DNA of 64,000 nucleotides, taken from positions 1,798,001 to 1,862,000 of the forward strand of contig JAXHMJ010000005.1 of the NCBI GenBank assembly GCA_034521575.1, in the 5' to 3' direction. The translations under genes and the position numbers were made by a program. The notes below the pieces were generated by a model. It did not search any database, was not told where the DNA came from, and was given only the letters and a program-made list of their open reading frames with translations. Source of the DNA: a candidate division KSB1 bacterium. GTDB taxonomy: Bacteria > Zhuqueibacterota > Zhuqueibacteria > Residuimicrobiales > Krinioviventaceae. Shown piece after piece: positions 1 through 64,000 of the stretch. Every line of letters starts with the position of its first letter. Position 1 is the first letter of the stretch.

Positions 1-2
1 AA

Positions 3-248
3 ATCAATGTAACACCGAAACTGTTTGGCAGTGCGTTCACCGCAACCGGACCGGCTTCACTGGTCTTGTTCGCAGGCGGTGGTTTTTTTCGTTATGTTCT
101 TGTACATATATGGAACTGGCAGTCCGTTTTTGTTTTGATCGCTGGAGGTATTGTTTCTTCAGCCCTGTATCTGGCGATGATCTTTTGGCTGGATGCTTCC
201 CTGTTGACAGAATGGAAAACCATGATCAAACAACGTAAGAAAATATGA
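3..248 (+). CDS. Polysaccharide flippase-like membrane protein, C-terminal fragment
   Basis: The reading frame is open from the window edge, so only the last ~81 residues are visible. They contain at least one strongly hydrophobic segment (around VFVLIAGGIVSSALYLAMIF) followed by a short basic cytoplasmic tail ending in KQRKK. The stop overlaps the ATG of the next glycosyltransferase gene (ATGA at 245-248), so it belongs to the same operon. Position at the head of a polysaccharide cluster and the terminal helix plus basic tail fit a Wzx/RfbX-type oligosaccharide flippase, but another multi-spanning protein is possible. There is no signature motif in this fragment, so the family call is an inference from context. 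Confidence 0.4.
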   Translation: MNVTPKLFGSAFTATGPASLVLFAGGGFFRYVLVHIWNWQSVFVLIAGGIVSSALYLAMIFWLDASLLTEWKTMIKQRKKI

Positions 249-1343
249 AAATAGCAATAATGGGAATTCGCGGTATTCCGGCGAATTACGGCGGGTTTGA
301 AACATTTGCAGAAGAACTGGCGCCGCGGCTGACAGACCGCGGGCATGACGTCACGGTTTACGGCCGGTCTCATTTTATTGATTATCAAGAACCGACGTAT
401 AAAGGCGTCCATATTAAAGTTTTGCCGACGATCAGTCATAAATACCTGGATACGGTAGTTCACACACTGGTTTGTACACTTTATAGTTTTTTCAAGCCCT
501 ATGATGTCGTGTTTATCTGCAACAGCGCCAATGCCGCATTCTGTTTCATACCGCGCCTGTGGAAAAAACCTGTGGTCCTGAATGTGGATGGACTGGAATG
601 GAAACGGCAAAAATGGAACAGCGCCGGGAAAGTGTATTATAAAATTTCAGAATGGCTGGCCACCTTCATTCCGAACGCCATTGTTTCCGATGCGCGCGAT
701 GTGCAGGCCTATTACGCCGGGAAATTTCACAAAACATCCACGTATATCCCGTATGGCGCTCGCTAAACCGGGTAACCCGGCACGGAATATTCTACAAGCA
801 GTACAAGATCAATCCGGACGGATATATCTCGATGTCAGCCGCATGGAACCGGAAAACAATGCGCACCGGGTGATCAAGGCATTTGAACAGGTAAAAACGG
901 CTAAAAAACTGGTGATGGTCGGTGACGCGCCGTACGCCACAGAATATATCAGGCAACTGAAAACCACAAAAGATCCGCGTATTCTCTTTACCGGCTATGT
1001 GTTCGGCAACGGTTATCGGCAGCTGCAAAGTCATGCCTATGCGTACATTCAGGCCACCGAAGTCGGCGGCACGCACCCGGCCCTGCTCGAAGGGATGGGC
1101 TATGGCAACTGCATATTGGCCAATGATGTACCCGAACACCATGAAGTGCTGGGCGAAACCGGGCTCTATTTTTCGAGAACAGATAATAATGACTTGGCCG
1201 ATAAAATTCAGTTTATTGTGGATCAGCCCGATCAGGCCCGCTCCTTCCGCAAAGCCGTACAAGAGCGCGTCCGTTCACGCTATCAATGGGACCGGATCGC
1301 TGATCAGTATGAACATTTATTCAAAAAGGTCGCCCGCTTATGA
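245..1343 (+). pseudogene. DUF1972-type glycosyltransferase (GT4-like), split by two frameshifts
   Basis: The N-terminus (IRGIPANYGGFETFAEELA) is the hallmark of the DUF1972 domain of rhamnosyl/galactosyltransferase-like GT4 enzymes, which add a sugar to a lipid-linked oligosaccharide at the cytoplasmic membrane face. The C-terminal half carries the GT1/GT4 donor-binding pattern (VSRMEPENN, then ATEVGGTHPALLEGMG with the EGMGYGN loop). The halves lie in different frames. The first frame stops at 766, a middle piece (IFYKQYKINPDGYI) reads in a second frame around 785-828, and the rest runs in a third frame from about 830. Two single-base losses would restore one protein of ~366 residues, normal for the family. 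The gene overlaps its neighbours by 4 bases on both sides (ATGA). It is either a real pseudogene or two sequence errors. Confidence 0.8.
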
Positions 1344-2963
1344 ATCTAAAGCGCAAAAAAACGACCCCGATGTTGCTTGTCATTCTGCTTGTTGCAGCGT
1401 TTTTGAGGCTCTATGGAATTAATTTCGGAAAGCCTTTTTTGTATCATCCGGATGAAATCAAACTGACCGCTCAGGCCGGACGTATGCTGAGCACAAAGTT
1501 CATGGATAAGGACGCCTGATTTTGGGCATCCGGGTGTATCCGCCGTTCTATCCCGATATGCCGGCCTGCGTGCTGGCTGTTCAGGTTGGAACCGGTCTGG
1601 CAACCGGACAATATGACTCTGCTCCAGGATGTGCAAACCACCTTTGAACAGGACCCCTTTGTGTTTTTTCTGTGGAGCCGAATTTTTGTCGCTCTGCTGG
1701 GTGTTCTGACCGTGTTTTCACCTCTACCCTATCGGCAAAACTGTATAACCGCAATCTGGGTCTTTTGGCCGCCCTGCTCCTAAGTGTCAATTTTCTGCAT
1801 GTCCGCCATTCTCACTTTGGCACCGTAGATGTGCCGTCTGCTTTCTTCGGAGTGCTGTGTCTGTTCTTTTGCGCCTTGATGATGCAACACCGGAAAACGC
1901 GCTATACGATTCTGGCCGCAGCAAGCGTCTCGCTGGCAGTCGCTACAAAATTCAGCATGCTGTTTCTGGTTCTTCCGTTCCTGTGGGCGCATTTCAGCCA
2001 GGCGCCGCTGCGACAATGGTTAGAGCGCCTGAAAGACCGACAGCTGTGGATCGGTGCCGCGACCGGCATACTCTCCTTTTTGATCGCCTGTCCGTTAATC
2101 TGGCTGGATTTTAACGAAACCTGGGGCGGCTTCCTGGGCGCACACCGGTTTGAACAAGCCGGTAAAATCGGCAGCGGCGGCGGATTTTTATCCTATTGGA
2201 CCGGACAACAGGCCCCGGGATTTGGTGTCTTTTACCCCAATTCGATCCCGGAAACCATGGGTATCATTTTGAGCCTCTCGGTGATTATCGGCATTGTCAT
2301 CATGATGATCCGGCATAAAAAATCAGACCTATTGCTGCTCTTGTTCATGCTTCCCACTTATTTCATGTTCGAAGACATGCTCTATCAAAGCCATGCGCCA
2401 CCTGCTGCCCCTCGCCGCCGTTTTTCATGATCACGGCAGCCCTGACTTTTGAATGGCTTTATGACAAACTCAAACGACCGGGGTTGAAAATCCTTTTGGC
2501 CGCACTGATCCTGTTCGTGTGTGCGGAAAATGCCGCTCACGCCGTCTCTTACTTTGACAAGCTGAAAGATACAGACCCGCGCACCAAAGCTGCATCCTGG
2601 ATTCAAAACAACATCAAACCCGGTCACAAGGTTATTATCGAGTCCTTTCCTCCACCTATCCCGGAATCCGACAGTCTGGATGTGATCGAGGCGGACCTGA
2701 TGCGCAAGAGCACCCAAACGACCGAATCCCTTGAAACCTTACTCAAAACCTGCGATTGCTGCTATTATATATCGGATGATTTTACCCGGCAGGTGTTTGA
2801 CTGGAAGTATACAAAACAACATTATGCAAAAATTAGTCAGGACCGTAAAGATTTTTTCAATTGGCTGGAACAAAACAGCAAATCAAGTCGCTTATTTAAG
2901 AGCAAACACCCGATTTTGCAGCCGTCTGTAAAAATATATAAAATGCACAACCCGGAACAATAG
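1340..2963 (+). pseudogene. GT39/PMT-like membrane glycosyltransferase, multiply frameshifted
   Basis: Translation from ATG 1340 (overlapping the upstream TGA) gives a signal-anchor helix followed by YHPDE, the HPDE motif near the first external loop of dolichyl/undecaprenyl-phosphate-sugar dependent GT-C enzymes (ArnT/PMT type). Continuations occur in alternating frames: LLQDVQTTFEQDP near 1620, NLGLLAALLLSVNFLHVRHS from ~1755, RHLLPLAAVF near 2393 and MITAALTFEW from 2427. At least five single-base shifts (around 1515, 1617, 1715, 2391 and 2426) are needed to rebuild a protein of ~540 residues with many membrane helices and a soluble C-terminal domain. An intact relative with the same HPDE start sits at 14199-15779. 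No premature stop by substitution was noticed, so indels are the only lesions. Confidence 0.75.
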
Positions 2964-2977
2964 AGCCTGTCCGAACT

Positions 2978-3721
2978 ATGATGATAAAAAAACTAACAAT
3001 CGTAATCCCCGCCTATAATGAAGCTGACAACCTGGAACAATTGTTTCCCCGTTTTCACAAAGCTGTTCAGGATTTGCGGGCCAAACAGATCGATGCAGAA
3101 ATGGTGGTTGTCAATGACGGAAGCTCGGATGCCACTGCAGCAAAAAGCAGAGAAAACCATGTAACCGTCGTTTCGCATCCCTTTAATCTCGGCGTATGCG
3201 CCGCACTGCACACCGGATTTCTTTATGCGCTTGAAAACGACAGTGACGCCCTGATCACGGTAGACGCCGACGGACAGCATAATCCGGAAGATATCCATTA
3301 TCTGATCCGGGAATTTGAAAAAAGGAATTCGGACGTCATTATCGGCTCCCGCTTTGTCGAGAAAACCGGCTATAAAAAAGAGTTTCTCCGATTCTCGGGC
3401 ATCAAATTATTTTCTGTACTTGTGAAACTGCTGACCCATCTCACCATCCATGATGTCACCTCCGGATTCCGGGTCTTTGATAAAAAGGCGATCAGATTTT
3501 TATCAAACCATTTTCCCGAGGACTATCCGGATGCTGAAATCCTTATCCTGTTGAACAAATCCGGGTTCAAGGTAGAAGAAGTACCAATTGAAATGAATCC
3601 CAGAATGCAGGGCACATCTCAACACAACCTGAAATCCGCTCTCCTCTATCCGTTCAAAAACCTGCTAACTATCCTGATTGTTTTGATCAGAACATTGCAA
3701 AAAAAGAGGGCGAATACATGA
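2978..3721 (+). CDS. Family 2 glycosyltransferase, dolichol-phosphate-mannose-synthase-like
   Basis: This 247-residue protein is a complete GT-A glycosyltransferase. It opens with IVIPAYNEADNLEQL, has the nucleotide-binding VVVNDGSSD, the DADGQHNPED metal-binding DXD-type motif, and GSRF plus TSGFRVF, as in DPM1/polyprenyl-phosphate sugar synthases. Such enzymes transfer a sugar from a nucleotide donor to a polyprenyl phosphate, making the lipid-linked donor used by GT-C enzymes like those in this cluster. There are no C-terminal membrane helices. The stop overlaps the start of the DUF2304 gene (ATGA, 3718-3721), and this GT2/DUF2304 pairing recurs in many bacteria. Either of two consecutive ATG codons could be the start. 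Confidence 0.9.
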   Translation: MMIKKLTIVIPAYNEADNLEQLFPRFHKAVQDLRAKQIDAEMVVVNDGSSDATAAKSRENHVTVVSHPFNLGVCAALHTGFLYALENDSDALITVDADGQHNPEDIHYLIREFEKRNSDVIIGSRFVEKTGYKKEFLRFSGIKLFSVLVKLLTHLTIHDVTSGFRVFDKKAIRFLSNHFPEDYPDAEILILLNKSGFKVEEVPIEMNPRMQGTSQHNLKSALLYPFKNLLTILIVLIRTLQKKRANT

Positions 3722-4101
3722 AATATCTGGATATATCGCTTCGTTCAAAGCTCATCGTGGCGCTGATCGCCCTTGTTTTCATCACGTATATCATCTCGCT
3801 GCTGTACAAAAACAAAATGTCGGCCAGTTTTGCCCTGGGCTGGATCATCGTCACAATAATCGCCACTTCCGGCATTGTATTTCATCCGGTGCTCAAATTT
3901 ATCACATTTATCAGCGGTGTGCGGACCGGCGCCAATACTCTGACACTTTATGCATTTGTCTTTATCTTTGCGGTCTTGATCGTTTTTTCCATACAACTGT
4001 CAACATTGTATTCGCAGAACAAAAAGCTATCCCAACAGGTTGCCCTGTTACGAACAAGGCTGGAAAAACTCGAACCAGGAAATTCACGTGAAACGCAATA
4101 A
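3718..4101 (+). CDS. DUF2304 small membrane protein
   Basis: The product has 127 residues: a short polar N-terminus, three hydrophobic segments (about residues 11-28, 36-54 and 72-95), then a charged coiled-coil-like tail (SQNKKLSQQVALLRTRLEKLE). This architecture and length match the DUF2304 family, typically encoded directly after a DPM-like GT2 gene, as here with a 4-base overlap. A role as membrane partner or anchor of the GT2 enzyme is an inference from this conserved pairing; no catalytic residues can be named. The downstream glycosyltransferase gene starts inside its last codons. Confidence 0.85.
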   Translation: MKYLDISLRSKLIVALIALVFITYIISLLYKNKMSASFALGWIIVTIIATSGIVFHPVLKFITFISGVRTGANTLTLYAFVFIFAVLIVFSIQLSTLYSQNKKLSQQVALLRTRLEKLEPGNSRETQ

Positions 4102-5814
4102 GTTATTCAATTCCAAATCTCTTCTATTCTCTCTGTTTGTTCTGGCATTGATTGTTCGCATTGCCTATGTGGTTCAGCTGGAGGACCAGTATTATTACTA
4201 TGATACAGTACACTATGATACTGCCGCCCGGCACATATTATCTGAACAGACATTTGGTCCCAGTTTACATTACTATGGAGAGTATGATCACTATGCCCTG
4301 GAAGCACCGTTCCCGATTTACTTATCTTTCATTTATATGATTTTCGGCCACAGCTATCTGGCCGTGCGTTTGATGAATGTTCTTTTGTCTATGATTTATC
4401 TGTTTATCCTGTATCAAATCGCACGGCGTTTTTCCAAACGGGTGGCAGTGTGGGCACTGATGATCGCCAGCCTATTCCCCTTTTTCATTTATATCGCCGG
4501 TCTGCTGTATGTAACACAGTTGTTCGCACTGCTGTTACTTTTGATTGTGTATTTTTTTCTCCAGTACATGGAGACAGGCCGAATCTCACATCTGGCCTTG
4601 GCCGCTTTTTTTTATGCATTAACCATTGCCACCCGTCCCGTTCTTTTGCCTTCAATCCCGCTGGTCCTGCTTTGGGTGTTTTTCGCCAGGGATATACGCT
4701 TTACTGTAAAAATGTTTAGAGTGTCCCTGTTAGCAATCATCATTCTGATCGTTCTCACTCCCTGGACCTACCGCAACTATAAAGTTTTTGGCGTTATAGC
4801 CCCGGGTCGCGCCTGCCTCGCAGAAGCCAATATTTTTCAAGACATTAAATACTTGATTGAACGCAAAGAATCAGTAAAGCAAAAGCAGTTTACAAACCGG
4901 CATTTTTCTGTCAAAGTAAATAAAAATGACACCATTTCTTCCTGGGAATTTTTTGTCGACGATTCCTCGTTCATGATTCTCGAACCCTACACAAACATCA
5001 AAAACACACGCACCCCTTACCTGGGACTTTTGATTTACGGTGATTCGTCATTTCGTCTGGATGGCTTAAAGGCGTGGGACGAAAGCGGACAAGTTTTTAG
5101 CCTGAATACGGCGCGTCCAGCCGCATTATCGGAGCGAACTCACCTGGACAATGGAAAGCTGGTTACATCCGCATCAGGACAGACATGGGAGCCGGCAGCG
5201 GTCTTTAAACTTGAGAATCAACCCGAAAAAATTGAATTGAAATACCCGGAGACCATCCCCGCAAGAGAAATAAGGCGCATAGCCCTATGGACCAATCTAA
5301 AAGACTCTGTGCTGACCACAGACGGGGTTATGCTCTGGCTGCATCCCTGGTACGAAGCCGACGCCTGGTTTGTGAAAAACGGCAAACCGGATCACAGCAT
5401 CAACGTCAAACCGATTTATCCGCAAACCAGCACAAAGGTGCTTTTCCGGTTAATAAAGAAACATCCGATTAAATTTTTCAAAAAACACTTTATAAAAGAG
5501 GTGGACTGTTTTGGTCACCCGCCGTATACAGAATCGAAAAACAAAACATCCCCAAACAATTGTACAATATGATTTCCATCATGTTTTTAACACCGCTGTT
5601 CATACTGGCCCCCATCGGCATATTCAGATTACGGCATTCTTTAAAAACCCTAACCCTGATTCTAATTCCCATTGTCACCATTTCATTTTCCTATGCCCTG
5701 TTTCACGCCGAAGTCAGGTATCGGATTCCACTTGACGGGCTCATTATTCTATTGGCAGTGCTGGGTTTGAACAGCGTGGTCACATACGCTATTAAAAAAA
5801 AGCATCATGCCTGA
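4088..5814 (+). pseudogene. GT39-like membrane glycosyltransferase, frameshifted near its C-terminus
   Basis: The protein starts best at GTG 4088, which has an AGGA about eight bases upstream; the longer frame from 4040 lacks a ribosome site and lies inside DUF2304. It has numerous hydrophobic helices and the GT-C style first loop rich in Tyr/Asp (YYYYDTVHYDTAARHIL), followed by ATRPVLLPSIPLVL and TPWTYRNYKVFG, typical of PMT_2/glycosyltransferase family 39. A soluble insert spans roughly residues 265-460. The frame closes at 5572, but the neighbouring frame continues with LFWSPAVYRIEKQNIPKQL and two more helices to 5814, so one base is missing near 5500. The downstream start (5807) overlaps the restored end, which supports 5814 as the true stop. 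Confidence 0.78.
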
Positions 5815-7006
5815 TGAGTATGTGTACAACATAAAACCCCCGATAACAGAAATGATTGAGAAAAAAAACATATCAATTTTTAAGCGTAAAACGCTGGTTT
5901 TCCTGTATGCTTTTTTTAGCGCTGGTTTATTTACACTATTCTGGATTCTGGCAGGAGAAAAGTGGAAAGTTTTTGGTGATGCTGTCCAGTATCTTGCGGT
6001 CTATCACAACGACCCGGCGACAGCTCCTTTCGGATATCGTATTCTGGTGCCGTATTTGGCCAGGTTATTCCCCTTTGGTGCAACAGTGAATTTTGCCATT
6101 GTCACAATCGCTTTTCTGATCCTGACTAATCTTGTAATTGTTAAATATTCGCAACTGAAAAATCATTCACCTGTTCATTGCCTTGTTTTCAGTTTGTTCT
6201 GGCTTTGTTCGTTTGCATTTGTATATTATGTGACAACATGGATCCGGGCGGATGCTCCCATGCTGTTTTTGCTGGCGCTGATTATTTTACTATCACAGTA
6301 CAGAATTTCAGTTTTTGCATTATTCTTTATTCTGGCTCTGGGGCTTTTATCGCATGAAACCATGCTGATCGGGTTGTTCATGCTATGGATTGACAATATT
6401 TTCCATGGATCTTTTACCGGTGGGAATCGATACAAGTATTACGAATTAATTTTCATCACCCTGCTTCTGATCCTGTTTTGGGTCCTGACGCGCTATTGGA
6501 TATCAGTAAAAGTCTCAAGTGATCTGAATTATACAAACTCTTTTTTCGCCCTGTTCACCTATGTTCTGGAGTACAGCGGAGGCCTTTTTAAACATGGCAT
6601 GCGGATTTATGCCGCATACGGCCCCGTTCTTATATACAGTTTTTTGTTTATCACAAGACACCAAAAGAATAATAAAATTTCATTCTTTTCCTTTTTGTTT
6701 GCAGCCCTTGTCGCAACATTCTTTGCAACCGACACCTTACGAGTCATGGCGATTATCTATTTTCCAGTGTTATACTATGCTGCAAATTATATAGAACTGT
6801 TGTGGAAAAACAAGCAACAGATCAAGGCCATATCACTGGTTCTGCTTCAGATGAGCTATTCCTACATTGTGTATGGTCATCTGAGAACCTTTGAACAATC
6901 TCTTCTCTTGACTGTGATTGCAGCACTGTTGTCTGCAGCCGCTTTGCTTATCACCCTTTTTCATAACAAATCAATATCCGGCCCCCCGGCTCGGACTGTA
7001 TCGTGA
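5807..7006 (+). CDS. Multi-spanning membrane protein of the polysaccharide locus
   Basis: The product has 399 residues and about ten hydrophobic segments, beginning after a polar head of ~28 residues. A conserved-looking motif follows the first helix: GDAVQYLAVYHNDP and PFGYRILVPYLARLFPFG. This Asp-containing loop followed by PFxYRxLxPxL resembles unnamed GT-C-like or polymerase-like membrane proteins in exopolysaccharide clusters, where the Asp in the first outer loop is often catalytic. I cannot assign a specific family. It overlaps the end of the previous (restored) gene by eight bases and is followed after 21 bases by the O-antigen ligase-like gene. An internal ATG at 5855 is an alternative start. 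Confidence 0.6.
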   Translation: MPDEYVYNIKPPITEMIEKKNISIFKRKTLVFLYAFFSAGLFTLFWILAGEKWKVFGDAVQYLAVYHNDPATAPFGYRILVPYLARLFPFGATVNFAIVTIAFLILTNLVIVKYSQLKNHSPVHCLVFSLFWLCSFAFVYYVTTWIRADAPMLFLLALIILLSQYRISVFALFFILALGLLSHETMLIGLFMLWIDNIFHGSFTGGNRYKYYELIFITLLLILFWVLTRYWISVKVSSDLNYTNSFFALFTYVLEYSGGLFKHGMRIYAAYGPVLIYSFLFITRHQKNNKISFFSFLFAALVATFFATDTLRVMAIIYFPVLYYAANYIELLWKNKQQIKAISLVLLQMSYSYIVYGHLRTFEQSLLLTVIAALLSAAALLITLFHNKSISGPPARTVS

Positions 7007-7027
7007 CAAATAAAGATTGAACTCGAA

Positions 7028-8365
7028 ATGAAACTTTTCCATAAAACTTTGATCATCCTGTTCGGTATATCTATTTCAATAGAACAGGGATTCACCATGG
7101 TATTGGGGCGTCTTCAAAACGGTAATCTCATCGGCCCTGATGTGGTCATGCCCGTTGACATTCTGTGCTATGCTTTATTGCTCTTCAAACCCTACAAGCA
7201 TGTCCATACCCGCTCAAAATGGATGATCACCTTTGGCATCACACTGTCTTTGCTGTATCTGTTTTGGTCGTTTCTGGGTGAATTTATCTCCTACGATCCG
7301 GCCGCATTCCGCTTTGGATTTGTCCACCTTGCCCGGGCCATACTGGTATTTATAACCATCCTCACTCGAATTCAAACGCGGGAAGATGTCATAAATTTCA
7401 CCAAAGGGATTATGTATTCCCTGGGAATTCAGGCAATTATTGGTGTCTGGCAATGGCAAATCGGCCCGGTCAATATACCGTTTTTTAAAATGAACTATAG
7501 TTGGCGGGTATCCGGTACACTCCGCGTGGCGAATGCGCTCGGCGCATTCACAGCAGCACTAACCCCGCTGGCAATTCGTCTTGCTCTGTTTACCAAAGTA
7601 AAACCCCGTTGGCTCTGGATGATCATCGCTGTATTCTCAATCGGAACCCTTTATGCCACTTACACAAGAGGCGCCTGGATATCCTTTACGATTTCCATGG
7701 CATTGTTTTTTATTATTGACTTTTATAAAGCAAAACTGACCAAACGGGATCTTTCTCTGCTGCTTTTAAGCTTGAGCGTTGGGATCATCCTAATCAATAT
7801 CAAATACGGAGATGCTATTCAAAATCGTATGTCTGGTGCTGAAGAATCTCTGAGAGGCGATAGTGGACACAGCCGACTGAATATGGCCAGGGACGCCATT
7901 GGAATTATCCGGGAAAATCCGGTATTTGGCGTCGGACTTAATAATTACCGTTTTCATGCCGATCCATCAATACAGGGAACGCGCATCGTGCATAACACCT
8001 ACTTGCTCATAACAGCACAACAGGGAATCATCGGCATTGCTTTGTTTGTGATCTTGCATATTACATTCTTTTACAGGGGGTTCAAGATAATCCACACAAA
8101 GGATAAAACATTATATCATATCGGTATGGCAACTCTGACAGGGATGATGTCACAATTTATTTACTTTCTTGTCGCTCCTGATTATCGTCTCGTTCCGGTG
8201 AAGCTCCAACACTGGCGACTATTGGCAACATTAGCAGTTGTAATCGTCGCAAATCACGAACATCAAATCCTTTTGCGAGTCAAAAAACTAAAGAAAAAAA
8301 CATCTTATCAGGGTATCCCAGGAAAAATGCTGCGGCCAAATGGAAATCTTGCAAAAAAATATTAG
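7028..8365 (+). CDS. O-antigen ligase / polymerase family protein
   Basis: This 445-residue integral membrane protein has ~11 hydrophobic helices and one long extracytoplasmic loop near residues 270-330. The loop carries the Wzy/WaaL-type signature: RDAIGIIRENPVFGVGLNNY followed by HNTYLLITAQQGIIGI. The His in HNTYL and Arg residues in that loop are the usual functional positions of the O-antigen ligase family (PF04932). Such proteins polymerise repeat units or ligate finished glycan to a carrier on the outer face of the inner membrane. Its last 26 bases overlap the flippase gene start at 8340, so the two are translationally linked. Confidence 0.85.
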   Translation: MKLFHKTLIILFGISISIEQGFTMVLGRLQNGNLIGPDVVMPVDILCYALLLFKPYKHVHTRSKWMITFGITLSLLYLFWSFLGEFISYDPAAFRFGFVHLARAILVFITILTRIQTREDVINFTKGIMYSLGIQAIIGVWQWQIGPVNIPFFKMNYSWRVSGTLRVANALGAFTAALTPLAIRLALFTKVKPRWLWMIIAVFSIGTLYATYTRGAWISFTISMALFFIIDFYKAKLTKRDLSLLLLSLSVGIILINIKYGDAIQNRMSGAEESLRGDSGHSRLNMARDAIGIIRENPVFGVGLNNYRFHADPSIQGTRIVHNTYLLITAQQGIIGIALFVILHITFFYRGFKIIHTKDKTLYHIGMATLTGMMSQFIYFLVAPDYRLVPVKLQHWRLLATLAVVIVANHEHQILLRVKKLKKKTSYQGIPGKMLRPNGNLAKKY

Positions 8366-9765
8366 TTTTATAGGTACAAGTAAAATATTTACAACACTGC
8401 TCGCTTTTATCCTTGTCCCGGTGGCAACCCACAACCTGGGAAGCGAACAATTTGGTATATATACCCTTGCCACTACAATTGGATTTATCATTATTCTTTT
8501 GTCCGATATGGGTATTTATACCATCACCGCCCGGGAAATATCCAGGCATCCCGGGATTGCCTCTTCTTTTTATGCCAGAGTACTCTCTACAAAAGGAATT
8601 CTCGCATTACTGACCATTCCCTTGTTAATTGTCTTTTTACTTTTGATGAACTATAATGCAACAAGTGTATACGTAATAGGGGTCTATGCGTTTTCCGCTG
8701 TGCTGACTTCCTTTTCAAGAGGCGCGTTTGGTGTTTTTCAGGGGTTTCAAAAGATGCAGTACGAAGCAATCTGTGTCTCTACCGAAAAAATTATTTCCTT
8801 TTCAACCGGAATCGCCCTGCTGCTTCTCGGATTTGGTGTAAAATTTTTCATCTGGTCGTTTGTTATTTCCAGTATTGCCCAGTTTCTGCTTGCACATTTT
8901 TACATGTCACGACACTTTCTCAAAATCCGTTTTCGTCTGTCAGCAAAACAATGCGCGTGTTTTATTAAGTGTTTCAACCTATGTTGGCGCTTCGGCATTC
9001 CTGGCAATGGTCTACAATCATCTCGATATTTTGATGCTGTCCAAAATGGCATCCCTTGAGGATGTTGGTAACTATTCTGCTGCTTATCAGATACTCCGCG
9101 TAACCAGTATCTTTCCCACTATTCTTGCAACCGCATTCCTCCCCCAGCTCACACGGCTTTACAACAATTTCCCGTCGCTCGGTGCACTTTTCTCTCAGGG
9201 TCTCGGCTATCTGGCCATTTTTATTATTCCACTCGTGCCTGCGGTCATGATTTTACACGAACCGCTGTTTGTGTTTATTTGTGGGACTGATTTTATTCCC
9301 GGCAAAGATGCCTTTCAAATTCTCGCATTTGCAGTGGTATTTCAAATGCTGAATATATTTTTTGTTCCGCTTTATATTGCCCTTGATCAACAAAAGAAAA
9401 TTGTTCAGTTTCAAGGGGTCGGACTTTTGGTAAATGTCTCATTGAATTTAATCCTGATTCCCGTTTTATCCTTTATCGGCGCCTCTTATGCTACTGTTGC
9501 GACTGAATTTTGTATTTTTGCACTGATATTTATCTGGATTCGCCGTAAATTATCTGTCCCCCTGCTGCCACGGTTGAAATATCTACTCAAACTGGCGGCA
9601 GGCACTCTGATAATGTGTATATTCATTATCATATCACAATTTTATTCGTTGCACATTGCTATCATTGTCGTAGTTTCGGTAATTATTTACAGCATTGCGT
9701 TGGAATTGTTAAATGCGGTTAATTTTACGCATTTAATCCGGAATATTGTATCGTTACACAAATAA
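8340..9765 (+). pseudogene. Oligosaccharide flippase (Wzx/MATE-like), frameshifted
   Basis: The N-terminal half (from ATG 8340) reads NISFIGTSKIFTTLLAFILV and LGSEQFGIYTLATTIGFI, a textbook start for polysaccharide transport proteins of the Wzx/RfbX family, with regular pairs of membrane helices. It runs out of frame at about 8945-8960, where an A-run and a T-run occur. Translation continues in another frame as ARVLLSVSTYVGASAFLAMV and HLDILMLSKMASLEDVGNYS to the stop at 9765. One or two single-base indels would restore ~475 residues, the usual family length. The protein would flip lipid-linked repeat units across the inner membrane before action of the adjacent O-antigen ligase-like protein. 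Confidence 0.85.
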
Positions 9766-9818
9766 AATTACCATGCCGTAAAACAAGGATAAAATATCGA
9801 ATAAACACCTTTCCTGGC

Positions 9819-10655
9819 TTGTATTTTGCAGGGATTCCTTGTGTTCACTGTCAAATAAACCGGGTATTGATACTATTGCTTTCAGAACAAAAAATCGAAA
9901 AATTACAAACATTTTATCAGCGTCAAAAAGCACTTGTTACATCCCCGTTCATTGACGAACAGATGACTTTAAACTCTCCGCTGTTCCAGGGTCTGCAGCA
10001 GCGACTTGCTATTTCTTTTTCAAACAAGCGCATTCTCGACATTGGATGCGGCAGCGGGATGCTGGGTGCATTTTTTAATAATCATCAGCATTATACAGGA
10101 CTCGACTTGAATCAATGGCCGTCCTTTCATATTCTTACTGATGATAAACACCATTATTCCCGGGCCAATGCCTTGCATCTTCCGATTCAAAACGCAATTA
10201 TGGATATTGCAATTTGTATGGACAGTTTCGAGCATTTCCCCGATCAGTTCATGGCCGCCCGAGAGATCAGACGTGTTCTCAAACCGAATGGTTCGTTTAT
10301 ATTATCTGTTCCCAATTATGCGAATATTTCAGGATTTGTAAAATACCTGAACGAATACTCCGGGCGCTATGAAAAGCAGACATGGGCACCTTTTGATTTC
10401 TGGGAACCTGAAGAATTGGAGCATTTTATGACGCCGGGCCGTATAAAAACCATCTTTAGAAAAGCCGGTTTTCGATCTTTTCAACGGTTCGGCTATGATA
10501 AAGAAGTGGTGATCGGTTTGTGTCCCTGGGTCTGGCACCCTAAAATGCCTCGCAAACTGGCTCGCTTGATTTCAAAATTATTTGAACCGGTGTCATCACC
10601 GCTTGTAAAAATATGGCCTGAAAGCAGTCTGCACACTTTTTGGAAAATTCAGTGA
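9819..10655 (+). CDS. Class I SAM-dependent methyltransferase
   Basis: The core carries the SAM-binding motif I ILDIGCGSGMLG, an acidic residue after the second strand (GLDLNQW), motif IV-like AICMDSFEHFPD, and the ALxPNG loop (VLKPNGSFILSVPNY), all typical of the Methyltransf_11/25 group. Within a polysaccharide locus it probably methylates a sugar or a lipid-linked intermediate, or a small-molecule precursor; the substrate cannot be read from sequence. The start is uncertain: the frame opens at TTG 9819 without a convincing ribosome site, and later TTG/ATG codons up to about 9963 could be used. It is separated by seven bases from the next gene. Confidence 0.8.
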   Translation: MYFAGIPCVHCQINRVLILLLSEQKIEKLQTFYQRQKALVTSPFIDEQMTLNSPLFQGLQQRLAISFSNKRILDIGCGSGMLGAFFNNHQHYTGLDLNQWPSFHILTDDKHHYSRANALHLPIQNAIMDIAICMDSFEHFPDQFMAAREIRRVLKPNGSFILSVPNYANISGFVKYLNEYSGRYEKQTWAPFDFWEPEELEHFMTPGRIKTIFRKAGFRSFQRFGYDKEVVIGLCPWVWHPKMPRKLARLISKLFEPVSSPLVKIWPESSLHTFWKIQ

Positions 10656-10662
10656 GGTTGTT

Positions 10663-12738
10663 ATGAAGTTTAAAATGCTTATAATCGGATTAGTATTGTT
10701 GTTATTCATCCAGGTATCAGCTCAGGACAGACTCAATCCGCCGTTTCCACGCATAGCCAGTTACAGTATGGGCGGAAAACACTGGCCCCAATACTCGATT
10801 GGAACGCGTTATCAGATACAATCAAAATATGACCTGTTGTTTACGGCAGGAACCGAAGACCGCGATGGCACATATAAAGCCACCCGCTACCGGTCTTTGA
10901 ATCCGGATCAAATCCTGATCGGAGGCGGGGTGAACGGTCTGTGGTTTTATGATCCCCCTCAATATTATCTCTATCGCAGCTACCGCGGCTATGTTCAGGA
11001 AGAAGCGCAATCCAACCAGGGATTCATCGTGGTGGACAGCACTCAGGGAATCGGTCAGGGCGTCAATGATATTCGTTTTGTGTATGCGGTGATTAATAAC
11101 GACGTGGTCAATGTAACCGGCACATCCAATGATACAATCTTTATCACCAACGATGGAGGTTTTTATTCTCTTGAACACACCGTCAGCGTCGGAGATTCAG
11201 TACTCAGTCCTATCCGTGTTGCCGGCCCCGGAGTTATTCCCAATTTTAGCCAATGGTCGCCCGCCGTGGACGGAAAACATGTTTGGGACTATTTGGCAGA
11301 AGAAATACTTTTACGGGAATTTGACTGGGAAAGCGAACTCTATGACGGCGTGTCGCATGATGCATTATCACCCAGGCTCCCCATCACCAGTATAACAATG
11401 GATATGAACCTGAACGGCATTGATGATTTTATCGAAATGGGCAGCAATCCCTATGCGGCCAGCCGATATTCCATTGATCCTCACAGGAGAGAATATATAG
11501 AATTATGGTTTGAACGCGAAAGTGAACTTATGGAGCAACTGACACCTGATCTCCCTAATCTGCAGTTCGGCAATGCAGGCGGTCCTTGCCCGTTTTTCTT
11601 TGATCAGTTGAACGGTCACCTTTATGAAGGATTTTTACGCTGGTCATCCTGGACTCTTTTAAAAAACGATTGCCTGCAGTGGATGAATGCAAACAGAGAA
11701 AAAAACCGTCCTTCTCTGATGTTCATAGAAGACTATATCCCCGAAAAATGGTCGCATGACGGCAAAGACCGGTTCAATAAAATGCGTTTCGGATTGACAA
11801 CGGCCCTGTTGTTTGACTGTTATTACGGCATGACGTTTGGTGATTTTTATTATATCATGCTGTGGTATGACGAATTTGAAACCGATTTGGGATACGGAAC
11901 ATCCGACCCCTTTGTACAGGCCAATGGGCTCTGGGTTCGCTACTTTGATAAAGGTGTCGCTGTCTGTAATCCGACGGGAATGAATCAAACCCTATCACCG
12001 TCTGATCTGGACGGCACCTATTATCGACTCAAAGGCGGTCAGGATCCGGAAACCAATAATGGTGAAATCTTTGATCAACCCATCGAACTCTATGGACATG
12101 ACTATGGTGATGATCTGCGTGGTGACGGTATTATCATGTTCACGACGCCGACAACCTCTGTCTCTGATATAATCGTCGATAATTTTTACCACCACAGTAC
12201 ATCTCCCGGAAGTGAACCCGTTGAGCTCACGGGCAATTGGGGCCGTTATATTACCGCGGGCTATTATGAATGGGACAAAAACAATCCCTACTATTCCCAA
12301 TTCGGCGGAGGCCAGTCAATCGGGGAATTTGATGAAGCTTATGGCTATCACGCCGTTTCGGCCGGCGATGGTGAGGCCTCAGCAACCTGGCGCCCGACAA
12401 TCGGAGTGGAAGGGTATTATGAGATCAGTGAGTGGCATGGCTGGCATGGAGATGAGCCGCATTCCTATAACGAAGCCTCAAACGTTCCATTTGAAATCGT
12501 CGTGGAATCAAACAAAATCATTCAGGGTGTCATTGACCAAACTAAAAACTATGGTCAGTGGAATCAATTGGGATATGTTTACCTGCCCAAAGGGCAAAGC
12601 GCATACGTACAAATCAACAATTCAACAGACGGATGGGTCATTGCCGATGCGGTTCGGTTCAAATATCTGGGTGAAAACGCCACACCTGACACAACGGCTC
12701 CAGAGCCGCCGTCGAATATCAGAATAATACATGAATAA
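10663..12738 (+). CDS. Large secreted protein with golvesin-like C-terminal domain
   Basis: This 691-residue protein has a clear Sec signal peptide (MKFKMLIIGLVLLLFIQVSA). Its middle portion, rich in Trp, Tyr and Asp, resembles the unclassified 'putative glycoside hydrolase' proteins found in polysaccharide loci, but I cannot name a catalytic pair. Residues ~555-680 fit the golvesin C-terminal-like beta domain: ATWRPTIGVEGYYEISEW, then GQWNQLGYVYLP and DGWVIADAVRFKYLG. The protein ends with DTTAPEPPSNIR, normally a linker leading into a fibronectin type III domain, so a C-terminal domain may be missing. It begins seven bases after the methyltransferase gene with a GAGG site. Likely role: processing or binding of the exported glycan (inference). 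Confidence 0.65.
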   Translation: MKFKMLIIGLVLLLFIQVSAQDRLNPPFPRIASYSMGGKHWPQYSIGTRYQIQSKYDLLFTAGTEDRDGTYKATRYRSLNPDQILIGGGVNGLWFYDPPQYYLYRSYRGYVQEEAQSNQGFIVVDSTQGIGQGVNDIRFVYAVINNDVVNVTGTSNDTIFITNDGGFYSLEHTVSVGDSVLSPIRVAGPGVIPNFSQWSPAVDGKHVWDYLAEEILLREFDWESELYDGVSHDALSPRLPITSITMDMNLNGIDDFIEMGSNPYAASRYSIDPHRREYIELWFERESELMEQLTPDLPNLQFGNAGGPCPFFFDQLNGHLYEGFLRWSSWTLLKNDCLQWMNANREKNRPSLMFIEDYIPEKWSHDGKDRFNKMRFGLTTALLFDCYYGMTFGDFYYIMLWYDEFETDLGYGTSDPFVQANGLWVRYFDKGVAVCNPTGMNQTLSPSDLDGTYYRLKGGQDPETNNGEIFDQPIELYGHDYGDDLRGDGIIMFTTPTTSVSDIIVDNFYHHSTSPGSEPVELTGNWGRYITAGYYEWDKNNPYYSQFGGGQSIGEFDEAYGYHAVSAGDGEASATWRPTIGVEGYYEISEWHGWHGDEPHSYNEASNVPFEIVVESNKIIQGVIDQTKNYGQWNQLGYVYLPKGQSAYVQINNSTDGWVIADAVRFKYLGENATPDTTAPEPPSNIRIIHE

Positions 12739-12855
12739 ATATTAGCGATTTTTTAAAAAAATATTTACCTTTAGGTCCCTTTTTAAATGCCTGATATTGA
12801 TAAAACTCGATTCTTACATAACATTAAACAGCCCAATCCAGTATAACTCAAAATT

Positions 12856-14190
12856 ATGAGCGGGAACAGAATAATGGCAAACACAAAACAAAATAGCGGC
12901 AAGCTCTCTTTTTTCTTTTTTGTTGTATCTTTGATGATATTTGCATTCATTTGCGGACTGGTGTTTGCCAGCTTTGAATGGTTTCCTTACCCTTATTTCC
13001 AGAAAGCATGGTACACGGCCAAAACGTTGTGGCAGGACAGTACAACAATTCACAACCTCAATCCTGCGCGATATCCTGAAAAAAATGGTGTTCTCGTCAA
13101 CAAACAGGATAAGGTTTACCCCGGTATCACTCTCATTTCAGGTGCATGGAATCCCGACGATGAAGAGTGGCATTACGGTATACGTCTCGTGGATATGCAA
13201 GGTAATATTGTGAATGAATGGAAGCTGGATCCCGCCAAAATCTGGCCAAAATCTCCCCATACCGACCATACTGCCGGCCTGCATAATAAAAAACGCAGAA
13301 CTATGATTCATGGCGCTCATATATATCCCAACGGAGATATTGTTTTTAATTTTGAATATCTGACACTCGTAAGAATGGACTGGGATGGCAATATCATATG
13401 GAAGCTGCCATATCGAACCCACCACTCTGTATTCGAAGACGAAAACAAAAGCCTGTGGGTTTGTGGCGCAAAATGGCGTGAAGAACGCGTTCCAGAGTAT
13501 CCGCATTTGAACCCCAATTTTACAGAAGATATGATTGTCAAAGTTTCCCCTGACGGCGAAATTGAGCGGGAAATTTCGATATTAAAAGCCCTGTATGAAT
13601 GCAATTATTATGGACTGTTGTTCTTTGACTGGGTCTATAATACAGACGACGTCACCCATCTCAATAATGTCGAGGTATTGAGTTCCGATATGGCCGAAAA
13701 TTTTGAATTGTTTGATACCGGGGATATTCTTATTTCGATGCGATATATCAACTCCGTTATGGTCATTGATGGAAAAACAGAAAAAATAAAATGGTCGTTC
13801 ACACACCCGTTTGTGGCTCAACATGACCCTGATTTTCACCCGGATGGAACAATTACCGTTTTCAACAACGGATTGTCCAGAAAAAATTCCGAATCTGTCC
13901 TGGGCGGCAGCGAAATTCTTAAAATCGATCCGGTTACCAAATCGATTACCCCGATTTATGGTCATAAAGAAGATCAATATTTCTATACCAACCGCGGCGG
14001 TAAGCATCAACATCTCCCCAACGGAAACATGATCATTACGGAATGCCAGGCAGGCAGAGTATTTGAAGTCACTTTAGCTGGAGAATTGGTCTGGGATTGG
14101 CATACATCCAAATGGAATGAGAATATGGTAGCGGAAATCATGCAAGGCACACGCCTGCCTGAAGGCTATTTGACATTTTTGAATGAATAA
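12856..14190 (+). CDS. Arylsulfotransferase-like (ASST) membrane-anchored beta-propeller protein
   Basis: The product has 444 residues with one N-terminal membrane anchor (about residues 17-40) and the rest outside the cytoplasm. Repeated blade-like units with a D/N-G turn (MDWDGNIIWKLP, YPNGDIVFNFEYL, LPNGNMIITECQAGRVFEV, LAGELVWDWH) and QHDPDFHPDGTITVFNNG match bacterial arylsulfotransferases of the ASST families, PAPS-independent enzymes that move sulfate between phenolic esters. In such loci members are also annotated only as 'arylsulfotransferase (ASST)', so catalysis is not certain. An internal ATG at 12874 is an alternative start. Located between a secreted glycan-related protein and GT-C genes, it may decorate or bind the surface polysaccharide (inference). 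Confidence 0.75.
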   Translation: MSGNRIMANTKQNSGKLSFFFFVVSLMIFAFICGLVFASFEWFPYPYFQKAWYTAKTLWQDSTTIHNLNPARYPEKNGVLVNKQDKVYPGITLISGAWNPDDEEWHYGIRLVDMQGNIVNEWKLDPAKIWPKSPHTDHTAGLHNKKRRTMIHGAHIYPNGDIVFNFEYLTLVRMDWDGNIIWKLPYRTHHSVFEDENKSLWVCGAKWREERVPEYPHLNPNFTEDMIVKVSPDGEIEREISILKALYECNYYGLLFFDWVYNTDDVTHLNNVEVLSSDMAENFELFDTGDILISMRYINSVMVIDGKTEKIKWSFTHPFVAQHDPDFHPDGTITVFNNGLSRKNSESVLGGSEILKIDPVTKSITPIYGHKEDQYFYTNRGGKHQHLPNGNMIITECQAGRVFEVTLAGELVWDWHTSKWNENMVAEIMQGTRLPEGYLTFLNE

Positions 14191-14198
14191 TCGCGTTT

Positions 14199-15779
14199 AT
14201 GATCGACCCGAACACATTAAGCTCAAAACATAAAAAGAGTCAATTCTTTCTCTTACTGCTGATACTCGGAGCTGGCGCATTCTTTCGATTTTACGGGATT
14301 GATGCCCAGCTCCCTTATCTTCAGCATCCGGACGAACCCATTTATGTCGAGATCAGCCGAACCATCTTTCAAACCGGTGATTTGAACCCGCACTTTTTTA
14401 AATATCCCTCCCTGTTTTTTTATCTCCGCACCCTGGCATACATCCCTTTCTATTACACTGGGAAAATAGCGGGAGCATTCGATTCACCCGGGGACATTAT
14501 GGGAATTATCAATCTTACCATGGGAGTCAGCAAAGCACAAACTCCATCGCTGATTATTTTTGATCGGAGTATCACAGTTTTTTTCGGAGTTTTATCAATC
14601 TTTTTTGTCTTTTTGATCGGCACCAAAATGCTGCGGAACCGGTACTTTGCCCTGCTGCCCGCTTTATTCCTGGCGCTGTTCAGAAGCAATCTTTATTTGG
14701 ATAAAGTCATTGCTCCTGATACTTTTTTACTGTTTTTTCTCCTGCTTACAGCGTATTATACCCTGTGTTTATTCGAAACCCCATCCCGAAAGAACTATAT
14801 CCTTGCCGGTCTGTCTGCCGGACTTGCCATATCAGTCAAGTACAACGGGGGGCTCATATTACTCCCTATCCTCATTGCACATCTGATCCTTGAAAAAAAG
14901 AAGGCTCTAAAAAATATCAATATCTATATCGCCATAGCCGCGACAGGGCTTGGATTCATTCTAACCTCTCCGTTCGCTCTACTCGATTTCAATACATTTA
15001 TCCACGATTTTTATTTTGAGATGATGCATTATTCAAAAGTTGGACATATCGGCATGCAAGGCAACACCCTGCAATGGTATGCAAGTTATCTCTACAAATA
15101 TGTGGGCATCATCATCCTGTCTTTGGCACTGTTGCAAATTATCAAAGGCTTGTGGAACTTTACACCCAGGCTGATTATCTTTGCATCATTTCCTGTTGTT
15201 TATTTCATCATGGTCGCTCGTATACTGGTGAGAAATGAAAGAACCATTTTCCTGATTGTGCCGTTTATTTTCATTCTGGCAGTGGGATTTATATCCGATC
15301 TGATCTCGTCAAAAAATTCAAGGTTGCAGACCTCTGCCGGATGGATCGGACTTTTATTGTTGATACTCCCGCTCTATCATCATACCAATGCTGCCGTGTA
15401 CGTGAGTAAAAATTATTATTACAGCCCCAATCACGATCTTGCGCGCGAGTGGATCAATGCGAATATTCCTGAAAACTCCAAAATCGTACTGGAAAGTTAT
15501 TCTCCTTTTATTTCCCCTGAAAAATACAATATAACAGGATTAAAACGCATTATAAACCAAGATATTGACTGGTATCTGGAAGAAAATGTCGATTATATCA
15601 TTGTCAGCGATATGATGTATTCTCGATTCTTTAAAAACCCGGAACAGTACAAACGTGAACATGATCAATATCAGCACATTTTTAATAAATTTCAACACTT
15701 GAAAACCTTTGATAAACAAGGCAGGCCGGTGCAAATCTTCAAAGTGACTGAGAAAACTTTGCACCTGAACAACTTTTAG
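14199..15779 (+). CDS. GT39/PMT-family membrane glycosyltransferase
   Basis: This intact 526-residue GT-C protein begins eight bases after the ASST gene. After the first helix come DAQLPYLQHPDEPIYVE (HPDE motif with acidic catalytic-type residue in the first outer loop) and HFFKYPSLFFYL, both characteristic of glycosyltransferase family 39/PMT_2. About eleven hydrophobic segments are followed by a soluble C-terminal region (from ~residue 405) starting LAREWINANIPENSKIVLES, seen in many of these enzymes. It uses a polyprenyl-phosphate sugar as donor at the outer face of the membrane. The frameshifted gene at 1340-2963 has the same layout and the same C-terminal WIQNNIKPGHKVIIES motif, so they are paralogues. 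Confidence 0.88.
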   Translation: MIDPNTLSSKHKKSQFFLLLLILGAGAFFRFYGIDAQLPYLQHPDEPIYVEISRTIFQTGDLNPHFFKYPSLFFYLRTLAYIPFYYTGKIAGAFDSPGDIMGIINLTMGVSKAQTPSLIIFDRSITVFFGVLSIFFVFLIGTKMLRNRYFALLPALFLALFRSNLYLDKVIAPDTFLLFFLLLTAYYTLCLFETPSRKNYILAGLSAGLAISVKYNGGLILLPILIAHLILEKKKALKNINIYIAIAATGLGFILTSPFALLDFNTFIHDFYFEMMHYSKVGHIGMQGNTLQWYASYLYKYVGIIILSLALLQIIKGLWNFTPRLIIFASFPVVYFIMVARILVRNERTIFLIVPFIFILAVGFISDLISSKNSRLQTSAGWIGLLLLILPLYHHTNAAVYVSKNYYYSPNHDLAREWINANIPENSKIVLESYSPFISPEKYNITGLKRIINQDIDWYLEENVDYIIVSDMMYSRFFKNPEQYKREHDQYQHIFNKFQHLKTFDKQGRPVQIFKVTEKTLHLNNF

Positions 15780-15786
15780 AACAAAT

Positions 15787-17346
15787 ATGACTTTACAAAA
15801 GAAATCAAATCTGATCTTTGCGTTATCCATACTGGGCGCCGTACTCGTCTATCTCAAAAACGGCTGGGTATCGGACGACGCTTATATACTTTTCCGGGGA
15901 ATTGAACAGCTTTTTGCGGGGAACGGGCCCAACTGGAACCCGCATGAACGTGTGCAAACATTCACAAGCCCGCTCTGGTTTTGGCTGCTGGCCTTTACGC
16001 GAATTTTCTCCTCCCATCTGTATATAAACACCATACTCACGTCGTTCTTACTCTGGCTGGGAACTCTGTTCATTCTGAGAAAACTCTTTGGAAATGACTA
16101 TGTTTTGCTCGCTTCGGTGCTCCTGTTCACAGCCTCGAGAGGATTCTATGATTATACAAGCTCGGGATTAGAAAACACACTGGCCTATTTTTTTATCGCT
16201 TTGTTTTTATTTTTAAACAACAAATTATTTTCAAAAAACCCGCAATCAAACAGAAAAAGAACGGTCATTTTCAATTTGATTGTATATGGCCTGCTCATAT
16301 GTATCCGTCATGATCTTGCGGTCCTGTTTTTCCCGATCGTGCTGTTTTCAATATGGAAATCCGCGCATCTGTTTACCCTAAAACAATGGATAGGGCTTTG
16401 TGTCGTCTCTTTGTCTCCTTTTATTATCTGGACACTTTTTTCTCTGGTCTATTATGGTTTTCCGTTTCCCAACACAGCTTATGCAAAGATTGATACCGGT
16501 ATTGATAAATTATTGATCATGCAACAGGGTGTCAAATACCTGATATCATCGCTGCTATTTGACACAATAACCATGACAGTCATCGGAGCAGCCCTCTTTG
16601 TATGCATAAAACGCGGAAAGGCCGACAGCGTCCGGTTTTTAGGATACGGCATTGTTCTGAATCTGATTTATATCATCTATGTCGGCGGTGATTTTATGCA
16701 GGGTCGGTTTTTATCCTACGCATTTATGATTGCAGCGATCATTATAATGCAGCAAATTGCCGCAAACTGGAACAAGAAACAACAAGGATTCGGAGTCGCC
16801 GTTCTTCTGCTTTATCTTTTCTTATATCCAAACACCCCCTTTGCAACCCCCCTCAACTATCAAAATTACAGATCAAAATTAATGATTTCGGATGAAAGAG
16901 GTACTTATTTTAAAAGAACTTCTCTCTATGCCCGCTATATCCGTTACCCTTATTCAGTCGTTTTCCCCCCGCACAAATGGAGCTTTCAGGGACTGCGGTT
17001 CAAAATGCAGAATGATCACGTCAGAGTTTTTGGCAATATCGGATTTTTCGGCTACTGGGCCGGAGCAGATAAAATAATTATTGATCCCCTGGGTTTGGCT
17101 GATCCGTTATTGGCCAGGCTGCCTGTGCAGGGTGAATGGCGTGTTGGACATTACCTTCGGGAACTGCCAACGGGGTATGTTCAAAGTGTTGAAACAGATA
17201 AAAACATGATTGAGAACCCTTCTCTGCATGAATATTATGATAAAATCAAACTCATCACTCAAAGTGATAAACTATTCACGTGGCAAAGAATAAAAACGAT
17301 TGTTCTGTTCAATGCAGGTACATTTGATCATTTAACAGAATTTTGA
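15787..17346 (+). CDS. GT-C membrane glycosyltransferase, arabinofuranosyltransferase (AftB)-like
   Basis: This 519-residue multi-spanning protein has a first outer loop reading SDDAYILFRGIEQLFAGNG then WNPHERVQTFTSPLWFW. The DDAY pair and the NPxERVxxxTSPLW string are the signature of AftB-like GT-C enzymes and related bacterial proteins; the two Asp residues are the expected catalytic/metal site. Roughly ten helices are followed by a C-terminal soluble domain with GADKIIIDPLGLADPLLARL, also seen in that group. Which sugar is transferred is unknown. It starts seven bases after the GT39 gene. Its 3' end overlaps by 19 bases with the convergently transcribed membrane-protein gene. Confidence 0.75.
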   Translation: MTLQKKSNLIFALSILGAVLVYLKNGWVSDDAYILFRGIEQLFAGNGPNWNPHERVQTFTSPLWFWLLAFTRIFSSHLYINTILTSFLLWLGTLFILRKLFGNDYVLLASVLLFTASRGFYDYTSSGLENTLAYFFIALFLFLNNKLFSKNPQSNRKRTVIFNLIVYGLLICIRHDLAVLFFPIVLFSIWKSAHLFTLKQWIGLCVVSLSPFIIWTLFSLVYYGFPFPNTAYAKIDTGIDKLLIMQQGVKYLISSLLFDTITMTVIGAALFVCIKRGKADSVRFLGYGIVLNLIYIIYVGGDFMQGRFLSYAFMIAAIIIMQQIAANWNKKQQGFGVAVLLLYLFLYPNTPFATPLNYQNYRSKLMISDERGTYFKRTSLYARYIRYPYSVVFPPHKWSFQGLRFKMQNDHVRVFGNIGFFGYWAGADKIIIDPLGLADPLLARLPVQGEWRVGHYLRELPTGYVQSVETDKNMIENPSLHEYYDKIKLITQSDKLFTWQRIKTIVLFNAGTFDHLTEF

Positions 17347-18875
17347 ACGTTCCGGTTCTGATACAAATAATACGGGGGGCGGCACCTGATTAATTGGAAA
17401 AAAGGTTTGATTTTCTCAACATCTTTTTCCGGAATCGTACCCCGTATTAGCAGGAAATCTGTATGTTCATATCCACCCTGATAATTATGCTTAAACGTAT
17501 AGGGGTCGTAGGGAGGCAGTTTTTTAGTACTTGCATTCCTTCTTAATCGCCACGGCGAAGGAAAATCAACCATTTTATTTATGGCAATGCCCTTGTTCCA
17601 TATTATGTGATAATTGGCAAAATGATTATACGTGATCATGCGTTTGTAACGTGCGTCGTACAAAATAAATGATAAAACTTTATCTTTTTTGATCCCGTTG
17701 AACAAACTCCTGTCAAACGACTTGTTTTCAATTTGGAATTGATTGAAATGCCCGTACCATAAAAATAAATGAATCAAGACTATGGCAGAAATCATAACAA
17801 TGCGATATTTTAAATGTATTTTAGCGGTTAACATACTTCCCAGCAGGATAACGCCTATAAATACAAAAACCGAAAATCTGTACAAGGTATAGTAAAACGA
17901 TCCAACAATCTGGAACATGGTCAATAGAGTTAAAAGAGACATCATAATCAGAATAATGATATAGGCATATTTTTTTCTTTCCAATTCATTGCCTATGATC
18001 CGATTTATTTTTTTTATGTTGTATAAAGATACGGCAAGGGTAAAAACCGAAAAGGCGATTCCCGCCCATTTGCCTTTATCTCTGGCAAACAGAAAATTAT
18101 TATCCCAGTGAAGAAAACCTAATCTTTCAAAAAATGTTTTCAGATAGATACTTTTATAATAGTGGCCGACTCGCCTGACAAAAGGAGCGCCCGTTTCACC
18201 TAACGAATCATGACCGGAATATGCATACCAGATTAATACAATGAGTATAGCCGGCAAATACACCCAAAACTCTCTGACAGCTCGTCTGAATGAGAATCGT
18301 AACAGATAAAAATGATTCACCATCATACATAAAAGAGCGAAAAGCATAATCAAACCATGTACAGAGTACAGGAATAGCATATAAACGGAGAGTATATACC
18401 CGTAGATTTTCTTGTCTTTAATTATAAATTTATAATGTAGTATAAATGCAAACATTGTTAACGGGATGCCAAGTGTATAGCCCGTAAACCCCCAATTTAC
18501 ACTGTAATTGTAAAGGTAAAGAAACGCGAGCAATGCAAACCAGACATTCCCCTTTAATTGTCTGATAAATATTAATAGACTGATTGTAAATAATAAAATA
18601 TAGAGTGTAAAAAAGACATCTTTTGCAAATTCCACGGAAGGAAATACTGAACTGCTCATAAAAAAATGCGAGAAACTGTTGGGCTGAAACCAGAAAGAAT
18701 CAAATTTAAAAAAGTTTGAAAAAAAGTTGTCCGGGCTGTCGATATAGCGTTCAATCGTTGCCGAAGCCAGGTGCATTGGAAGATCAATAAACGGGAGCAA
18801 TCTCATATTAGAAATCATTAAAACATGAATTGCTACCAGACCGGCGAACACCAGATAAAAATAACGTTTATTCAT
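17328..18875 (-). CDS. Hypothetical multi-spanning membrane protein (possible GT-C enzyme)
   Basis: The 515-residue product has about eleven hydrophobic helices and a first outer loop LLPFIDLPMHLASATIERY, in which an Asp/His-rich stretch follows helix 1, as in GT-C glycosyltransferases; the C-terminal ~120 residues are soluble. I do not recognise a specific family. It is the only gene of the polysaccharide region on the minus strand. A strong ribosome site (GGAGG) precedes ATG 18873-18875, and a candidate promoter lies at 18937-18964. Its codons look more AT-rich than those of its neighbours, which may indicate separate acquisition. It converges on, and overlaps, the AftB-like gene by 19 bases. 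Confidence 0.65.
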   Translation of the reverse strand: MNKRYFYLVFAGLVAIHVLMISNMRLLPFIDLPMHLASATIERYIDSPDNFFSNFFKFDSFWFQPNSFSHFFMSSSVFPSVEFAKDVFFTLYILLFTISLLIFIRQLKGNVWFALLAFLYLYNYSVNWGFTGYTLGIPLTMFAFILHYKFIIKDKKIYGYILSVYMLFLYSVHGLIMLFALLCMMVNHFYLLRFSFRRAVREFWVYLPAILIVLIWYAYSGHDSLGETGAPFVRRVGHYYKSIYLKTFFERLGFLHWDNNFLFARDKGKWAGIAFSVFTLAVSLYNIKKINRIIGNELERKKYAYIIILIMMSLLTLLTMFQIVGSFYYTLYRFSVFVFIGVILLGSMLTAKIHLKYRIVMISAIVLIHLFLWYGHFNQFQIENKSFDRSLFNGIKKDKVLSFILYDARYKRMITYNHFANYHIIWNKGIAINKMVDFPSPWRLRRNASTKKLPPYDPYTFKHNYQGGYEHTDFLLIRGTIPEKDVEKIKPFFQLIRCRPPYYLYQNRNVQNSVK

Positions 18876-18936
18876 GATACCTCCAGGCGCAGCAGAAATA
18901 TGATACTTTGGATTGCAACAGAAAAAAAGTTCCCGA

Positions 18937-18964
18937 ACTATATTGTAATTTTAACAGGTTACAA
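18937..18964 (-). promoter_or_regulatory. Candidate sigma70-like promoter for the minus-strand membrane protein
   Basis: On the minus strand TTGTAA (18959-18964) and TATAGT (18937-18942) are separated by 16 bases. The predicted start would lie about 55 bases upstream of the GGAGG site of the 17328-18875 gene. The rest of the 290-base divergent gap to 19166 is AT-rich, with no other feature recognised. Confidence 0.4.
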
Positions 18965-19165
18965 ACTGTTTTAATTCCAGAGCCGAGCCAGGAAACAAAC
19001 ATTCAAAAAATGAAAAATATTTGATGCAAACTGTTGCTGTACACTTTGTGTCCTTGATAAACTCAATATTTTTTGGTATTTTTCTTTTCTGGAAACACAT
19101 TCGGATTCATCAATAATTTTTATACTGTAAATGTTCCTACAGTTGAATCAAAAGCTGATAAAACA

Positions 19166-20398
19166 ATGCACAACTCTACAACGCTGAAAAAAATTGTATA
19201 TTTGAACTATATGCAAGATCTCTATGGAAGCGCCCTGGGCTCTACCATCAAAGCCCGGGAATTACTGCATGGCTTACAGGAACTCGATTACAAAGTTCAT
19301 TTCTTCTGGAGATGCGAAAAACCGGCAGATACTGACAATGCACGACCAAACCGGAAATCGCACAATAAAAATATAATCCGGACGTTGCTGTTTACACCAT
19401 TCCAAATTTTAAAAGCGCTGGTATCCGGCGTAGAGGAAGCGAAAATTGTTCGACGAGTCAAGCCTGATTTGCTCATTACCCGACTTGATGCCTTTCGCTT
19501 TTCCAGTGTTCTCGTTTCAAACTATTACAATCTCCCGCTTATCCTCGAAGCGGACGGGGCTTGCTCCTACGAGTGGCTGCAGTATCACGGGGGACCGCAT
19601 CTCTGGCCCCGCTGGCTGCTCTTGTGTGAAAAATTCATTATGAAACACTCTGATCACATCTTTGTCCAGTCTTTGCCGACCCAATCATACTATCTTCAAA
19701 CACACAGAATATCAAAAAGTAAGATCACGGTCATCACCAACGGCGCCCATCCTTCGGAACCTGTTCCGGAGAAAAAACTCGACAATTTAAGACAACTATA
19801 TAATATCCAAACAAAAGAAACAGTTATCGGCTTTTCAGGCTCCATGCATCACTGGCACGGCATTGAGCAGTTAAAAGAATTGATTACAGACATTCTCGCA
19901 CACTACAAAACATGCAAATTCATATTTGTCGGCGGAGGCGGACCGGAAACCGCTTCCATCAGAGAACAATTCAAACATGAAACCCGGGTTGTATTCACCG
20001 GAAACGTTCCGTTTGAACACATGCCGGCACATCTGGCTTTGTTCGACATCGCATTGGCGCCGTATCCGCCCATGCCGCTGTTTTATTTTTCTCCGGTCAA
20101 ACTATTCGAATATATGGCAGCCGGCAAGGCCATTGTCGCTGCCCGGATCGGCCAGATCAACAATGTGCTGAAAAATAAAGTGACAGGCATGTTGTACACA
20201 CCGGGAGACCTGGACGACATGCATTCCTGTATCAAAACACTGGTTGAAAATCCGGGTTTGCGTTCAAAACTGGCTCAAAACGCACAACACGAGTTCCGAC
20301 AAAAACATACATGGGCGCAAAAATCAAACCAGCTTGCGCATCTCATCGAAACCACACTGAACAAAAGGAAATGCAATGAAAGTACTTCAACTTGTTGA
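19166..20398 (+). CDS. Family 4 glycosyltransferase
   Basis: The GT-B protein has a GT4-type C-terminal domain: TVIGFSGSMHHWHGIEQLKE, KFIFVGGGGPE, then APYPPMPLFYFSPVKLFEYM with the acidic KLFEYMAAGK loop that binds the nucleotide-sugar donor. The N-terminal acceptor domain begins LNYMQDLYGSALGSTIKARE. I chose ATG 19166 because the frame upstream (from 19073) is low-complexity and lacks a family-like start, though no strong ribosome site separates the two options. It is the first of three tandem GT4 genes; its last 23 bases overlap the next start, suggesting coupled translation. Substrate unknown. Confidence 0.85.
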   Translation: MHNSTTLKKIVYLNYMQDLYGSALGSTIKARELLHGLQELDYKVHFFWRCEKPADTDNARPNRKSHNKNIIRTLLFTPFQILKALVSGVEEAKIVRRVKPDLLITRLDAFRFSSVLVSNYYNLPLILEADGACSYEWLQYHGGPHLWPRWLLLCEKFIMKHSDHIFVQSLPTQSYYLQTHRISKSKITVITNGAHPSEPVPEKKLDNLRQLYNIQTKETVIGFSGSMHHWHGIEQLKELITDILAHYKTCKFIFVGGGGPETASIREQFKHETRVVFTGNVPFEHMPAHLALFDIALAPYPPMPLFYFSPVKLFEYMAAGKAIVAARIGQINNVLKNKVTGMLYTPGDLDDMHSCIKTLVENPGLRSKLAQNAQHEFRQKHTWAQKSNQLAHLIETTLNKRKCNESTSTC

Positions 20399-21491
20399 AG
20401 GATTTAATTTCGGCGGCGCGGAAACCAAACTCCTTGAACTGGTTCAACATATGGACACATCAGAGTTTGAAACCACTGTCATGAGCTTGGGACTGGGCAA
20501 TGAAATCGAAGAAAAGTTCAACCAACTAAATTGCCGTGTACTTACGTTTCAGCGTCAACATCGTTTCGACTTACGTCTGCTGCGCCGGCTGCGCAATTTT
20601 ATCCGCGATGAACAAATCGACATTGTCATGACCACTTTGTTTTACGCTGATGTGATGGGCGCCATGGCGGGACATAAGGGCGGCGCCAAAGGCGTCTTTT
20701 CCTGGGAAACCATATCCTCTCCCAAATGGCTGACGCCGCACCGCTTCTGGGGATACCGCTATGCCATACGCCGGGCTGATGAGGTCATTTCCGTATCCCA
20801 GGCGACCGCAGAATGGCTGGTTGAAAAACGCAAAGTACCGCGCCATAAAATTCGCGTCATTCCCTATGGGGTGAACCTGGATATTTTCAAACCGGAACGC
20901 GGTTCTATCTCCCGAACCGATCTGGGACTTGCCGAAGACGCCTTTGTGATCGGACAGGTATCGAGACTGAACGAGCAAAAAGGACATGTCTATTTGATGC
21001 AGGCGGCCCCGGAACTCATTCACCGGAACCCGAATGTGCATATTCTGCTTGTGGGGGACGGCCCCACCCGGCCGCAAATCGAAACCATGATCCGCGAGCA
21101 TAGGCTTGAGCATCATGTGCATCTCCTCGGATTCCGCAACGACGTGGCCGAGCTTTTACCGCTGTTTGATGTATTTACCCTGCCGTCGCTTTACGAGGGT
21201 CTCCCCAATGTGGTGCTGGAAGCCATGGCCGCCGGACTGCCGGTGGTTGCCACACCGGTGGACGGCACAAAAGAAGCTGTTGTGGATCAGGAAACCGGAC
21301 TGCTCATTCCCACCCGCGATCCTCAGGCGTTGAACAAGGCGCTTCTGACACTGATCGAACAGCCGCAGCTGGCCAAATCCATGGGCAACGCCGGCCGAAA
21401 GCACGTAAAAGCCCATTTTTCTCTCGAAAATCAAGTCAAACAATTTGAAAACCTCTACAAACAATACGCACTATCCGGGACGAAAAAATGA
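20376..21491 (+). CDS. Family 4 glycosyltransferase
   Basis: This complete 371-residue GT4 enzyme begins FNFGGAETKLLELVQHM, the glycine-rich acceptor-domain loop of GT4 proteins. Its donor domain shows GQVSRLNEQKGHVYLMQA, ILLVGDGPTRPQIE and LPSLYEGLPNVVLEAMAAG, including the EGLPNVVLEA motif with the two Glu residues (EX7E) used in catalysis and nucleotide binding. An AAAGGAAATGC stretch ahead of the ATG supplies the ribosome site. It overlaps both neighbours (20376-20398 and ATGA at 21488-21491) and so belongs to a tight GT4 tricistron. Confidence 0.9.
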   Translation: MKVLQLVEGFNFGGAETKLLELVQHMDTSEFETTVMSLGLGNEIEEKFNQLNCRVLTFQRQHRFDLRLLRRLRNFIRDEQIDIVMTTLFYADVMGAMAGHKGGAKGVFSWETISSPKWLTPHRFWGYRYAIRRADEVISVSQATAEWLVEKRKVPRHKIRVIPYGVNLDIFKPERGSISRTDLGLAEDAFVIGQVSRLNEQKGHVYLMQAAPELIHRNPNVHILLVGDGPTRPQIETMIREHRLEHHVHLLGFRNDVAELLPLFDVFTLPSLYEGLPNVVLEAMAAGLPVVATPVDGTKEAVVDQETGLLIPTRDPQALNKALLTLIEQPQLAKSMGNAGRKHVKAHFSLENQVKQFENLYKQYALSGTKK

Positions 21492-22744
21492 AAATTCTGA
21501 TGCTACACAAGTTTTATTACATCGAGGGCGGCGCTGAACGTTACGTATTCAATCTAAGCGATTTGTTGACCAAACAGGGCCACAGCGTCATTCCATTCGC
21601 GATGCAGGATGACCGGAATTTTGAAACCCCGTACCGTTCCTACTTTGTCAGCAATTTTCAACCCGATCATCTCCACAACACCCGGAATCCGCTCAAACGC
21701 CTGAAACTCGCCAGACGAACCGTTTACAGCCGGGAAGCTCAGGTTAAACTGGCGCAGCTGATCAAAGACACAAAACCCGACATTGCACATGTACACTCTA
21801 TTTACCATCATCTGTCTCCCTCGGTTTTGCATACACTGAAACAAAATAATCTGCCGGTGATGCTGACCCTGCATGACTACAAACTGGTATGCCCCAATTA
21901 CATTTTTTTGAACGGAAAACGCCGGGTCTGTGAAGCCTGTAAAGGCAAATACTACTGGAATGCTGTGACCCAGAAATGTTTTCGCGATTCATACGGAGCC
22001 AGTGTACTCGTAGCGGCTGAGGCTTATGTCAATTCAATCCTGAAAAGCTATAAAAACAATGTCGATGTTCTCACCGCACCCAGTCATTTCCTGGGGAATA
22101 AAGTATGGCAATACGGATATCAGCACATCCCCGTAAAAATTCAGCCCTATACACTGGACGTCAACGCCTATCAACCCTGTTTTGAGGACTCGAATTACTT
22201 TGTCTTTATGGGACGCTTGACACACGAAAAAGGCCTGCATTTTCTCCTTGATGCCATGCATCACATTCAGGGCGCAGGACTTTACATCTGCGGTACTGGT
22301 CCCATTGAACATGAATTACGCGAGCGTATTGACAGGGAATCGCTTGACCATGTCAAAATGCTGGGATATAAAAGCGGTGACGAACTGCGTAAAATCGTTT
22401 CTCACGCCAAATTCACGGTTATTCCGTCTGAATGGCATGACAATTCTCCCCTAGTCATCTATGAATCCCAATCGCTGGGCAATCCGATGATCGGTTCGCG
22501 TATGGGCGGTATTCCGGAACTGATCAATGAAGATGTGGATGGATATACATTTGACCGGGGTGACATGCACCGGTTTGTCAAACTGGTCAACGAACTCGTT
22601 CAAGATCCGGAAAAGTGCAGGAAAATGGGTAAAAACGCCAGACAAAAAGCAGAAACCCAATATGCATTTGCCGGGCATTATCCCAAAATCATGAATTTAT
22701 ACGAGTATACACGCCGACAATCCGAAAAACACTCGGAATCGTAA
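21488..22744 (+). CDS. Family 4 glycosyltransferase with cysteine-rich insertion
   Basis: The product has 418 residues. The acceptor domain begins MLHKFYYIEGGAERYVFNL and includes LHDYKLVCPNYIF followed by VCEACKGKYYWNAVTQKC, a CPN...C..C...C cluster typical of one GT4 subgroup and possibly metal-binding. The donor domain has FVFMGRLTHEKGLHFLLDAM, YICGTGPIEHELRE and VIPSEWHDNSPLVIYESQS, with the EX7E-like acidic positions. It overlaps the previous GT4 gene through ATGA. It is the last plus-strand gene of the polysaccharide cluster; the following genes are on the opposite strand. Confidence 0.88.
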   Translation: MKILMLHKFYYIEGGAERYVFNLSDLLTKQGHSVIPFAMQDDRNFETPYRSYFVSNFQPDHLHNTRNPLKRLKLARRTVYSREAQVKLAQLIKDTKPDIAHVHSIYHHLSPSVLHTLKQNNLPVMLTLHDYKLVCPNYIFLNGKRRVCEACKGKYYWNAVTQKCFRDSYGASVLVAAEAYVNSILKSYKNNVDVLTAPSHFLGNKVWQYGYQHIPVKIQPYTLDVNAYQPCFEDSNYFVFMGRLTHEKGLHFLLDAMHHIQGAGLYICGTGPIEHELRERIDRESLDHVKMLGYKSGDELRKIVSHAKFTVIPSEWHDNSPLVIYESQSLGNPMIGSRMGGIPELINEDVDGYTFDRGDMHRFVKLVNELVQDPEKCRKMGKNARQKAETQYAFAGHYPKIMNLYEYTRRQSEKHSES

Positions 22745-22747
22745 TTG

Positions 22748-22904
22748 AATTTTCCACATCGACCGTCCGGTCCGCCTTGGCGTGAAACAGGCACATCGGA
22801 GCCCGGAGCAGATATACCACCCGGGCGCCGGGCTGCGTCTGAATATAGGGATGCATGGTTTCTGAAACCCCATATCCGATATAATCAGGTATACGGATCC
22901 GGTA
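22748..22904 (-). pseudogene. Remnant of an alpha/beta-hydrolase-like gene
   Basis: The minus strand directly after the lepA stop has an open stretch of ~52 codons with no start. It reads RIRIPDYIGYGVSETMHPYI, then ARVVYLLRAPMCLFHAKADR and TVDVENS. The first part resembles the PDYxGYGxS...HPY segment of secreted esterases and peptidase-like hydrolases. The second resembles the catalytic-Asp loop (P...LFHAxxDxxV...S), usually more than 100 residues further on. Having both within 50 residues suggests that the middle, including the nucleophile, was deleted. The family assignment rests on motif resemblance only. Confidence 0.35.
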
Positions 22905-24700
22905 TCAATCTACTTTGAGCACAGCCAGGAATGCTTCCTGCGGCACTTCAACTTTGCCCAGCTGTTTCATTCGCTTTTTACCCTCTTTCTGACGCTCCAA
23001 AAGCTTGCGTTTGCGCGTAATATCTCCGCCGTAACATTTGGCAGTCACATTTTTGCGCAGGGCACGAACTGTTTCACGCGCAATCACCTTGCTGCCGACC
23101 GCCGCCTGTATTGCAACCTGAAACATCTGCCGCGGTATCAATTCCTGGAGCTTTTGACAGACCCGCCGTCCCCAATCATATGCTTTATCTTTATGCACAA
23201 TCACAGAGAGGGCGTCTACAGACTCGCCGTTCAGCAAAACATCAAGTTTAACCATATCCGCCTTGCGGTATTCGAGAAACTCGTAATCGAATGATGCATA
23301 CCCCTTGGAAATTGATTTCAACCGGTCATAGAAATCAAACACCACCTCGGTCAGCGGGAATTCGTACTGAAGATTGGCTCGCTCTTTGTCAATATACTCC
23401 GTATTGATATAAACACCTCTTCGCTCCTGGGATAACGTCATAATGCTTCCGATAAACTCAGCAGGTGTCATAATGCTGGCGGAAATATACGGCTCTTCAA
23501 TATGATCCATTCCATTCAGATCCGGAAGATCCGCAGGACTGTCTATGACGATCTTTTCACCGCTGTCCGAGTAGGCAAAAAACTCGACATTGGGCACCGT
23601 AGTCACCAGATCCAGCTCGTACTCGCGTTCAAGACGCTCCTGAATAATTTCCATGTGCAGCAGTCCTAAAAATCCGCATCTGAATCCGAATCCCAAAGCG
23701 ATAGAAGACTCGGGTCAAACCGCAGGGCCGAGTCGTTCAGAGACAGTTTTTCCAGGGCATTGCGCAAATTCTCATAATCCTCGGAATCCGCCGGAAACAA
23801 ACCGCTGAACACCATTGGCTTGACCTCCCGGTAGCCGGGCAACTGCTGCCGGGCCGGGTTTTTCACACTCGTAATGGTGTCGCCGACTTTGGTGTCTTTG
23901 ACATCTTTGGCGCCTGCAATGATATACCCCACCTCACCGGCTTCCAGGGTTTCCCGTTTCAACTGCTGCAGACGGAACACACCAACCTCCTGAGCTTCAA
24001 ACTCCTTACCGGTTGACATGAAACGGATCATACTGTTGGTGCGTATTCTGCCTTCCATCACACGTACATAAGCAATAGCGCCGCGGTACGAATTAAAGAC
24101 TGAATCGAAAATCAAAGCGCGAGTGGGCGCCTCTACCTGACCACCGGGGGGTGGGACACGCTTGACAACCGCTTCAAGCACATCCTGCACACCGGTTCCG
24201 GCTTTGGCGCTCACCAGACAAATTTCATCTTCCGAGCAGCCTATGGTATCCATGATCTGATGTTTCACATGATCAATCTCCGCACTGGGCAGATCAATCT
24301 TGTTGATGACCGGAATAATTTCGAGATCGTGTTCAAGAGCCAGATATAAATTACTCATCGTCTGAGCTTCTATCCCCTGAGCGGCATCGACCACCAGCAA
24401 CGTGCCTTCACAAGCGGCCAGACTGCGTGAAACTTCATAAGTAAAATCTACGTGCCCCGGGGTATCAATCAGATTTAGCGTATACTCGTGACCGTCTTTG
24501 GCTTTATAGTTCATGGTGATAGCATGCATTTTTATCGTAATGCCGCGCTCACGCTCCAGATCCATACTGTCCAGGACCTGCTCTTTCATCTCTTTTTTAC
24601 TAATGGTATGAGTAAATTCCAAAAACCGGTCAGCCAGTGTTGACTTGCCGTGATCAATATGAGCTATAATAGAAAAATTGCGAAAATAGTCCTGCTTCAT
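22905..24700 (-). pseudogene. lepA: Elongation factor 4 (LepA) GTPase, split by one frameshift
   Basis: The first part (from ATG 24700) shows all translational GTPase motifs: [14 protein letters not shown] (G1), DTPGHVDF (G3) and NKIDLPSA (G4). It loses frame near 23713 after LRFDP. The next frame continues with [20 protein letters not shown], the diagnostic LepA block, and ends with [13 protein letters not shown], the usual LepA C-terminus. One missing C in the run at 23712-23714 would restore ~600 residues, the normal size. LepA binds ribosomes and promotes back-translocation or initiation fidelity. Because the lesion is one base in a homopolymer of a widely conserved gene, a sequence error is more likely than true loss. 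A promoter lies at 24741-24769. Confidence 0.93.
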
Positions 24701-24740
24701 GCAATAGTTACCTCAAAAGTTAAAGTGATCCATAACCTTT

Positions 24741-24769
24741 AATATACAAAACAATTACCAGGAAATCAA
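24741..24769 (-). promoter_or_regulatory. Sigma70-like promoter of lepA
   Basis: On the minus strand TTGATT (24764-24769) and TATATT (24741-24746) are separated by exactly 17 bases, placing a start near 24734, about 34 bases before the lepA ATG. Spacing and both hexamers agree well with the sigma70 consensus. The 220-base gap up to the next gene holds no other feature I can support. Confidence 0.6.
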
Positions 24770-24937
24770 CCGCTTCGCAGCGTTGGACCATCCATCCCAG
24801 TACCAATACGCCTGTCACCGTTCTCTCTGCTTCAGTCCAGGTCGCTTTATGAGACTCGCCCATAGTCCGACAAACTGTCACGAAAAAAGGAATGGTCCTC
24901 ACACGCATCGTGTTAACAGTTGGAAAAAGGAGGCTAT

Positions 24938-25843
24938 ATGAATATTTTCCTTACAGGCTGGAACCGGATTTGTCGGGACCCACGTTCTCAGACAATGCGT
25001 ACAGGCCGGACATCAGTCTCTCTGTACTGGTTCGCAGCGACAGACAAGGCCGAACAGGTGGCCTGCATGGGAGCATCACCGGTCTACGGTGACATCACAG
25101 ACATCGGGTCGTTCCAGGATGCCTTGTCGGATTGTCGGGCAGTCATTCATCTCATTGCGATCATCAGGGAACAGCCCCGCAAAAATATGACCTTCGAACG
25201 CATCAATAATCAGGGAACCCGGCAGCTCGTGCAGGCGGCCCGAAAGCAGGGCATTGAACGCTTTGTGCACTTGAGCGCATTAAACGCGGATCCGAATGCC
25301 TCTACTCCCTATTTTGAAAGCAAAGGAAAAGCAGAAGCGGCAGTCCGGGAGAGCGGAATAAACCCCTGCATTCTAAAACCCAGCTTTATAGTGGGGCCGG
25401 GCATGCCTGTTTACTCCATGCTGGCCCGCTTTATAAAAAAATCACCTTTTCACATATTCCCGGTTTTCGGAAACGGACGTTACCGTCACCAACCTGTCTC
25501 TGTTCATGATCTGGCCAAAGCTGTTGCTCTTGCTGTAAACACGGAAAACCAATGTTCAGGGACCTACGATCTGGGCGGACCCGAAGCTCTGTCTTTTAAT
25601 GAGCAACTACGACAGATCGCTGAGGTGATCGATAGTCCGGTACATCTCTGGCACCAGCCCGTGTGGATGAGTCGGGTTGCTGTCTCTCTTTTGTCTCTTC
25701 TTCCCCAATCACCCATCGATCAAAACCAATTGAGTATGCTCATCCGGGACAATACATGTGACATTTCCCGGTTCGTGCATGATTTTGGTATAGATCCCAT
25801 GCCGTTCAAACAGGCAGTCCGTTATCTGGACAACAGCGTATGA
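24938..25843 (+). CDS. NAD(P)-binding SDR/epimerase (complex I NDUFA9-like), with scrambled N-terminus
   Basis: From residue ~35 onward the protein matches atypical short-chain dehydrogenases of the NDUFA9/YbjT type: GDITDIGSFQDALSDCRAVI, RFVHLSALNADP, YFESKGKAEAAVRESG (YxxxK) and CILKPSFIVGPG. The N-terminal Rossmann motif is not in the main frame but is visible in shifted frames: GTGFVGTHVLRQCVQAGHQ around 24960-25016, and SVLVRSD around 25021-25042. Three single-base insertions (T 24959, near 25018, near 25043) would put everything in one frame; because they sum to three, the frame stays open. ATG 24938 follows a near-perfect AAGGAGG. As written the NAD-binding loop is destroyed. Probable role: quinone/isoprenoid-linked or sugar-nucleotide metabolism, not resolvable. 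Confidence 0.75.
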   Translation: MNIFLTGWNRICRDPRSQTMRTGRTSVSLYWFAATDKAEQVACMGASPVYGDITDIGSFQDALSDCRAVIHLIAIIREQPRKNMTFERINNQGTRQLVQAARKQGIERFVHLSALNADPNASTPYFESKGKAEAAVRESGINPCILKPSFIVGPGMPVYSMLARFIKKSPFHIFPVFGNGRYRHQPVSVHDLAKAVALAVNTENQCSGTYDLGGPEALSFNEQLRQIAEVIDSPVHLWHQPVWMSRVAVSLLSLLPQSPIDQNQLSMLIRDNTCDISRFVHDFGIDPMPFKQAVRYLDNSV

Positions 25844-25964
25844 GCGGCATCCGTAGCTCAAAACCGGTCGCTCCAAAAAAAAGACCTTGGCCTACCAGAC
25901 CAGAGGCTCGTCTGCTTTGTCGAATTGAGCCGATTTTTCCGCTTCAGACACCCTGTTGATTCAC

Positions 25965-26633
25965 CTAAACAAGCAGAACAGATATGATCCCGGTCAGAAA
26001 GATCCCGTCAAAAGTTCCGGCTCCTCCGATAGAGGCAACCGGTGCGCCCATATCCTTGATCTTGTTAAAATTCAGAATATCCGCACCAACCAGGGTACCC
26101 ATGGTCCCGGCTATATAGGCCACCCGGGCGGTATCCTGGGGCGCCAGAATCAGCGCTATGATAATGGTTACCAGGGGGGGAATAAAAATAGGAGTGGCAA
26201 TTCCCAATCCCTTGACCGGTCTGGACACAGCCTGAATAATCAATGCAACCAGAATTGTGGCCAGTACGGGGGTGATCAGAGAAGGACTCTGCAGCCATAG
26301 ATACAGAGACACCAGAGACGGGATCACAGCGCCGCCCACATTGATCGCGATTGTGGTACATCGGGGCGACATATCAGGGATTCTGTAGCGCATACCCCAA
26401 AATTTAATGTTGCGTTCAATTACGGGTTCATCACAGGCAAGTTCTTTGACCGGAATATTGACCATACTGCCGACAAGAGACCCCACCAGAATAAAAAAGA
26501 CTCCGAATGTGCTGAATCCCAGCTTTTCAAATGCAAACGTCAGTATATGAAGCTGGATCAGTACAAAAAGAAAGATCAACAAAATAACGGAAAACAGGAA
26601 AAACAATAAAACAAAGGGTGGATAAAATCGCAT
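25965..26633 (-). CDS. DUF1614 membrane protein
   Basis: This 222-residue protein with about seven hydrophobic segments matches the DUF1614 family. After two N-terminal helices come GSLVGSMVNIPVKEL, the DUF1614-like NVGGAVIPSLVSLYL, and the C-terminal GTLVGADILNFNKIKDMGAPVASIGGAGTFDGIFLTGI (positions about 25980-26090), the most conserved block of the family. The function is unknown; the polar Asp/Asn residues in helices suggest transport or sensing. An AGGAGG site precedes the ATG. The genes around it are unrelated, so context gives no clue. Confidence 0.85.
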   Translation of the reverse strand: MRFYPPFVLLFFLFSVILLIFLFVLIQLHILTFAFEKLGFSTFGVFFILVGSLVGSMVNIPVKELACDEPVIERNIKFWGMRYRIPDMSPRCTTIAINVGGAVIPSLVSLYLWLQSPSLITPVLATILVALIIQAVSRPVKGLGIATPIFIPPLVTIIIALILAPQDTARVAYIAGTMGTLVGADILNFNKIKDMGAPVASIGGAGTFDGIFLTGIISVLLV

Positions 26634-26769
26634 TTTTCCTCCTGATCTGACATATAAAAGTGTCTTTATTCATAAACATGCTATTGTATTAATATTAGGG
26701 TAATTTACAAAAAAACAACCAGAAAATAAACATTCTTTGTTCTTTATGCAATAACAACAAAAGACCGGC

Positions 26770-27049
26770 ATGTCATGCGATCTACAGATCGCGCAGCAGG
26801 CCCGATGATTAACAAGTTCGGACATAGCTGAAGAGCTGGGGAGTTACCGATTTGTATGCGAGAATCCCTCTGTCCCGATCCCACGACTCGAAAATCAAAG
26901 GCAGACCCAAACTTTTACAATCCATGTACGCGAAATCCGGGCAGCGCAGGATTCATATATCCGCTTCTGGGTGATATGATGACCTTGCCGGGACTGCCGG
27001 TAAAAACATCGATATTGACAGCGAAGAAAAAATCATTGAATTGTTATAA
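26770..27049 (+). pseudogene. fhs: Collapsed remnant of formate-tetrahydrofolate ligase
   Basis: The segment starts with ATG 26770 and DLQIAQQAR, then DIAEELG in another frame, like the FTHFS N-terminus. It jumps immediately to C-terminal sequence read in several frames: LPICM, SRSHDSKIKGRP, FTIHVREIR, AGFIYPLLGDMMTLPGLP and finally NIDIDSEEKIIELL with a stop at 27047-27049. These blocks are in the same order as in the FTHFS C-terminus. About 450 central residues, including the ATP-binding site, are absent, and at least three further frame changes occur in the remainder. FTHFS (formate + THF + ATP) is a key step of the Wood-Ljungdahl methyl branch. The ELG string occurs at both junction sides of the family, suggesting a short-homology deletion or an assembly collapse. 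Confidence 0.7.
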
Positions 27050-27156
27050 TGAATTGATATTGAACAAAATATTTCACATATTAAATATGATACGGCAACC
27101 GCCGATTGAAAAGCTGAACTCAATGATGAACCTGTACTAAATATAAAGGATAGTGA

Positions 27157-27813
27157 ATGTCAATTGCAAAACGCGTTAGGGCCGTTCGAAATGCCCTGCC
27201 TCAGCATGTACTTTTAGAAGCAGCCGCAAAAACCCGCAGAGCAGATGAAGTGTTGGAAGCCGTCAATGCGGGAATAACAATACTTGGCTATAACTATGTG
27301 CAGGAAGCTGAAAAAATACAGGAGAGTATCCATGTAAATGTAAAATGGCATCTAATCGGACATTTACAAAGCAATAAAGTCAAACAGGCCGTGCGCCTCT
27401 TTGATATGATAGAAACCATCGATTCAGAAAAAATTGCCAAACGCGTGGATAAGAAATGCCGCGATATTGAAAAAATCATGCCGGTGCTTGTTCAAGTCAA
27501 CAGCGGCAGAGAACCGCAAAAGAACGGCGTGATGCCGGATGATATCATTCCCTTGATCCGCAAAATCAGCAACTTGCCCAATCTTCGGGTAGAAGGGTTA
27601 ATGACCATGGGACCGTTACTTGATAATCCGAAAAAACTGGCCCCTTATTTCAGACTCACCAAACAACTATTCGACCAAATTGCTAAAGAAAACATTGTAA
27701 ACACCGAAATGCGGCGCTTATCGATGGGAATGAGCAATAGCTATCAGATCGCTGTTCAGGAAGGGGCCAATCTTGTACGGATTGGCACAGCTCTTTTCGG
27801 TCCGAGACAATGA
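27157..27813 (+). CDS. YggS/PROSC-type pyridoxal-phosphate homeostasis protein
   Basis: This 218-residue single-domain TIM-barrel protein matches the YggS family. It has AAAKTR with the PLP-binding Lys25, GYNYVQEA (canonical GENYVQE), WHLIGHLQSNKVKQAV, EGLMTMGPL, and MRRLSMGMSNSYQIAVQEGA followed by VRIGTALFGPR, which binds the PLP phosphate. The family buffers and delivers PLP and affects amino-acid metabolism; it has no racemase activity despite its fold. Asn replaces the usual Glu in GENYVQE. The gene follows the fhs remnant and precedes a lipoprotein gene, with no evident operon partner. Confidence 0.9.
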   Translation: MSIAKRVRAVRNALPQHVLLEAAAKTRRADEVLEAVNAGITILGYNYVQEAEKIQESIHVNVKWHLIGHLQSNKVKQAVRLFDMIETIDSEKIAKRVDKKCRDIEKIMPVLVQVNSGREPQKNGVMPDDIIPLIRKISNLPNLRVEGLMTMGPLLDNPKKLAPYFRLTKQLFDQIAKENIVNTEMRRLSMGMSNSYQIAVQEGANLVRIGTALFGPRQ

Positions 27814-27892
27814 AATAATCTTTTTTTATTTTTTGTTATAAAACTGGAAAAGCGATGGTTTTGCTTGAATGTACACTGAAAAGGAGAGTAAT

Positions 27893-28606
27893 ATGACACT
27901 GAAACGTCTGTTTGTTTTTTTGATGATCACAGGAGCAATTTTTTGGAGTTGCAGCGATGACAGCGGCAACGGCACCGGCCCCAGTTCCACAGAAGAGCCG
28001 CCGGAATTAAATGTCGAATTTCCCACATTACCGGAAAAAATGCAGCAGTCGAATGACCCGCATGCTCAGCAGGTCAAAACATATCTAATGATCGCAAACA
28101 ATATGAGCAATACATATCTTGCATACGTTATACCACCTGCAAACGCCGGCAATGGCGATATGAATTACACCTGGACGGATGGTGAAGTAACCGTTCATCT
28201 CGATATTTCCGAATCCGGTAATACAATAGAATGGAAAGTACGCTTTAGCGGGTCAGACGGTGAACATACCTATGACAACTGGCTGGCCATGGAAGCACAA
28301 CGCAACAAGGCAGGCACACAGAGCTCCTTTGTGATTTATGAAAAAGGTATTGAGGGACCAGCGGCAACTTTTGATTATAATAAAGACGACGCTGACACTC
28401 AATCTTATGATTTCAAAGCGTACGGCTCTACCGGAATCCGATTGTTAGCCGCAGTCAATGCGGACAGTTCAGGTTGGGCTGAACAGTATGAATATATGGA
28501 TAATCAATTTGTTCTGAACGAAAAGTATGAATGGGACGCTCAAGGCAACGGTGAATGGTGGAACTATAATACAGATGGTTCTGTTTCCGCTTCGGGAACC
28601 TGGTAA
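27893..28606 (+). CDS. Hypothetical lipoprotein
   Basis: From ATG 27893, preceded by AAGGAGAG, the product has 237 residues with a short signal peptide and lipobox (LMITGAIFWSC), followed by a low-complexity Asp/Ser/Gly/Pro linker. The remaining ~190 residues are beta-rich, acidic and Tyr/Trp-rich (MNYTWTDGEVTVHLDIS, TIEWKVRFSGSDGEHTYDNW), resembling cell-surface beta-sandwich lipoproteins of FCB bacteria. No enzymatic motif is visible and I do not recognise a named family. It is monocistronic, ending at a strong terminator (28615-28645). A longer frame from 27869 exists but lacks the lipoprotein geometry. Confidence 0.7.
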   Translation: MTLKRLFVFLMITGAIFWSCSDDSGNGTGPSSTEEPPELNVEFPTLPEKMQQSNDPHAQQVKTYLMIANNMSNTYLAYVIPPANAGNGDMNYTWTDGEVTVHLDISESGNTIEWKVRFSGSDGEHTYDNWLAMEAQRNKAGTQSSFVIYEKGIEGPAATFDYNKDDADTQSYDFKAYGSTGIRLLAAVNADSSGWAEQYEYMDNQFVLNEKYEWDAQGNGEWWNYNTDGSVSASGTW

Positions 28607-28614
28607 AAATCCTG

Positions 28615-28645
28615 GCGCGTGCAGCCGGAGGGTGCACGCGCTTTT
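28615..28645 (+). terminator. Rho-independent terminator after the lipoprotein gene
   Basis: The nine-base stem GCGCGTGCA / TGCACGCGC (28615-28623 and 28633-28641), with a nine-base loop, is followed at once by TTTT and a second T-run at 28652-28656. It begins nine bases after the stop codon, so it ends the lipoprotein transcript before the next promoter. Confidence 0.8.
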
Positions 28646-28677
28646 GGGGGCCTTTTTAAAACAACTCTTCATTCCGC

Positions 28678-28706
28678 TTGACAGACCCATAAAAATCTCC
28701 TATATT
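28678..28706 (+). promoter_or_regulatory. Consensus sigma70 promoter
   Basis: A perfect TTGACA (28678-28683) and TATATT (28701-28706) are spaced by 17 bases, with GGAGGAG at 28721-28727 and ATG at 28732 following. This is the best promoter match seen in the window and drives the metallopeptidase-like gene with a very short leader. Confidence 0.75.
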
Positions 28707-28731
28707 AAGAAAATTCTTTTGGAGGAGATCT

Positions 28732-30743
28732 ATGAAATTCTATTCGATTCTGGTTTTATTCGCACTCGTTCAATTATGCCGGGGAGGCGCTTTGGAACAA
28801 TTGACAATTGATCAGACCATTCAAAAACTCGAAAAAAAATACGGGGATCAACACAGATTTCGTATTGAAAAGGGTGTACAACAGGTTGCTCAACTGTGGC
28901 GGACGTCCGACGGCAGCCAACAAGCGTTTCAGTCCTTCTGTACCGCATCCTTTATTGCGGATTCCCAGGAACTGGACCGTACCTTAGACCGATTTCAACA
29001 CAACCTTGAAATCATTTACGGGCATATGCACCAAGTCAACCGCGATCTCAGCGTGCCGGTCGAGTGCGAGACAAACTACCTTTTACCCGTAGACCACCGA
29101 TTTGCTGAATATGATCCGTCCGCGCATATCCAGTCCGATCTGTTTACCAACAAAATCGCATTCACGGCGCTCCTAAACTTTCCGGCTTTTACGCTTGCAG
29201 AGAAAAACAAATGGGCCGCCATTGGTCACGGCGGGAATGGGCCAAAGCCCGACTGGCGGATGAATTTCTCATGCGCATCCCGTCTCACGTCGCACAGGAA
29301 CGGTCACGCGTTTATGTGCAGGTAGATAATTATATTGCCAATTATAATATACACATGCATCATTTGTTGGACGAAAACAATAAAAGACTCTTTCCTGACG
29401 GCTTGAGCCTGATCACACATTGGGGCCTTCGCGACGAATTAAAAGGGCAATATAAGAATCCGGACGGTTTCAAACGCCAAAAAATGATTCAAAAAGTCAT
29501 GCAGCGAATAATCACTCAAACGATTCCGCGGGACGTGATCGACAATCCGGAACTCGACTGGAATCCGGCAACCAACACACTTTACCGCAAAGGTACGCCA
29601 GCCGCAGCTGAACCGGAACCTGATACCCGTTATAAAAATATGCTCAAAGTATTTCACGCAGAACAAAATCTCGACACTTATACGCCGGCATATCCCACCA
29701 AAATAGACCGACGATTCAAACATGACCGGGAAATGTCCGAACAACAATTTGAAGAGCTGGCTGAATCCGTACTCGGCGCTCCGATAGGCAAACAAGTGGC
29801 TGAGCTCATATCAGAACGTCTGGGTCGACCTCTACAGCCCTTTGATATCTGGTACAATGGTTTCCAGTCACAGGGCGGTCCGCAGGAATCCCGGCTGGAT
29901 TCAATCACCAGCGCGCGTTATCCCAATGTCCGGGCCTTTCAGGCCGATCTCGGCAATATTCTCCGTTCTCTGGATTTCAAAGCGGATGACGCCGAATTTC
30001 TGGCATCTAAAATTACAGTGGATCCGTCGCGCGGCGCCGGACACGCCACCGGCGCCAAACGTGCGCAAGATAATGCGCATCTGCGTACGCGTCTTCCTGA
30101 AAGCGGGATGAAATACAAGGGATTTAACATCGCGATTCATGAGCTGGGTCATAACGTAGAACAGGTTTTTTCTCTGAACCGTATGGATCACTATATGCTG
30201 GAAGGTGTGCCCAATACAGCTTTTACCGAAGCATTCGCGTTTGTATTTCAGTCACGCGACCTGGATGTGCTGGGTATCGACACAAAAAATGAACAGCAGG
30301 AGCTCTTCAAGGCCCTGGATACCTACTGGTCCACCTGTGAAATCGCAGCCGTTGGCCTGGTCGATCTGCGCGTATGGCGCTGGCTGTACAATCACCCCGA
30401 TGCCAACGCGGCAGACCTGAAAGCCGCAGTGATTCAAATAGCAAAAGACGTGTGGAATGAATACTATGCACCGCTGATCGGACATGACGATTCCATGCTG
30501 CTGGCCATTTATTCCCATATGATCGCCAATGGTTTATATCTTCCCGATTATTCTCTGGGACATTTGATCATGTTCCAGATTGAACAGTATTTAAAAAACA
30601 AACCATTGGGAAAAGAAATGGAACGTATGTGCCGGTTGGGACGTTTAACCCCGAATTTTTGGATGAAACAGGCAGTCAATGAGCCCGTCTCTTCTGAATC
30701 ATTACTGAAAGCAACACAGCAAGCCGTAAAGGCGTTAAAGTAG
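28732..30743 (+). pseudogene. Secreted HELGH metallopeptidase-like protein, one frameshift
   Basis: The N-terminus is a Sec signal peptide (MKFYSILVLFALVQLCRGG). The frame breaks near 29195-29210 in an A-rich run and continues as MGRHWSRREWAKARLADEFL, giving ~670 residues if one base is restored. Residues encoded near 30138-30152 are HELGH, the HExxH zinc-binding motif, and about 25 codons later VPNTAFTEAFAFVFQ supplies a plausible third ligand Glu (gluzincin arrangement reminiscent of M3-type peptidases). I do not recognise the exact family. The start is fixed by the consensus promoter and GGAGGAG. A periplasmic or secreted peptidase is the best guess. Confidence 0.65.
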
Positions 30744-30763
30744 AAACATACAAGGTGTTTTGT

Positions 30764-31381
30764 ATGCAGGAAACAATTTTTGCCACGGATTTCGGCAGAT
30801 GGGTACTCTTGCCCGCACTCATTTTTTTGGCCAGAGTCAGCGATGTCTCTATCGGAACGATTCGCATTATCTTTGTTTCGCGGGGGCAAAAATTACTGGC
30901 GCCGCTGCTGGGATTTTTTGAAATCATGATCTGGCTTTTGGCTATTGGCCAGATTATGCATAATTTGAGTAACTTTTTATGCGTGTTTGCCTATGCAGCA
31001 GGATTCTCAACCGGCAATCTGGTGGGAATCTGGATCGAAAAAAAACTGGCGGTCGGCAAAGTATTGGTGCGTATCATCACACAAAAAGGTGCAAATAATC
31101 TTGTGGAATCATTGCGTGAGCACGGATTCGGTGCCACTCATATTCCAGCGGAAGGTTCTCGCGGACCGGTCAGCGTTATATACAGCATAATCAATCGCAA
31201 AGATATCTATAAAATATACAAGATGATCAACCATTTTAACCCCAAGTCCTTTTATACAATTGAAGATATCCGCGAACTCAACTATGGCATTTTCCCGGAA
31301 CGAATATCTCTGGCTCCCCGTTTGACATTCATGAATCGAATCCGCTCAACCCGCATCTTTACAAAACATAAAGAAAAATAG
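30764..31381 (+). CDS. UPF0316/DUF2179 membrane protein
   Basis: The product has 205 residues. Three N-terminal helices include ARVSDVSIGTIRIIFVSRG, the conserved start of UPF0316 proteins (DUF5698), with a following helix pattern LAIGQIMHNLSNFLCVFAYAAGFSTGNLVG (positions ~30940-31030). The C-terminal ~90 residues form a DUF2179-like cytoplasmic domain with INRKDIYKIYKMI. The function is unknown; DUF2179 domains are suspected ligand-binding modules. ATG 30764 is preferred over GTG 30755 because an AAGG lies eight bases upstream of it. A weak GCCGG/CCGGC hairpin directly follows the stop. Confidence 0.85.
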   Translation: MQETIFATDFGRWVLLPALIFLARVSDVSIGTIRIIFVSRGQKLLAPLLGFFEIMIWLLAIGQIMHNLSNFLCVFAYAAGFSTGNLVGIWIEKKLAVGKVLVRIITQKGANNLVESLREHGFGATHIPAEGSRGPVSVIYSIINRKDIYKIYKMINHFNPKSFYTIEDIRELNYGIFPERISLAPRLTFMNRIRSTRIFTKHKEK

Positions 31382-31515
31382 CCGGCAGACCGGCCCTGTA
31401 TTTAACCCCGAAAAATTGAATTATTACTTGTTTTTTAGGCCAGTGTATTGTATTTTGTTAAGCTTTGTCCTAAAAAATTGTGAGGGGCGTCTAAAAGAGG
31501 AAAACGTTAGACCAA

Positions 31516-34500
31516 GTGAAACTTGTAGAACTGAACATAGTCGGATTCAAGTCGTTTGCGAAAAAGACCCATATCCTGATGCATGACGGCATTACCGCCA
31601 TCGTCGGTCCAAACGGCTGTGGAAAAAGTAATATTGTCGACGCGATACGCTGGGTCATGGGAGAACAACGCACCAGCGCACTCCGAAGTGAAAAAATGGA
31701 CAATGTCATTTTCAGCGGTTCGGCAAGCGCCAAAGCCGTTGGCATGGCTGAAGTGTCTTTGCGCATCGAAAATGATGATAACAGATTGCCGGTTGATTAC
31801 TCTGAAGTGGTGATCACCCGCCGTCTCTTTCGTTCCGGAGAGAGCCAGTACCTGATTAACGGCAACCAATGCCGTCTCAAAGACATCAATGATCTTTTCA
31901 TGGACACCGGAATGACCGGTCAATCCTATTCTGTTATCGAACTGCCGCAGGTGGACAAAATTTTGAACGGCGCTCCGGAAGAACGCAGCCGCATTTTTGA
32001 AGAAGCCGCAGGCATCACAAAATTCAAACAGCGCCGCCGGCTCACCTTGCGAAAACTGGATGCCACAGAAAAAGACCTGAACCGCGTGAATGACATTTTA
32101 GCAGAAGTTGAGAAAAAAGTCCGCAGTCTGCAACGCCAGGTCACCAAGGCCCGCCGCTATCAGGAACTGTCTGAAGAACTGAAAGACCAGGACATCAAAC
32201 TGGCCACTCATGATTACGTGAACCTGATCGATGAACTTGAACCGCTTGAGACAAAACGCAATCATCTGGTCGATGAACGCGAGGAGGTCATGGCATCCCT
32301 TTCCAACAAGGAAGCCGATTTTGAATCCTGCAAAACCCGGCTCCTGGAACTGGAACAGAAACTCTCGCATGAACAATCGACCTATAACAATTATTATAAA
32401 AATATTCAAAAATTTGAAGAACGTGTACTGGTCAACAAAGAGCGTATCCGCAGTCTCGAGGAAATGCAAAAGCGCTATGACGATGAACGCGAACATCTGG
32501 TCGAGCAGCTGAACAGTCTGGAACAGGACCTGGATCAAGCCAATTACGAAACCAAACGCGTCAAAAAAGATCTAGATGCCGCCAAAGAACAATACGCAAC
32601 GTTAAATACCGAATATCAATCCGTTCGTCAGGACTATGATGACAAACGGGCGGCGTTCAAGGATAAAGAAGCCGAGATTTTGTACATCACGGAACAAATC
32701 TCGTCAAAGTTGAACGAAGGAGAGCGACTGCGTGCGACAGAAGAAAGTCTCAGCCAGCGCATGCAGGACATTGATGCCCATGTAACCCGGCAAAAAGAAC
32801 AGTTTCATGACATTTCACGGTCATTGAGCGAACTCCGAACCGCTGAAGCGGAACTGACGCAGCGCTATGAACAGACCCTTGAACATCACACGCAGGCTGA
32901 ACGCAAGGCCAATGAAGCCCGCAGTGCAGCGGACGGTTTACGCAAAACGGACTTGCAGGATCAGAACCGCATCGAGGTTTTGGAAAACAATGCTGAAATG
33001 ATTCGAAAGGTTTTGGAAAACTATCAGGATTACCCCTCGGGCGTTCGCTATCTTGCCACATTGAAATCAGATAATTTCAAATCGTTCGGAACTGTGGCCA
33101 ATGCGTTGCATGTCGATTCTGAACATCGCACCGCCATTTCCGCGGCATTGGGCGAGGCTGCGGCTTATCTGATCGTTAACAATATCAACGACGCCACCAC
33201 CGGTATCGGGCTGCTTCAGCAGGAACGCAAAGGCGTGGTATCATTTTTACCTCTTGAAGCCATACCCGACGGTCATTCAGAACATCCTCACATTGAAGAC
33301 CTGGGGGTGGTAGACTGGGCGGATCAGGTCGTACGCTGTCAAGACCGCTTTCGCCCCATCTTGAATATGTTGCTAACTCCCTTTCTCATTGTTCAGGATC
33401 TTGAAACTGCGAACCGTCTCTATGAGACAGCCGCGGGTAAAAAGGTCAATCTGGTCACACTTGCCGGTGAAGTTCTGGGGCATTGGGGACTGATACGCGG
33501 AGGCAGCCACAGCAAACGTCAATCTGATTTTGTCGGACGTCAGGAAGAACTGGAACAGATTCAAAACGAAATGCAGGAAATCAAACAAGCTTCCGAACGC
33601 CGTCAACAGAGAATCCAGGAACTGGATGCCTCTGAAACGGAAACAAGACAACAGGCGGAATCGCTTCAGGAAGAGCTCAAAAATCTGGAGCAGGAGTTGT
33701 CCCGCAAACGCGTTGATCTCGGGCGGGTTGAATATGAATACAAAAGCATCCGGGAATCCATAGAAACCCAAACGTCTGAAAAACAGGAACTCTTTAAACG
33801 GGTCACAGCAGTGGGGAAAATCTGAAATCCCAGGACAGCACCGCCCAGGCCCTGAAAGAAAAACGAGCAATCCTGGCCAAAGAAACATCCGAGTTGGAAC
33901 AGGCTGTGCAGAATATCGAGAAAGAGACCATCAGCGCATCGGAAAAAGTGCATCATATCCAGGTCAAAGTGGCCGAAATGTCGAGTGAATTCAATGGCTC
34001 CGAACGCCAACGCGATTCTGTACGCGAACAGATACAGAGCACCCAGAAAATGATCGAGCAGCGGGATCGGGAAAATGCACAGGCTTTTAAAGAAATTGAA
34101 GAGCTGAATCAAGTCAATAAAGAGTACAATGAACGTATCGGACACATGCAGGAAAAACTGCAGGAAGCAAAAGAAAAACTGGAAGAACTCGAGGATGAAC
34201 AGTACAATGTGAACGTGCAAACCGATGAGCAGGAAAAAGAAATCCGGGAATACCGCAAACAGGCCGAACAGCAGAATCAGGCGATCCATGAAGCGGACCT
34301 GAGATTGTCCGAGCTGCGCATGAAGCGCGACTCGTTGACCGCTCAGATGCAGGAAGAGTATGAATTCAAACTCACCCGCCAGCCCAAAGACCCGGACTTT
34401 AATATTGAACAAGCACGCGAAAAAACCCGTGAAATTCGCGAACACATCAAAAAAATGGGACCGGTCAACCTGCTTGCCCTGAAAGAGTACGAAGCAGAAA

Positions 34501-35075
34501 AAGAACGCTTTGACTTTTTATCAAGTCAACGCGATGATTTGCTCAAAGCCAAGGGCGACCTTGCCGAAACGATCAATATCATCAACAATACAGCCAAGGA
34601 AAAACTGGAAGAGACCTTTACCGATATTCAGAAAAATTTTACCCAGGTGTTCCAGAACTTTTTCCACGGCGGCCGCGCAAATTTGGTATTGCGCGAGGGC
34701 GAAGACCCGCTTGACATCAATGTGGACATTTACGCCGCACCCGCCGGGAAAAAACCGGCATCCCTGCAGCTGCTTTCAGGCGGAGAAAAGTCCCTGACCG
34801 CTGTATCCCTGTTGTTTGCTATTTACCTGGTCAAGCCCAGCCCGTTTTGCATTTTTGACGAGGTGGATGCACCGCTTGACGACAAAAATGTTCAGCGGTT
34901 TGCCACAGCCCTCAATGAGCTGTCTGACGGCACCCAGTTTATCATCGTGACACACAACAAGTTGACCATGCGTTCCGCCAAACAATTATACGGTGTCACC
35001 ATGGAACAGGAAGGCGTGTCCAAAGTAGTATCTGTAAAATTTGAAAACGCAGAACAGTATGTTGAACAGGAGTGA
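31516..35075 (+). pseudogene. smc: Chromosome segregation ATPase SMC, one frameshift
   Basis: The first frame from GTG 31516 starts LVELNIVGFKSFAKKTHI with Walker A GPNGCGKSN (residues 31-39), followed by the long coiled coil and a hinge around residues 515-680 (YPSGVRYLATLKSDNFKSFG). It ends at 33825. The next frame picks up at ENLKSQDSTAQALKEKRA and runs through the second coiled coil to the C-terminal head, with LLSGGEKSLTAVSLLFAIY (ABC signature) and CIFDEVDAPLDD (Walker B). One missing G in the GGGG at 33813-33816 would restore ~1,187 residues, the normal SMC length. SMC compacts and segregates chromosomes with ScpAB. A homopolymer lesion in this gene suggests a sequence error. Confidence 0.95.
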
Positions 35076-35076
35076 T

Positions 35077-36477
35077 ATGTTAAAACATCTATTATTTTCA
35101 GCGTTTCTCACTGTATTCTGCACCGCCGGCCTGGCACAGGATACAACAATCGTAAAAGAGTCAGAGTTTTTTCTAAACCTGGACTGGACTCGCTTCAGAG
35201 GAAATGACTCTTTAACCTATTTCGAGTTCAGCGGGGCTGTCAGCAGGAATTTGCCCACTTATCAACAGGAAAACGACAGGTATTCCGGAGAGTTTATCGT
35301 GGATGCCGCAGTGTTTCAACATGATTCATTGATTGAGCGGAAAATCTGGCGAAATGTTGACCATGTGGACAGCCTTTCGCAAGTACAATCAGATAAAATG
35401 CTGTCTTTTATCAATCATTTTTTTCTCAGTCCCGGCAATTATCAGCTATCGCTCTCCGTTTTTGATGCTGTAGACTCTATAAATACGGTCTCTCGATCAT
35501 TGTCAGTACCCATCATTGGTTTTTCAGACTCTTTGGCTATGAGTGATGTTCAAATGGCATCACATATTGAACAATCCAGAGACAAAGGGCCCTTTGTTAA
35601 AAACGGCTTCCGGGTGCTGCCGAACACATCAAGGATCTATGGTCTAAGCTTACCCATTTTATACACATATGCTGAAATTTATAATCTGTCCAGCCCCAAA
35701 GAGGCAAAGTATAACACGTATTCGGTCGAATATAACATCTATGATACAGATGCAAACAGGGCAAAGCCTCCTGTCCGGCGCGTTTTTCAAAAGCCCGGAC
35801 ATTCAGCCGTTGCCGTCAACCAGATAACCGTTACCAATCTGTTCTCGGGAACGTATTTACTCAATGTAAAAGTCGTGGATCACGATTTAAATGATTCATT
35901 ATCCGTGAATCGTAAATTTTATGTGTACCGTCGGGATGATTTTGCAAAAAATAGTCAGCCCCGGCAGACATCCCAAAAAGGCAGTTCATTCAAGGCCTCT
36001 TATTATGATCAGCTGAATGAAAAAGAACTGGATCAGGAATTTCAGTACCTGCGTTATATAAACACCCGGAAAGACCGCAAAGTATGGAAAGGCTTGTCCC
36101 TGTCAGAAAAACGCGAGTTCTTACCGTCTCTCTGGATGGAATATGATAAAAGTCCCGAGACACCGATCAATGAATTTAAACGCCAATATTTACAGCGTAT
36201 TCAACAGGCAAATGCGCTGTTCGGCAACAACAACAAGGCAGGCTGGAAGACGGATCGGGGGCGTATACTGGTGATCTATGGGCGGCCCGATGATGTCGAA
36301 CGCAACTCGATCGTAGGCATTGAACGCGAATATCACGTCTGGCACTATTATGACATTTTAGGCGGCGCTATCTTTGTGTTTGTTGACAAACGGGATCTGG
36401 GCAATCTTGAGCTTGTACATTCCACCGCCCCCAGGGAACTGCATGATCCGGACTGGCAACGCTGGATAACCAGATAG
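35077..36477 (+). CDS. Secreted GWxTD-domain protein
   Basis: This 466-residue protein with a Sec signal peptide (MLKHLLFSAFLTVFCTAGLA) starts at ATG 35077, one base after the smc stop, with AGGAG at 35068-35072. The N-terminal two thirds are beta-strand-rich and describe repeated sandwich-like modules. The C-terminal ~120 residues hold the GWxTD domain: EFQYLRYINTRKDRKVW, then NNNKAGWKTDRGRILVIYGRPDDVERN. GWxTD proteins are found mainly in FCB, acidobacterial and related genomes and have unknown function. The smc adjacency looks like transcriptional coupling but need not be functional. The start at 35041 inside smc is rejected because the signal peptide begins at 35077. Confidence 0.85.
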   Translation: MLKHLLFSAFLTVFCTAGLAQDTTIVKESEFFLNLDWTRFRGNDSLTYFEFSGAVSRNLPTYQQENDRYSGEFIVDAAVFQHDSLIERKIWRNVDHVDSLSQVQSDKMLSFINHFFLSPGNYQLSLSVFDAVDSINTVSRSLSVPIIGFSDSLAMSDVQMASHIEQSRDKGPFVKNGFRVLPNTSRIYGLSLPILYTYAEIYNLSSPKEAKYNTYSVEYNIYDTDANRAKPPVRRVFQKPGHSAVAVNQITVTNLFSGTYLLNVKVVDHDLNDSLSVNRKFYVYRRDDFAKNSQPRQTSQKGSSFKASYYDQLNEKELDQEFQYLRYINTRKDRKVWKGLSLSEKREFLPSLWMEYDKSPETPINEFKRQYLQRIQQANALFGNNNKAGWKTDRGRILVIYGRPDDVERNSIVGIEREYHVWHYYDILGGAIFVFVDKRDLGNLELVHSTAPRELHDPDWQRWITR

Positions 36478-36497
36478 ACTGAATTCCAAATACGCTC

Positions 36498-37007
36498 TCA
36501 GCCGGTTGCATTCTCTTTTACAAGTGCAGTTAGAGCCCGTTGTTCATGTAAAATCTGCGATTCAAGATCAAATTCACAGTCTTTGGCATCCGTATCCACT
36601 GCTGCAAACTCGATATCCACCCCCGTATCTGCATATTCACACTCGAATACGTATTTGGCGCGATCTAAATGGTAATCAGAGGTAATAACCAGAATACGCT
36701 CGGGTTTGTATGTTTCAACAATGGGCCTGGACAGAGAAGCATCCTGGATCGTGTTTTTGCTTTGTACAGACCCCAAAACATCCTGATCCGGCACCCCTTT
36801 ATCCTTTAAATACTGATGCAGATATGCAGCATGCGGCTGGTTCGTTGTATTAAAATGTTCGCCATACCCGCCTGTCAGCAATAGTTTCCAGCCAACTCGT
36901 TGAGTATATTCACCATAGGCCCGTTCACAGCGCGATTTTGCCACACTGTACAACTCTCCGCACTCCGAGTTGGGAGATCCCAGAACAATAATCAGACCGT
37001 CTAACAT
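36498..37007 (-). CDS. YdcF/DUF218-like protein
   Basis: This 169-residue soluble protein carries the DUF218 pattern: LIIVLGSPNSECGELYSVA at the N-terminus, WKLLLTGGYGEHFNTT, SKNTIQDASLS and ILVITSDYHLDRAKYVFE, with the SDYHLxRA motif characteristic of YdcF/ElyC/SanA proteins. These proteins affect envelope or vancomycin-barrier functions in enterobacteria, but the activity is unclear and YdcF binds SAM. The short length without membrane helices is closest to cytoplasmic YdcF. AGGAAAAT precedes the ATG and a TTGACA promoter lies at 37033-37063. It is convergent with the GWxTD gene at 20 bases. Confidence 0.8.
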   Translation of the reverse strand: MLDGLIIVLGSPNSECGELYSVAKSRCERAYGEYTQRVGWKLLLTGGYGEHFNTTNQPHAAYLHQYLKDKGVPDQDVLGSVQSKNTIQDASLSRPIVETYKPERILVITSDYHLDRAKYVFECEYADTGVDIEFAAVDTDAKDCEFDLESQILHEQRALTALVKENATG

Positions 37008-37032
37008 ATTTTCCTTTCAGTTTTGAATGAAT

Positions 37033-37063
37033 AATATAATGATTCCAAGGTATCTCATGTCAA
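37033..37063 (-). promoter_or_regulatory. Candidate promoter of the YdcF-like gene
   Basis: A perfect TTGACA lies at 37058-37063 on the minus strand. The -10 is either CATTAT (37036-37041, spacing 16) or TATATT (37033-37038, spacing 19). It lies 26-29 bases upstream of the ATG. The remaining sequence up to 37281 shows no further feature except a weak GTCCC/GGGAC hairpin near 37243. Confidence 0.5.
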
Positions 37064-37281
37064 ACTCCCGAAACCCATTTTTAGTTTGATAGCGAAAACA
37101 ACTGAATGACGCGTGAGATTCCGGTTTTTCGAATAAATTCCCGGGGAGCAATAAAACACCAATTCAGCGGGAAAATCATATAAATATCAATTTTGAATTT
37201 GTGATATGTAAACCTCAAGAGTCAGTTTACCCATTCACGGTCCCAACCCAGGGACAAGGTGTAATGTATTTCCCCAAAACA

Positions 37282-38313
37282 CTAAATAGAATCCCGCAAG
37301 ATCATAGAACTTGGGTTTTCAATATGTAAATCCTCATGCTTGAGAATCATATCAGCCATTCGCCTGCCCATTTCAACAAAGTCAGTGCTGATCGTGGCAA
37401 TTCCGGTGTTGGCTGCAATCTGTTTCAAGGGTTCATCATTATGCGCGATAATCCCGATATCCCGTCCGATTTTCAGGTTTTTCTGATTGGCTTGCTGAAC
37501 GGCAGTGACCAGATCTTCATTGTTGGGTATGATATAACAGCAGCCATCCTGTACCTGGAATTCGTTCCTTTTGTCAATAATTCTGTAGGGGATCATCTCT
37601 TCTTCACAAAAACGTTTAAAACCTTGAATCATCTCGGCATCATTCATGGTATCCAGATTATATACAGGCTCGCGCCATTCAACCAGAACAAGTGTTTCAT
37701 ACTTATAAAGTCTTTCTTTTGAGGACTTTAGCGCTTCATACCATTGTTTTTCAAAATTCTGACAAACGGACGGATAAGCTTTTCCGAACAACGTGTACCC
37801 GACATCCAGTATATAAACCCGCTGATTGCTGATCAGCCGCTGCATCCATTCAAAATGCTGTGAATCTCTCATCGGCATAATAACATATTCCGTGTAATGA
37901 TTCAGCGCTTCCTTGATCAAACTTTTAAACAGCTTGTCATTGCTGTGATGAAAATACAAATCAATAATCGCATTCTCACCCATCTGAGTTTTAAACGAAT
38001 TGAACAAAGATTCTTTATAGGAATGAAAATTATCAAACAATAAAAATATATGATGTCGGTTGGCAAACTGGGTTTGAGATACGAAATATCCTTTCCCGGG
38101 CACGGAGGAAACAATGCCCAGACTTTTCAGCATCTGAAATGATTTGCACACTGTGTCCCTGGCAATCGGATAATGTTCTACGATTGCATTAATGGAAGGC
38201 AGTACATCTCCCTGCCGCAAACGCCCCTGCCTGATCGAATTCCGAATCGAATTGACCAGTTGTTCATACTTGGGCATTTTAGAGTCGTGGTCAATATAGA
38301 TAATTGATTTCAT
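37282..38313 (-). CDS. GntR-family regulator with sugar-binding-protein-like sensor domain
   Basis: This 343-residue protein has a GntR winged helix at residues ~8-75 (KYEQLVNSIRNSIRQGRLRQ, DVLPSINAIVEHYPIARDTV, LGIVSSVPGKGYFV). The C-terminal ~260 residues resemble the LacI/periplasmic-binding fold used by AraR-like GntR repressors (HHIFLLFDNFHSYKESLFNS, IGIIAHNDEPLKQIAANTGI, STDFVEMGRRMADMIL). It probably senses a saccharide and controls the neighbouring TonB receptor genes (inference). A paralogue about 70% identical is at 52808-53833, upstream of another receptor. It is separated from the receptor at 38576 by a terminator and its own promoter region. Confidence 0.9.
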   Translation of the reverse strand: MKSIIYIDHDSKMPKYEQLVNSIRNSIRQGRLRQGDVLPSINAIVEHYPIARDTVCKSFQMLKSLGIVSSVPGKGYFVSQTQFANRHHIFLLFDNFHSYKESLFNSFKTQMGENAIIDLYFHHSNDKLFKSLIKEALNHYTEYVIMPMRDSQHFEWMQRLISNQRVYILDVGYTLFGKAYPSVCQNFEKQWYEALKSSKERLYKYETLVLVEWREPVYNLDTMNDAEMIQGFKRFCEEEMIPYRIIDKRNEFQVQDGCCYIIPNNEDLVTAVQQANQKNLKIGRDIGIIAHNDEPLKQIAANTGIATISTDFVEMGRRMADMILKHEDLHIENPSSMILRDSI

Positions 38314-38419
38314 TTGACTTTTTTTGATTATTGTTAAACAAATGTAATACGATCTATTCAGCTTTTAAAACAACTCAATCCAGAATAATACTCGGCCCAA
38401 TAACAAATTAATCAAATTT

Positions 38420-38448
38420 ATTATAAATTGAAACATTTTTTTTCAATT
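38420..38448 (-). promoter_or_regulatory. Possible promoter/operator of the GntR regulator
   Basis: The inverted repeat AATTGAAA (38426-38433) / TTTCAATT (38441-38448) overlaps a minus-strand TTGAAA (38441-38446) that is followed after 15 bases by TATAAT (38420-38425). The spacing is short of ideal. An inverted repeat overlapping a promoter upstream of a regulator gene would fit autoregulation. Confidence 0.3.
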
Positions 38449-38535
38449 CTTTTTTCAATTTACATTTATATTAATCCAATTCAGAAAATCAGTTTGCAAA
38501 GTGTATCAGAAAGGGCAAGAGTTTAAAGAGGAAAA

Positions 38536-38566
38536 AAACACAGCCGGAAACGAACCAGCTGTGTTT
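38536..38566 (-). terminator. Rho-independent terminator of the TonB receptor at 38576-41523
   Basis: Read on the minus strand, AAACACAGC with its TGG/CGG extension forms a 12-base stem with one wobble pair, a seven-base loop, and then a run of seven T (38532-38538 on the complement). It lies just ten bases downstream of the receptor stop codon. Confidence 0.75.
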
Positions 38567-38575
38567 ATTGTATAC

Positions 38576-41523
38576 TTAGAGTCGGTATCGAAATCCAAGA
38601 TTCGCGCTTCGGCCGTAATCTTCCAGATAACTGGTGTAATTCATATGATTAATCACACTGCGCTCTCGTTCACCGGTCAGGTTATTGACATTAAGGAAAA
38701 ACTCCAGGCCATCCACCGGCAATTGCTGCCGCAGCATGAGATCATATCGATAAAAGTCAGTTGAATAGCCGCGTAGTTTCTCATACCAGCTGTTTGATGT
38801 GAAAATGCGCGATTTATAACGCATCGCTCCGCGAATAGAAAACCCCTTGTAATCATAGCCCAACGTCAGATTCAGCAGATGATCCGGCTGGCCGAGCATC
38901 GGATTTGTATAAGTCGTATCCTCACTAATCAACCTTGATTGATACGTGACCGGATTGATCACGGTCTTTACCTCAGACCGTAGATACTTGGCCTCGGATT
39001 CATTTCTTGTATAGTTCACATTCATCACCAGACCATTCAGCAGCCCCGGCAAATACCAGAAATTTGACTGCCATTCTATTTCGTATCCGTAGTTAAAAGC
39101 ATCATGCGGATTATTGACCGCATAGGCAGCACGCTGACGGTGCATCAGACTGGGTAGCTCAAAAAATAAAGTATCTGTAATAACCGTTTGGCCGGTCCAG
39201 AAAATCATATCTTTTATGCGCTTATGAAACGCACCCAACGTAAACAATCCAATTTTGTCGGAATACACGGACATTTGCACATCCCAGTTGCGTGATAATT
39301 CCGGTTCCAGTCTGAAATTGCTTAAATTATCAATACTGCCCTGAGTATTGATCACCCATCCCGGCATAATGTTGTTGTAATTGGGCCGTTGCAGTGTATG
39401 TGTATAACCGGCTTTAAAATTAAGCCACTCCGTCGGACGGTAAACCGCCTGGACCATCGGCAGGACAAATTCATTCTCACGGATTTTAGCCACCGTATCA
39501 ATGGGAGTCGGTCGAAAGTCTCTCAGAATACCGAGTCGGTTACCTCTGTATCCGGTATACTCTGTACGATTCGCCTCATAACGAACACCCGGTACAAAGG
39601 TAAACTTGGAGGTGACATTAATCTCGGGCATCAGATAAAAAGCGTAATAATCTTCATGTCCATGATAGTCCTGGTAATTGGAAGTAATGAAATTCGGTTG
39701 AGGAATATCGTAGAAATCCGTTTCGGGAAGGATCCCACTCGGCTTTGACAAGTTCGTGAATACGACGAAACTTTTGCTTGTCAAATATATTTCCAAAATT
39801 ATATTTGCCATCTAAAAAGTCTCCGCCTTTATAATCCTCGTCGAAAAAATCAATCAGCAGGATGCGCATATTATCGGCGTCCCAGGCATTTAAAGTCCGC
39901 TGACAGAGTTCGTCCTTAAAATCGTCAATAATCATATTCCGAAAAATCTGAGAGGTGCCTTCCTCCCAGTCGGTACGATCGTATTGTTTGGTTTTGTGTC
40001 GGTATTTACCGCCAAAACTTATTTTCATATTGACCTGATCTGAAAGATTCAGACTGTAGGCCAGGTTGACTGCACCGGTCAAGTCCCGTTCCCTGGTCTC
40101 ACTTTCTTCATGAGCGATACCGCCCAGGTCCATAAAGTTGACAGCTTCGTCCATAGAAACCGTTAGCAGGTAAGGAATAGTTTCCGGGTCCAGATTCACA
40201 TTGTAATTAGCTTTTCTGTCCGCCGGAAAAGGAGACTGGGGAGAATTGCTATTCTCGGAAGTAATTCTGTCAGGCAGAATATTTTCAGAATAAGAATGAC
40301 TGAACGCCGTTTTAAACTCCCAATTCTTCCACTGGTGGTCAACAGTCAAAGAATTGATTAATACAGTCAAATGGCTCCCTGGAGTATCCGCATAATTGAT
40401 CCCGAAATTCTGATCAAAAAAGCCATAATTATTAACGTAACGGGTCTCTTGCCGCTGGATGCGACTTGCGAAATTGGACAATTTTATCTCTGTGGAAGGA
40501 AGCATATAATCCAACACCATCACCCCGCCCAGTCGCTGGAAATGTCTGAAAATATCCATGAGCTGCATACTATTGGTGCGCACTGGCGCTTGTTCATTTT
40601 CCTGGAAAAATGTAACACCTCCAAGCTGCTGGGACCCGGCATCTTTTTCCTCATAATCCACTTGTGCATACAGGCCCAGCATATTTTCATAAAACCGATG
40701 GCTGCCGCCGAGAGAAAGCTTGTAATTTTGATACGTATCCCGCAGATCATTCATACCGCCCTGTGCCACAACATTAAAGGACGGTTCATCAGGAGCTTTT
40801 TTAATCTTGAAATTTACAATTCCACCGGTCGCCGTGGCCTCTTGATCGGCCATAACGGATTTTGTCAATTCAATGCCTTCCAACATATAGGGCGAAATCA
40901 TACTCAAGATCTGTGCTTCTGTCCTCTGAACTGGTCGCTGTCATATCCACGCCGTCAACCTGTACCTTGGTGTACTTGGCGCCCATACCGCGGATCAAAA
41001 CCTTGGTGCCTTCACCGCCGCTTCTCTCCAGCGAAACACCGGGCAGTCTACCCACTGCTTCTGCCGCATTGGCTTCCGGCAATTCCTGAATTTTAGTTGC
41101 AGACACGATATTCTTGACGGTGCGTGCGGATATTTGTTGGTTGATAGTCTCAGTTTGCGCGCGGGCCTGAGCCGTAACCACGACGTCTTCTCCGGTTAGC
41201 ACCGTATAATCCATCTGGACATCTGCCGATACCGTTTCATTGGGTGAAACACGCACATCCACTTCACTTGCGCCATAACCAATATAGTTGACAACCAACG
41301 TATAGCTACCCGGTGGAACATCGTGAATAACATACTCGCCACGTATATCCGTGGCGGCACCAATATTGGTATCTTTTAAATACACATTCGCACCAGGCAA
41401 CGCCTGACCGTTTTCGGCATCCACGACTCTTCCCCGAATCTCTCCTGAAGGCGCTGCAAAATTTTGACCGCTCAATATCATTGTCAGGCATAATAATAAC
41501 AACTGTACAACATTTCTTCTCAT
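38576..41523 (-). pseudogene. TonB-dependent receptor with carboxypeptidase-like N-domain, two frameshifts
   Basis: The gene starts at ATG 41521-41523 after GAGGAGG, with a signal peptide (QLLLLCLTMILSGQNFA). It contains the carboxypeptidase regulatory-like beta-sandwich (GRVVDAENGQALPGANVYL), the plug domain (IQELPEANAAEAVGRLPGVS, GMGAKYTKVQVDGVDM) and a long outer-membrane beta-barrel ending GRSANLGFRYRL. One extra base near 40917 and a second shift near 39727 split it into three frames; alignment with the three intact paralogues defines both sites. Restored length is ~980 residues. It would import a glycan or other ligand using TonB energy. It is the most downstream of the four receptor genes and is followed by a terminator and a GntR gene. 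Confidence 0.88.
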
Positions 41524-41664
41524 TACAACCTCCTCATCATTGCTTGTATTATTCTCCCTGTAAAATCTTAATAGTTTAATAATCTAGCAAATTAAAAACA
41601 ATGCAAATTCTAGTCATCATATATAGCACAATCTATGGGAGACAGCAAATTCGAGAAAATGATG

Positions 41665-44610
41665 CTATAATCTGTAACGTACTCCCATATTTGCACTCCG
41701 GCCGTAATCCTCCAAATAACTGGTGTAATTCATATGATTAATCACACTGCGCTCTCGTTCACCGGTCAGGTTATTGACATTAAGGAAAAACTCCAAGCCG
41801 TTCACAAAAAGTTTTTGCCGTATCGATAAATCATAGCGGTAGAAATCCGTTGAATAGCCGCGCAGCTTTTCATACCAGCTGTTCGATTTAAAAATATGGG
41901 ATTTGTAGCGCATCGCCCAACGTATGGAAAATCCTTTATAATCATAGCCCACGGTCAGATTCAGCAAATGCTTGGGCTGCCGGATCATCGGACTTGTATA
42001 TGTGGTGTCATCATTAACCAGCGTGCTGCGGTAGGTCACCGGATCGATCTGGGTTCGAATCACGGTTCGAAGATATTCAGCCTTGGATTCATTCAGGGTG
42101 TAATTTAAATTTAAAACCAGGCCCTTTAGCAAACCGGGTAAATACCAGAAATTGGATTGCCATTCAAATTCAAATCCGTAATTGTATGCATCATTCGGAT
42201 TATTGGTTGCCCAGGCCGCACGCTGCCGATACATCAGAGTCGGCAATTCAAAAAAGGCCGTATCAAGCACAACGGACTGTCCGGTCCAAAAGATCATATC
42301 TGTGATTTTTTTATAAAAGACGCCGGCCGTAACCAAACCGATTTTATTCGAATAAACCGTAGCCTGAAGGTCCCAGTTTCTGGAGAGTTCCGGCTTTAAT
42401 CGGAAATTACCTAAATTTGATATACTTCCCTGATTGCTGATAAGCCAGCTGGGGATGATATTGTTATAGTCAGGTCGCTGAAGGGTGTGTGTGTAACCTG
42501 CCTTGATATTCAACCAGTTTGTCGGTTTATAGACAGCCTGAATCATAGGCAGATAAAAATCATTTCTCCGCACTTTGACAACCGTGTCTATCGGAGTGGG
42601 GGTCCAGTTCCTCAAGACACCCAGACGGGTTCCCCGGTATCCGGTATAGTTGGTACGGTTGGCTTCATAACGGAGTCCCGGTACAAATGTGAACCGGGAA
42701 GAAATATCAAATTCAGGCATAATATAAAACGCATGATAATCTTCCTTGCCGTGATAATCCTGATAATGTGTATTGATATAGTTCGGCTGGACAATCATCC
42801 ACAGACTCATGGGTTCGTCAGGATCATAGGTCTCCAGTCCCAGATCATGTATCTTGCGGAATTTATCCGGGTCAAGCACGGGACTAAACTGGTATTTTCC
42901 GTCAAGAAAACTGACCGGATCATAATCCTTGTCCAGAAAATCCGACAGGAACAATTTCATGTTATCATTTTGATAAGCATTTATATTTCGCTGACTAAGC
43001 GCATCATACAGACTGTCATGAACCATATAGATATAATGCTGTCCACCGATGTCCAGATGAGTGCGATCATAGTTTTTGGTCTTGTGCTTGACTTTGCCGC
43101 CGAAATTCAGTTTGAGCTTTATCTGTTCAGAGATATTAAAATTATAAGCAAAATTGAGTTCACCGGCCAGATCCCGTTCACTGGTTTTGTTTTCATTATG
43201 ATCCACGCCGCCGATATACATAAAATCAGCGATTTTATCGATCGGAATCACAAGCGAGTCCGGAATGGTTTCCGGGTCCAGATTTACATTGTAATTTGAT
43301 TTTCGGTCGGTTGAAAAAGGATTGTTCGGCGAATGTCCGTTACTGGAAGATATCTCGGCCGGCAAGTGATTTTCAGAGTACGAATGGCTCAATTTAATAT
43401 GCGTTTCCCAGTTTTTAAAGCTGTGATCAATCTGTAAGGCATTGGTCAAAACATTCAGGGAGCGCTCCGGGATATCGGTATAACGGATATTAAATCCCTG
43501 CTGCATAAAATCATAGTTGTTGATGTGTCGTATCTCTTCGCGCTGAATATCACTGTAAAAATTTGACAGTTTGATATCTGTAGACGGCAGATTATAATCC
43601 AGGACCAGCGTCCCTCCCAGACGGTGTACATCTCTAAAAATGTCCATCAGCTGCATATTGTTGGTCCGCACCGGTGCGGTTTCGTTTTCCTGAGAAAATC
43701 CGACATTGCCCAGTTGTTGTGACCCGGCATCCTTTTCTTCATAATCGACCTGTGCATAAACTCCAAACTTTTTGTTAAAAAATCGATGACTACCGCCAAC
43801 CGAAACCTTGAAATCCGTATACGTATCGCGCAAATCATTGGAGCCTCCCTGGGCGATTATATTGAAAGAAGGCTCTTCTGAAGCTTTTCTGATCCTGAAA
43901 TTAACAATACCGCCCGTGGCCGTTGCTTCCTGGTTTGCCATGACTGATTTTGTCAATTCAATACCCTCGAGCATATACGGGGAAATCATGCTTAAATCAC
44001 TGGAGCGATCTCCCGAACCGGTGGCGGTCATATCAACGCCGTCAATCTGAACCTTGGTGTATTTGGCGCTCATTCCGCGGATCAGGACTTTGGTTCCTTC
44101 GCCACCGCTGCGTTCCAGAGAGACGCCGGGCAGACGTCCCACCGCTTCGGCCGCATTTGCTTCCGGCAGCTCCTGAATTTTAGTGGCAGACACAACATTC
44201 TTGACCGTAAGTGCTGATATCTGTTGGTTGATCGCCTCGGTCTGACCGCGGGCCTGGGCTGTGATGACCACATCCTCTCCCATCAGCACTTTGTAATCAA
44301 GCTGAATATCCAAGTTTTTTGTTTCATTCGGCAGCACTCGAATATCAATATCTTTTTCACCATAACCGATGTAATTCACAGACAAGGTATACGGACCGGG
44401 AGGTACGTTCAAAATCCCATACTCGCCGCGGACGTCGGTTGCAGCACCAATATTGGTTCCCTGCAGAAAAACATTTGCACCCGGAAGCGCCTGACCATTC
44501 TCCGCATCAACGACCTTGCCCTGTATTTTGCCGGAAGGGGCTGAATATATGCGTTGGATCGCAATAAACATGAACAAAATGATCATGAATCCCGTCTTGA
44601 CATACTTCAT
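41665..44610 (-). CDS. TonB-dependent receptor, carboxypeptidase-like N-domain
   Basis: The intact receptor of ~981 residues starts best at ATG 44610, preceded by AGAGGGCGAGAG and beginning a signal peptide (FMIILFMFIAIQRIYS); the longer upstream frame has no ribosome site. Domain order: carboxypeptidase regulatory-like domain (GKVVDAENGQALPGANVFLQ), plug (TKIQELPEANAAEAVGRLPG, GMSAKYTKVQIDGVDMTATG, SVMANQEATATGGIVNFRIR) and a 22-strand-type barrel with C-terminal aromatic-ended strand GRSANMGVRYRL. It is the most divergent of the four paralogues, notably in barrel loops (positions ~42790-43080). No SusD-like gene accompanies it. Likely ligand: an oligosaccharide, judged from surrounding glycosidase genes. 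Confidence 0.92.
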   Translation of the reverse strand: MKYVKTGFMIILFMFIAIQRIYSAPSGKIQGKVVDAENGQALPGANVFLQGTNIGAATDVRGEYGILNVPPGPYTLSVNYIGYGEKDIDIRVLPNETKNLDIQLDYKVLMGEDVVITAQARGQTEAINQQISALTVKNVVSATKIQELPEANAAEAVGRLPGVSLERSGGEGTKVLIRGMSAKYTKVQIDGVDMTATGSGDRSSDLSMISPYMLEGIELTKSVMANQEATATGGIVNFRIRKASEEPSFNIIAQGGSNDLRDTYTDFKVSVGGSHRFFNKKFGVYAQVDYEEKDAGSQQLGNVGFSQENETAPVRTNNMQLMDIFRDVHRLGGTLVLDYNLPSTDIKLSNFYSDIQREEIRHINNYDFMQQGFNIRYTDIPERSLNVLTNALQIDHSFKNWETHIKLSHSYSENHLPAEISSSNGHSPNNPFSTDRKSNYNVNLDPETIPDSLVIPIDKIADFMYIGGVDHNENKTSERDLAGELNFAYNFNISEQIKLKLNFGGKVKHKTKNYDRTHLDIGGQHYIYMVHDSLYDALSQRNINAYQNDNMKLFLSDFLDKDYDPVSFLDGKYQFSPVLDPDKFRKIHDLGLETYDPDEPMSLWMIVQPNYINTHYQDYHGKEDYHAFYIMPEFDISSRFTFVPGLRYEANRTNYTGYRGTRLGVLRNWTPTPIDTVVKVRRNDFYLPMIQAVYKPTNWLNIKAGYTHTLQRPDYNNIIPSWLISNQGSISNLGNFRLKPELSRNWDLQATVYSNKIGLVTAGVFYKKITDMIFWTGQSVVLDTAFFELPTLMYRQRAAWATNNPNDAYNYGFEFEWQSNFWYLPGLLKGLVLNLNYTLNESKAEYLRTVIRTQIDPVTYRSTLVNDDTTYTSPMIRQPKHLLNLTVGYDYKGFSIRWAMRYKSHIFKSNSWYEKLRGYSTDFYRYDLSIRQKLFVNGLEFFLNVNNLTGERERSVINHMNYTSYLEDYGRSANMGVRYRL

Positions 44611-44641
44611 CTCTCGCCCTCTTATAAAGTGTAATAACAAT

Positions 44642-44669
44642 CCAGCGGCGGTCTTTAAACCGCCGCTGG
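44642..44669 (-). terminator. Hairpin downstream of the second TonB receptor
   Basis: A perfect 11-base GC-rich stem CCAGCGGCGGT / ACCGCCGCTGG (44642-44652, 44659-44669) with a six-base loop lies 60 bases after the stop of the receptor at 44729 and 32 bases ahead of the next receptor ATG. Only a weak T-rich tail follows on the minus strand, so it may be a terminator, an attenuator or an mRNA-stability element. Confidence 0.5.
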
Positions 44670-44728
44670 CAGGTTGGTAATCGATATCAACCCCGAAAGA
44701 CCGAGCGTGTAATGTATACATTAAGATT

Positions 44729-47688
44729 TTACAGTCGATATCTAAAACCTATATTACCGCTTCGGCCATAATCTTCCAGATAACTGGTGAAATTCATATG
44801 ATTGATCACATTGTGTTCACGTTCGCCGGTCAGGTTGTTGATATTCATGAAAAACTCCAGTCCGTCCACCGGCAATTGCTGCCTGACCATCACATCAAAC
44901 CGGTAAAAGTCCGTCGAATAGCCACGCAGCTTTTCATACCAGCTGTTGGTCGTGAAAATCCGCGATTTATAGCGCATCGCCCAGCGGATCGAAAAACCCT
45001 TGTAATCATAACCCACGGTCAGGTTCAACAAATGATCCGGCTGATTAATCATCGGACTCGTATACGTGGTGTCCTCACTGATCAGGGTCGACCGATAAGT
45101 GATCGGATCAATCTGAGTCTTGACAACCGATCTCAGGTACTCCGCCTCTGACTCGTTGCGCGTATAGTTCACATTCATCACCAGACCGTTCAAGAGTCCC
45201 GGCAAATACCAGAAATTCGACTGCCATTCCACTTCATACCCGTAATTGATCGCGTCATTCGGATTGTTGATGGCGTACGCCGCCCGCTGACGGTGCATGA
45301 GTGACGGCAGTTCAAAAAAGGACGTATCCTGAATCACCGTCTGTCCCGTCCAGAAAATCATGTCCGTGATGCGCTTGTGAAACGCGCCCACCGTAAATAA
45401 ACCGATCTTGTCGGAATAGATGGACATTTGAAGGTCCACATTTCGGGACAACTCCGGTTTCAGCCTGAAATTGCTCAAATTCCAGATCTGTCCCTGAGAC
45501 TGAATGACCCAGCCTGGCATGATATTGTTGTAATTCGGCCGCTGCAGGGTGTGTGTATAGCCCGCCTTGAAATTCAGCCAATTCGTCGGGCGATAGACCG
45601 CCTGGATCATGGGCAGCACAAATTCATTGGTGCGCACCTTGGTGACTGTATCAATCGGGGTCGCTCTCCAGTCCCGCAGCACACCCAGGCGATTGCCCCG
45701 ATACCCGGTATATTCCGTGCGGTTGGACTCGAAACGAACACCGGGGACAAACGTAAACTTTGTCACATTGATCTCCGGCATTAGATAAAACGCATGATAA
45801 TCCTCAGTCCCGTGATAATCTTCAAAATTGGACTCTATAAAATTTTGATGCGGAAACGCATACATATCCGAGACCGCCGCCACCGGATCATATTGATCCA
45901 TGACCAGCTCATGAATCCGGCGGAAATCCTGCTTGTCAAATATATTACCGAAATCATATTTGCCGTCCAAAAAGTCACCGCCCTCATAATCCGGGTCCAG
46001 AAAATCGGTCAGCAAAATGCGCATATTGTCCGCGTCCCAGGCATCCAGCGTTCGTTGACTAAATTCATCCTCAAAGTCATTATAAATCAAATTCCGGAAT
46101 TCCTGTGATCCACCGCCATTGTCCTCATTCAGCACCAGTCGGTCATATTCCTTGCTTTTATGCCGGTATTTGCCGCCAAAACTCAATTGCATGTTGATCT
46201 GATTCGAAAGACTCAGATTATAGGTAAAATCGAGCTGACCGGTCAAATCCCGCTCTTTGGTCTCGCTCTCTTCATGCTCAATACCGCCCAGATGCATGAA
46301 ATTCACCGCTTCATCCATAGACACATCGAGCAGATAAGGAATCGTCTCGGGATCCAGATTGACATTGAAATTCGACTTGCGGTCCGTCGGGAACGGATTC
46401 TGCGGAGAATTGTTGTTGCTCGAACCAATTTGCGCCGGCAGAGCATTCTCGGAAAAAGAATGACTCAACAACGCGCTGATCTCCCAGTTTCTCACCTGAT
46501 GGTCAATCTGCAGTGAATTCGTCAGCACGGTTAACCAGCGTTTCGGCGTATCCGTATAATTGATTCCGAATATCTGTTCCGTAAAATTGTAATTGTTGAT
46601 ATAATTCGTGGCTTCGGTACGTTTGCGGCTATAAAAGTTTGTCGACTTGATCTCGGTCGACGGCAAAGTCAAGTCCAGAACCATAGTACCACCCAGCCGC
46701 TGGACATTCCTGAAAATATCCATCAGCTGCATGCTGTTGGTGCGCACCGGCGCATCCTGATTCTCCTGGGAAAACCCGACTCCGCCCATTTGCTGTGAAC
46801 CGGCATTTTTCTTCTCATAATCCACCTGCGCGTAAACACCCAGCATATTGGCGTAAAAACGGTTACTGCCGCCGACGGACACTTTGTAATCATTATAGGT
46901 GTCGCGCAAACCATTGTACCCGCCTTGCGCAATCACGTTAAACGATGGCTCTTCGGGCGCTTTGCGGATGCGAAAATTGACAATACCGCCGGTCGCTGTG
47001 GCTTCCTGATCCGCCATCACCGATTTGGTCAACTCGATCCCTGCCAGCATATACGGAGAGATCATACTCAAATCACTGCTTCGGTCTCCTTCACCGGTCG
47101 CCGTCATATCTACGCCGTCAATCTGTACCTTGGTGTACTTGGCGCCCATGCCGCGGATCATCACCTTGGTGCCTTCACCGCCGCTTCTCTCCAGAGACAC
47201 ACCGGGAAGACGCCCCACCGCTTCCGCTGCGTTCGCTTCCGGTAACTCTTGAATCTTGGTGGCGGAAACGATATTCTTCACCGTGCGCGCCGACACCTGC
47301 TGGTTGATGGCCTCGGTTTGACCGCGCGCCTGGGCCGTGATCACAACATCTTCACCGGTGAGCACCGTATAGTCCAGCTGAACATCACGGCTCACTGTTT
47401 CGTTCGGTCTGACCTGAACATCAACCTGTTTGGCTGCGTAACCGATATAATTGACCACCAGGGTATAAGTTCCCGGCGGAACATTGGGAATCACATACTG
47501 TCCCTGAATATCCGTGGCCGCGCCAATATTTGTATCCTGTAAATAAACATTGGCGCCGGGCAGCGCCTGACCGTTTTCCGCGTCCACAATCTTGCCGCGG
47601 ATCCTGCCGGATGGCGCTGGAAATACCACGGTCGCACTGCCAGAAGCAGAACCAGTCCTGTTAATAATATCCGTATTCTCATATTCAT
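44729..47688 (-). CDS. TonB-dependent receptor, near-identical copy, frameshift in signal peptide
   Basis: From residue ~20 to the end this ~985-residue receptor is open (47629-44729): carboxypeptidase regulatory-like domain, plug with TKIQELPEANAAEAVGRLPG and GMGAKYTKVQIDGVDMTATG, and barrel ending GRSGNIGFRYRL. The true start, ATG 47688 after AAGGAG, lies in another frame and encodes the signal peptide MNMRIRILLTGLVLLLAV. One base must be missing near 47643 to join it to VVFPAPSGRIRGK. Without the join the product would lack its export signal. It is ~97% identical to the receptor at 49822-52779, with differences concentrated in one patch (about 46040-46240). Confidence 0.9.
44729..47688. 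repeat. Direct repeat copy 1 (duplicated receptor gene)
   Basis: This ~2.95 kb unit is repeated at 49822-52779 in the same orientation, with long stretches of identical nucleotides (for example the last ~900 bases of the genes and the plug region). The 2.1 kb between the copies holds only the beta-helix protein gene. Flanking sequences outside the coding units are unrelated, so the duplication covers essentially the gene alone. Confidence 0.85.
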
Positions 47689-47798
47689 CAAATCTCCTTG
47701 TTGTTGCTCCCGAAAATCAAAGCCGATATCTGTATTTCCAGGTTATTGCAAATCAATTTAAACCAGTCGTTCATTCATCCGTTTAAAATTTACAAACA

Positions 47799-47830
47799 AA
47801 AGGCCTTTTGGAAAAATCCAAAAGGCCTTT
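47799..47830 (-). terminator. Rho-independent terminator of the beta-helix protein gene
   Basis: A perfect 14-base stem AAAGGCCTTTTGGA / TCCAAAAGGCCTTT with a four-base loop (47813-47816) is followed on the minus strand by TTGTTTG. It lies 23 bases downstream of the stop of the 47853-49637 gene. It separates that gene from the downstream receptor, which therefore probably has its own promoter. Confidence 0.8.
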
Positions 47831-47852
47831 CTGTTTCAGATGAGTTTAGCGC

Positions 47853-49637
47853 TTATTTCACCAGCATCATCTTTTGAATTTGTACCTGGTCACCCATTTC
47901 CAGTTTGTAGAAATAAACACCGGTTGCCACTTTGACATTCATGTCATTGGTGCCTTCCCAGGTAACCTGGTAAGTACCGGCAATCTTGTTCTCATTGACC
48001 AGAGTTTTGACTTTTTCACCCAGGACATTGTAAACATTCAGTTTTACCTGTCCTGGCTGGTTAATCTGGTAATCAATTGTTGTGGTCGGGTTGAACGGAT
48101 TCGGATAGTTGGCGCCGAGTTTAAAATCGGACACCACCGTTTTATCCTCCACATCAACGTAAATCTCCGGCCACCAGTTCAAGTCACCCAGAGGCAAACC
48201 GTCTGTACCGGCAGTCTGCAGGGTGGCGTTGCTGTAAGACAGATCGAATGTAACAGGCCAGGTAAAGTCGAGATAATTGTCAACACCGTGCCATTTGACG
48301 GGTTCAACTTCTTCGCCGGCCCATTCTTTTCTGATATTGTCAGAATTTGTAGCAAGCAGTTCATCAGTACCGTTCATGTTGGTGACACCGGGATCTACGT
48401 TCCAGGTGTTTTCTTCATTGAAATACAGGAACGGTTCATGTTCAACAGTAACTTCAGAAGAGTCAATAATGACATCGTTTGTGTCGCGTTCATAAGTCAT
48501 CACGCTCCAGGTCCAGGTGCCTTCTTCATCGCTGCTTTCGAACATGGCCTGGTTATAGTTGTTCATCCAGGGATTGGCAGTCACATTATCCCATGCTGCC
48601 CAATAGTCTTCGATGGGCTGAGTGTACCACCAGGCATTGTTTTTCAGCTGCCAGTTCATTTCCTCGGGAATCAACGTGCCGTCGCCATCGGGATCGTAGG
48701 TTTTACCGTAAACACCGCCGGGGCCCCACAGAGAGTCCAGTTCCTGCGGATCCCATTGAATTTCGGCATAATTCATGATACCTTTGACTTCCTGGTCAAA
48801 ATGACGTTTGATTTCGTCTTCATCATCACTAAATGCGTGCACATTGACAAACAGGTTGTTGGTGTATTTCCTGTTCACATGTCTGTGATTGTCAATGGGA
48901 TGAACCACAGAGTTGATGAAGCTACAATGATCGATTTCGGTATAAAATGCGCCTTTAACAGCAAAACAACCAAATTTGTAAAAAGTTGTGTTGTGTACTA
49001 TTACAGTATCATGACCGTCATCGGTGAACACAGCGCCATTCCAAGTCGTTCCCGTGGGATTACCGATATTTTTGAACAGACAGTCTTTGATAATGTAATT
49101 ATTGGGGCCGCCTGGATCCCAGAATGTGGCCCACCAGGTATACGGAAACTCTACAATACAGCCGTCAAAAGTGATTGTTTTTTGGGTTGCATGCGCAGTC
49201 TGAGCAATCCAGGCAATCGGGCCGGTTCCATCCAGATTCACGCCGCTCATCCAGAGATTCTTGAATGTTGCATCATCAAAAAGATGCCACCAGTTATCCA
49301 CAGCGCTTCCGTCTTCCTTTAAACCACAACGAACGATCGGAGGTCTGTTTTCATCATCCGGCTCATCAGCGACAATCACCAGCGGGAAATCCGCCTGGAT
49401 CACTTCTGTGAGAATATATTGTGCATTAGGCTGTAATTTATAGACCTTGTGCACGCGTTCACCGGTTTCAGTGGTGTCACCGTGAATGGCTTCATTCAAA
49501 GCGCCCAACGGCTGACCTTCAGAGTTCAACGGACCCACTATCAGGGTGTCGCCGACTGAAGTGGTTTGAGCAAACAGACCCGTGCAGAATACAACGAGTA
49601 TTGCAGCAGTCGCCAACATTAGCATTCTTTTCTTCAT
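47853..49637 (-). CDS. Secreted right-handed beta-helix protein with type IX-like sorting domain
   Basis: The product has 594 residues. Signal peptide: MLMLATAAILVVFCTGLFA. Residues ~45-270 show successive short strands and Asn/Asp turns (NLWMSGVNLDGTGPI, IIKDCLFKNIGNPTGTTWNG, IDHCSFINSVVHPIDNHRHV), typical of right-handed parallel beta-helices such as polysaccharide lyases and binding proteins; no catalytic set is identifiable. The last ~85 residues are the FCB C-terminal sorting domain: LGANYPNPFNPTTTIDYQIN, VYNVLGEKVKTLV and TGVYFYKLEMGD, directing type IX-style secretion and surface attachment. It sits between two near-identical TonB receptor genes, analogous to a glycan-binding partner of a SusC-like receptor (inference). 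It has its own terminator and an unusual leader. Confidence 0.88.
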   Translation of the reverse strand: MKKRMLMLATAAILVVFCTGLFAQTTSVGDTLIVGPLNSEGQPLGALNEAIHGDTTETGERVHKVYKLQPNAQYILTEVIQADFPLVIVADEPDDENRPPIVRCGLKEDGSAVDNWWHLFDDATFKNLWMSGVNLDGTGPIAWIAQTAHATQKTITFDGCIVEFPYTWWATFWDPGGPNNYIIKDCLFKNIGNPTGTTWNGAVFTDDGHDTVIVHNTTFYKFGCFAVKGAFYTEIDHCSFINSVVHPIDNHRHVNRKYTNNLFVNVHAFSDDEDEIKRHFDQEVKGIMNYAEIQWDPQELDSLWGPGGVYGKTYDPDGDGTLIPEEMNWQLKNNAWWYTQPIEDYWAAWDNVTANPWMNNYNQAMFESSDEEGTWTWSVMTYERDTNDVIIDSSEVTVEHEPFLYFNEENTWNVDPGVTNMNGTDELLATNSDNIRKEWAGEEVEPVKWHGVDNYLDFTWPVTFDLSYSNATLQTAGTDGLPLGDLNWWPEIYVDVEDKTVVSDFKLGANYPNPFNPTTTIDYQINQPGQVKLNVYNVLGEKVKTLVNENKIAGTYQVTWEGTNDMNVKVATGVYFYKLEMGDQVQIQKMMLVK

Positions 49638-49717
49638 TTTAAAGTCCCTTTCGTTAAAAAAATTTAATTAATTCATCAATCTGATAATATACGGATTGAT
49701 TCTGCTACCTGATACGT

Positions 49718-49784
49718 CACCTCCTTTTGTTAAATTGTAAACACCATCTTCTCTCCTTGAAACCTCTCAACAACCACCTCCTTT
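49718..49784 (-). promoter_or_regulatory. Leader with two perfect anti-Shine-Dalgarno complements
   Basis: The minus strand carries AAAGGAGGTG twice (49718-49727 and 49775-49784) plus an intervening AAGGAGAG, all 80-150 bases upstream of the beta-helix protein ATG, which has its own AAAGGGA. Only tiny frames of 5-18 codons follow these sites. They may be standby ribosome sites, leader peptides or targets of an RNA regulator. Confidence 0.4.
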
Positions 49785-49821
49785 CATACTGAATTCAAAT
49801 GACAGTTAAAAATAGATTATA

Positions 49822-52779
49822 TTACAGTCTGTAGCGGAAGCCAATATTACCGCTTCGGCCATAGTCTTCCAGATAACTGGTGAAATTCATATGATTGATC
49901 ACATTGTGTTCACGTTCGCCGGTCAGGTTGTTGATATTCATGAAAAACTCCAGTCCGTCCACCGGCAATTGCTGCCTGACCATCACATCAAACCGGTAAA
50001 AGTCCGTCGAATAGCCACGCAGCTTTTCATACCAGCTGTTGGTCGTGAAAATCCGCGATTTATAGCGCATCGCCCAGCGGATCGAAAAACCCTTGTAATC
50101 ATAACCCACGGTCAGGTTCAACAAATGATCCGGCTGATTAATCATCGGACTTGTATACGTGGTGTCCTCACTGATCAGGGTCGACCGATAAGTGATCGGA
50201 TCAATCTGAGTCTTGACAACCGATCTCAGGTACTCCGCCTCTGACTCGTTGCGCGTATAGTTCACATTCATCACCAGACCGTTCAAGAGTCCCGGCAAAT
50301 ACCAGAAATTCGACTGCCATTCCACTTCATACCCGTAATTGATCGCGTCATTCGGATTGTTGGTGGCGTACGCCGCCCGCTGACGGTGCATGAGTGACGG
50401 CAGTTCAAAAAAGGACGTATCCTGAATCACCGTCTGCCCGGTCCAGAAAATCATATCCGTGATGCGCTTGTGAAACGCGCCCACCGTAAATAAACCGATC
50501 TTGTCGGAATAGATGGACATTTGAAGGTCCACATTTCGGGACAACTCCGGTTTCAGCCTGAAATTGCTCAAATTCCAGATCTGTCCCTGAGACTGAATGA
50601 CCCAGCCTGGCATGATATTGTTGTAATTCGGCCGCTGCAGGGTGTGTGTATAGCCCGCCTTGAAATTCAGCCAGTTCGTCGGGCGATAGACCGCCTGGAT
50701 CATGGGCAGCACAAATTCATTGGTGCGCACCTTGGTCACTGTATCAATCGGGGTCGCTCTCCAGTCCCGCAGCACACCCAGGCGATTGCCCCGATACCCG
50801 GTATATTCCGTGCGGTTGGACTCGAAACGAACACCGGGGACAAACGTAAACTTTGTCACATTGATCTCCGGCATTAGATAAAACGCATGATAATCCTCAG
50901 TTCCGTGATAATCTTCAAAATTGGACTCTATAAAATTTTGATGCGGAAACGCATAAGCATCCGAGACGGCGGCCACAGGATCGTACTGATCCATGACCAG
51001 TTCATGAATCCGGCGGAAATCCTGCTTGTCAAATATATTACCAAAATTATATTTGCCGTCCAAAAAGTCACCGCCCTCATAATCCGGGTCCAGAAAATCG
51101 GTCAGCAAAATGCGCATATTGTCCGCGTCCCAGGCCTTTAACGTGCGTGGACTGAATTCATCCTCGAAATTATCATAAACCAAATCCCGGTAACTTTGAT
51201 CTCCTCCATCATTACTCGCATTCAGTACCGTGCGGTCGTATTCTTTTGCTTTATGCCGGTATTTGCCGCCAAAACTCAATTGCATGTTGATCTGATTCGA
51301 AAGACTCAGATTATAGGTAAAATGAGTCTGACCGGTCAAATCCCGCTCTTTGGTCTCGCTTTCCTCATGCTCAATACCGCCCAGATGCATGAAATTCACC
51401 GCTTCATCCATGGACACATCGAGCAGATAAGGAATCGTCTCGGGATCCAGATTGACATTGAAATTCGACTTGCGGTCCGTCGGGAACGGATTCTGCGGAG
51501 AATTGTTGTTGCTCGAACCAATTTGCGCCGGCAGAGCATTCTCGGAAAAAGAATGACTCAACAACGCGCTGATCTCCCAGTTTCTCACCTGATGGTCAAT
51601 CTGCAGTGAATTCGTCAACACGGTTAACCAGCGTTTCGGCGTATCCGTATAATTGATTCCGAATATCTGTTCCGTAAAATTGTAATTGTTGATATAACTC
51701 GTGGCTTCGGTACGTTTGCGGCTGTAAAAGTTTGTCGATTTGATCTCGGTGGAGGGCAAAGCCAAGTCCAGAACCATAGTACCACCCAGCCGCTGGACAT
51801 TCCTGAAAATATCCATCAGCTGCATGCTGTTGGTGCGCACCGGCGCATCCTGATTCTCCTGGGAAAACCCGACTCCGCCCATTTGCTGTGAACCGGCATT
51901 TTTCTTCTCATAATCCACCTGCGCGTAAACACCCAGCATATTGGCGTAAAAACGGTTGCTGCCGCCGACGGACACTTTGTAATCATTATAGGTGTCGCGC
52001 AAACCATTGTACCCGCCTTGCGCAATCACGTTAAACGACGGCTCGTCAGGCGCTTTGCGGATGCGAAAGTTCACTATACCGCCGGTCGCTGTGGCTTCCT
52101 GATCCGCCATCACCGATTTGGTCAACTCGATCCCTGCCAGCATATACGGAGAGATCATACTCAAATCACTGCTTCGGTCTCCTTCACCGGTCGCCGTCAT
52201 ATCTACGCCGTCAATCTGTACCTTGGTGTACTTGGCGCCCATGCCGCGGATCATCACCTTGGTGCCTTCACCGCCGCTTCTCTCCAGAGACACACCGGGA
52301 AGACGCCCCACCGCTTCCGCTGCGTTCGCTTCCGGTAACTCTTGAATCTTGGTGGCGGAAACGATATTCTTCACCGTGCGCGCCGACACCTGCTGGTTGA
52401 TCGCCTCGGTCTGACCGCGCGCCTGGGCCGTGATCACCACATCTTCACCGGTGAGCACCGTATAGTCCAGCTGAACATCCCGGGTCAGTGTTTCGTTCGG
52501 TCTGACCTGAACGTCAACCTGTTTGGCTGCGTAACCGATATAATTGACCACCAGGGTATAAGTTCCCGGCGGAACATTGGGGATCACATACTGTCCCTGA
52601 ATATCCGTGGCCGCGCCAATATTTGTATCCTGTAAATAAACATTGGCGCCGGGCAGCGCCTGACCGTTTTCCGCGTCGACAATCTTGCCGCGGATCCTGC
52701 CGGATGGCGCTGCAATGACCAGCTGAACGGCAAACAGCAGCACCCATCCAATCAGCAAAATGCGTACATTCATTCTCAT
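49822..52779 (-). CDS. TonB-dependent receptor, near-identical copy (intact)
   Basis: The intact 985-residue receptor starts at ATG 52779 after GAGGAGGTTGTG, with signal peptide MRMNVRILLIGWVLLFAVQL. The carboxypeptidase regulatory-like domain (residues ~27-105) is followed by VLTGEDVVITAQARGQTEAI, the plug (KIQELPEANAAEAVGRLPGV to about residue 250) and a barrel ending GRSGNIGFRYRL. It lies 28 bases downstream of a GntR gene and is probably co-transcribed with it. It differs from its copy at 44729-47688 mainly in the patch encoded at ~51135-51335 (RTVLNASNDGGDQSYRDL versus RLVLNEDNGGGSQEFRNL), probably an extracellular loop. This copy is the best reference for repairing the frameshifted paralogues. 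Confidence 0.93.
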   Translation of the reverse strand: MRMNVRILLIGWVLLFAVQLVIAAPSGRIRGKIVDAENGQALPGANVYLQDTNIGAATDIQGQYVIPNVPPGTYTLVVNYIGYAAKQVDVQVRPNETLTRDVQLDYTVLTGEDVVITAQARGQTEAINQQVSARTVKNIVSATKIQELPEANAAEAVGRLPGVSLERSGGEGTKVMIRGMGAKYTKVQIDGVDMTATGEGDRSSDLSMISPYMLAGIELTKSVMADQEATATGGIVNFRIRKAPDEPSFNVIAQGGYNGLRDTYNDYKVSVGGSNRFYANMLGVYAQVDYEKKNAGSQQMGGVGFSQENQDAPVRTNSMQLMDIFRNVQRLGGTMVLDLALPSTEIKSTNFYSRKRTEATSYINNYNFTEQIFGINYTDTPKRWLTVLTNSLQIDHQVRNWEISALLSHSFSENALPAQIGSSNNNSPQNPFPTDRKSNFNVNLDPETIPYLLDVSMDEAVNFMHLGGIEHEESETKERDLTGQTHFTYNLSLSNQINMQLSFGGKYRHKAKEYDRTVLNASNDGGDQSYRDLVYDNFEDEFSPRTLKAWDADNMRILLTDFLDPDYEGGDFLDGKYNFGNIFDKQDFRRIHELVMDQYDPVAAVSDAYAFPHQNFIESNFEDYHGTEDYHAFYLMPEINVTKFTFVPGVRFESNRTEYTGYRGNRLGVLRDWRATPIDTVTKVRTNEFVLPMIQAVYRPTNWLNFKAGYTHTLQRPNYNNIMPGWVIQSQGQIWNLSNFRLKPELSRNVDLQMSIYSDKIGLFTVGAFHKRITDMIFWTGQTVIQDTSFFELPSLMHRQRAAYATNNPNDAINYGYEVEWQSNFWYLPGLLNGLVMNVNYTRNESEAEYLRSVVKTQIDPITYRSTLISEDTTYTSPMINQPDHLLNLTVGYDYKGFSIRWAMRYKSRIFTTNSWYEKLRGYSTDFYRFDVMVRQQLPVDGLEFFMNINNLTGEREHNVINHMNFTSYLEDYGRSGNIGFRYRL
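49822..52779. repeat. Direct repeat copy 2 (duplicated receptor gene)
   Basis: Partner of the unit at 44729-47688, in the same orientation. The copies share almost all of their barrel and plug sequence, implying a recent duplication or ongoing gene conversion. Two ~3 kb near-identical units 2.1 kb apart are also a hot spot for mis-assembly. Confidence 0.85.
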
Positions 52780-52807
52780 CACAACCTCCTCAACATAGCT
52801 TTCAGCT

Positions 52808-53833
52808 CTAAATCGAATTCCTGAGAATCATGGAACTCGCATTTTCTATATGTTTTCTCTCATTCTGCAAAATCATATCAGCCATCTGTTCCCCCATTCG
52901 GGAAAAATCAGTCGTAATCGTAGCAATACCGGTGCTGGCGGCAATCTGCTTCAGCGGCTCATCATTATGAGAGATCATTCCGATATCCCGGCCGATCTTT
53001 AAATGGTGCTGATTCGCATAATGGACGGCTGACACCAAATCCTCGTTGTTCGCGATCAAATAGCAGCAGCCCTTTTCAATGCGGACATCCTGCTTGCGTT
53101 CGATAATTCGAAAAGCCACACCTTTTTCTTCACAAAATCGTTTGAATCCTCTGACCATATCTTGATCGTTCACAGCATTGTATTGCGGCGCACGCCAGAA
53201 CACCAATATCAAACAGTTGTATTTGTCAATACGGTCTTTAACCGACAACAAGGCCTCATACCACTGACGCTCAAAATTCTGACAGACAGACGGAAAATAG
53301 TCTCCAAACAGATTATACCCCACATCCAGAATATAAACTTTGTGATTGTTGACAATGCGCCGCAGCCACTGGAAATGCTGTTCATCCGGAATGGGCATGA
53401 TCACATATTCGGTATAATGATTCAAAGCTTCCTTGACCAGACTTTTAAAAAGCTTATCATTGGAATGATGGAAATAAAGATCGATTGTGGCATTTTCTCC
53501 GACTCGGGCTTTGAAGGAATTGAACAAAGCTTCTTTATAGGATAAAAAATTATCAAACAACAGAAAGATATGATGTTTGTTGGCAAACTGGGTTTGTGAT
53601 ATAAAATAGCCCTTGCCGGGTACGGAGGAAATAATGCCCAGATTTTTAAGCATCTGAAAAGATTTGCAGACCGTGTCCCGGGCGATGGGATAATTATCTG
53701 CAATAGAATTGATACTGGGTAGCAAATCTCCCTGATGCAAGATTCCCTGGCTAATTGCATTTCGAATCGAATTCACCAACTGCTCATACTTGGGCACTTT
53801 GGATGAATGATCTATATTAATGATTTGTTGCAT
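52808..53833 (-). CDS. GntR-family regulator with sugar-binding-protein-like sensor domain
   Basis: Paralogue of the regulator at 37282-38313. It has a winged helix (KYEQLVNSIRNAISQGILHQ, SINSIADNYPIARDTVCKSF, NLGIISSVPGKGYFI) and a periplasmic-binding-like effector domain (HHIFLLFDNFLSYKEALFNS, IGMISHNDEPLKQIAASTGI, ITTDFSRMGEQMADMIL). ATG 53833 aligns with the paralogue start; a longer frame from 53869 would add 12 residues, and neither has a strong ribosome site. It is the first gene of the minus-strand receptor operon, 28 bases before the intact receptor. The dyad at 53853-53886 lies immediately upstream, as expected for autoregulation. Confidence 0.9.
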   Translation of the reverse strand: MQQIINIDHSSKVPKYEQLVNSIRNAISQGILHQGDLLPSINSIADNYPIARDTVCKSFQMLKNLGIISSVPGKGYFISQTQFANKHHIFLLFDNFLSYKEALFNSFKARVGENATIDLYFHHSNDKLFKSLVKEALNHYTEYVIMPIPDEQHFQWLRRIVNNHKVYILDVGYNLFGDYFPSVCQNFERQWYEALLSVKDRIDKYNCLILVFWRAPQYNAVNDQDMVRGFKRFCEEKGVAFRIIERKQDVRIEKGCCYLIANNEDLVSAVHYANQHHLKIGRDIGMISHNDEPLKQIAASTGIATITTDFSRMGEQMADMILQNERKHIENASSMILRNSI

Positions 53834-53852
53834 CAGACTATTATGCTCTGTT

Positions 53853-53886
53853 AGATACTGGTATGTCATATATCATACTGTTATCT
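53853..53886. promoter_or_regulatory. Imperfect dyad, candidate GntR operator
   Basis: AGATACTGGTATG (53853-53865) and CATACTGTTATCT (53874-53886) are inverted repeats matching at 10 of 13 positions around an eight-base AT-rich centre. The element lies 20 bases upstream of the GntR start and just downstream of a TTGACT-type promoter, a typical repressor position. Confidence 0.4.
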
Positions 53887-53894
53887 ACTGTTAT

Positions 53895-53923
53895 GATTTA
53901 ATAAAAATACATGAAAAAGTCAA
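53895..53923 (-). promoter_or_regulatory. Candidate promoter of the GntR-receptor operon
   Basis: On the minus strand TTGACT (53918-53923) is followed after 17 bases by TAAATC (53895-53900). The -35 is good and the -10 poor, which would suit an activated or weak regulated promoter. The dyad at 53853-53886 lies over the expected start region. Confidence 0.35.
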
Positions 53924-53990
53924 GTTAAATCAAGCATTTTTTTCAGAAATCGTATATGGTAACGTACACACTTTGACTTTTTTTACGTGG

Positions 53991-54017
53991 GGTTGGCGCT
54001 CAATTTGAGCGCCAACC
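53991..54017. terminator. Perfect hairpin after the beta-mannosidase gene
   Basis: GGTTGGCGCTC / GAGCGCCAACC (53991-54001, 54007-54017) form a perfect 11-base stem with a five-base loop, starting eight bases past the beta-mannosidase stop. The T-rich flank is on the plus-strand side, so the tail is weak for minus-strand transcription, but position argues for termination. Confidence 0.55.
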
Positions 54018-54024
54018 GGTTTGT

Positions 54025-56598
54025 TTATTCGTTATAGGTGTCATAAAGCGAACGGATTACCAGACTCTCCCGAATTTGATCCGGTGATTTTTTAGATGTG
54101 ACTATTAATGGTCTGGATTCACCCGGAATAATATCGATAAAGTTGTCGTCCAGTTGAATAGACTGACTGTCTGCACGCACATACACATCCCTGGCAAGGC
54201 TGGAGACTGCCAATACGAGTTTGTATTCATCCGTACCCTTTGATTCGAGTTTAAATTTAATCCCGGGATCCTCTAAAGACAGCTCTTTTTCCGGTACAAA
54301 ATAAATCGGACGAACAACCCGAGCGCCAGAATTAGACGTAAAACATGCTTTTACAAACACTTTGCTTTTGTCAAAAGAGGACAACAACTGATCAGTGCCG
54401 GAGCGAAAGACCTGTTCACTGGCATTTTCAGGAATATCAAGTTCCACCACTTTTCTATTTAGCCGGCTGCCGCTAAAATCCAGTAATTCGAGTGTCAACT
54501 TTCCCTTGACCGGGACCTGTTTGTCAGACACCAGATAAATTTCAAGGCTGTCCGGCGTCACAATCGGACTGATCAATATATCCTGAAACATATCCTGAGC
54601 CTTGTAATGCGAGGACTTTCCAGTTTCCATAATAATCAACACTGGACCAGGATGTGACCGGCCAGCAGTCATTCAACTGCCAGTACAACGTGCCCATACA
54701 GAACGGCTTGTTTCGACGATGAGCATCCACAGCCATCTCTACAGCCTTGGCCTGCAGCAATTGACTGACATACAGATAGGATTCGAAATCTCTGGGTTGT
54801 TTGTAATGTCGCTGCATATATTGGTCAATCAGGCGGTTGGCGTACAACTTGTCCTGACGGTTGTCCGTCCCAGCAGCGCTGGTGCAAGAGCATGACGCGA
54901 GAATCAATGGCCCGATCCTCGGGCACCGTAAACCGCCGTACGCTGTGGATATCCGAAAATCCCTGAAACCCCCATTCACTCATGAACCGTGCAACATGAT
55001 CGTCAAACTTTTCAAACGGATGCTTGACGTGCCACACGCCCCAGTAATGATAATCGCCTTCATTGAGCCCGCGTCCGCCCCAGCCGGCCATCGGCGATGA
55101 TGGAATATAGGCTTGATCCGGATCAACAGCGTGCAGAGCGGACGGAATCAATTCTTCAAACAACTCGGCCGTCTGACGTTCGAACGTTTGCTGCTGCGCT
55201 TCAGTCATATCCTTCTCCCAGCCCCAGCCTTCCCAGCCGACCTGATTCTCATTGTTGCCGCACCACAGGGCGATACAGGCATGATTGCGCAAGCGCCTGA
55301 CATTATCCAGCACTTCATGCCGCACATTTTCAAAAAAAGCTTGGTTGCCGGGATACATGGCGCAGGCAAACATGAAATCCTGCCACACCAGCAATCCTTT
55401 TTCATCGCAAAGCTCATAAAAGATGTCTTCTTCGTAAATGCCGCCGCCCACACCCGCAGCATGTTCATATTGGCTTTGACCGCATCAGTCATCAACGATT
55501 CATAGCGTTCCGGTGTGACCCGGTTCTGAAAATTGTCCTGAGGGATATAATTGGCGCCCTTGATATAAACGGGCTTTCCGTTCAGCTTGAAGAAAAAGCT
55601 TTTGCCGTATTCGTCCGGCTCGCGCACAAACTCTATAGAGCGCACACCAATTCTGACGGTCTGCTCATCCAAAACCGTATGGCTGTCCAAAAGCTTGACT
55701 TTTATATCATAAAGCGGCTGATCTCCCAGATCATGCGTCCACCACAATTTCGGATTTTTAATCTGTATAGGAAGTTTTTCAGTCTGTTTGCCGGCATCCA
55801 GATACATAATCGACTTGGCCGCCTCTTTACCATTGATGAATGCTTCGACCTGATAAACTTGCCGCTTTGTGATATTCAGACGGGCATGCACGTCCAGATC
55901 CGCTTTTTCCGGCGACACATCCGCCTGGAACACCTGGACCCCGGCGATTCGGCCTGCGTCCCAGCTCCGGATCAGCACCGGACGCCAGACCCCGGCCGTC
56001 ACCAGCCGCGGCCCCCAGTCCCAGCCGTAATGATACCCCGCTTTGCGGGAATACATGCTGATCTGGACATCGGATTGATCATTGTTGGCAGGCGCATCCA
56101 GCCGGAATTCCGCATTTTCCCATTTGGGAACATTGATCTTGAACACGGCATGAAAATAGATCCGCAGGTTATTCTCTCCCGTGCGCAGCAGCGACTTTAC
56201 ATCGACCACCCAGGTTCTGAACATATTATCCGCCGACAGAATTTGCTCGCCGTTCAAATAAACATCCGCGCAGGTATCCAGCCCGTAAAAGACCAGCCAA
56301 TATTGGAGCGGCTCATCAAGGATTCATCAACCTGAAAACCGGTTTTGTACTCCCAGTCTTTTTTCCCGACCCACTGGATGTTCCGCTCCACATCGCGGTA
56401 ATAGGGATTGGCGATATGGCCGTTGTTCATCAGATCGGTGTGCACACAGCCGGGAACACCGGCGGGCTGCCACTGTTCTTCTCCGGCTTGTCGAAAATAC
56501 CAGTCATCGCTTAGCTGACCTTTATAAACCTGGGCCGCCCCAAGTCCTTGAAACAAAACGAAAATAAAAGCGAAAAACAGACAATAATGTTTTATCAT
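54025..56598 (-). pseudogene. GH2 beta-mannosidase, four frameshifts
   Basis: The rebuilt protein (~858 residues) has a signal peptide (LFFAFIFVLFQGLGAAQ) and the beta-mannosidase N-domain motif VPGCVHTDLMNNGHIANPYY. It also has the GH2 sandwich and barrel with [39 protein letters not shown] (acid/base Glu), MSEWGFQGF (nucleophile Glu) and NDCWPVTSWSSVDYYGNWK. These are split over five frames by shifts near 56318, 55448 (one G lost from a G-run), 54885 and 54618. The enzyme removes non-reducing beta-mannose from oligosaccharides in the periplasm. AAAGGA precedes ATG 56598. All catalytic motifs survive, so single-base correction would give a plausible active enzyme. Confidence 0.9.
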
Positions 56599-56655
56599 AC
56601 CAGTTCCTTTCAGGTAGTTTCAAACCCGTCAAATAGTATAAACTATCATATCCAC

Positions 56656-58204
56656 TTAATCGCCCAGCCGCAAATCCTCCGGCAGCGATCTGCTGTCTGT
56701 CTGCGCAGCATACAAAACACTGGCATGCGCCGCTAGCGTGACTGAAAGGTTGCTGCGCTGACCCAGAGGTTTGCAATGCCCGACATTCCATTCAAAACAA
56801 TAGGCCGATTTTCGACCGATCAATTGCTGCAAATCATATATTTTCTCAAACACAGCGTCTGTGGTGTTGACAATCAATATGGCCCACGCATTCGAATTAT
56901 CAAAGGGCCGCACCGCCACCGGATGCTCGCGGTCCGTGCTCCAAAACGGCAGTTCAGCCGTGGCACGCCGTTCCGGGACCAGAAACCGCCACAGCTCCAC
57001 TGCCTCCGCGTCCAGCATCGAAAACCGGTCCGATGTGGTGAGTGTCCCGCCGAGAATTCCGGCCCATAGTGCAATAGAGCGTCGTTCGGTCTCGTTAAAC
57101 GGCGTATCATAATCACGCAAAAAGATTACATCCGGATCATTCTGCCAGAGTACATTGTTCAAATACTGATCCGCCTGGCTTTCCCGAAACATATTCATAC
57201 AATCGGCTGCGGCTGCTGACCATGAACGGCGCCACCCAGATGCCCGCGGCATACCCCGCTTGCCGGATCGCCTGAAACGCGGACTGCATCCCCTGCGGCC
57301 ATTTTTCATTGCTCCCCAGCCAGTCGCCGTAATGACAGTATCCGTCATCAATTTGCACGGCCTGCAGGGGCACGTTTTGCATGTTTTTTAAACCCCGCAG
57401 CAGCTCATCCAGTTTTTCCCGACTGAACTCCTTTTCAAATTCGTACCAGGAGCAGTAATAATATTTCGGGGATTGGTTCAATCGGATATGGTGATGCTCA
57501 AGTCGTCGCGCCATGCCGCGAAACACCGTATAAGCGGGTTTACCGCTGCGAAACACCAGATTTGGCAGCACACGTTCATCCTGAACAGGCGTCACTCCTT
57601 CCAGATAAAAGCCGGTATCAAAACAAATCCGGTTCTCATTCAGATGCCGGTCAATGAGTCCGAATCGGGATTGTTTGTTGTAAAACACACTCTTGTGCAG
57701 AAAATTATCCTGGTCCATCGCCGCCAGAATCAATGTGTGATCATCCGGCGAAAGCACACCGGAAACCAGATAACTGTCATAACTCCACACATCCGATTTT
57801 AATCGCGCCTGTTCAATACGACTTTTGGGTATCGGCAGATCAAAAATCCCGCTCGGCCCCGCAAAACCCATTCCCTGTTTGAAAAACCGGTCCGTGCCGC
57901 GGGTGTGTAATTCGAGCACAATCTGCCCCTCTGCCATGTCATACACAATACGCTGAACCGGGCCGTCAGACAGCACGGTAACACGCAACGGCGAGACGCG
58001 TCGACGTTCCAGTCCCGGATAACAGTGATAAAATCCCGTATCTTTTATCCGGATATCAAATGTACCGTCCCTGTGAATACGAAACTCCGGCGGTTCCGCG
58101 GTTGTTTCATGGTCTGCAAAATTATCCGCAAACAGCAGTCCCGATTGTGAACTCAAAACAGCGGAACCCAGCAAAGCTGATTTTAAAAAATAGCGTCTAT
58201 TCAT
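56656..58204 (-). pseudogene. Alpha-galactosidase-like (GH36/melibiase type), central deletion
   Basis: ATG 58204 begins a Tat-type leader (MNRRYFLKSALLGSAVL). The N-terminal supersandwich leads to the catalytic barrel start YYYCSWYEFEKEFSREKLDE, VQIDDGYCHYGDWLG and AAGIWVAPFMVSSRSRLYEY. At about 57195 this jumps frame to FRESQADQYLNNVLWQNDPD, LRDYDTPFNETERRSIALWA and a C-terminal beta domain. In the family the segment between APFMV and the NDPD block holds about 150-180 residues, including the nucleophile Asp (Y-K-D-F motif), and none of it is present. The gene is therefore non-functional as written. It overlaps the sulfatase stop by eight bases and precedes the beta-mannosidase by 57 bases. 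Confidence 0.75.
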
Positions 58205-59789
58205 CCCTGAATATCCTTTCCAATGGCAGGCCCGGTTCATCCCCGACATCCCGGGGTTCGCAGAACCAGATTAGTCGTCCGAGTGTATTTAAATTCTCCG
58301 GCACATCCCCGGCATCCGGATGCGTCTGCATAAAACGCTCCAGCATCACCTGCCGCAGTGTTTTCACTATCTTTTGATTCTCCGGTTCAGCAGCCACATT
58401 ATGCGTTTCGTCCGGATCTTTTTTTAGATGATACAAGCGCTCATCCACCCCGGGCGGTCCATTCCCGGTTTCATACCCCAGAGACAGATCGCGTTTTCCG
58501 GTCGTAAATATATATTTCCAGGTTTTTGAGGCCACCATGGCCTTGTTGTCCTCGAGATAGGTTGTAAACACATAGTCCCGATGTTCATCGGTTTTGCCAT
58601 ACAACACAGACTTTAAACTCTTGCCCTGAAAATCCGGGTGCGGCGTCACTCCCACCAGTTCGCACAGGGTAGGCGCCATATCGATAAACTCGACCAGACA
58701 GTCATTGGCGCCGGACTGAAATCCCTTTCCCTGAACGATAAACGGCACCCGGACCGATTCCTCCCACATGGTGTGTTTTTCAAACCGCTTGTGATCTGCC
58801 AGCAAATACCCGTTATCACTGGCATAAACCACCACGGTGTTTTCATCCAGTCCCAATTCACGCACAGCCTCCACAACCCGGCCTATATTGTGATCCATAT
58901 ATTCAACAGATGTGTAATAGGATGCAATGATACGCTTTTTCTCCTGATCGGAAAGATCCGCAAACAGTTCCGGTATCCAGCGGTTGTCCTCAGGACTGCC
59001 CTGCGGCAGCGGGATGTCATCGGGATTGTACCGGTTTCTGTATTCGATCGGAAAACTGAACGGCATATGCGGTTCATGATAGGCCAGCCAGAGGAAAAAC
59101 GGCGCATCCGTATCTTTGTGACCGCGCATGAATTCGATCGCTTTGTTTGTGAAAAATGTCCCTTCCGCATCCTCATAATAGTGATGATCCGGCAGATACC
59201 CGGCATTCCATCTGGATGCCGGCGTCTCATGCGGGGCCTCGCTCTGATAGGTCGGGATGTTGTCCGGCGCCGGTTGCGGCGGATTCTTTTTCAGATATTC
59301 AATGTGATCCTGGCGGGTGACGGCATGGTCAAACCCATGATTCGGGTATCCGGCATCCTCTTTGTAAAACCCGGCGTAAATCCAGTTGTTAAAATGCGTT
59401 TTACCGATTCGTCCCGTGTGATATCCGTGCTCCTGCAAATGCTCAGCGATGGTCACATTGTTCTTGTCCGGAAACGGTGTGAACAGCAGATTCACGCCGG
59501 TGGCGTGCGGGTATTTGCCCGTCAGCAGCGACTGCCGCGACGCGCTGCAGATCGGCGCATTGCAGTAGGCATGTGTAAAATGCACACCCTGTGACGCCAT
59601 GCGGTCCATATGGGGCGTTTGAATCATTGAATTGCCGTTAACACCCAATGCCTTTGAAGCATGATCATCGCCGACAATGACAATGATATTTTTAAATCCG
59701 GAGGATGGCGCTGCGTTGATAGTTTTGATCAGTACCGGCAGGCTCGCAGCGGTTGCAGCCGCCGTTCGTAAAAACTCTCTCCGTCTCAT
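58197..59789 (-). CDS. Tat-exported S1-family sulfatase
   Basis: This intact 530-residue protein has a twin-arginine leader (MRRREFLRTAAATAASLPVL). The sulfatase signature ICSASRQSLLTGKYPHATG (residues ~80-98) contains Cys81-Ser-Ala-Ser-Arg, the CxAxR form of the motif whose Cys is converted to formylglycine. Metal ligands are suggested by VGDDHAS (Asp41/Asp42) and VVYASDNGYLLADHKRFEKH. It removes sulfate esters from glycans in the periplasm. ATG 59789 is chosen because AGGAG lies six bases upstream; TTG 59795 would add two residues. It begins an operon with the alpha-galactosidase-like and beta-mannosidase genes, and follows the PfkB remnant. Requires a formylglycine-generating enzyme, not seen here. 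Confidence 0.92.
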   Translation of the reverse strand: MRRREFLRTAAATAASLPVLIKTINAAPSSGFKNIIVIVGDDHASKALGVNGNSMIQTPHMDRMASQGVHFTHAYCNAPICSASRQSLLTGKYPHATGVNLLFTPFPDKNNVTIAEHLQEHGYHTGRIGKTHFNNWIYAGFYKEDAGYPNHGFDHAVTRQDHIEYLKKNPPQPAPDNIPTYQSEAPHETPASRWNAGYLPDHHYYEDAEGTFFTNKAIEFMRGHKDTDAPFFLWLAYHEPHMPFSFPIEYRNRYNPDDIPLPQGSPEDNRWIPELFADLSDQEKKRIIASYYTSVEYMDHNIGRVVEAVRELGLDENTVVVYASDNGYLLADHKRFEKHTMWEESVRVPFIVQGKGFQSGANDCLVEFIDMAPTLCELVGVTPHPDFQGKSLKSVLYGKTDEHRDYVFTTYLEDNKAMVASKTWKYIFTTGKRDLSLGYETGNGPPGVDERLYHLKKDPDETHNVAAEPENQKIVKTLRQVMLERFMQTHPDAGDVPENLNTLGRLIWFCEPRDVGDEPGLPLERIFRDE

Positions 59790-59814
59790 AATCAACTCCT
59801 GTTGTTGCTCGATC

Positions 59815-59898
59815 TCATGATTTACAGGTTGGACAACAAGGCTTCAATTTCATAATAAAATCAATATTGGTGCTGCCGATCACTGCTGTTTTTTGCAT
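59815..59898 (-). pseudogene. Remnant of a PfkB-family (ribokinase-like) sugar kinase
   Basis: ATG 59898, with AGGA upstream, starts MQKTAVIGSTNIDFIMKL, the unmistakable N-terminal GSxNxD strand of PfkB carbohydrate kinases. After 18 residues the homology stops. A neighbouring frame reads EIEALLSNL and a stop at 59822-59824, which looks like the C-terminal end of the same kind of protein. The in-frame stop is at 59815-59817. About 280 residues, including the substrate and ATP sites, are missing. It sits directly ahead of the sulfatase, so it was probably the first gene of the glycan operon. Confidence 0.6.
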
Positions 59899-60012
59899 GT
59901 TCCATCCTTTTAAGCTCAAAAATAATTAAAAATCCAATATGCAATTTTTGTTTGATATTTTTTGCACTTTGCCGCTGCGTTTAAACTTTACCCACTCTGA
60001 ACATGATAGAGC

Positions 60013-61491
60013 CTAAAACAGCATCTTCATGGCAAAGGTTTCCTGAAAATCAGCATCCGTTTCCAGCGACAGATGCTGAATAGCATGGAGGATGCTTTGA
60101 ATCTGTGCCTCTTCCATATACAGCATGATTTTGGCGCCGAGCAGGGCGCTGTTCCCCAGTGTCCGCACCCGGTCGGGTTCGGCATCAACAAGCCCGATTC
60201 TTCGGGCACTGTTCAAATTCAAATAATTCCCAAACGCGCCGGCTATGTAAAACTGATCCACAGCATCCAGTGATCCACAGCGTTTGCCGCTCAGAATCTG
60301 CAGCCCGGCAGCAACAGCGCCCTTGGCCAGCTGAACCTGCCGGATGTCATTCTGGGTCAGACTCAGTCCGGGGATCACCTCCACCCGATCCTGACCGTTC
60401 GTCAACTGCCCCCACTCATCCAGTTGTCCGGACTCCAGCAGCCCGGACACGGCATCCAGCAGCCCGCTGCCGCAGATCCCGCGAAGCGAATCCGTGTCGC
60501 CGATAACGTGATACGTTAGCTGCTCATCCTTGAACTGTAACGAGGCCAGAGCTCCCGTAGCAGCTTGCATGCCGCAGGAAATATTAATACCTTCAAACGC
60601 CGGTCCGGCTGCCGTCGAAGCGCAGAGTATTTTCTTGCGGTTTCCCACGGCAATTTCACCGTTGGTTCCCAGATCGATCAGGCAGCTTATAGCATTCGAT
60701 TTGTGCATGCCGGAGGCCAGAATCCCGGCCAGAATATCGCTGCCCACAAAGCCGCCGATACACGCCATAAATGCAATGGTCGGGTCACCCTCAAGCTGCC
60801 AGTCCAGATCCTCCGGCGTCAGATTCACCTGCCCGGAATGCGGCGATTCAAACGGATACATGGACAGCGGCGACAAATCATACCCGCAGAACAAATGATG
60901 CATGACCGTATTCCCAACCAGCACGATCCGGTCCGCAGTATACTTTTGTTCAAGCAGCCGCAGGATCAGGTCATAGACTTTGGCGCGGATCAATCGGGTT
61001 AATAGGGCTGAATCCTGCCGTACCGCATACTCGACCCGCGACATAATATCAGCGCCAAACCGCGACTGGGGATTCACGTCGGTCGCAGCCGCCTTGATTT
61101 CAGCGGTCTGCAAATCAATGAGCTGCGCCACAAGCGTCGTCGTTCCCACATCCACGGCGATCCCGGTTCCGGGGCGGGGCTCAAATTCAAAATCACTCTG
61201 ATCGGCCAGAATCAAATGCCGCCACTGGTCCACCAGCAGCGTGACATCCGCTTCCACTCTGGACAGGCAGGCCAGGCGCCAGTCATTGGATAATCCGAGT
61301 TCATCCAGCCGCTTTTGATGCCCGGGGTCAACCGGAATACTCCCGTCCAGAATCCTGACTTTACAGCCGCCGCAGGTTCCGCGTCCGCCGCAGGGAAACG
61401 CCACAGCGAATTCATTCAGCACATCAATCAGCGGCGTGCCTTTTGACACCTCAATGCTTTGATTCAGCGGTTTCAGATAAATGATCGGCAT
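60013..61491 (-). CDS. Ferredoxin/ASKHA corrinoid-protein reductive activator (RACo-like)
   Basis: The product has 492 residues. Residues 1-85 form a plant-type [2Fe-2S] ferredoxin domain with Cys34, Cys40, Cys43 and Cys75 (PCGGRGTCGGCKVRI). From ~110 the DUF4445/ASKHA ATPase domain follows, with GIAVDVGTTTLVAQLIDL, GADIMSRVEYAV, CLIDLGTNGEIAVGN and FYIAGAFGNYLNL. This architecture defines activators such as RACo and RamA-like proteins, which use ATP to drive reduction of inactive cob(II)alamin to cob(I)alamin in corrinoid methyltransferase systems. The middle linker domain is shorter than in many RACo proteins (~600 residues). It is six bases downstream of the homocysteine methyltransferase-like gene, in one operon. 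Confidence 0.9.
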   Translation of the reverse strand: MPIIYLKPLNQSIEVSKGTPLIDVLNEFAVAFPCGGRGTCGGCKVRILDGSIPVDPGHQKRLDELGLSNDWRLACLSRVEADVTLLVDQWRHLILADQSDFEFEPRPGTGIAVDVGTTTLVAQLIDLQTAEIKAAATDVNPQSRFGADIMSRVEYAVRQDSALLTRLIRAKVYDLILRLLEQKYTADRIVLVGNTVMHHLFCGYDLSPLSMYPFESPHSGQVNLTPEDLDWQLEGDPTIAFMACIGGFVGSDILAGILASGMHKSNAISCLIDLGTNGEIAVGNRKKILCASTAAGPAFEGINISCGMQAATGALASLQFKDEQLTYHVIGDTDSLRGICGSGLLDAVSGLLESGQLDEWGQLTNGQDRVEVIPGLSLTQNDIRQVQLAKGAVAAGLQILSGKRCGSLDAVDQFYIAGAFGNYLNLNSARRIGLVDAEPDRVRTLGNSALLGAKIMLYMEEAQIQSILHAIQHLSLETDADFQETFAMKMLF

Positions 61492-61497
61492 AGCAGA

Positions 61498-62376
61498 TTA
61501 CAGGTTTTCCCTCATTTTACGAATATGCTCCGGCGTGGTCCCGCAGCAGCCGCCGATGATATTGGCCCCGGCCTCGATCAATTCGGGAACAAAAGCCGCC
61601 ATCTCTTCCGGACTTTCCGGAAACACTGTCTTGCCGTTTTTCAGTTGAGGCATGCCCGCATTGGCGTGAATGATCACCGGCAAAGAAATTTCAGCAGCCC
61701 GTATTTCTTTGACAATCGGGATCATCTGTTCAATGCCGTTGCCGCAATTAGAGCCGAGAAAATGCACCCCCTGTTCACGCAGATCGGCAACCATTTCTGT
61801 CGGAGACACACCCATCATGGTTTTGTATTCGTCATCAACCGTTTGTTCAAACGTCATGGTGCAGGCGATTTCACAATCGGTAGCATCCCGGGCAGCTGCC
61901 ACGGCAATTTTTGCTTCCTGAAGATCCGACAGGGTCTCGACCAGAATCACATCCGCCCCGCCGTGTTCCAGTGCTTTGGCCTGTTCGGAAAACGCCTTGT
62001 ATAAATCATCCGCCGTCACTTCACCGGTGATCAGCATGCGGCCGGTCGGCCCCATGGACCCCAGCACGTAGACATCCGACCCGGCCGCCCGGCGCGAACA
62101 CTGCGCTGCTTTTTCATTCAGCTCGGACACGCGATGTTCAAGCCCGAATCCCTCTAATTTGTATCGGCTGCCGCCGAAACTGTTGGTTTTCACCAGCTGG
62201 GCTCCGGCAGTGATAAATTCTTTTGCGACCGACTGTACGAGCTCGGGATACTCCGCGTTCCAGAGCTCGGGACATGTCCCGGCTTTCAATCCTTTGCTCT
62301 GCAGGTTGGTTCCCCAGGCGCCGTCCGATAACATGACCGCACCTTTGCGTATTTTCTCTGATAATGATTGCATCAT
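61498..62376 (-). CDS. Homocysteine S-methyltransferase / methionine-synthase N-domain-like protein
   Basis: This 292-residue TIM-barrel enzyme matches the S-methyl-trans family (Pfam PF02574). It has MLSDGAWGTNLQSKGLKAGT, VKTNSFGGSRYKLE, VLGSMGPTGRML, LGSNCGNGIEQM with Cys211, and NIIGGCCGTTPEHIRKM with Cys277/Cys278. The three Cys are the zinc ligands that activate homocysteine (or another thiol) in MetH and BHMT. It is a free-standing domain without cobalamin or folate domains, so it would work with a separate corrinoid protein. ATG 62376 or 62373; an AGGG lies upstream. It sits between a CobW-like GTPase and a RACo-like activator, which supports a corrinoid methyl-transfer role. Confidence 0.9.
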   Translation of the reverse strand: MMQSLSEKIRKGAVMLSDGAWGTNLQSKGLKAGTCPELWNAEYPELVQSVAKEFITAGAQLVKTNSFGGSRYKLEGFGLEHRVSELNEKAAQCSRRAAGSDVYVLGSMGPTGRMLITGEVTADDLYKAFSEQAKALEHGGADVILVETLSDLQEAKIAVAAARDATDCEIACTMTFEQTVDDEYKTMMGVSPTEMVADLREQGVHFLGSNCGNGIEQMIPIVKEIRAAEISLPVIIHANAGMPQLKNGKTVFPESPEEMAAFVPELIEAGANIIGGCCGTTPEHIRKMRENL

Positions 62377-62377
62377 A

Positions 62378-63286
62378 TTATTTCCCTGTTAGTTCAACTC
62401 TCATTTTTTCCGGATCAATTCCCTTTCCCATGGCGATCAATTCCGTGACGCCGCTGTATCCGTTGATCACGGTCTGATTGCAGAGTCCTGATGCACATTG
62501 AACCGCCCGGACGCTCCCGTCCGTGCACACCACATAGCCCTTCATACGCAGGGTTTTCGGAGTATAAACAGTTAGAAAGCGCTCCAGGCGTTCAGGCGTC
62601 ACAGACCGGCTGATGCGCAGCACCGCAGAGTTGACAGCCGGCCGGCCGCCGGGCTTGATATTCCGCCATTCCCCCGCATGATCCGACACTACGCTCCCTG
62701 CAGTTTCAGGCTGCAGCAGCGGCTCTGCAGGGATATCACAAAAAGAGGATAACGGCACACGCGCATAGGGATTCAGTTCCTTCACCCGCTGCTCTACGGC
62801 TTTTGTATTATCAATTAAATCGATTTTGTTGATGATCACCGTATCCGCCACGCGGACCTGATGCGTGATACGGGTCATTCTCGGCTGCATCGTCATAAAG
62901 CTGGACGCATCCACAATCGACCATAGATGAGCCAGATGCAGACGCTCAAGCTGCGGCGCATGCAGCAGTTCACCAATGGAAATGGGATCAGCCAGTCCCG
63001 ACGCTTCTACAATCACACAATCCGGATTCTGCTGTTCAACAAATTTTTGCAAAGAGGTGATAAAATCACCGAGCAGACGCACGCAGAACACCGATCCGTT
63101 GTTGATCTCCAGGATCTCGAACGGTTTGCCGGTCTGTTTGAGATCAACGCCGTCACTATTGCCCGGAGCAAACTCATTCTGAATAACGCCTATTTTCATC
63201 CGCTCCGCATGCTCGTTCAGGATGCGCTTGAGCAACGTGGTTTTACCGCTGCCCAGAAATCCGGTGACAATATACAGCGGAATCAT
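62378..63286 (-). CDS. CobW/COG0523 family GTP-binding metallochaperone-like protein
   Basis: This 302-residue P-loop GTPase starts at ATG 63286 (IPLYIVTGFLGSGKTTLLKR), overlapping the upstream stop by ATGA. It shows Walker A GFLGSGKTT, VIQNEFAPGN, VIVEASGLADPISIGELL (Walker B region) and VIINKIDLI (guanine specificity), then a CobW C-terminal domain. The usual metal-binding CxCC motif after the second strand is replaced by NGSVFCVRLL, keeping only one Cys, so metal handling may differ. Family members deliver Zn or Co, or serve corrinoid enzymes. Here, between two putative Zn-dependent methyltransferases, it may insert Zn or assist corrinoid handling (inference). The C-terminal 17 codons approach the next gene with only one base between. 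Confidence 0.85.
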   Translation of the reverse strand: MIPLYIVTGFLGSGKTTLLKRILNEHAERMKIGVIQNEFAPGNSDGVDLKQTGKPFEILEINNGSVFCVRLLGDFITSLQKFVEQQNPDCVIVEASGLADPISIGELLHAPQLERLHLAHLWSIVDASSFMTMQPRMTRITHQVRVADTVIINKIDLIDNTKAVEQRVKELNPYARVPLSSFCDIPAEPLLQPETAGSVVSDHAGEWRNIKPGGRPAVNSAVLRISRSVTPERLERFLTVYTPKTLRMKGYVVCTDGSVRAVQCASGLCNQTVINGYSGVTELIAMGKGIDPEKMRVELTGK

Positions 63287-64000
63287 ATGTTTTCGATTTC
63301 TTTGATCCATTCCTTGATCACATCCACAGAAGGGTGATAACCCTGTGATTTTACTATCGTGTTCACGGTCACCAGAGCCGGGGTTTGTGTGACACCGTAA
63401 GCGGCAATGTCGTTCGCATCGGTCACGCATCGCACCGACAGATCGGTGCCGAGCTCATACTGGGCGCGTTCCAGCGCTGATTTCAGTTCATCGCATTCAG
63501 CCGGGTCGTTGCCCAGTAGAATCAGCTCACCTTTTTTGACCCTGACCTTGTACTGCAGTTTTTCATTAATGCGCTCCTGGATTGCCTCGATCAATTTATT
63601 TCGCGGCGGAATCTGGGAGACAAACTTGATTTGACCGTCAATACAGATGGTCGGGATGTTTTTTACATACAAAGACGACATAAAGGTGACCGCCTTGACG
63701 TCTTTGACCGAATGTTCGCGCCACTCGACAATACCCTTGAACTGCGGCGCCACCTGCTTGACCGCCTCCACCATATACATACAGGGCGCGCAGGATTCCG
63801 AATCCAGGGTAATGATATCCACAATCACCTTGTCCCGGTTGCCATAGTCCTGTAAATTCAGCAGGTCATCCGCATCCTGTTTGACCTCCAGCGCCCGCAC
63901 CACATCCTGCCGATACGGATCGCGCACCAACTGCGTAACAGCCTTGAGATTCTCCGGCGGTGTGTCCATAGGCAGGTCACAGCCCGGCGCCAGGATAAAT
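63283..64000 (-). CDS. URO-D-type methyltransferase fused to thioredoxin-like domains, C-terminal part
   Basis: The frame is open to the window edge. It begins FILAPGCDLPMDTPPENLKA, the C-terminal signature of the uroporphyrinogen-decarboxylase superfamily in its MtaA/MtbA methyltransferase form, where the Cys of PGCD is a zinc ligand. After a linker comes a thioredoxin-fold domain with DSESCAPCMYMVEAV (CAPC active site) and NIPTICIDG (cis-Pro loop). A second thioredoxin_3-like domain (GELILLGNDPAECDELKSAL, GVTQTPALVTV) has only one Cys. The fusion of a thiol methyltransferase end with redox domains is unusual. A start at ATG 63969 would cut through the PGCD motif region, so it is rejected. 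It overlaps the CobW-like gene by ATGA. Confidence 0.8.
   Translation of the reverse strand, partial: FILAPGCDLPMDTPPENLKAVTQLVRDPYRQDVVRALEVKQDADDLLNLQDYGNRDKVIVDIITLDSESCAPCMYMVEAVKQVAPQFKGIVEWREHSVKDVKAVTFMSSLYVKNIPTICIDGQIKFVSQIPPRNKLIEAIQERINEKLQYKVRVKKGELILLGNDPAECDELKSALERAQYELGTDLSVRCVTDANDIAAYGVTQTPALVTVNTIVKSQGYHPSVDVIKEWIKEIENI

Follow-up and report, generated by a model that had tools for sequence, protein, structure and literature searches.

A probable relic of the formate-tetrahydrofolate ligase gene fhs upstream of yggS in a KSB1 bacterium

The two ends of fhs adjoin each other upstream of yggS

What remains of a formate-tetrahydrofolate ligase gene (fhs) when its two ends appear to lie side by side between intact neighbours, and what does its loss mean for one-carbon metabolism? 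In the window (the whole 64,000-nucleotide stretch of DNA analysed here), a dead copy of fhs occupies positions 26770-27049 (+). Its first 24 codons, with an in-frame TGA, are followed directly by its last ~75 codons in five frame-shifted pieces. The locus is organised as follows.

25965..26633 (-): DUF1614 membrane protein, divergent upstream neighbour (PF07758, E 1.8e-60, profile 1-171 of 171, domain whole)
26770..26841 (+): fhs N-terminal remnant, with ATG at 26770, in-frame TGA at 26806-26808 and an ungapped 21-codon block at 26779-26841
26836..26846 (+): junction of the main internal deletion, an approximate point placed by anchor spacing against 16 homologs and by the residues on either side in relatives
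26844..27049 (+): fhs C-terminal remnant, five pieces in shifting frame (tblastn E 3.6e-8; anchor spacing)
26844-26858 (+): C-terminal piece 1, LPICM
26858-26911 (+): C-terminal piece 2, ARIPLSRSHDSKIKGRPK
26914-26946 (+): C-terminal piece 3, FTIHVREIRAA
26946-27002 (+): C-terminal piece 4, AGFIYPLLGDMMTLPGLPV
27002-27049 (+): C-terminal piece 5, KNIDIDSEEKIIELL, ending in a stop codon
27157..27813 (+): yggS (PLP homeostasis protein), intact downstream neighbour (TIGR00044, E 8.1e-51)
27869..28606 (+): lipoprotein-like gene, labelled by eye from its start; homologs adjoin yggS in genomes G004 (locus L102) and G007 (L103)
28732..30743 (+): peptidase-like gene in two frames, labelled by eye from HELGHNVEQ; both ORFs match a single frame of G004 at L102

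A Pfam search of the lipoprotein-like and peptidase-like genes gave no match.

The original prediction that fhs had collapsed to its two ends was borne out, as the N-terminal block and the C-terminal tail are both FTHFS sequence. The block at 26779-26841 reads DLQIAQQAR*LTSSDIAEELG (asterisk, stop codon). In ungapped alignment with the corresponding block in 18 homologs, it scored 33.4; the runner-up among the 127,874 positions of the window's two strands scored 20.5. These homologs were 18 of the 19 fhs loci L002-L020, L017 being omitted as its start lies in another frame; a motif filter caught six of the 19, and the L010 ORF was used as tblastn query instead. The tail matched residues 495-549 of the FTHFS of G004, a genome of the same family (tblastn; E 3.6e-8), and, once joined, the pieces share 67% identity with that protein (45/67) and 49-57% with L013, L007 and L002. 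A frameshift-tolerant alignment in which long gaps were cheap reached a score of 212, compared with 53-83 for 12 sequences shuffled in two-base blocks, and was dropped since it put the N-terminal part on unrelated central residues; ungapped block scores and anchor spacing were therefore used instead.

The Pfam FTHFS model (PF01268), the profile check proposed at the outset, did find similarity at the remnant (E 1.9e-4), at 21.2 bits against a curated cut-off of 27 bits. This sub-cut-off score is what favours chance resemblance to FTHFS, a reading that is scarcely credible given two separate blocks that score far over background, stand in order and lie upstream of yggS as in G004. Compared with Fhs, the remnant is alike in its N- and C-terminal blocks, its strand and the genes that follow fhs in G004, but it has lost ~465 central residues, shifts frame and contains a stop codon. 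A functional FTHFS has a full-length open frame of ~555 residues; here 1393 nt are gone, there are four more net losses and a TGA interrupts the frame. The sequence descends from both ends of FTHFS.

Deletions and frame breaks in the remnant

Anchor spacing was taken from 16 of the 18 homologs, each longer than 500 residues (the truncated L019 and L020 were omitted). All 16 agree in the five tail intervals. The N-terminal interval measures 45 nt in 15 of them and 51 nt in the other, and the middle interval ranges from 1398 to 1572 nt. Subtracting the G004 spacing from that of the remnant gave, in gene order, 0, -1393, -1, -1, -7, 0 and -13 nt, as net figures within which compensating insertions are possible. 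The main loss of 1393 nt is close to the roughly 1.35 kb that had been estimated by the original prediction. Frame changes fall near 26858, 26912, 26945 and 27002. Counting the TGA at 26806-26808, the remnant carries six disabling changes, and every net indel is a loss. Residues ELG had also been proposed as common to both sides of the junction in the family; this did not hold, since, of 18 homologs, three have ELG on the N-terminal side (11 have LG) and none of the 16 that reach the C-terminal side has ELG there. A possible GGG overlap is the most that is visible at the join.

Gene loss and assembly error

An alternative is that fhs is intact in the organism, the assembler having lost its middle and added indels. 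The consensus is indeed noisy. lepA (22905-24700) lies in two frames with a break near 23.7 kb (net -1 nt), smc (31516-35075) in two frames with a break near 33.8 kb (net -1 nt), and the peptidase-like gene breaks frame near 29.2 kb; the two-frame state of these three genes points to residual indel errors of the assembly. Elsewhere in the genome, folD (G000:C2:753642-754497, L131) is also in two frames, net +1 nt compared with G004, and its extra base is probably a consensus error. Assembly errors reportedly account for many apparent pseudogenes in bacteria (PMC11017572). As the assembly is noisy at lepA, smc and folD, the two 1-nt breaks in the fhs remnant may likewise be technical.

The remnant as a whole is unlike these cases. 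Three counted breaks (lepA, smc and the peptidase-like gene) in the ~12.2 kb between 22.9 and 35.1 kb correspond to ~0.07 expected per 280 bp, an estimate that rests on those three breaks, with a fourth suspected by eye in an epimerase-like gene. Within the 280 bp of the remnant the frame changes four times beyond the junction, and there is a stop as well. Losses of 1393, 13 and 7 nt exceed the net 1-nt breaks of lepA, smc and folD, and the remnant was therefore read as a real loss. In agreement, the DUF1614 and yggS neighbours are whole, and seven of the nine other genomes of the family have no fhs over the cut-off (three of these seven being 73-86% complete). Together, these observations make an assembly artefact unlikely. 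Drift in the tail is small (67% identity to G004, compared with 56% for yggS), so that either the loss was recent or some of the breaks are errors. In the epimerase-like gene, the N-terminal NAD-binding motif GTGFVG (24920-25092) seemingly lies in another frame, by eye a further likely indel.

The remnant probably marks the ancestral fhs locus

Downstream of the intact fhs of G004, and on its strand, come yggS and then homologs of the genes labelled lipoprotein-like and peptidase-like, which is the order in the window; the gene upstream of fhs differs from that of the window. Because intact fhs precedes the same gene order, the loss is probably real and the site of the remnant is probably the ancestral fhs locus of the lineage, with G004 as the one intact relative that shares it. 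G007, which is fhs-less over the cut-off, has yggS and both of the genes that come after it; upstream of them lies a different ORF, close to a contig end. yggS was not found in G003, the sole other family genome with fhs, and none of 80 named yggS loci in other bacteria (L021-L100) had fhs nearby at E <= 0.01.

No other fhs was detected in the source genome with the Pfam FTHFS model (5.26 Mb in five contigs; 96.3% complete, 3.1% contaminated). The genome search suggested with the original prediction thus returned no intact copy, in an assembly from which about 4% of the genome may be absent; with G004 FTHFS as query at E <= 1, one further weak match appeared (E 0.34, residues 54-95, in a 411-codon frame). 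With the source genome counted, fhs over the cut-off is present in two of the family's 10 genomes, G004 and G003, the G003 match sitting at the end of its stretch. The corresponding figures are 10 of 22 for the order and 30 of 82 for the phylum; several of these genomes are incomplete. The 82 phylum genomes include no second member of the source genus.

The N-terminal block and C-terminal tail ordered on one strand, the lack of another fhs and the gene order of G004 all support an fhs relic. We consider it very likely that what remains here is a relic, without function, of the lineage's fhs, at its probable ancestral place upstream of yggS, that deletions and a stop destroyed the gene, and that FolD would substitute for it. 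In the proposed course of events, fhs would have been destroyed by a premature stop, an internal deletion of ~1.39 kb and a number of smaller ones, in an order that can only be suggested; we infer that this was a real loss and not an assembly error. The ends would have lingered as there would be no selection to remove the rest, while deletions reaching into the neighbours would be harmful, and 10-formyl-THF would be made via FolD instead.

Bacterial pseudogenes can form by internal deletion and deletion-biased decay. The remnant resembles such cases in its large internal deletion, small net deletions and whole flanking genes, with no apparent difference, and is thus an example of ordinary pseudogenisation by an ordinary mechanism of a known kind. 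No fhs pseudogene was named among the titles of the best literature matches. Selection against deletions that cross into neighbouring sequence has been termed 'border-induced selection' and is applied to human introns in the report that uses the term (PMC9748784); the persistence of the fhs ends may be due to such selection. The relic in place points to deletion, not replacement, as the route of fhs loss. It is evidence that a one-carbon enzyme which cells can often do without was lost, probably from its ancestral site, in a family with fhs in two of 10 genomes.

One-carbon metabolism without Fhs

The loss of fhs had been expected to break the methyl branch of the Wood-Ljungdahl pathway. This expectation was not supported, since acetyl-CoA synthase of the CdhC/AcsB family (PF03598) had no match in the source genome or in any of the nine other genomes of the family, and hence there is no sign there of a Wood-Ljungdahl pathway to break; six of the remaining 12 genomes of the order do have matches. 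A broken fhs, then, need not imply a broken Wood-Ljungdahl pathway.

The source genome has FolD (frameshifted in the assembly, as above), MTHFR and PurH, the last two matching over their whole profiles. With these enzymes present, the cell could obtain 10-formyl-THF even in the absence of Fhs. Listeria possesses both of the enzymes that supply 10-formyl-THF, and its mutants in Fhs only are reported to show no observable defect (PMC10653936). The cyclodeaminase (FTCD_C) was not found in the source genome; it is present in G004 and G011. Among the other genomes, the FolD C-terminal domain was not found in G003 (91% complete, with fhs) or G005 (73% complete, no fhs found), and the N-terminal domain was likewise not found in G003.

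A collapsed fhs in another family of the order

G011, a 97%-complete genome from another family of the same order, lacks any fhs match over the cut-off and does have CdhC/AcsB. It carries a 56-codon ORF, MMNKTPSDLDIAQRASLNAIETLADKIGLDERYLNLYGTYMDVNIDMESGEIKGLF, at C65:44319-44486 (L129:1483-1653), which is an in-frame fhs collapse. Its first part matched residues 8-42 of G004 FTHFS (E 6e-6 in one search, 3e-5 in another). Scored against the C-terminal ends of L013 and L018, its last 13 residues reached 42.5 and ranked first among 159,846 positions (next, 24.0); this pair was picked as reference after a first result had been seen. Against the other 14 of 16 C-termini, those of common spacing, the tail matched poorly (11.7 in one 12-residue register, -2.2 in the other). 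The neighbours in G011 (DnaJ-like and dGTPase-like genes) were not found beside intact fhs loci, within flanks of up to ~1.5 kb per locus. As breakpoints, family and neighbours all differ from those of the window, the G011 collapse was taken as an independent in-frame event.

The G011 ORF bears on whether the remnant in the window might still function, for example as a short peptide or RNA leader of yggS. A 94-codon ORF at 26856-27140 is open, and the G011 ORF has a start, a stop and, by eye, a GGGAGG stretch before the start. Against this, the 94-codon ORF spans FTHFS pieces of differing frame and has no NCBIfam match, and the G011 ORF is matched over its whole length in one of 63 genomes of the class, G011 itself, eight other matches covering only ~ the first 42 codons. 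Judged from these reading frames, a remaining function in the window would be most improbable, and the remnant is better regarded as a relic. The G011 ORF, for its part, may represent a relic of recent origin; a retained micro-protein is less likely. That collapse of fhs to its two ends recurs in the order, and that the in-frame G011 product (FTHFS to ~42 plus the last ~13 residues) would be translated and kept, is very doubtful.

In total, 18 sub-cut-off FTHFS rows were recorded across the genomes, including those of the window remnant, G011 and G009. The G009 row (E 0.007) was rejected as an fhs remnant; its ORF resembles an aldehyde dehydrogenase, and the row has no good match among the 18 homologs. 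Rows near positions 14-118 in long open frames were taken for putative P-loop cross-matches. The G045 row contains an internal stop, and weak matches to G004 FTHFS (E 0.1-0.34) occur in the source genome, G004, G009 and G011.
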